Virus record (IMG/VR): IMGVR_UViG_3300045972_000155
Location: 1 to 20,153 of that record
Source of the DNA: a virus
Reading direction: 5' to 3' (one strand)
DNA: 20,153 bases
Both the position numbers and the translations under genes were made by a program. The notes under the pieces are model-generated. The model did not search any database. It was not told where the DNA came from and saw only the letters and a program-made list of their open reading frames with translations. Positions 1-20,153 of the stretch are shown one piece after another (the stretch's first letter is position 1; every line of letters begins with the position of its first letter).

Positions 1-2555
1 GCCTGGGCACTGATCGCCACGGGGCGCCCGAACTGGCCCTGCCGGTCGATGTTCCGCCTGACCGCCTCCTCGATGGGGGTGTGGACATAGACCACATCAA
101 CATTGCGACCGCTTCTCAGGACCGAGTTGATGTTGTCTTGGAGACCCTTGGGATCCGCCGCGTTGGTGTCCAGCACCAGGTAGGCCTGGCTCTTATAGTT
201 CTCAGCGAAGGTGGACTTCCCGGCCGCAGCGTTGCCGACCAGTATGATCACGGGCCGGGTGTCCTCGCCCACCGGGCGGGCCAGCATCTGGTGGAAGGCA
301 TCCACGGCCACCAGGCCCATCCCACCATGCTCCATGGCGTGGAGGTGCCCGAAGGTCGGGTTCCTCTGGACGGTGGGGAGCATCGAGTTGAAATCGTCCC
401 CGTTGATGACATTCGTCGTGCTCAGGTAGTGGTCGATGACCTCCTGCCGGTGGTTGGTGGCCCAGTTGGCCTCCTCAGCGATCCTCTCGCGCAGGGTCGG
501 GGCAGTGCCCTCAGGCACGGGCCCGAGGCCCGGCTGGGCGTGGGCGCCCCGCTCGGGGGCTTCTCCGAACACGATCTTGGGGTCGAAATACTTTACTGCC
601 TCATCGATGGTGATCTTGGATTCCTTCGACAGGTTGTAGTAGACATCGGCCATCAGGGCCGCCATCTCATGGGCCACCTCGGGCGTTTCACCCGCTGCCT
701 CATACCTCGCCTTGAAAGTCTCCCGCGCCTGCTGGTATTCCGGGGTGCTCTGAGTCTCGGCATCCGCGGCTTCCATGAGCTTCGTGAGTTGCTCCGGGCC
801 TCCACCTTTGAGCCATGTCTCCTGCTGCCGGCGGGTCATCTCGTTGGGGAAGGTGTGCCGGTCGGGCGCCAGGGCGTCCACCAGCTTGGGGTCGGTGGTG
901 AGCAACTCATGGGTGGGGAAGATCAGGTCCACGCCGGAGCCCGCGGTCTTGCCGTCTGCGCTTCCGAGGGCCTCATCGATGTTCAGGGCCTTCAGGCGGG
1001 TCGCCACCTCCCTGGGGTTCCCACTCTGCAGCAGTACGGTCTCCACGAACTTGTCCGTGGTGACCATGGTGTTCTCGTATTCGGACCCGGCCAAGTTGGT
1101 CCGCATGGCCTCCTTGAGAACCTCGGGCGAGGCCTTCGCCAACTTGGACCGTTGGGCCGATGACTGAAGACTGTTCAGGGTGTGAGCGGCATAGCCGGGG
1201 AGTTCAAACCCCAGGAAGGTCACCGCCTGGTCCTGGAGGCCCTCCAGCAGGTGGGTCGGCTTGTAGAGGTTGGTGAGCAGGTTCCCAGAGATGGTCATCC
1301 CTGTGGCGAGGCCCAGGGACCTGCCGGCGTAGGTGAGGGTTGGATTGGCGATGGCAGTCCCGGGCGCCAGAAGGCCCCCGGTCTTGAAGCCCAGGTTGAA
1401 CTGGGGGATCTTGCTCATCAGGCCCATGTTCAACAGGCCATCACCCACGCCCACGCCCACGGCCGTCAGAGGGTCGGCGCCCTCCTGCCCGGCGCGGATA
1501 TAGCGGTCCAGGCCCATGCCACCAGAGAACATCAGGGGGGTGACGCCAATCGATGCCGCGGCGCCCATGGCCGCGATCTGGGGGACCATGTTGAGGGTGT
1601 CCCGGCTCAGGAACTCGGCTCCGACACGCTGGGCTGAACCCTGCCCGAACCGGTAGTAGTCGGGGTTCTCGAACTGCTCCTTGGTGGTCTCGTCCACCAG
1701 CATGCGCGGGGGGCCCATCTTGACCTTGCTCTGGAGGGCCGCACCGACAGGGGTGTTGGAATTGGGCGCCAGGGCCCCAGCGAAGCCCTCCCGGGGAGAC
1801 CCGTCAGGATTCTGGAAGGGGTTCTGCAGCCTCTGGGCGATGTTCCCTGCGGTGGTGTCGAAGCTCTGGGAACTGGTCGCCCAGGTCCCGAACTCGAAGG
1901 CGACATCCGCGGCGAGGGAGGGAGCCACCAGGCCGAACCGCTCGACCTGCTTAACCAGGTCTCCGAAGGCGCCCAGGGTGCTGGCGCCAAGGCTGAGCGC
2001 CTCGTTGGTGTGCCGGTTCTGGATGGCGGCCTGCGTCCTGGCGTTGATGATGGCCTGCTTCTTCCCGGGGGACAGGGTCGGGTCGATCCCGCGGACGATG
2101 TCTTCCATCTCCAGCACGGTCGGCGCATCCTGCGCGGCCACCCCACCATCAGGGCTGGCGAAGACCCGCGTGGCGCCGGGGTAGAGGTTCTGAACCTCGT
2201 TGAAGTCGATGGCCGCTAGGCGGGAACGGCGCAGGGAATCCTCGGGCAGGGCGCGGACGGTGTCCACGGGGATGCCCAGCACCCCAGCGATGGCCTTGAA
2301 CTGGGCCTCCTGGGCAGGGTCCTGCATGATCTTCGCGCCCACATTGAGGCGCATCTGGGTGCCCTGGGCGTCCTTCTCCTGGGCCTTCTGGTGGGCCAGG
2401 AACTTGTCCACGGTGTCCTGGATGATCACGGGGTCGATGGGTTTGTCGGGGGCAACAGCAGGGGAAGGCGAGGCAGTGACCGGGGGCGCGACCGGGACAT
2501 CAGTCACCGGATCCGGGAGGTTGATGTCCGGGGAGGCCAGGTTGTCCAGGCTCAC
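1..2555 (-). CDS. Giant internal (ejection) virion protein with C-terminal zeta-toxin-like P-loop domain, partial
   Basis: The frame is open from a GTG start at 2555 to the window edge, 851 codons with no stop, so the C-terminus is missing. AGGAG lies five to six bases before the GTG, and the GTG overlaps the stop of the upstream gene (GTGA). By position, directly after the gp14-like and transglycosylase genes, it corresponds to the largest T7-type internal core protein; this is inference from gene order and size. Residues 1-700 are Ala/Gly-rich with hydrophobic stretches (about 350-450) and match no enzyme I recognise. Near residues 715-728 is NVINGDDFNSMLP, then a Walker A motif GNAAAGKST at 774-782, LVLDTN soon after, and VDVVYVHTPIEEAVRR followed by GRPV near 844. 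This order matches phage and plasmid zeta-toxin-family proteins, which phosphorylate nucleotide sugars or other small substrates. The substrate here is unknown. Confidence 0.85.
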   Translation of the reverse strand, partial: MSLDNLASPDINLPDPVTDVPVAPPVTASPSPAVAPDKPIDPVIIQDTVDKFLAHQKAQEKDAQGTQMRLNVGAKIMQDPAQEAQFKAIAGVLGIPVDTVRALPEDSLRRSRLAAIDFNEVQNLYPGATRVFASPDGGVAAQDAPTVLEMEDIVRGIDPTLSPGKKQAIINARTQAAIQNRHTNEALSLGASTLGAFGDLVKQVERFGLVAPSLAADVAFEFGTWATSSQSFDTTAGNIAQRLQNPFQNPDGSPREGFAGALAPNSNTPVGAALQSKVKMGPPRMLVDETTKEQFENPDYYRFGQGSAQRVGAEFLSRDTLNMVPQIAAMGAAASIGVTPLMFSGGMGLDRYIRAGQEGADPLTAVGVGVGDGLLNMGLMSKIPQFNLGFKTGGLLAPGTAIANPTLTYAGRSLGLATGMTISGNLLTNLYKPTHLLEGLQDQAVTFLGFELPGYAAHTLNSLQSSAQRSKLAKASPEVLKEAMRTNLAGSEYENTMVTTDKFVETVLLQSGNPREVATRLKALNIDEALGSADGKTAGSGVDLIFPTHELLTTDPKLVDALAPDRHTFPNEMTRRQQETWLKGGGPEQLTKLMEAADAETQSTPEYQQARETFKARYEAAGETPEVAHEMAALMADVYYNLSKESKITIDEAVKYFDPKIVFGEAPERGAHAQPGLGPVPEGTAPTLRERIAEEANWATNHRQEVIDHYLSTTNVINGDDFNSMLPTVQRNPTFGHLHAMEHGGMGLVAVDAFHQMLARPVGEDTRPVIILVGNAAAGKSTFAENYKSQAYLVLDTNAADPKGLQDNINSVLRSGRNVDVVYVHTPIEEAVRRNIDRQGQFGRPVAISAQ

Positions 2556-4903
2556 TTGCTCTCCTTGGGCTTGTACTTCTCACCGGGCTTGGCGTTCTGG
2601 GCCGCCTTCTGGCGTTCGTAGAGCTCCCGGCCGCTCAGGGCAGGCGTATAGGGTGCGGGAGCCGCTGGGGTAGGTGCCGGCGCAGGCGCTGGGGCAACTG
2701 GTGCCGGCGCAGGAGGCGGCGGTGGGGCTTCCTTCAGGGCAGCTGCAGCAGCCTCGGCACGGGCCCGTTCAACCGCAAGAACCTGCTGGGTCGCGGCGAC
2801 CAACTGTGCATCAGTGGGGCTCTGCAGTTGCTTTTTGAACTGGGCCCTGATCTGGTCTACCACCGTGGGGTAGGCCTTATTCAGTTCACCGAGATCCATG
2901 GTGACCACAGGCTTGGACTCGTCTGAGAACACATTGTTCTTTACCGTGCCCATCCATGCCAGGGTCTTGTGGATCTGGGTCTCCAACTCCTTGCCCGTGA
3001 ACTTGTGGGGAGGATTCGCACTCAACTGGGCCCTGCGGATGTCATCGTTGACGGCCTTGACCGTGGCCCCATACTTGGCCTCAGCCGCGGTGTCACGCTT
3101 CGCTGGGTCAGTCTGGAATCCGAGGATGTCCAACTGGGGATTCAGAATCCCCTTGATCTCAGGGCTGTTCAGGTCGGACGGCAGGTTGGCGCCTGTGCCC
3201 GTCAGGACCCGCTTCCGCTCGGAGGTGAAGTGCTTGAAGTCATCGGGAGAGAGTTGGGTCTGAAGGTTGCTGAACTGGATGTCGGTCAGCTTCTGGAGGG
3301 TGGCATCGTCCGACAACTGGGCGTAGAGAGGCTTGGGGGTGACGATGTCCTTACCGTTGGCAACATTGGCGGCGAAGGCTTTGACTGTTTCGAGATGGGT
3401 GCCCGGGATGTCCCGCGTGATGGTTGGGTCAACGGCGGCGAAGTTCCCACCGTTCTTGTTGACGGCCAGCATGGTCAAGTTGAGGGCCCTATCCCCACGG
3501 TCGGTGATCGATGTCTTGATCTCGGTGTGGAACTTATCGATCTCCGGTTCCACGGAATGCCAGAGGTTAAGGTCGCCCTTGCAGGCCTCCCATGCTTTTT
3601 TCTTCATCTCATGAATATCAGGGATGGGGGGTGGGATGTACTGGCTCTGCCACTGACCCACGATGCTGGTGACATACTTCTTGGTCTCGGTGTTTTTGGA
3701 TGAGAAGTAGTCGAGCCAGTCATCCGGCTTCCCTGCTTGGGTCGCCATGTCGATGGCCGTGCGGGTTGCCGTGGGGCCTGCATTGTAGGCCGCCAGTGCC
3801 TTCGCGGCATCTCCCTTGAAGTCCTGGAGCTGTTGGTTCAGATAGGCGTTGCCGAGTGCCGTCCTATATTTGTCGTTCTTCTTGAAGAGGTCTGGATCCC
3901 ACTGGAGGCCTGCCATCTTGGCCGCATCGGGGCCCGTTTTCTCCATGACCTGCATGGAACCAAGTGCCCCCTTGGGAGACACGGCATTGGGGTTTCCACC
4001 AGATTCCTGCTGCACCACAAATGGGCCCAGCCCGGCCACGGTGGCGAGTCTTGTGAAGTTGCTCTGGTTGATCGAAGAGTCGTAATCAGCCCGCATACCG
4101 CCAACGATCCCCATGATCGCCGCACCATCCTTGAAGGCCTTGAACTTCGAATCCAAAGTCATGAGCCTGTTGCTATCGATGGACCCGTTTGGCAGGGAGG
4201 CCAGGTAGTCTTTTGCCTGCTGGATGTAGCCCTTCCCGATGCGACCTTCGACCGCATTGAAATGCAGGTTGCTGAGGGCCTCTTTCCTCTTGAAGTCAAC
4301 CTCAGGGCCAGACATTCCAAGTGCGATGCCACTCGCGGCGGCGGCGTTGATGCGCTGGATTTCGGTCGAGATCAGGGTCTCGTTCATTGGATCCGCACCA
4401 ACATTCTTGGGCGCAGACTCCCAGGTTGTGCCGACAATACCTGCTGCATCCGCGCGTACCTGCTGGGTCTGGTGAAACAGGAGCCCATGCTGGAAGTCGG
4501 CGTTGATCATGCCGGCCCGCTTCAGGAACATGGCCTTCTGTTCTGGGTTCTCCAGTTTCGAGGCCAGGTCTTCGATGGTCTGCTGCATCTTCCCGGTGAA
4601 CTCTTCCGAGAGGCTCTGCTTGCTCTCCCGGTTCTCGGGCCGAACATTTGCGCCCATGACCCCGGCGTAGCCGTTCTGGGGGTCCACCGTCAGCTTCACC
4701 TTCTGCATGACGAGCTGGTTGACCTTGTCCTCGGCCGCCAGACTGTTCGCATGCATCTCGATGTTGCGGTACTGCTGGGCCTCACCGGTCAGGGTCTGCC
4801 CCAACTGCTGGGCGGGGGTCGGCAGGTTGCTCTGCACCCGATCAGGCGCAGCCACTCCCTGCGGGACATCAGGGGTTCCGAAGACTCCGACCGTGAAAGC
4901 CAT
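2552..4903 (-). CDS. Internal virion protein with SLT lytic transglycosylase domain
   Basis: A 783-residue protein with a soluble lytic transglycosylase (SLT, goose-lysozyme-like) domain at about residues 293-385. The catalytic glutamate is probably E300 in QQESGGNPNAVSPKG. It is followed by ALGSMQVM (about 313-320) and AAYNAGP (about 371-377), the usual SLT signature set. In T7-type phages such a protein is ejected and opens the peptidoglycan for DNA entry. Unlike T7 gp16, where the domain is N-terminal, it lies in the middle of the chain. The C-terminus (about 728-765) is a Pro/Ala-rich linker. The ATG at 4903 shares one base with the stop of the upstream gene (TGATG), and GGAG lies eight bases upstream. 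The family assignment of the SLT domain is firm; the ejection role follows from neighbours. Confidence 0.92.
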   Translation of the reverse strand: MAFTVGVFGTPDVPQGVAAPDRVQSNLPTPAQQLGQTLTGEAQQYRNIEMHANSLAAEDKVNQLVMQKVKLTVDPQNGYAGVMGANVRPENRESKQSLSEEFTGKMQQTIEDLASKLENPEQKAMFLKRAGMINADFQHGLLFHQTQQVRADAAGIVGTTWESAPKNVGADPMNETLISTEIQRINAAAASGIALGMSGPEVDFKRKEALSNLHFNAVEGRIGKGYIQQAKDYLASLPNGSIDSNRLMTLDSKFKAFKDGAAIMGIVGGMRADYDSSINQSNFTRLATVAGLGPFVVQQESGGNPNAVSPKGALGSMQVMEKTGPDAAKMAGLQWDPDLFKKNDKYRTALGNAYLNQQLQDFKGDAAKALAAYNAGPTATRTAIDMATQAGKPDDWLDYFSSKNTETKKYVTSIVGQWQSQYIPPPIPDIHEMKKKAWEACKGDLNLWHSVEPEIDKFHTEIKTSITDRGDRALNLTMLAVNKNGGNFAAVDPTITRDIPGTHLETVKAFAANVANGKDIVTPKPLYAQLSDDATLQKLTDIQFSNLQTQLSPDDFKHFTSERKRVLTGTGANLPSDLNSPEIKGILNPQLDILGFQTDPAKRDTAAEAKYGATVKAVNDDIRRAQLSANPPHKFTGKELETQIHKTLAWMGTVKNNVFSDESKPVVTMDLGELNKAYPTVVDQIRAQFKKQLQSPTDAQLVAATQQVLAVERARAEAAAAALKEAPPPPPAPAPVAPAPAPAPTPAAPAPYTPALSGRELYERQKAAQNAKPGEKYKPKESK

Positions 4904-5625
4904 CAGGCAACTCCATTGTAACCGTAGGCAGGATCCTTGTAGCCCTTGTAGACCCCGTAGGCCCTGCGCCCTCCGGTGAGGATGGTGTCGAAGGCCGAGA
5001 CCTTGGAGGCGGCATTGGTGGCCTCACCCATGAAGCGGTCGTTGGTGGCCTGGTTCTCGAGGCTCCAGGCCTGGTTCAGGGCCCGGTCGAGTGCATACTG
5101 GGCCTCGAGGTTGGTGCCCACCACGGTCGCATCGCGCACCGTGGACATGGTCCCCGAGTTCGAATCCACCCCCGTGGCGCCCATGATGGCCGCCTGCGTC
5201 CCCGCCGCCTGGCGCCCGCGGCCGGCGACCACATCAGCCTGGGCCACACCCCGGCGCAGCACCTCGTCCGCGGACATCTTGGCGGCATCAGCATTCCGGT
5301 TCCCGATCTCCTTCTGGAGTTTCCCGGATTCGAGTTGCCCATAGGCCGACAGGCCCGTGCCCGCGAGGGACATGCCGGTGAGGAGGGTCTGGCCGGTCAA
5401 GCCGGAGGCGGTTATCGCAGCAGCAGTGCCAGCCTGGGCAACCTCAGTGGCTGCCAGGGCCGCGGAGCCGTAGGCAGCGGAGGTGCTTGCAGCAGCACCA
5501 GCAGCACCCGCGGCAGCAGCGCCTGCGCCTGCAGCTTCGGCTCCAGCCACCACCGGGGTGGCAGCGCCGGCCGTCAAGGCAATGGCAGCGATCCCGGCCA
5601 CAGCCATCAAGGTCGAATTACACAT
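4903..5625 (-). CDS. Ala-rich internal virion protein, T7 gp14-like
   Basis: A 240-residue protein. The first 95 or so residues are rich in Ala, Gly and Thr and hydrophobic, with the potential to enter a membrane. The middle (about 100-200) is polar and probably helical, with QLESGKLQKEIGNRNADAAK and NLEAQYALDRALNQAW. This layout and the position between a gp13-like acetyltransferase and the transglycosylase protein fit T7 gp14-like internal core proteins, which are ejected into the outer membrane at infection. The ATG has GAGGTGA upstream, and its first eight bases overlap the end of the acetyltransferase gene. The assignment rests on composition, size and order rather than on a sharp motif. 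Confidence 0.78.
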   Translation of the reverse strand: MCNSTLMAVAGIAAIALTAGAATPVVAGAEAAGAGAAAAGAAGAAASTSAAYGSAALAATEVAQAGTAAAITASGLTGQTLLTGMSLAGTGLSAYGQLESGKLQKEIGNRNADAAKMSADEVLRRGVAQADVVAGRGRQAAGTQAAIMGATGVDSNSGTMSTVRDATVVGTNLEAQYALDRALNQAWSLENQATNDRFMGEATNAASKVSAFDTILTGGRRAYGVYKGYKDPAYGYNGVA

Positions 5626-6088
5626 GGTTCACCTCAAGGTGGAACGGGTGGAACGGCATGTCCATGACCCCATAGGGAACGGGTGGATCGATGGTGAAAC
5701 CCAGGTAGCGGAGCCACCGGATGGCCCGGGTGTTCCTGGCGTCCACCAGGTTGTAGAGGCGGCCCCACTGGGTGAAGAGCGTCCTGATCGCAGACCTTGA
5801 ACCCTTGATGAAGGCGATGGCATGCCGGTCGATAGCATCCGTGCCTACCATCCAGGGAACCCCGAACCCAGTCAGGACGCTGATCGCGGATACCCCAAAC
5901 ATGCAGACCCGCTCCCCGTCGATCCACCCGGTGTAGGCCTGGGGGCTCATCTTGATGCCATTCAGTAGGCACTCCAGGGGGGTCACATTGGCGATCGCCA
6001 GGAGCTCATCGATGTCACTCTGCCGGGCGTGGGCGGCGATGAATTCAGCGTCCTCAGGTGTTGCCGGGGTGAGCCTATACTCCACCAA
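5618..6088 (-). CDS. GNAT-fold acetyltransferase-like protein, T7 gp13-like (DUF2833 type)
   Basis: A 156-residue protein with GNAT-fold character. It starts YRLTPATPEDAEFIAAHAR, has central strands (AYTGWIDGERVCMFGVSAI) and ends with DARNTRAIRWLRYLGF, the typical acyl-CoA region of GNAT enzymes with Asn and Gly-Phe. Phage members next to gp12- and gp14-like genes are called internal virion protein A (T7 gp13 type). Whether they acetylate anything is not known. The start is non-ATG: TTG at 6088 has GGAGG six bases upstream, and GTG at 6085 has a nine-base spacing. I prefer TTG, but either is possible. It overlaps the end of the tail nozzle gene by 14 bases and the next gene by 8. Confidence 0.82.
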   Translation of the reverse strand: MVEYRLTPATPEDAEFIAAHARQSDIDELLAIANVTPLECLLNGIKMSPQAYTGWIDGERVCMFGVSAISVLTGFGVPWMVGTDAIDRHAIAFIKGSRSAIRTLFTQWGRLYNLVDARNTRAIRWLRYLGFTIDPPVPYGVMDMPFHPFHLEVNHV

Positions 6089-8642
6089 TGGTCACCTCCG
6101 GGATGAGAGCTGTGACGGTGATGGGCAGGGGGTTGGTCTGCCGGATGAACACGGAGCCCGTCTGGCTCATGTTCGTGGAGATGTCGATCTCCACCAGACC
6201 GTCCTGCAGGCGCACCGGGGTGTCGTAGTTCTCATCGCTGCGGGTCTTGGCCTCGAAGAGGTGGTCGGCATCCTGCCCGGCCCAGATCCCGCGGCTTTCC
6301 AGGACCTGCAGTCGCACGGCATTGATGCCCTTCTTCTTGTCGAAGAGGGTCTCTCCCTGGGGGTTGGTGATGTCCACGGTCTGCATGTCGGCTGTGATCG
6401 GGAGGCCGGCAATCTTCTGGTGGGCCGCGGAGGGGAGGGTGATCATGCCGCCGCTCACCACCAGGTTCATGGCGACATACCCATCGAAGAGGCAGGACAC
6501 GGTCTTCCCCTCGAGGTGGCTCAGGCCGCTCATCGTGTTGGTGGCGACCGCATCGTACTGGGTGGCCCCGCAGTCCACGAACCAGGCCTTGGTGATGTCA
6601 ATCACCAGGCGGGTGTTCATGCGCTCGATAAAGCGGCCTGTGGAGCGGTTCACCACCAGGTAGACCGCATCCTCATCGACCCCGTTGAAGGTCTCGCGGA
6701 CGCAGGAGACACTCTCGACCGTGCCATCCGTGTCGTGCCGGTGCCACCCGAAGACCTGCTGCTCACGCATGTAGGTGAGGCCCAGCAGGGCGCCATCACT
6801 GCGGACCATCCAGACGATGCCGAAGGGGTGCTGCTGGTAGGTCCAGTCGATGATGGACAGACCCTCGACCAGGTGATCCGCGAAGACCGTCAGGTCGTTG
6901 CCCTTGAACTGGTTGGTCTGCCACTCGTAGCCGAGGTCCCGGACCACCTGGCCCATGGACTGCACGAAGAGCGCCCCGTCCCCCACCGCTAGGGGCTTCA
7001 GGTCGCTGGACCCGCGGAAGCCCTGGGGCTTGGTGGCGATGTTGCCGGGCGTGGTCACCTCGGACTGACCAGCTGTCAGGGCCCACTCCACCCCGTCTGA
7101 GAGCATCAGCAGCTGGCCCATGGCGATGATGCCCTTGATCGTGTCCACCTGATCCGAGGCCAGGGTGAAGGTCAGGGCATCGTCATCCTGGATGGGGGTC
7201 GAGGTGCTGAAATCGTTGTAGGCGTTGGTCCGGGTCGCCCAGACCGTCTGGGGCTGGGTGGTGCTGCCGGCGTAGACCCGCCGATTCTGGTAGTAGGCCA
7301 CCACCGAGGGCCAACCCTGGTCCCCGCCCCAGGCACCAAGGCGCCAGCGATCCGAGGTCAGAGTGGTCGCCGCAGGGGGCTCGATGGAATCGAAGGAGCT
7401 GTAGTAGGCAGAGAAGGTGGCATAGTCGAGGTCCACCTTGATGGTGTCCACGGTAGGCAGGCTCAGGATGTTCAGGGCCAGACTGGACCCCCCCGAACCG
7501 GTGACAACCACCCGGGCGGCGCCCGTGGTCGTGATCCCGTGCGCCACCTTGGTGATCAGCAGGTAGCCGTCCCCAGCATCAGTATAGGGGACCGCGCCCA
7601 GGGTCACCAGGGTTCCGAACCCCGTGCCCGTGGCCGACAGTTCATCGGGCATGCGGGACAGAATGGTCACTGAGCAGGTCTTGGGGGTGAGGACCGTGTC
7701 GATCCTGGCGATGCCAAACCCGGAATGGAGGTAGAGCCACTGCACCCCGGCATCACCATCCAGCCAGGTGTCGGTGGTATGGGTCGGGCGCAGGGTGCCC
7801 GTGGTGGCCGTGTTCTGCGCCTGGTAATACTTGCCGTCCGAGCGCCGGATGTCTCCCTTGGTGATGCTCTTCTGCACCTCCCAGGGCTTGCCGTAGGTCC
7901 GCTGTTCGATGTAGACCAGGCGGCCGGCATGCTTGGCGGTCGTGAACATGTCCTTGGTCGAGGTCAGGGTGGCAGTGCCTACCGTCTTGTTCACCTGGAA
8001 CGAGAAGGTCGAGTCCAGGTTCATCTCGAGCCAGGGCCCGTTGGTCGAGGCGATGGGCTTCAGGGTCCAGTAGTCCACCCCGATGCGGCTCAGGTTCATC
8101 GGCTCATGCGATGAGTGCGTGATCGTGATCACATCGTTGGACTGGCTGAACTTCAGCAGGGAGAGCTCGGACTGCAGGTAGGGCGTCACCACCTCGGCAA
8201 TGGCACCCGTGGCGCCCACCAGGGCCCACTTGCCCGCGGCGAGATCGGTGGCGAAGGTCCCAGAGGTGTGCGCCACCAGGCAGGAGTAGCTGTTCCCGCC
8301 ATTCGCCCGGCGGTCGTTCACGGCGTAGGCCGTGGCCGTCACCCAGGCGGGGGAGGTCGCCACGACCTGCTGGACCCCAGCGATCACGATGCGGATGTAG
8401 AGGTTGCCCACCTCGAGCAGGTAATTCTGGGTGGGACTGAACCGGAAGGGGATCAGGCGGCAGACGCCCTTCACCCGCACGATGCAGCGGGTCCCTGGGC
8501 GGTTCTTGGCGCCCCCGTAGGGCTGCACGATCATGTTTCGGCAGACCTTCAGGCTGTTCAGGTACCGGGCAAGGTCAGACCTCGACCACAGGTTGGGAGA
8601 CAGTTCCCCACCCGTGAAGGAGTTCTGGAGGATCGAGGTCAT
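6075..8642 (-). CDS. Tail tubular protein B (tail nozzle), T7 gp12-like
   Basis: An 855-residue protein. Its opening, ILQNSFTGGELSPNLWSR followed by LARYLNSLKVCRNMIVQPYG and KNRPGT, is the hallmark N-terminus of the podovirus tail tubular protein B family. Later segments such as RRVYAGSTTQPQTVWATR, IPFRFSPTQNYLLEVGN and RFIERMN are also typical. The protein forms the nozzle below the gp11 adaptor ring and binds tail fibres. Length is in the family range. The ATG overlaps the stop of the gp11-like gene by four bases (ATGA). No strong ribosome site is visible, so translation is probably coupled to the gp11-like gene. Confidence 0.95.
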   Translation of the reverse strand: MTSILQNSFTGGELSPNLWSRSDLARYLNSLKVCRNMIVQPYGGAKNRPGTRCIVRVKGVCRLIPFRFSPTQNYLLEVGNLYIRIVIAGVQQVVATSPAWVTATAYAVNDRRANGGNSYSCLVAHTSGTFATDLAAGKWALVGATGAIAEVVTPYLQSELSLLKFSQSNDVITITHSSHEPMNLSRIGVDYWTLKPIASTNGPWLEMNLDSTFSFQVNKTVGTATLTSTKDMFTTAKHAGRLVYIEQRTYGKPWEVQKSITKGDIRRSDGKYYQAQNTATTGTLRPTHTTDTWLDGDAGVQWLYLHSGFGIARIDTVLTPKTCSVTILSRMPDELSATGTGFGTLVTLGAVPYTDAGDGYLLITKVAHGITTTGAARVVVTGSGGSSLALNILSLPTVDTIKVDLDYATFSAYYSSFDSIEPPAATTLTSDRWRLGAWGGDQGWPSVVAYYQNRRVYAGSTTQPQTVWATRTNAYNDFSTSTPIQDDDALTFTLASDQVDTIKGIIAMGQLLMLSDGVEWALTAGQSEVTTPGNIATKPQGFRGSSDLKPLAVGDGALFVQSMGQVVRDLGYEWQTNQFKGNDLTVFADHLVEGLSIIDWTYQQHPFGIVWMVRSDGALLGLTYMREQQVFGWHRHDTDGTVESVSCVRETFNGVDEDAVYLVVNRSTGRFIERMNTRLVIDITKAWFVDCGATQYDAVATNTMSGLSHLEGKTVSCLFDGYVAMNLVVSGGMITLPSAAHQKIAGLPITADMQTVDITNPQGETLFDKKKGINAVRLQVLESRGIWAGQDADHLFEAKTRSDENYDTPVRLQDGLVEIDISTNMSQTGSVFIRQTNPLPITVTALIPEVTIGGV

Positions 8643-9241
8643 CCACGCACCGTGAGGAAACTGCTCTGGGGGATGTAGTCGTAGGCCTCGTTCAGGCTCT
8701 TGGCCGCGGCCTGGCTGACTGCCATGGCGTAGGCCTGGCGCATCATCTGGGCCATGTCAGGCTTGCCCTTCAGGGGGGTCGCCAACTCGGCGCCCAGGGC
8801 GAAGGCAATGGCCGAGACCACGCTGGCATCATACCTGCCGGTGTCGGTGATCAGCTTGCTGTAGACCAACTCCGCGTCCGGGATGTCGCAGTAGATGACA
8901 TCCTCACCGTTCTCATCGAGCATCCGCTCGAAGGCCACCTTCTCATCGTCCTTCGGGGTCCGATTGCCGGGGGTGACCACGGCGCGGATCTTCAGGCAGT
9001 CGGAGGGGATGGCATAGCCGTAGGCCCACTCTATGGGGAGGGTGATCGCAGGTTGGGCCATCGCCACCCGCATCTTGTTGAACCTCCACGGGAAGTCCCC
9101 CAGAACCTGATCCCGCACGATGGGATACAGGATGCGGCAGAGGTTCCCGAAGAGGTTCTTCTCGTCGGGCCCTGCAAGGGTCTCGGAGTGCCCCACGCGC
9201 AGACCCGCCAGGTTGTAGATCTGCACCAGACTGCTGCTCAT
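8639..9241 (-). CDS. Tail tubular protein A (head-tail adaptor), T7 gp11-like
   Basis: A 200-residue protein. IYNLAGLRVGHSETLAGPDE near the N-terminus, QVLGDFPWRFNKMRVAMAQ, and WAYGYAIPSDCLKIRAV are characteristic of podovirus tail tubular protein A. The protein forms a ring under the portal and accepts the gp12 nozzle. The adjacent gp12-like gene supports the call. The ATG has AGGAG seven bases upstream, partly formed by the stop codon of the preceding gene, nine bases away. The end overlaps the next gene by four bases. Confidence 0.93.
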   Translation of the reverse strand: MSSSLVQIYNLAGLRVGHSETLAGPDEKNLFGNLCRILYPIVRDQVLGDFPWRFNKMRVAMAQPAITLPIEWAYGYAIPSDCLKIRAVVTPGNRTPKDDEKVAFERMLDENGEDVIYCDIPDAELVYSKLITDTGRYDASVVSAIAFALGAELATPLKGKPDMAQMMRQAYAMAVSQAAAKSLNEAYDYIPQSSFLTVRG

Positions 9242-9250
9242 GGGGTTCTC

Positions 9251-9517
9251 CTACTTGCCGGGGCTGTAGAGGGCTTTGGCCGCCATAGCCATGGGCCGGC
9301 CGCCAGCGGGCGCTAGGTTCAAGGCGTTGAGGCTGAACTCCACGCACTTCGTGGGGATCCCGTCCTCGCCGATCTCCTCGGTGACACAGCAGACGATGGC
9401 CGTGGCAGTGAGTTGGAAAGCGTCACCGACCGAGGCGTTGACCGCGGGGGTCATCTGCAGGTCGGCTCCGCTGAGCTCCAACTCGGGCTTCTCGGGCTTG
9501 CTGTCCTCGGAGTCCAT
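9251..9517 (-). CDS. Small phage protein of unknown function, 88 aa
   Basis: An 88-residue protein I do not recognise. The N-terminus is acidic and charged (MDSEDSKPEKPELELSGADL), followed by strand-like segments with alternating hydrophobic residues (AFQLTATAIVCCVTEE, CVEFSLNALNL). It lies between the capsid/cement genes and the tail adaptor. Small all-beta proteins at this location can be capsid-stabilising or head-tail accessory proteins; this is inference from position only. Its ATG shares one base with the stop of the upstream gene (TGATG), which supports a real, coupled gene. Confidence 0.75.
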   Translation of the reverse strand: MDSEDSKPEKPELELSGADLQMTPAVNASVGDAFQLTATAIVCCVTEEIGEDGIPTKCVEFSLNALNLAPAGGRPMAMAAKALYSPGK

Positions 9518-9702
9518 CAGGCCTCTTCGTTGCCGCTGAGTTCAGCGAGAGCGGCCTTGCCAGCCTTGGACTTCTTGGGGACGGCCACATCCTCGGGAGG
9601 AGGCAACTGGCCTTCGGGCAATTCCAATTCGTATTCCTCGCCAGCCTGGACGATGCGCCCGGCGTAGAGGGTGACCTTGGCGATGTAGGTTACGGATGCC
9701 AT
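9517..9702 (-). CDS. Small phage protein of unknown function, 61 aa
   Basis: A 61-residue protein. The N-terminal half (VTYIAKVTLYAGRIVQAGEE) looks like a small beta-strand unit; the second half is charged and Pro/Lys/Ala-rich (PKKSKAGKAALAELSGNEEA). No family is recognised. GGAGG precedes the ATG at a short four-base spacing. It is the first gene after the hairpin that ends the capsid block and overlaps the following 88-residue gene by one base. It is probably a minor structural or head-completion protein, by position only. Confidence 0.75.
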   Translation of the reverse strand: MASVTYIAKVTLYAGRIVQAGEEYELELPEGQLPPPEDVAVPKKSKAGKAALAELSGNEEA

Positions 9703-9720
9703 AAATCCTCCAGCGAAGGG

Positions 9721-9742
9721 CCGGGGGCCCGAAGACCCCCGG
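9721..9742 (-). terminator. Strong hairpin with UUCG tetraloop after the cement protein gene
   Basis: Read on the transcribed (minus) strand, a nine-base-pair stem (arms CCGGGGGTC and GGCCCCCGG, one T-G wobble) closes a TTCG loop with the C-G closing pair that makes this tetraloop unusually stable. It begins 12 bases after the cement gene stop and ends before the ribosome site of the next gene. No T-run follows, so it is not a textbook intrinsic terminator. It may be a leaky terminator, an RNA 3'-end stabiliser or a processing site that sets capsid and cement expression above the tail genes. Confidence 0.7.
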
Positions 9743-9753
9743 CAGGTTTAGGA

Positions 9754-10212
9754 CTAGGTGACGACGAAGCCGCCAGCGGTCTGGATCGGGGAGTTCTGGG
9801 TGTCCGCGCCCATGAAGGCAGTGGCGGTCCCGGCGGCGTTGGCGCCGACATTGCGCCAGGCCACCCGAAGGTAACGCTTGCAGCCGCTGTTGGGGACCTG
9901 GAAGGACACCCGCTTGCCGGCGATGGCCGAGGCCACGGGGATGGCGGCCGACATGGGAAACTCGACCAGGGCGGTGGCGAAGTTGGTATTGGTGTCGGTC
10001 TGGAGGACCGGCTGGATGCTGGTGCCACCCGTGACCGCGGTGTTGATCAGGATCTCCACCGTGAACTCCTTGCCGGCGAACAGGTCAGCGGTGAAGGCGG
10101 CGTTGAGAGCCAGGTGGGGGGCGAGGTCCACGATGTTCGTGGACACCACATCAGCGCCAGAGGCGAAGACAGCCTGGGCGTTGGAGAACATGGTCTGGGA
10201 ATCGACATACAT
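9754..10212 (-). CDS. Capsid cement protein, Bbp16-like
   Basis: A 152-residue protein starting MYVDSQTMFSNAQAVF and continuing with VVSTNIVDLAPHL, TVEILINTAVTG, VLQTDTNTNFATALVEF and KRYLRVAWRNVG. This pattern is that of the Bbp16 family, the capsid cement (decoration) protein of phage BPP-1, and the gene follows directly after the major capsid gene as expected. The start at 10212 is supported by AAGGAG seven bases upstream. Longer reading in this frame upstream gives an unlikely His/Pro-rich extension overlapping the capsid gene and was rejected. About 44 bases separate it from the capsid gene stop; I see only its ribosome site there. Confidence 0.88.
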   Translation of the reverse strand: MYVDSQTMFSNAQAVFASGADVVSTNIVDLAPHLALNAAFTADLFAGKEFTVEILINTAVTGGTSIQPVLQTDTNTNFATALVEFPMSAAIPVASAIAGKRVSFQVPNSGCKRYLRVAWRNVGANAAGTATAFMGADTQNSPIQTAGGFVVT

Positions 10213-10256
10213 GGTGGTGCTCCTTTTGGTTGATGTCGGTTGGGTGAGAGGGTGGC

Positions 10257-11270
10257 CTAGCTGACGATGGCTTCGGTGTTCAGGAGCTGATCGACCAACC
10301 GGATGGGGATGCCCATGAAGGTGGTGGTGAACTGGCCGAGGCCCTCGGTGAGGGACAGGGCCGCCACGCTCTTGTTCATGGCCTGGATACGGAGGATCTC
10401 GTAGACCGTCCGGTTGCAATAGAACACCGGCTTGCAGGCGCCCAGGCTGGGGATGCGGGCAATGGCCTTCGCCATGAGCTCGATCAGCTTGATGGTCGTG
10501 CCGGCGGTATCACCACCGGAGGTGACGGCCAGGACCGTCTGGTCGATGTTGCAGATCCGAACCGCGTATCGCCAGTCGCGCACGGAGAGTCCGCACTTCC
10601 ATTGGAAGCGGTCGGCCAGGGCACGGAAGCGGTTGTTGCTGCCGTCGAAGCCGTCGATCTCGCCCAGATCCTGGTGGATCAGGCCAGCATTGGAGCCCTT
10701 GGGGAAGATGCCGGTGATGGTGTCCTGGCCCCAGCCGATGAGCCAGATGCTGTGGTTGTTGTTGGCGGTGACGCCGGGGGCCTTGATGACATTCTGGCCG
10801 TTGGTGGCGGTGGAGAGGCTGTAGCGGGCCGCCAGACCCATGAACCGCTCAGGGTTCACGGTGGTGTCACCGTAGAACAGGGTCTGCGTGAAGGCCTGGT
10901 TCATGGCCTCCAGGAAGGCGGTGGCTTCCGACAGGCGGAAGGCATCGGAGTTGCCGTTCAGGTCCGCGAGATCCTTGTCCACTTCGGACCGGGCTTCGAG
11001 GATGCCGCAGGCGTCATCGACCTGGGCGCGGACGCTCTTGGTGGGCTGGACGCCGCCGTAGAGCTGGCGCCAGGTGACACCAGGGAGGCCGACACGGATG
11101 GTCGTGCGGTGGCCAGTGGGGAGGTTGCCTTCGATCCAGCCCATGTCGGTCAGGATGTCGTTGCGCTGGGCGAGGAGCTCGGCGACGACGGCAGGCTTGC
11201 CATCCGGGTCGATGCTCTTGGAGAAGTCTACGAGGGTCGCGTAGCCGGCTTTGCTGGGCAGGGTTGCCAT
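10257..11270 (-). CDS. Major capsid protein, BPP-1 type
   Basis: A 337-residue protein. It opens with MATLPSKAGYATLVDFSKS and contains QLYGGVQPTKSVRAQVDDAC, AFLEAMNQAFTQTLFYGDT, RFMGLAARYS and IRLVDQLLNTEAIV. This matches the phage major capsid proteins of the BPP-1-like group, which have the HK97 fold and assemble around a separate scaffold. Length and placement between scaffold and Bbp16-like cement protein are as expected. The ATG at 11270 has GGAG about eight bases upstream. A short hairpin lies in the leader. High expression is expected from its strong site and its own leader. Confidence 0.93.
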   Translation of the reverse strand: MATLPSKAGYATLVDFSKSIDPDGKPAVVAELLAQRNDILTDMGWIEGNLPTGHRTTIRVGLPGVTWRQLYGGVQPTKSVRAQVDDACGILEARSEVDKDLADLNGNSDAFRLSEATAFLEAMNQAFTQTLFYGDTTVNPERFMGLAARYSLSTATNGQNVIKAPGVTANNNHSIWLIGWGQDTITGIFPKGSNAGLIHQDLGEIDGFDGSNNRFRALADRFQWKCGLSVRDWRYAVRICNIDQTVLAVTSGGDTAGTTIKLIELMAKAIARIPSLGACKPVFYCNRTVYEILRIQAMNKSVAALSLTEGLGQFTTTFMGIPIRLVDQLLNTEAIVS

Positions 11271-11286
11271 GATTGTTCTCCGAGGG

Positions 11287-11302
11287 GCCGGTTCGATCCG
11301 GC
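11287..11302 (-). other. Short hairpin in the leader of the major capsid gene
   Basis: In the 51-base gap between scaffold and capsid genes is a perfect five-base-pair inverted repeat (GCCGG / CCGGC) around a six-base loop. It ends 16 bases before the capsid ATG. It may stabilise the capsid message or mark an RNA processing site. It is weak as a terminator because no T-run follows. Confidence 0.45.
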
Positions 11303-11321
11303 AAGGGAGGGTTGAGGTGGA

Positions 11322-11954
11322 CTAGCTGGGTTTGGCGTAGAGCCTTTCTGCCGCGGTCTTGGGCGCTTGCTTGTCCGGGACCACGGAGCCAGGGACGATG
11401 ACTGCCTCGCCCATGGCCTTCCCGACCTTCGCAAAGGCGCGGACCAGTTCCGGGTGGCTTCCCAACCCAGTCCTGTCGAGGGCCAGCTTCAGCTCGGGGG
11501 TCCCGAACCTGGCGATGGCACTCTGTGCATCCCTTGCAGTGGCGGCGAAGTTCTTGCCCCCGATCTCAGGATCGGCCTTGACCGTCGATACCCAGCCGGT
11601 GTGCTGGTCAATCAACTGCTTCTGGGCGATCTGAGCGTGGACATCCAGGAGCTTCTGGGCACTCTCATTCGAGAGACCCAGTTCCTTGAACGCCGGGGTG
11701 TAGCTGGCAAGCACATCGGCATCGAGGGTCACGCCCTCGGGTGCGGTCAGTGCATACTCCTCAGGCACAGCCTCGGGCTTCACCTCTGCCTCTGCAGTCG
11801 GCTTGGTCTCCTCGGTGCTTCCTTCGGTCGTGCCTTCAGGTGCAGTGCTTCCTTCCGGGGCGTCCGCCCCTGCAGCCTCGAGACCCGTCAGGATGCTCGT
11901 GCCGGCTTCCGAGGTCTGGGTGGTGCCCGACTCGGGTGCTACTTCGTCAGCCAT
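11322..11954 (-). CDS. Capsid assembly scaffolding protein
   Basis: A 210-residue protein. The first 70 residues are acidic and low-complexity (Glu, Thr, Ala, Pro, Gly). The middle is helical (LSNESAQKLLDVHAQIAQKQ, WVSTVKADPEIGG, FAATARDAQSAIARFG), and the end has HPELVRAFAKVGKAMGEA before a basic tail (KTAAERLYAKPS). This acidic-then-helical layout and the LVRAFAKVGKAM motif are typical of podovirus scaffolds encoded just before the major capsid gene. It guides procapsid assembly and leaves or is degraded on maturation. AAGGAGG lies six bases before the ATG, one of the best ribosome sites in the window, fitting high expression. Its start overlaps the previous gene by eight bases. Confidence 0.88.
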   Translation of the reverse strand: MADEVAPESGTTQTSEAGTSILTGLEAAGADAPEGSTAPEGTTEGSTEETKPTAEAEVKPEAVPEEYALTAPEGVTLDADVLASYTPAFKELGLSNESAQKLLDVHAQIAQKQLIDQHTGWVSTVKADPEIGGKNFAATARDAQSAIARFGTPELKLALDRTGLGSHPELVRAFAKVGKAMGEAVIVPGSVVPDKQAPKTAAERLYAKPS

Positions 11955-12264
11955 TGCTGGCCTCCTTGGTTGGGAGCTGTTCCTTGACCATCTGCCAGTA
12001 GAGATCGGGGCATAGGTCCATCAACTCGTTGTAAAGCTGAAGGCCGACACTGCGCCGGCCCTCGCGGAAGAAGGTTTCACTGGAGCCTGTGAAGGACAGG
12101 GATAGGAACCCGGTGCCCTTGAGGATCCTGCCCACAAGGTTCCGACCCGAGGCGGTCGCCATGACATCCCGGGTGGCGAGTTGCTCCTGGGCCTTGAGCT
12201 TGTCGATGCGGTCCTTGCGCTTGGCCCCGCGGGATTCGATGCGGTCTTCCATCTGCTCGGTCAT
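11947..12264 (-). CDS. Bbp19-like phage protein
   Basis: A 105-residue protein. The N-terminus is highly charged and probably helical (EDRIESRGAKRKDRIDKLKA). The rest carries the conserved set GRNLVGRILKGTGFLSLSF, GSSETFFREGRRSVGLQLYN and LCPDLYWQMVKE, recognisable as the Bbp19-type family found between portal and scaffold genes in BPP-1-like phages. Its function is not established. A head-assembly role is plausible from position. The ATG shares one base with the portal stop (TGATG), so it is translationally coupled to the portal gene. Confidence 0.85.
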   Translation of the reverse strand: MTEQMEDRIESRGAKRKDRIDKLKAQEQLATRDVMATASGRNLVGRILKGTGFLSLSFTGSSETFFREGRRSVGLQLYNELMDLCPDLYWQMVKEQLPTKEASNG

Positions 12265-13499
12265 CAGGCCCCCTGCGACAGGAGGGGCCCGGCCTGCTGC
12301 GCGGCGCCGGCCATGGTCTGGAGCATGGAGGGACTGGAGGTCTGGGTGTCAGCCATGACCTTGGCGGTCTGGGCGCTCTGCTGCAGCTGGGCCATCTGCT
12401 GCTGCTGGGCCTCCTGCTTCTGCCTGGCGTCCCGGATCTTGCCCACGGTCTCGTTGTCGTTCACCAGGTTGGGCGGAACCCCGACCATGTCCGCGTAGGC
12501 GTCGATCACCTCGTCCGTGTTCAGCTTGTCCAGGGCATCGGGCCGCTGGGCAGAGATGCCACCGATGAAGCCGACCAGGCGCTCCACGCCGACCACGCCC
12601 TGCAGCTTCATGGCCTGCGCCATGATGCTGATGTATTCGACCACGATGGGTTGTTTCTCGAGTTCCGGGGGAGGAGGAGGGATCAGGCCTGCCCGCTCCA
12701 GGATGGAGTAAGTGCGGCGGATGATGGGGTCAAGCATCTCGTCGTTCAGGCGCTCGAGCACGGGGCCCATCGCCATCATCTTCTCCTGCTGCCTGGCCTG
12801 GATCTCGGTGGCGGTGACGCCACTCTTGTCGATCTCAGCGATCATCAAGAACAGGTCTTCGAAGAGGCCCTTGCGGATCCGCTGCATGACCAGCTGGATC
12901 TCCCCGCCGATGTATTGGATGTTGGGGTTGATCACATAGGAGGGCTCGACCTTGGCGCCCGTGGCAGTGGACGGGATGAATGTCATCTCGTTGGCGAGGG
13001 TGCCGATGTATTCGTTTCGCAGTTCCGCCGGCACATTCCGGGGGGGCGTGATCAGCATGTCGATGGCCTGCAGCTTGCGCTTCTCCATCTGCTGGAGCTG
13101 TGCCACATCACCCAGGACATCCATCGCGGGGGCATTGCCCCAGGTATCCTCACCAGTCACCCGCCACCGGGGCGCCATGACCGCGAACTCATGGGTGCCC
13201 TTGTATTCCAGGACCTTGGTGGTCTCCTTCTTCTCGTAGTAGACCGACCGGTAGGGCAGGAACTTGGAGTCCAGCATCCCTTCCATGGCGTCCGGGTTCT
13301 CTTCGATGACATGCATCACCCGGACATCCCCGTCCAGGGCCTTGGTCTTGAATTGGCCCTGCACGAAGTCTGAGCAGTTCTCCATGCCGAACTGCTTCAC
13401 CAGCTGGGCCACCGACATCTCGAACTCGCGGAAGCACCCGTTCACATTGCCGCGGGGCCCGATGCTCAGGGTGTAGCTCCCGATGGGAACATGTAGCAC
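12264..13499 (-). CDS. Portal (head-tail connector) protein, C-terminal part of a frameshifted gene
   Basis: This frame encodes about 410 residues of a T7 gp8-like head-tail connector (portal). Recognisable parts include GNVNGCFREFEMSVAQLVKQ, PPRNVPAELRNEYIGTLANE, TATEIQARQQEKMMAMGPVL and LDPIIRRTYSILERAGLIPP. The C-terminal 60 residues are Gln/Ala-rich. The first available start is a GTG at 13499 with no ribosome site, inside the preceding frame, so this is not an independent gene. The sequence from PIGSYTLSIGP continues directly the N-terminal part encoded at 13466-14026. Together they would give about 587 residues, a normal portal length. The portal forms the dodecameric DNA channel at one capsid vertex. 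Confidence 0.9.
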   Translation of the reverse strand: MLHVPIGSYTLSIGPRGNVNGCFREFEMSVAQLVKQFGMENCSDFVQGQFKTKALDGDVRVMHVIEENPDAMEGMLDSKFLPYRSVYYEKKETTKVLEYKGTHEFAVMAPRWRVTGEDTWGNAPAMDVLGDVAQLQQMEKRKLQAIDMLITPPRNVPAELRNEYIGTLANEMTFIPSTATGAKVEPSYVINPNIQYIGGEIQLVMQRIRKGLFEDLFLMIAEIDKSGVTATEIQARQQEKMMAMGPVLERLNDEMLDPIIRRTYSILERAGLIPPPPPELEKQPIVVEYISIMAQAMKLQGVVGVERLVGFIGGISAQRPDALDKLNTDEVIDAYADMVGVPPNLVNDNETVGKIRDARQKQEAQQQQMAQLQQSAQTAKVMADTQTSSPSMLQTMAGAAQQAGPLLSQGA

Positions 13500-14026
13500 C
13501 GGATCACATCCTCATCGTCTTCCATCAGTGCGAAGGCTGAGGTGCCGAAGCACCCCAGGTCCTCGTAGACCACCGGCAGGGTGGTGTAGAGGTTGCTCTT
13601 CAGGAAGGTCTCGGACATCAGGTTGCGGACACTGTCCAGCCAGACCTTAACCGCCTGGTTCTTGCTGAGCTCCGTGTTGTGCGTCCGCAGGTTGAACCAG
13701 GGCCTCGAGGGCGAGGTGATTCCCGACATCATGCCGGCCGACAGGGTCCGAAGAGCCAGGGTGCCCGTGTTGTTGATGATGGCCGTGTTCCTGCGGTTCC
13801 CGAGCTGGTTCTTGTCGCTCACGAAGAACCGGCTGGAGCGGGGAAGCAGATACTTGGACAGGTCCTTCCAGTGCGATAGGAAGGACATCTGGTCCTGCTT
13901 CAGGTTCACATTCCGGCGGTTGAAATACTGGGGCAGGGTCTCCCCCGTGATCGGGTCCACGCCCGGGGCCTTGACATCGCCTTTCTTGGCGACCAGGACT
14001 TTGCCCGCGGCTGCAGTGTCGATCAT
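13466..14026 (-). CDS. Portal (head-tail connector) protein, N-terminal part of a frameshifted gene
   Basis: The 186-residue product ends just after CYMFPSGATP. It contains LPQYFNRRNVNLKQDQMSFL, RFFVSDKNQLGNRRNTAIIN, GMMSGITSPSRPWFNLRT, LKSNLYTTLPVVYEDLGCFG and ALMEDDEDVIRCYMFP, the classical N-terminal half of podovirus head-tail connectors. Homologues read on from YMFP to IGSY, which here is in the other frame. The ATG follows the stop of the 73-residue gene with no gap. On its own this half could not form a portal, so the gene is either broken, wrongly read by one base, or frameshifted during translation. Confidence 0.9.
   Translation of the reverse strand: MIDTAAAGKVLVAKKGDVKAPGVDPITGETLPQYFNRRNVNLKQDQMSFLSHWKDLSKYLLPRSSRFFVSDKNQLGNRRNTAIINNTGTLALRTLSAGMMSGITSPSRPWFNLRTHNTELSKNQAVKVWLDSVRNLMSETFLKSNLYTTLPVVYEDLGCFGTSAFALMEDDEDVIRCYMFPSGATP
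13484..13490 (-). other. Frameshift site in the portal gene
   Basis: On the minus strand the sequence around the junction reads TACATGTTCCCATCGGGAGC. The first frame gives Y-M-F-P-S-G and soon stops; the correct continuation P-I-G-S-Y is in the minus-one frame. One more C in the CCC run would restore one frame. The bases G TTC CCA are a poor match to a bacterial slippery heptamer, so a base-count error or a real one-base deletion is more likely than programmed frameshifting. Confidence 0.85.
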
Positions 14027-14248
14027 CTACGCACCAAGGATGGTCTTGAGACCAGTGGCTGGAGCACCAGGCAGGCCCAATGCGCCCCCGGTGTTGGTGA
14101 TGGTGCTGGAGGACCCGCCAGCCGCTGCCCTGCGCTTGCGGTCAGCATCCAGCGCAGCCTGGACGGCAGGATCCTGGGCGGTGGGCGCCTGGGGTGGAGG
14201 GGTGGCGGCAGGGATCGAGGGCGAGGAGAAGCAGATGTCACACCTCAC
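14027..14248 (-). CDS. Small Pro/Ala-rich phage protein upstream of the portal gene
   Basis: A protein of about 73 residues. The N-terminal half is Pro/Ala-rich (PSIPAATPPPQAPTAQDPAV), followed by AALDADRKRRAAAGGSSSTI and a Gly-rich end with GLKTILGA. Small proteins ending in a similar SSTI...KT(I/L)LG pattern are common beside portal genes in podoviruses; their function is unknown. The stop abuts the portal ATG. The start is uncertain: the listed GTG at 14248 has no ribosome site and lies inside the end of the HNH gene, whose stop is at 14238. The HNH gene may have replaced the original start region. Confidence 0.7.
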   Translation of the reverse strand: MRCDICFSSPSIPAATPPPQAPTAQDPAVQAALDADRKRRAAAGGSSSTITNTGGALGLPGAPATGLKTILGA

Positions 14249-14747
14249 GGTTCAGGTGTGTCCATGTCCTACCAGTCAGGACATCGGACACGGTTACCGG
14301 ATGGACCCCCAATCGCTTGGCCTCGCGGGCAGCGTCGCCTCGCTTGGTGGGTCTTAGCGCAAGGATCCCAAGAACCTGTTCAGTGGTCAGTTTGGAGGTT
14401 GAGTTCCGTTCCCCTTGATGGGCGAGACCAACTTTCCGTCGGGCCTCAGGATTGGACTGCATCGCGCTTCTGCCCTTCCTGCCCATGTCCTGGAGGTTGT
14501 CCTTGCAGGTCCCAAGGAATAGGTGGTCGGGGTTGACACACCCCTTCACATCGCACTTGTGGCATACGAATAACCCATCAGTGATGGGTCCTCGGTGCAG
14601 TTCCCAAGAAAAACGGTGGGCCAAGTAGACTTTTCGATTGAAGGTCAGATGCCCGTAACCGCGGCCATTAAGAACATCACTCCAAAGCCAGCATCCCGTG
14701 GTGGGGCAATAGTGGATCTTGGATTCGAAATGCTCTCGGATGTGCAT
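14238..14747 (-). CDS. HNH homing endonuclease with C-terminal helix-turn-helix
   Basis: A 169-residue protein with an HNH_3-type nuclease core: AHRFSWELHRGPI (about 43-55), VCHKCDVKGCVNPDHLFLGT (about 61-80) and CKDNLQDMGRKGR after it. H63, N72 and H75 are probable active-site residues, with C62/C65/C70 nearby. The C-terminal third (about 117-165, LTTEQVLGILALR ... GVHPVTVSDVLTGRTW) looks like a DNA-binding helix-turn-helix. Such free-standing genes spread by cutting alleles that lack them. By eye it is richer in A and T than its neighbours, as expected for a recent arrival. It separates the lysis cassette from the head genes, and both ends overlap adjacent genes by a few bases. Confidence 0.92.
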   Translation of the reverse strand: MHIREHFESKIHYCPTTGCWLWSDVLNGRGYGHLTFNRKVYLAHRFSWELHRGPITDGLFVCHKCDVKGCVNPDHLFLGTCKDNLQDMGRKGRSAMQSNPEARRKVGLAHQGERNSTSKLTTEQVLGILALRPTKRGDAAREAKRLGVHPVTVSDVLTGRTWTHLNREV

Positions 14748-15070
14748 CAGCGCCTCCGATCTTTGAGGAGGATCTGTTTGATTTCCTTGATGTCGTCGCG
14801 CATCTCGGCCCGGTCACGGACGGCAACTTGTTCCACCGCCTGGGTGTGGTCGATCATCCCCTTGTCAACGGTCCTCAGGATTTCGACATCGCCTTCTGTC
14901 TTGGTCTGGCGCCGGTCGTTGGCGATGACGTAGCCCATGAGGCTGAGCATCAGGCCGAGGATCCCGATCAGTGACGGGATGTTCCAATCCCACCTTCGCT
15001 GCGAGGGCATCACACAGTCCTCCCCTGCCTCAACTGGGCAATCCAGACTCTTGAGTCGTGGGATGGTCAT
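14747..15070 (-). CDS. Single-span membrane protein with coiled coil, putative spanin or second holin
   Basis: A 107-residue protein if started at the ATG at 15070, which overlaps the holin stop (ATGA). One transmembrane segment (about residues 31-50, IPSLIGILGLMLSLMGYVIA) is followed by a long charged, probably coiled-coil region (DRAEMRDDIKEIKQILLKDRR). The topology, an N-terminal anchor and helical tail, together with its place after a holin, suggests an inner-membrane spanin (Rz-like) or a holin partner; no family motif proves either. I found no nested outer-membrane spanin. A second in-frame ATG at 15010 has its own GGAGG and would give an 87-residue form. Longer N-terminal reading upstream is unlikely. 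Confidence 0.72.
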   Translation of the reverse strand: MTIPRLKSLDCPVEAGEDCVMPSQRRWDWNIPSLIGILGLMLSLMGYVIANDRRQTKTEGDVEILRTVDKGMIDHTQAVEQVAVRDRAEMRDDIKEIKQILLKDRRR

Positions 15071-15600
15071 TTCTTGGCCCCAAGCAACTCGGTCTTTGCA
15101 GCGGAGCCCGCAGAACTCCCGAAGTAGTAACCACAAACGCCGATCCACGCGGACCCCAGGGCGCCCAGCAGGATGTTGAGCATGTCCTTGTTCCCGGCCG
15201 GGACCTCGTGCCGCATCATCCAATACAGCATCCCAAAGAAGCCCACCGTGATCAGCAGGCCCAGGGCCTTCGGCATCCAGTCCTTCACCTGGATCTCTCG
15301 GTTGCGGGCTGAGGCTCGGTCGCCGGCAGCGATGGCTTCCAGGGCTTCGAGGTTCTTGAACCCAAGCTCCTGCATCTGAAGGGCGAAGTCCTGGTCTGCC
15401 TTCTTGAGAGCCAGCAACTGGTCGGGCGTGGCGCCCTGAACAGCTGCAGCAAGGGCCGAATCGTCACCGCCGCTGGAGTCTGGCACACCCAGAACCTTCG
15501 CCAACGCCAGGCCTGCCACGCCCCCGAGAGGTCCACCCAGAGCCGTGCCGATGGTGGGAGCGATGGTCTTAACAATTGACCTCCAGTCGAACCCAGTCAT
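15067..15600 (-). CDS. Holin, three-segment GTA_holin_3TM type
   Basis: A 177-residue protein. Hydrophobic segments lie at about 12-38 (IAPTIGTALGGPLGGVAGLA), 110-130 (LGLLITVGFFGMLYW) and 140-163 (LNILLGALGSAWIGVCGYYF). Between the first and second is a charged region with ALKKADQDFALQMQELGFKN and GDRASARNREIQVKDWMP. The ending GSSAGSAAKTELLG is typical of the GTA_holin_3TM family. Holins form inner-membrane lesions that start lysis. The ATG has GGAGG four bases upstream and overlaps the DUF5675 gene stop (ATGA), so the lysis genes are coupled. Confidence 0.88.
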   Translation of the reverse strand: MTGFDWRSIVKTIAPTIGTALGGPLGGVAGLALAKVLGVPDSSGGDDSALAAAVQGATPDQLLALKKADQDFALQMQELGFKNLEALEAIAAGDRASARNREIQVKDWMPKALGLLITVGFFGMLYWMMRHEVPAGNKDMLNILLGALGSAWIGVCGYYFGSSAGSAAKTELLGAKK

Positions 15601-16115
15601 CGGGCCTCCCTGATCTCAAGCCAGGCGCTCCGGCCATCATCGAAGGCTTCCTGCACCTTGCGCTGGAGCACTGGGAGCACCACAGACCCACCGTGGATCC
15701 GCGTGGGGCTGTCGATGTAGGCGCCCACCAGGATGCAGCCGAGGGTGTCATCCGCATCGTTGCCGGAGTGGATCCGAATCCCAGTGAAGCCCGGGACATC
15801 AAGGACGGCCAGCATGATCTTATTGAACTTGGGGCTGTAGGTGAAGTCCACCGCATAGCGGCCGGCGGGGATGGCTGTCTTGCCGTAGACCTTGGCCTCG
15901 TTCTGCGGGGTGGATGGGTCAGGGTCCACTCGGACCTTGTCCTCGAGGGTGAAGCAGAAGGCCTGGCCCTCCAGCTCGAGGCCGCCCAGCGTGGCCTCTT
16001 CACCGAAAACATTCCGCGTCAGGATCAACTCGAGCGGGGAAAGGGTGGGGAGGCCTATGGCTAATGGGCTTGCGCCCTGGGCACTCGAGTGCTCGTCCCG
16101 TGCCGCTGCAGTCAA
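15597..16115 (-). CDS. DUF5675 family protein in the lysis cassette
   Basis: A 172-residue protein. The core (about residues 28-165) has LTRNVFGEEATLGGLELEG, CFTLEDKVR, TAIPAGRYAV, FTGIRIHSGNDADDTLGCIL and VG, the conserved pattern of DUF5675. The H-S-G-N...T-L-G-C stretch recalls the His and Cys of L,D-transpeptidase-like enzymes, so a cell-wall role is possible, but this is inference. No signal peptide is visible. The start chosen is TTG at 16115 because a GGAGGGGGAGG ribosome site lies seven bases upstream and no ATG or GTG is available before an in-frame stop. The first 28 residues are not part of the usual domain and contain rare TTA and ATA codons. The gene directly precedes the holin. 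Confidence 0.85.
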   Translation of the reverse strand: MTAAARDEHSSAQGASPLAIGLPTLSPLELILTRNVFGEEATLGGLELEGQAFCFTLEDKVRVDPDPSTPQNEAKVYGKTAIPAGRYAVDFTYSPKFNKIMLAVLDVPGFTGIRIHSGNDADDTLGCILVGAYIDSPTRIHGGSVVLPVLQRKVQEAFDDGRSAWLEIREAR

Positions 16116-16117
16116 GG

Positions 16118-16148
16118 TGACGCCTCCCCCTCCAAGAAGATGGCGTCA
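16118..16148 (-). promoter_or_regulatory. Inverted repeat enclosing the ribosome site of the DUF5675 gene
   Basis: Perfect seven-base arms TGACGCC and GGCGTCA are separated by 17 bases. On the transcript the loop holds most of the GGAGGGGGAGG ribosome site, and the second arm ends two bases before the TTG start codon. Folding could lower translation of the lysis protein. It could instead be a DNA operator; the sequence does not decide. Confidence 0.5.
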
Positions 16149-16151
16149 TCC

Positions 16152-16182
16152 CTTTCCACAGTCTTTGAAGGTGCGTGGAAAG
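16152..16182 (-). promoter_or_regulatory. Inverted repeat downstream of the Mor-like gene
   Basis: Perfect eight-base arms CTTTCCAC and GTGGAAAG with a 15-base spacer begin six bases after the Mor-like gene's stop. No T-run follows, so an intrinsic terminator is not supported. Two neighbouring inverted repeats fill this 72-base gap. An operator for the adjacent helix-turn-helix protein is one possibility. Confidence 0.5.
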
Positions 16183-16187
16183 TTTAC

Positions 16188-16448
16188 CTAACCACCGTAG
16201 ACGGCCCCCTTGCGGGCGCTCTTCCACACCGTATAGATGAAGCTCCTGCTCACGGGATACCGCCTCATCAGGTCCTTGTAGTCCCGGCTGGGGTCGGTCA
16301 GGACCAGCATCCGCAGGCGGGCGTAGTAGATCGACCTGGGCGAGGGGATGACCCACACCCGGCCACCGCACTGCTCCAGGAACTCCTGGACATCGAAGTT
16401 CGTGCCGCGGGCCATGCGCTGCATGATCGAGAGGACGGTCTCGGTCAC
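16188..16448 (-). CDS. Mor-like helix-turn-helix regulator
   Basis: An 86-residue protein. After a short helical N-terminus (DVQEFLEQCGGRVWVIPSPR) it has ARLRMLVLTDPSRDYKDLMR, then RYPVSRSFIYTVWKSARK. The arrangement, IPSPR followed by a helix, a loop with D(Y)KDLMRRY and a recognition helix with VSRSFIYTV, resembles the DNA-binding half of the Mor/C family of phage late-gene activators. The N-terminal half is short compared with Mor, so it may be a reduced relative. It could control late or lysis transcription; this is inferred from the fold only. The end of terL overlaps its ATG by four bases (ATGA). Confidence 0.72.
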   Translation of the reverse strand: MTETVLSIMQRMARGTNFDVQEFLEQCGGRVWVIPSPRSIYYARLRMLVLTDPSRDYKDLMRRYPVSRSFIYTVWKSARKGAVYGG

Positions 16449-17881
16449 ATTCCCTCCAGTGGGTTCCAGTCATCCAGGGATCTCTGCTGCTTGTGCTGAC
16501 GCCGGCCAACCATGGTGGGCTGGTCAGGCTGGGCGAAGGTCAGGGCCAGGGAGTCCCCGAGGTCGGGGCTCTTCCCAAGGCGCTTCTTGATCTGGTCCTT
16601 GTGCTCGAGGAGGAACTTGCCCCCGCTGAAGGTGTAGGTGGGCCCCGAGAGCTCACCCACCAGCTCGGGCAGGGGCGGCAGGGAGCCACCACCCTTGACC
16701 CACTCGGCCATCTTCATCCACATCTCTGCGCGGCGGTTGGCGTAGCGGGGATCGATGGCAGGGCCGTGGAACATGATCCCCACTGCCTGGAGCCCTGCGG
16801 CTAGCATGTTGTCTATCACTCCGTGGCCCCAGTGCCCCGTGTCATCGATGAAGGTCTGCTCGGCCCCCCACTCAGCGATGATCATGGCCGCCTGGGCGGC
16901 GATGTCCGTGGTCCTCGAGTGCCGCATGACATGGACCTTGGGGAGACCTGAGACCAAGCCCTGCCGGGGGAAGATCACCGTGCGGTCATCACCGAAGCGG
17001 GCCACATCGATGCCCAGGCGCTTCTGGGACCACTGGTAGACATCGGGCGGGAGGTGCCTGCCCATGGCGGCTTCCACCTCGTCTACGGTCAACAGGGCGT
17101 TGATGGACCCGGGCGGGAAGAGCCCCAGGATGTAGGCCATGACCCACGGGTTGTCCCTGCCGTAGGTGTCGATCTGGTCCTGGGCCCACTGCTTGTCCAC
17201 CAGCGGCGTCCGCTTGGGATCGTCTGGGTCTGCCGTGATGCTGATGATCTCCCAGCCCTTCCGAGCCTGGCCGGCGACATGGTAGAGCAGGCCATTGTGG
17301 GAGGTGGTGTTCCCTGCCGTGACGATGAGGCCGTCAGCACAGCTGGTGAGGCCCTGCTCCGCGGACCTGACGATCTGGGGCGGCATGTCCCCGGACTCAT
17401 CGATCAGGTAGAACGGGAATCGGGAGTGCAGGCCTGAGAGAGTGCGGCCGATGGTCTCAGGGTCTGCAGACTGGCTGTAGGCTCGGGCTGACAGGAACCA
17501 GGTCTCCGGGTGGTCGTTGGCGAAGATCCGCTCCTTGGTCCAGGTGAAGGCCTTGGACAGGAACGGGGACCGGTGCTGCCACTTCGCCAGCTCAGGCCAG
17601 AGGTTATCCCGGAGGTTCTCCCGGGTGACGCTGACCGCGGCGCCCTTGGGATGCTCACCGGGCTCCGCAAAGCAGGCCAGGCGGTGCCAACCCAGGATCG
17701 CCAGGATCGCGGTCTTCCCGGGCCCGGCGCAGGCCTTCATGGCGATGCGCTTGCGGTCGGAGGCCCCAGCAAGGCCGAGGGCGTCCTCCTGCCACTCACC
17801 TTTGGGTTCGAACCCGAAGACATCGATGGCGAACTTGAGCGGGTCGTGCCGCCACTCGCGGATGCGGAGAGATGCGGTCAC
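16445..17881 (-). CDS. Terminase large subunit
   Basis: A 478-residue packaging motor. The ATPase domain has a Walker A-like ACAGPGKTA (about 50-58) and Walker B YLIDESGD (158-165, D161, E162). A coupling motif may be VTAGNTTSHNG (187-197). The nuclease domain has GIDVARFGDDRTV with D292, FIDDTG (D346/D347) and PDLGDSLALTFA (D440, D443), the three acidic clusters of RNase H-like terminase nucleases. It translocates DNA into the procapsid through the portal and cuts concatemers. The GTG at 17881 has GGAGG eight bases upstream and overlaps the stop of the 36-residue gene (GTGA). Confidence 0.96.
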   Translation of the reverse strand: MTASLRIREWRHDPLKFAIDVFGFEPKGEWQEDALGLAGASDRKRIAMKACAGPGKTAILAILGWHRLACFAEPGEHPKGAAVSVTRENLRDNLWPELAKWQHRSPFLSKAFTWTKERIFANDHPETWFLSARAYSQSADPETIGRTLSGLHSRFPFYLIDESGDMPPQIVRSAEQGLTSCADGLIVTAGNTTSHNGLLYHVAGQARKGWEIISITADPDDPKRTPLVDKQWAQDQIDTYGRDNPWVMAYILGLFPPGSINALLTVDEVEAAMGRHLPPDVYQWSQKRLGIDVARFGDDRTVIFPRQGLVSGLPKVHVMRHSRTTDIAAQAAMIIAEWGAEQTFIDDTGHWGHGVIDNMLAAGLQAVGIMFHGPAIDPRYANRRAEMWMKMAEWVKGGGSLPPLPELVGELSGPTYTFSGGKFLLEHKDQIKKRLGKSPDLGDSLALTFAQPDQPTMVGRRQHKQQRSLDDWNPLEGM

Positions 17882-17988
17882 TCAGCATCCCTCCAGGTCA
17901 TCCGGTCCAGGTGCCACCTGATGGACCTGCCCACAGGTGGAATGGGAACCCCTGAGACCAGCATGAAGGTCAGGAAGGTGAAGCTCAT
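17878..17988 (-). CDS. 36-residue microprotein between terminase subunits
   Basis: A short gene of 36 codons plus stop, starting MSFTFLTFMLVSGVPIPPVG and ending with basic and acidic residues (SIRWHLDRMTWRDAE). It has an AGGAG seven bases before the ATG. The ATG overlaps the terminase small subunit stop (ATGA), and its own stop overlaps the terminase large subunit GTG (GTGA). Two perfect coupling junctions plus a ribosome site make it unlikely to be chance. The hydrophobic N-terminus could be a short membrane anchor. Function unknown; it may also serve to couple translation of the two terminase genes. Confidence 0.7.
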   Translation of the reverse strand: MSFTFLTFMLVSGVPIPPVGRSIRWHLDRMTWRDAE

Positions 17989-18500
17989 GGCCTGGCTCCT
18001 GCAACGAGCTCTTCGAGGGTGGGCTCCCCGTCCTTCTTGCCGTTGTCCTTGTTGGCATTCAGGAAGGTGGCGCCCAGGGCTGCGGCCTTGCCTGCAACCT
18101 CCAGGCAGGCAGCAGCACCACGCAGTTCTTCAGGGGCAACGGGTAGCCCGGTGCTCAGGACCTGCTGCACGGATCTCAGGGCCTCGGTGTGCAGCAGGTC
18201 CGCGGTCTTCATGCCTGTTGCAGCTGCCTTGGCACCCATATGGGCGATGCCCTTGAGGTTGTCGGCCAGGTCCCGAACAGCAACCTGATCAGAAACGGGG
18301 AGCGCATCAATCTGCGCTTCTGTCGTAGCCAGAGAGCCCGCGAGGTTCTTGATCGTTTCTACTCGACCAGAAAAGAGGCCCGAGATCAGGGCCTGGGAGA
18401 CCTTGAACTCCTTGGCGAGGGCCCGGGTAGTTTCCCCTTTGGCGAGGCGCCGGCCGATCTCGGCCTTCTGCCTGTCGTTGAGCTTACTTGGGCGCCCCAT
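17985..18500 (-). CDS. Terminase small subunit
   Basis: A 171-residue protein. It starts MGRPSKLNDRQKAEIGRRLA, followed by GETTRALAKEFKVSQALIS, a helix-turn-helix of the type used by terminase small subunits to bind the packaging site. The rest is helical and Ala-rich. Its place directly before terL (with one microprotein between) supports the call. The ATG at 18500 has AGGGG five to six bases upstream and shares one base with the stop of the 48-residue gene (TGATG). A GTG farther upstream (18527) would add nine residues lacking a ribosome site and was not chosen. Confidence 0.88.
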   Translation of the reverse strand: MGRPSKLNDRQKAEIGRRLAKGETTRALAKEFKVSQALISGLFSGRVETIKNLAGSLATTEAQIDALPVSDQVAVRDLADNLKGIAHMGAKAAATGMKTADLLHTEALRSVQQVLSTGLPVAPEELRGAAACLEVAGKAAALGATFLNANKDNGKKDGEPTLEELVAGARP

Positions 18501-18646
18501 CAGTTCCCCTTGTGGATGTAGAACCACTTACGGTTAGGAGGTGTCAGGGTACCGAGGAGGTGGAGGGCTATGTCCTTGATGACCATCTTCCAGGCCTTGC
18601 GGCAGTGGCGGTTGGGCCGGCCGCGGAACTTCATGGGCCTACCCAT
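18500..18646 (-). CDS. 48-residue basic protein of unknown function
   Basis: A short gene of 48 codons plus stop, product MGRPMKFRGRPNRHCRKAWK followed by MVIKDIALHLLGTLTP and a basic end (PNRKWFYIHKGN). It is strongly basic, which suggests nucleic-acid contact, but no family is recognised. It overlaps the 61-residue gene by eight bases at the start and shares one base with the terminase small subunit ATG at the end. GAGGT lies five bases before the ATG at 18646. A second in-frame ATG at 18634 is also possible. It fills what would otherwise be an unexplained gap of about 140 bases. Confidence 0.7.
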   Translation of the reverse strand: MGRPMKFRGRPNRHCRKAWKMVIKDIALHLLGTLTPPNRKWFYIHKGN

Positions 18647-18824
18647 GCTGGACCTCGTTCAGGAAGGAGGCGGCCACCTGGCCGATGATACCCATGCCCT
18701 CGCCAGTCAGGAACCGCAGTTCATGCCGGGGGGTTGGCTGGACGCTGAGAAGGTCCGGGTCCACCTCGAGGTAGCCCTCGCTCTTCCCCTTGTCGGATTC
18801 AATCGAGACCCGGATCTTGATCAT
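18639..18824 (-). CDS. 61-residue protein of unknown function
   Basis: A 61-residue protein. MIKIRVSIESDKGKSEGYLE forms a likely beta hairpin, then PTPRHELRFLTGEGMGIIGQ and a helical end. No family is recognised. The ATG overlaps the stop of the preceding gene by four bases (ATGA), with a GGGGGAG ribosome site upstream, and the end overlaps the next small gene by eight bases. Position before the terminase genes suggests an early-late accessory protein, nothing firmer. Confidence 0.75.
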   Translation of the reverse strand: MIKIRVSIESDKGKSEGYLEVDPDLLSVQPTPRHELRFLTGEGMGIIGQVAASFLNEVQHG

Positions 18825-19462
18825 TGCCCGCTCCCCCTGATGCCGTCAAAGGGCTTCTCTTGATGGAGATCTTTCAGCCGCTCAATGCGCTCCTTCTCTC
18901 GGTCCTCGGCCCGCTGCTGCACCTCGGTGGAGCCCACGTGTCCCCAACCCCGGGCCGCCGCTGAAGCAGGGAACCCCTCTGGTAGGGGTTGACCGAAGTC
19001 CCCAGTGGGCGGTGGATCCCCTGCCGGACCCCGTGCCAGGCGCTCCCGCACGAAGTCGACGTTGTCTCGGTCAGCCTGGACCTCCGCGGGGATGGGCGGG
19101 ATCTCGATGTTGTCCCCGGGCCCCGGCTTGTGGAGGGTATTCCAGGTTCGCCCGGGGAAGCCGGCCCCGAAGAGGGCGGTGACAGGGGGCCGCATCCCCG
19201 TGCGGACGGTGGTGCGGTGACCCTCGGGCCATGGGCCCGTCACCTTGGCGATGTCCTCCCGAAGGGCCGCGTCCGAGGCCAGCATGGTCTTCTCCATGTC
19301 CCCTTGGATCCTGGCGACCACCTTCCGCATGACCAGCGTCTTGTCGCGCCAGGCAGCCTGCTCCTCGGGTGTCTTGAGCAGGATGTCTGTGAGGCTGGTG
19401 ACTTGGGTCTGGAGGCCCACAACGAGACGGTTGAGATCCTTGATCTGCTTCTTCTTGCTCAT
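18821..19462 (-). CDS. 213-residue protein of unknown function with N-terminal coiled coil
   Basis: A 213-residue protein. The N-terminal 70 residues are charged and probably coiled coil (SKKKQIKDLNRLVVGLQTQV through MRKVVARIQGDMEKT). The middle is Pro/Gly-rich (GMRPPVTALFGAGFPGRTW, KPGPGDNIEIPPIP). The end is again charged and helical (QRAEDREKERIERLKDL). No family is recognised. It could be an oligomeric accessory protein. The ATG overlaps the stop of the zinc-ribbon gene by four bases. Part of its low-complexity middle makes long shadow frames; the coding frame is chosen by junctions and charged-helix pattern. Confidence 0.72.
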   Translation of the reverse strand: MSKKKQIKDLNRLVVGLQTQVTSLTDILLKTPEEQAAWRDKTLVMRKVVARIQGDMEKTMLASDAALREDIAKVTGPWPEGHRTTVRTGMRPPVTALFGAGFPGRTWNTLHKPGPGDNIEIPPIPAEVQADRDNVDFVRERLARGPAGDPPPTGDFGQPLPEGFPASAAARGWGHVGSTEVQQRAEDREKERIERLKDLHQEKPFDGIRGSGQ

Positions 19463-19713
19463 CTGGGTGCCCCGCAGGAGGCGCAGCGAATGGCTGCGGT
19501 GGTGGTGGTGTGGCAGTAGGCGCAGCGGGAGATGGGCGGGGCCGGGGCGGCCGGCGGCGGGTCATCGGTCAGCAGGCGGACGCAGTTCCTCGAGCGCATG
19601 ACCGCTATCCCGTGGGCAATCCTGTAGTCGAAGCCTGGCTGGTCCTCCCGTGCAACCACGCCCTGGGCCAGCAGGAGGGCGGCCGGCATGGGAAGGGGCA
19701 CGGAGTTACACAT
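19459..19713 (-). CDS. Small protein with C-terminal zinc ribbon
   Basis: An 84-residue protein. The C-terminus has two CxxC pairs (CAYC and CASC, 11 residues between them), a typical zinc-ribbon arrangement. The N-terminal part is not recognised. The start at ATG 19713 is preferred over the GTG at 19716 because GGAGG lies seven bases upstream of the ATG. The ATG shares one base with the NinB stop. The end overlaps the next gene by four bases. A nucleic-acid or protein-binding role is plausible but unproven. Confidence 0.75.
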   Translation of the reverse strand: MCNSVPLPMPAALLLAQGVVAREDQPGFDYRIAHGIAVMRSRNCVRLLTDDPPPAAPAPPISRCAYCHTTTTAAIRCASCGAPR

Positions 19714-20108
19714 CACGCGACCTCCAAGAACTCGACCCCGAGCTCAGTTGCGGCCCATGCCTGGACCTGATTGATGTATTCGGTCATCTCATCGACGGTC
19801 AGGGTGGTGGTGGTCGAAGGGATCACCAGCCCATCTGGGCCGTCCAGGCAGGGCAGGAACTTGAGGCGCAGGTAGTGGTGCCAGGCCTCGCTGGTGAACT
19901 GCTGACCGTGGATCCATCCGGTGTCACTGATGGTCCGCAGGCATGACCAGTACATGCGGTTCTGGTCAAGGCTCCGCTTGGTCTTCTCCTCGGTGATGGT
20001 GATCTGGAGGGGCTTTCCAGCCTCAGAGCAGGCCTCCCAGTTGGCCTTAAGGAAGGCCCAGAGGGCGGAAGCGTTGACCTTGTTCCGTAGGATGAAGACC
20101 TTGTTCAC
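19713..20108 (-). CDS. ninB: NinB-like recombination protein
   Basis: A 131-residue protein. KPLQITITEEKTKRSLDQNR followed by MYWSCLRTIS and a C-terminal SEAWHHYLRLKF with STTTTLTVDEMTEYINQVQA is the recognisable NinB (lambda Orf) pattern. NinB binds single-stranded DNA and assists recombination mediator functions. Length fits the family. The start is GTG at 20108 with GAGGT six bases upstream. It overlaps the stop of the upstream gene (GTGA). Confidence 0.92.
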   Translation of the reverse strand: MNKVFILRNKVNASALWAFLKANWEACSEAGKPLQITITEEKTKRSLDQNRMYWSCLRTISDTGWIHGQQFTSEAWHHYLRLKFLPCLDGPDGLVIPSTTTTLTVDEMTEYINQVQAWAATELGVEFLEVA

Positions 20109-20153
20109 AGCCGCACCTCGGGCGAGGTGCAGACAATGCAGCCAGGGCAGTCA
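20105..20153 (-). CDS. C-terminal end of a small Cys-rich protein, partial
   Basis: Only the last 15 residues are in the window: DCPGCIVCTSPEVRL and stop. The C-x-x-C-x-x-C spacing suggests a metal-binding tail. The stop overlaps the NinB GTG (GTGA). The protein continues beyond the right edge and cannot be identified. Confidence 0.6.
   Translation of the reverse strand, partial: DCPGCIVCTSPEVRL
20113..20130 (-). promoter_or_regulatory. Hairpin masking the NinB ribosome site
   Basis: Perfect seven-base arms GCACCTC and GAGGTGC around a four-base loop; the GAGGT of the NinB ribosome site is the second arm on the transcript. Translation of the upstream Cys-rich gene would open it, so NinB is probably made only when its neighbour is translated. 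Confidence 0.5.

Follow-up and report, generated by a model that had tools for sequence, protein, structure and literature searches.

A zeta-1-type kinase domain predicted in the cargo slot of a giant, probable podoviral ejection protein

What does a toxin-like kinase do inside a giant protein encoded among the structural genes of a phage? The window, that is, the whole stretch of DNA analysed here, is the entire IMG/VR record IMGVR_UViG_3300045972_000155, a linear fragment of 20,153 bases with all its main genes on the minus strand. The gene order is terminase, portal (split), scaffold/capsid, tail adaptor, nozzle, an epsilon15 gp13-like protein, a gp14-like protein, an internal protein with a transglycosylase domain and the giant frame, which is encoded among virion and packaging genes. 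The tail tubular A-like adaptor (8639..9241, minus strand; phrog_394, 2.6e-37) is followed by the tail nozzle (6075..8642, minus; phrog_376, 1e-219), with 37-41% identity to the nozzles of epsilon15-, phiV10- and Carin1-like phages, and by the gp13-like internal virion protein (5618..6088, minus; phrog_308, 2.7e-40), which has a GNAT-like fold going by the epsilon15 annotation. Next are the gp14-like internal virion protein (4903..5625, minus; phrog_418, 9.6e-28) and a Bbp11-like internal virion protein with an SLT transglycosylase domain (2552..4903, minus; Pfam SLT 5.8e-18, phrog_10475 2.6e-49), 28% identical to Bbp11 of phage BPP-1. The gene order matches bbp12-bbp11-bbp10 of BPP-1, and the same arrangement is found in Cobetia phage Carin1 and Caulobacter phage JessA.

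Two further observations concern the packaging genes. The portal gene (12264-14026, minus) is split by a frameshift, such that the upstream ORF corresponds to residues 4-151 of the Carin1 portal and the downstream ORF to residues 156-556; this may be a natural frameshift or an assembly error. An HNH-endonuclease-like ORF, assigned by eye from the sequence, lies upstream of the portal gene (14238-14747, minus).

The giant frame (3..2555, minus) begins with a GTG; this start and the preceding stop overlap by 4 nt, as do the bbp11 and bbp10 coordinates of BPP-1. As the first-pass annotation had reported, it runs from 2555 to the contig edge without a stop, for 851 residues. An LPD22-like region at residues 77-143 (2127..2327, minus) scores 20.2 bits with the Pfam LPD22 model, below the cut-off of 28.6; the same region is clearly over the cut-off in BPP-1, JessA, Carin1 and three related loci, L050, L109 and L206. 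The visible chain has this sub-threshold match and a kinase in one polypeptide, the rest lying beyond the edge. Because of these three relatives and of the synteny with BPP-1 bbp10, shared with JessA gp039 and Carin1 gp32, we take the frame as the N-terminal part of a Bbp10-like polyvalent internal virion (ejection) protein. The annotation had put the kinase at the C-terminal end of the giant, a placement that does not hold: the record stops inside the domain, and complete or longer relatives continue for about 1250 residues past that point. Judged from these sequences, what the window encodes of this protein of about 2000 residues is its N-terminal part with the cargo slot, and the kinase lies in mid-protein.

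L050 is 26% identical to the window protein over 834 residues, kinase included (E 3e-36), and L067 is 28% identical over 544 residues; these two and the more distant L206 and L109 join the same N-terminal region to the same kinase. In L206 and L109 the layout is LPD22, then the kinase, then an HESGH peptidase motif and a conserved C-terminal module (about 1250 residues). The giant of L109 is complete, with 2186 residues from its ATG. Upstream of the giant lie a transglycosylase gene in L109 and nozzle, tail adaptor and gp14-like genes in L206. A separate peculiarity of L067 is that its rewired zeta kinase shares a single polypeptide with a ParB-like domain and a stretch that matches the C-terminal part of the portal family phrog_21.

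We then asked which kind of kinase occupies residues ~690-851 (3..488, minus), a domain that is cut at the contig edge such that its C-terminal third is unseen. The motifs listed by the annotation, NVINGDDF, GNAAAGKST, LVLDTN and GRPV, are present at the residues given there. Of the shuffled versions of the giant protein, 2.8% contain a bare P-loop pattern, which alone is therefore weak evidence; a profile built from 40 phage zeta-like kinases, however, gives the window kinase 27.2 bits, and 2000 shuffles reach at most 9.4. This whole-domain score, together with the fold described below, rules out a chance P-loop. When the last 159 residues were searched alone, Pfam AAA_33 matched on the P-loop (4.9e-6) and Zeta_toxin on the part after the P-loop (5.6e-4). 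The window gave no match at E 0.001 to the Pfam Zeta_toxin model alone, probably because this model expects the canonical order of blocks; in relatives, it aligns only from profile position ~91 onward. Neither PHROGs nor NCBIfam holds a family covering the kinase domain in the proteins tested.

Peptide patterns and tblastn brought up no close relative of the kinase in the IMG/VR, phage and plasmid collections, and a DNA pattern for GNxAAGKST retrieved no relatives. The related P-loop TAGGTGAGK, scanned for in IMG/VR, yielded 120 matching stretches, nearly all from one large phage family, whose members are stand-alone proteins of ~300 residues or lie inside proteins of 700-2900 residues and carry, in order, N-T-D-x-A-R-E-L, V-H-E-P, the P-loop, Y-D-T-N and R-A...G-R-T-V-P. 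Alignment puts the window kinase at only 21-25% identity to the other members. The stand-alone rewired zeta kinases of ~300 residues are common in IMG/VR contigs (L007, L011, L036 and others), several of them near terminase genes, and those tested match no PHROGs or NCBIfam model.

The order of the blocks is informative. In the window the Asp block (NVINGDDF, residues 715-722) precedes the P-loop (residues 774-782), and it does so too in the aligned phage family and in zeta-1, the gonococcal toxin in which two sequence blocks are swapped relative to the streptococcal zeta toxins (Rocker et al., 2018; PMC5923241). The profile of the phage family matches gonococcal zeta-1 colinearly across the whole kinase domain (E 1.7e-18). 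An AF2 model of the truncated window domain (pLDDT 81) retrieves zeta-1 (PDB 6EPG/H/I) with Foldseek at E 2e-7 and a TMq of 0.70, the next matches being at 1e-2, and with VIA-align at Z 14.6 (167 aligned, rmsd 3.6), the next family being at Z 6.5. For the L206 kinase, modelled by AlphaFold at pLDDT 93, the best six matches are zeta-1 chains (TM 0.75-0.77), and canonical zeta and AvrRxo1 score well below zeta-1. We discarded an AAA ATPase, a polynucleotide kinase and PSTK as identities because their folds match less well (Z of about 6 or below), and also the canonical (streptococcal) zeta/PezT class, in which the P-loop comes first, an order absent from the window, where the blocks are reversed. 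On the modelled fold, the profile and the catalytic residues, the window domain is a zeta-superfamily P-loop kinase of the topologically rewired zeta-1 subclass. The zeta-toxin assignment of the first-pass annotation is thereby upheld and narrowed, and a fold lacking the zeta core, which it had named as evidence against itself, is not what the model shows.

Residue equivalences with zeta-1 were read from a MAFFT alignment except in the Arg region. Asp720, in the NVINGDDF block (390..413, minus), is the predicted catalytic residue and corresponds to Asp56 of zeta-1; Lys780, in the Walker A sequence GNAAAGKST (210..236, minus), corresponds to Lys115, which is essential for the toxicity of zeta-1 (PMC5923241); and Asp796, in VLDTN (residues 794-798; 162..176, minus), corresponds to Glu133 and is Asp in 38/38 aligned relatives. 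Further on are VVYVHTP at residues 821-827 and GRPV at 843-846. Within RQGQFGR (24..44, minus), Arg838 and Arg844 lie six residues apart, as Arg175 and Arg181 do in zeta-1, an assignment made by eye on the ungapped IDRQGQFGRP/YKRFNEYGRG pair because MAFFT mis-gapped this region. Catalysis by the window domain is, from these residues, plausible, and the P-loop of relatives is not of the non-catalytic kind that the annotation had considered fatal to its proposal. Lys59 and Asn75, which in zeta-1 contact the lactyl group of UNAM, align with Asn723 and His739 in the window, neither being kept; most members of the phage family have Arg and Ser at these positions. For this reason the UNAM preference of zeta-1 should not be transferred to the window kinase.

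The place that the kinase takes in the giant appears to be exchangeable. The equivalent slot holds PBECR1 in BPP-1, ART-PolyVal in JessA and PBECR5 in Carin1, and a survey of the slots of 80 giants, a tally that includes two loci fetched by the kinase motif (L109 and L044), returned ART (11), MuF_C (6), PBECR1/3/5, LPD3, GNAT, RadC, GGDEF and zeta. When giants were collected by way of their C-terminal module, which avoids this bias, one in 121 had the rewired zeta kinase, near-duplicates counted, which makes it a rare cargo. The sequences suggest a general docking place, a hot spot of enzyme exchange, between the LPD22 region and the peptidase/C-terminal module. Another cargo deserves mention for itself: one surveyed slot matches Pfam GGDEF at 5.5e-17, and in L186, a Bbp10-like giant of 2526 residues, such a motif lies at about residue 1040, within the region of the effector slot, possibly an injected c-di-GMP enzyme (diguanylate cyclase).

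How, then, might the kinase serve the phage? Podoviral proteins of the gp14/15/16 type are packaged and ejected (review PMC8954989), and the synteny with bbp10 together with the gp14-like, transglycosylase and nozzle neighbours is consistent with a giant that is carried in the virion and delivered. We consider it about two-thirds probable that a BPP-1/epsilon15-like podovirus encodes here a giant polyvalent ejection protein, the slot of which carries a zeta kinase that is delivered by the virion and phosphorylates a UDP-sugar or a related metabolite in the new host. We infer packaging, ejection, domain release, activity, substrate, toxicity and benefit of the kinase, and the scheme would run as follows. 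The giant would have its place in the capsid behind the gp14-like protein and the transglycosylase, and would leave it ahead of or together with the DNA; in the new host the kinase would transfer phosphate from ATP to a UDP-activated sugar, or to another metabolite of this nucleotide-linked type; and peptidoglycan or envelope synthesis would be stalled locally or transiently, making entry or the start of takeover easier. We put forward more tentatively the wider proposal that the first enzyme which podoviruses bring into the host is a nucleotide-sugar kinase, acting on the 4'-OH or elsewhere and imposing a transient, antitoxin-free block of envelope synthesis, as one of several exchangeable cargoes of the slot.

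The strongest rival keeps the delivery and changes the target: the zeta-fold kinase of the ejected protein would act, for example, on NAD, on a different nucleotide, on the end of a nucleic acid or on a signal nucleotide of a defence system, and would serve in anti-defence or takeover. The zeta superfamily is diverse, AvrRxo1 (4Z8x), a structural neighbour, is a NAD kinase, and the residues that contact UNAM are missing from the window kinase. Moreover, other enzymes of the slot, the PBECR nucleases and ART, are predicted to target host macromolecules and not the wall (Iyer et al., 2017; PMC5512222). However, the closest fold by a wide margin is that of a UDP-sugar kinase, zeta-1, which acts on the 4' hydroxyl (PMC5923241), and the catalytic Asp and both active-site Arg of zeta-1 are kept, such that we regard a target outside peptidoglycan synthesis as rather unlikely.

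An action late in the producing cell, where the kinase would weaken wall synthesis and aid lysis and its packaging would be incidental, appears improbable. The kinase belongs to the block of structural genes, and zeta-1 drains wall precursors and its expression lyses E. coli (PMC5923241); an antitoxin gene, moreover, is not seen beside the giant of L109, which would suit lysis as well. But the slot is common to other effectors of the ejection protein, and this is better explained by delivery. In L109 the giant is directly flanked by the transglycosylase gene upstream and a fibre/spike-like gene downstream, with no small same-strand gene of antitoxin size between it and these neighbours, which fits a delivered effector better than an addiction module; in the window, no antitoxin gene lies on the visible side of the giant, the other side being beyond the contig edge. 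A toxin-antitoxin or addiction module fused by chance to a virion protein would account for the homology to the toxin of such a pair, but with the kinase fused within a giant protein of the structural cassette and the L109 flanks as described it is very improbable, and a toxin-antitoxin operon was considered and rejected.

Under the preferred reading of a virion-delivered kinase, a biochemically solved toxin subclass, the rewired zeta-1, is now linked to the slot in which podoviral ejection proteins carry their cargo, and the role of giant internal proteins in the host can be put to the test, with an active site that is defined and a lysine mutant as control. The first-pass annotation had seen here a candidate for a new system; this goes too far, for zeta-like kinases are already listed among the polyvalent proteins, which are predicted to be injected and whose zeta-like kinases are predicted to weaken the wall (PMC5512222), and the rewired fold has been described as well (PMC5923241). 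Searches of the open-licence literature found no report of the rewired zeta subclass in a BPP-1/epsilon15-type ejection protein.

Compared with gonococcal zeta-1 (6EPG/6EPH/6EPI), the window kinase shares the Asp-block-then-P-loop order, the fold (Z 14.6), the catalytic Asp, the Walker Lys and the two active-site Arg at equal spacing, but it lies inside a giant phage protein, no antitoxin or OB-fold domain is seen with it, the UNAM-contact Lys59 is absent and the identity is ~20%. With the canonical Streptococcus zeta toxins (1GVN, 2P5T) it shares the kinase superfamily and equivalent catalytic Asp and Lys, whereas in those the P-loop is first in the chain, the epsilon antitoxin is adjacent and the structural match to the window model is only Z 6.5. 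BPP-1 Bbp10, JessA gp039 and Carin1 gp32 have the same position after the transglycosylase, an N-terminal LPD22, for which the window's match stays below the cut-off, and the variable slot, which is filled by PBECR1, ART-PolyVal and PBECR5, respectively, and by the zeta kinase in the window. The polyvalent zeta proteins of Iyer et al. (2017; PMC5512222) are large mobile-element proteins with predicted injection in which a kinase is fused to LPD modules and to others of peptidase type, a layout that the relatives predict for the complete window protein too; the paper names conjugative elements and MuF fusions, and here the carrier is a Bbp10-type podovirus ejection protein and the kinase belongs to the rewired subclass. 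The window protein is thus an addition to a class already described, that of injected phage proteins with several weapons, and does not found one of its own.
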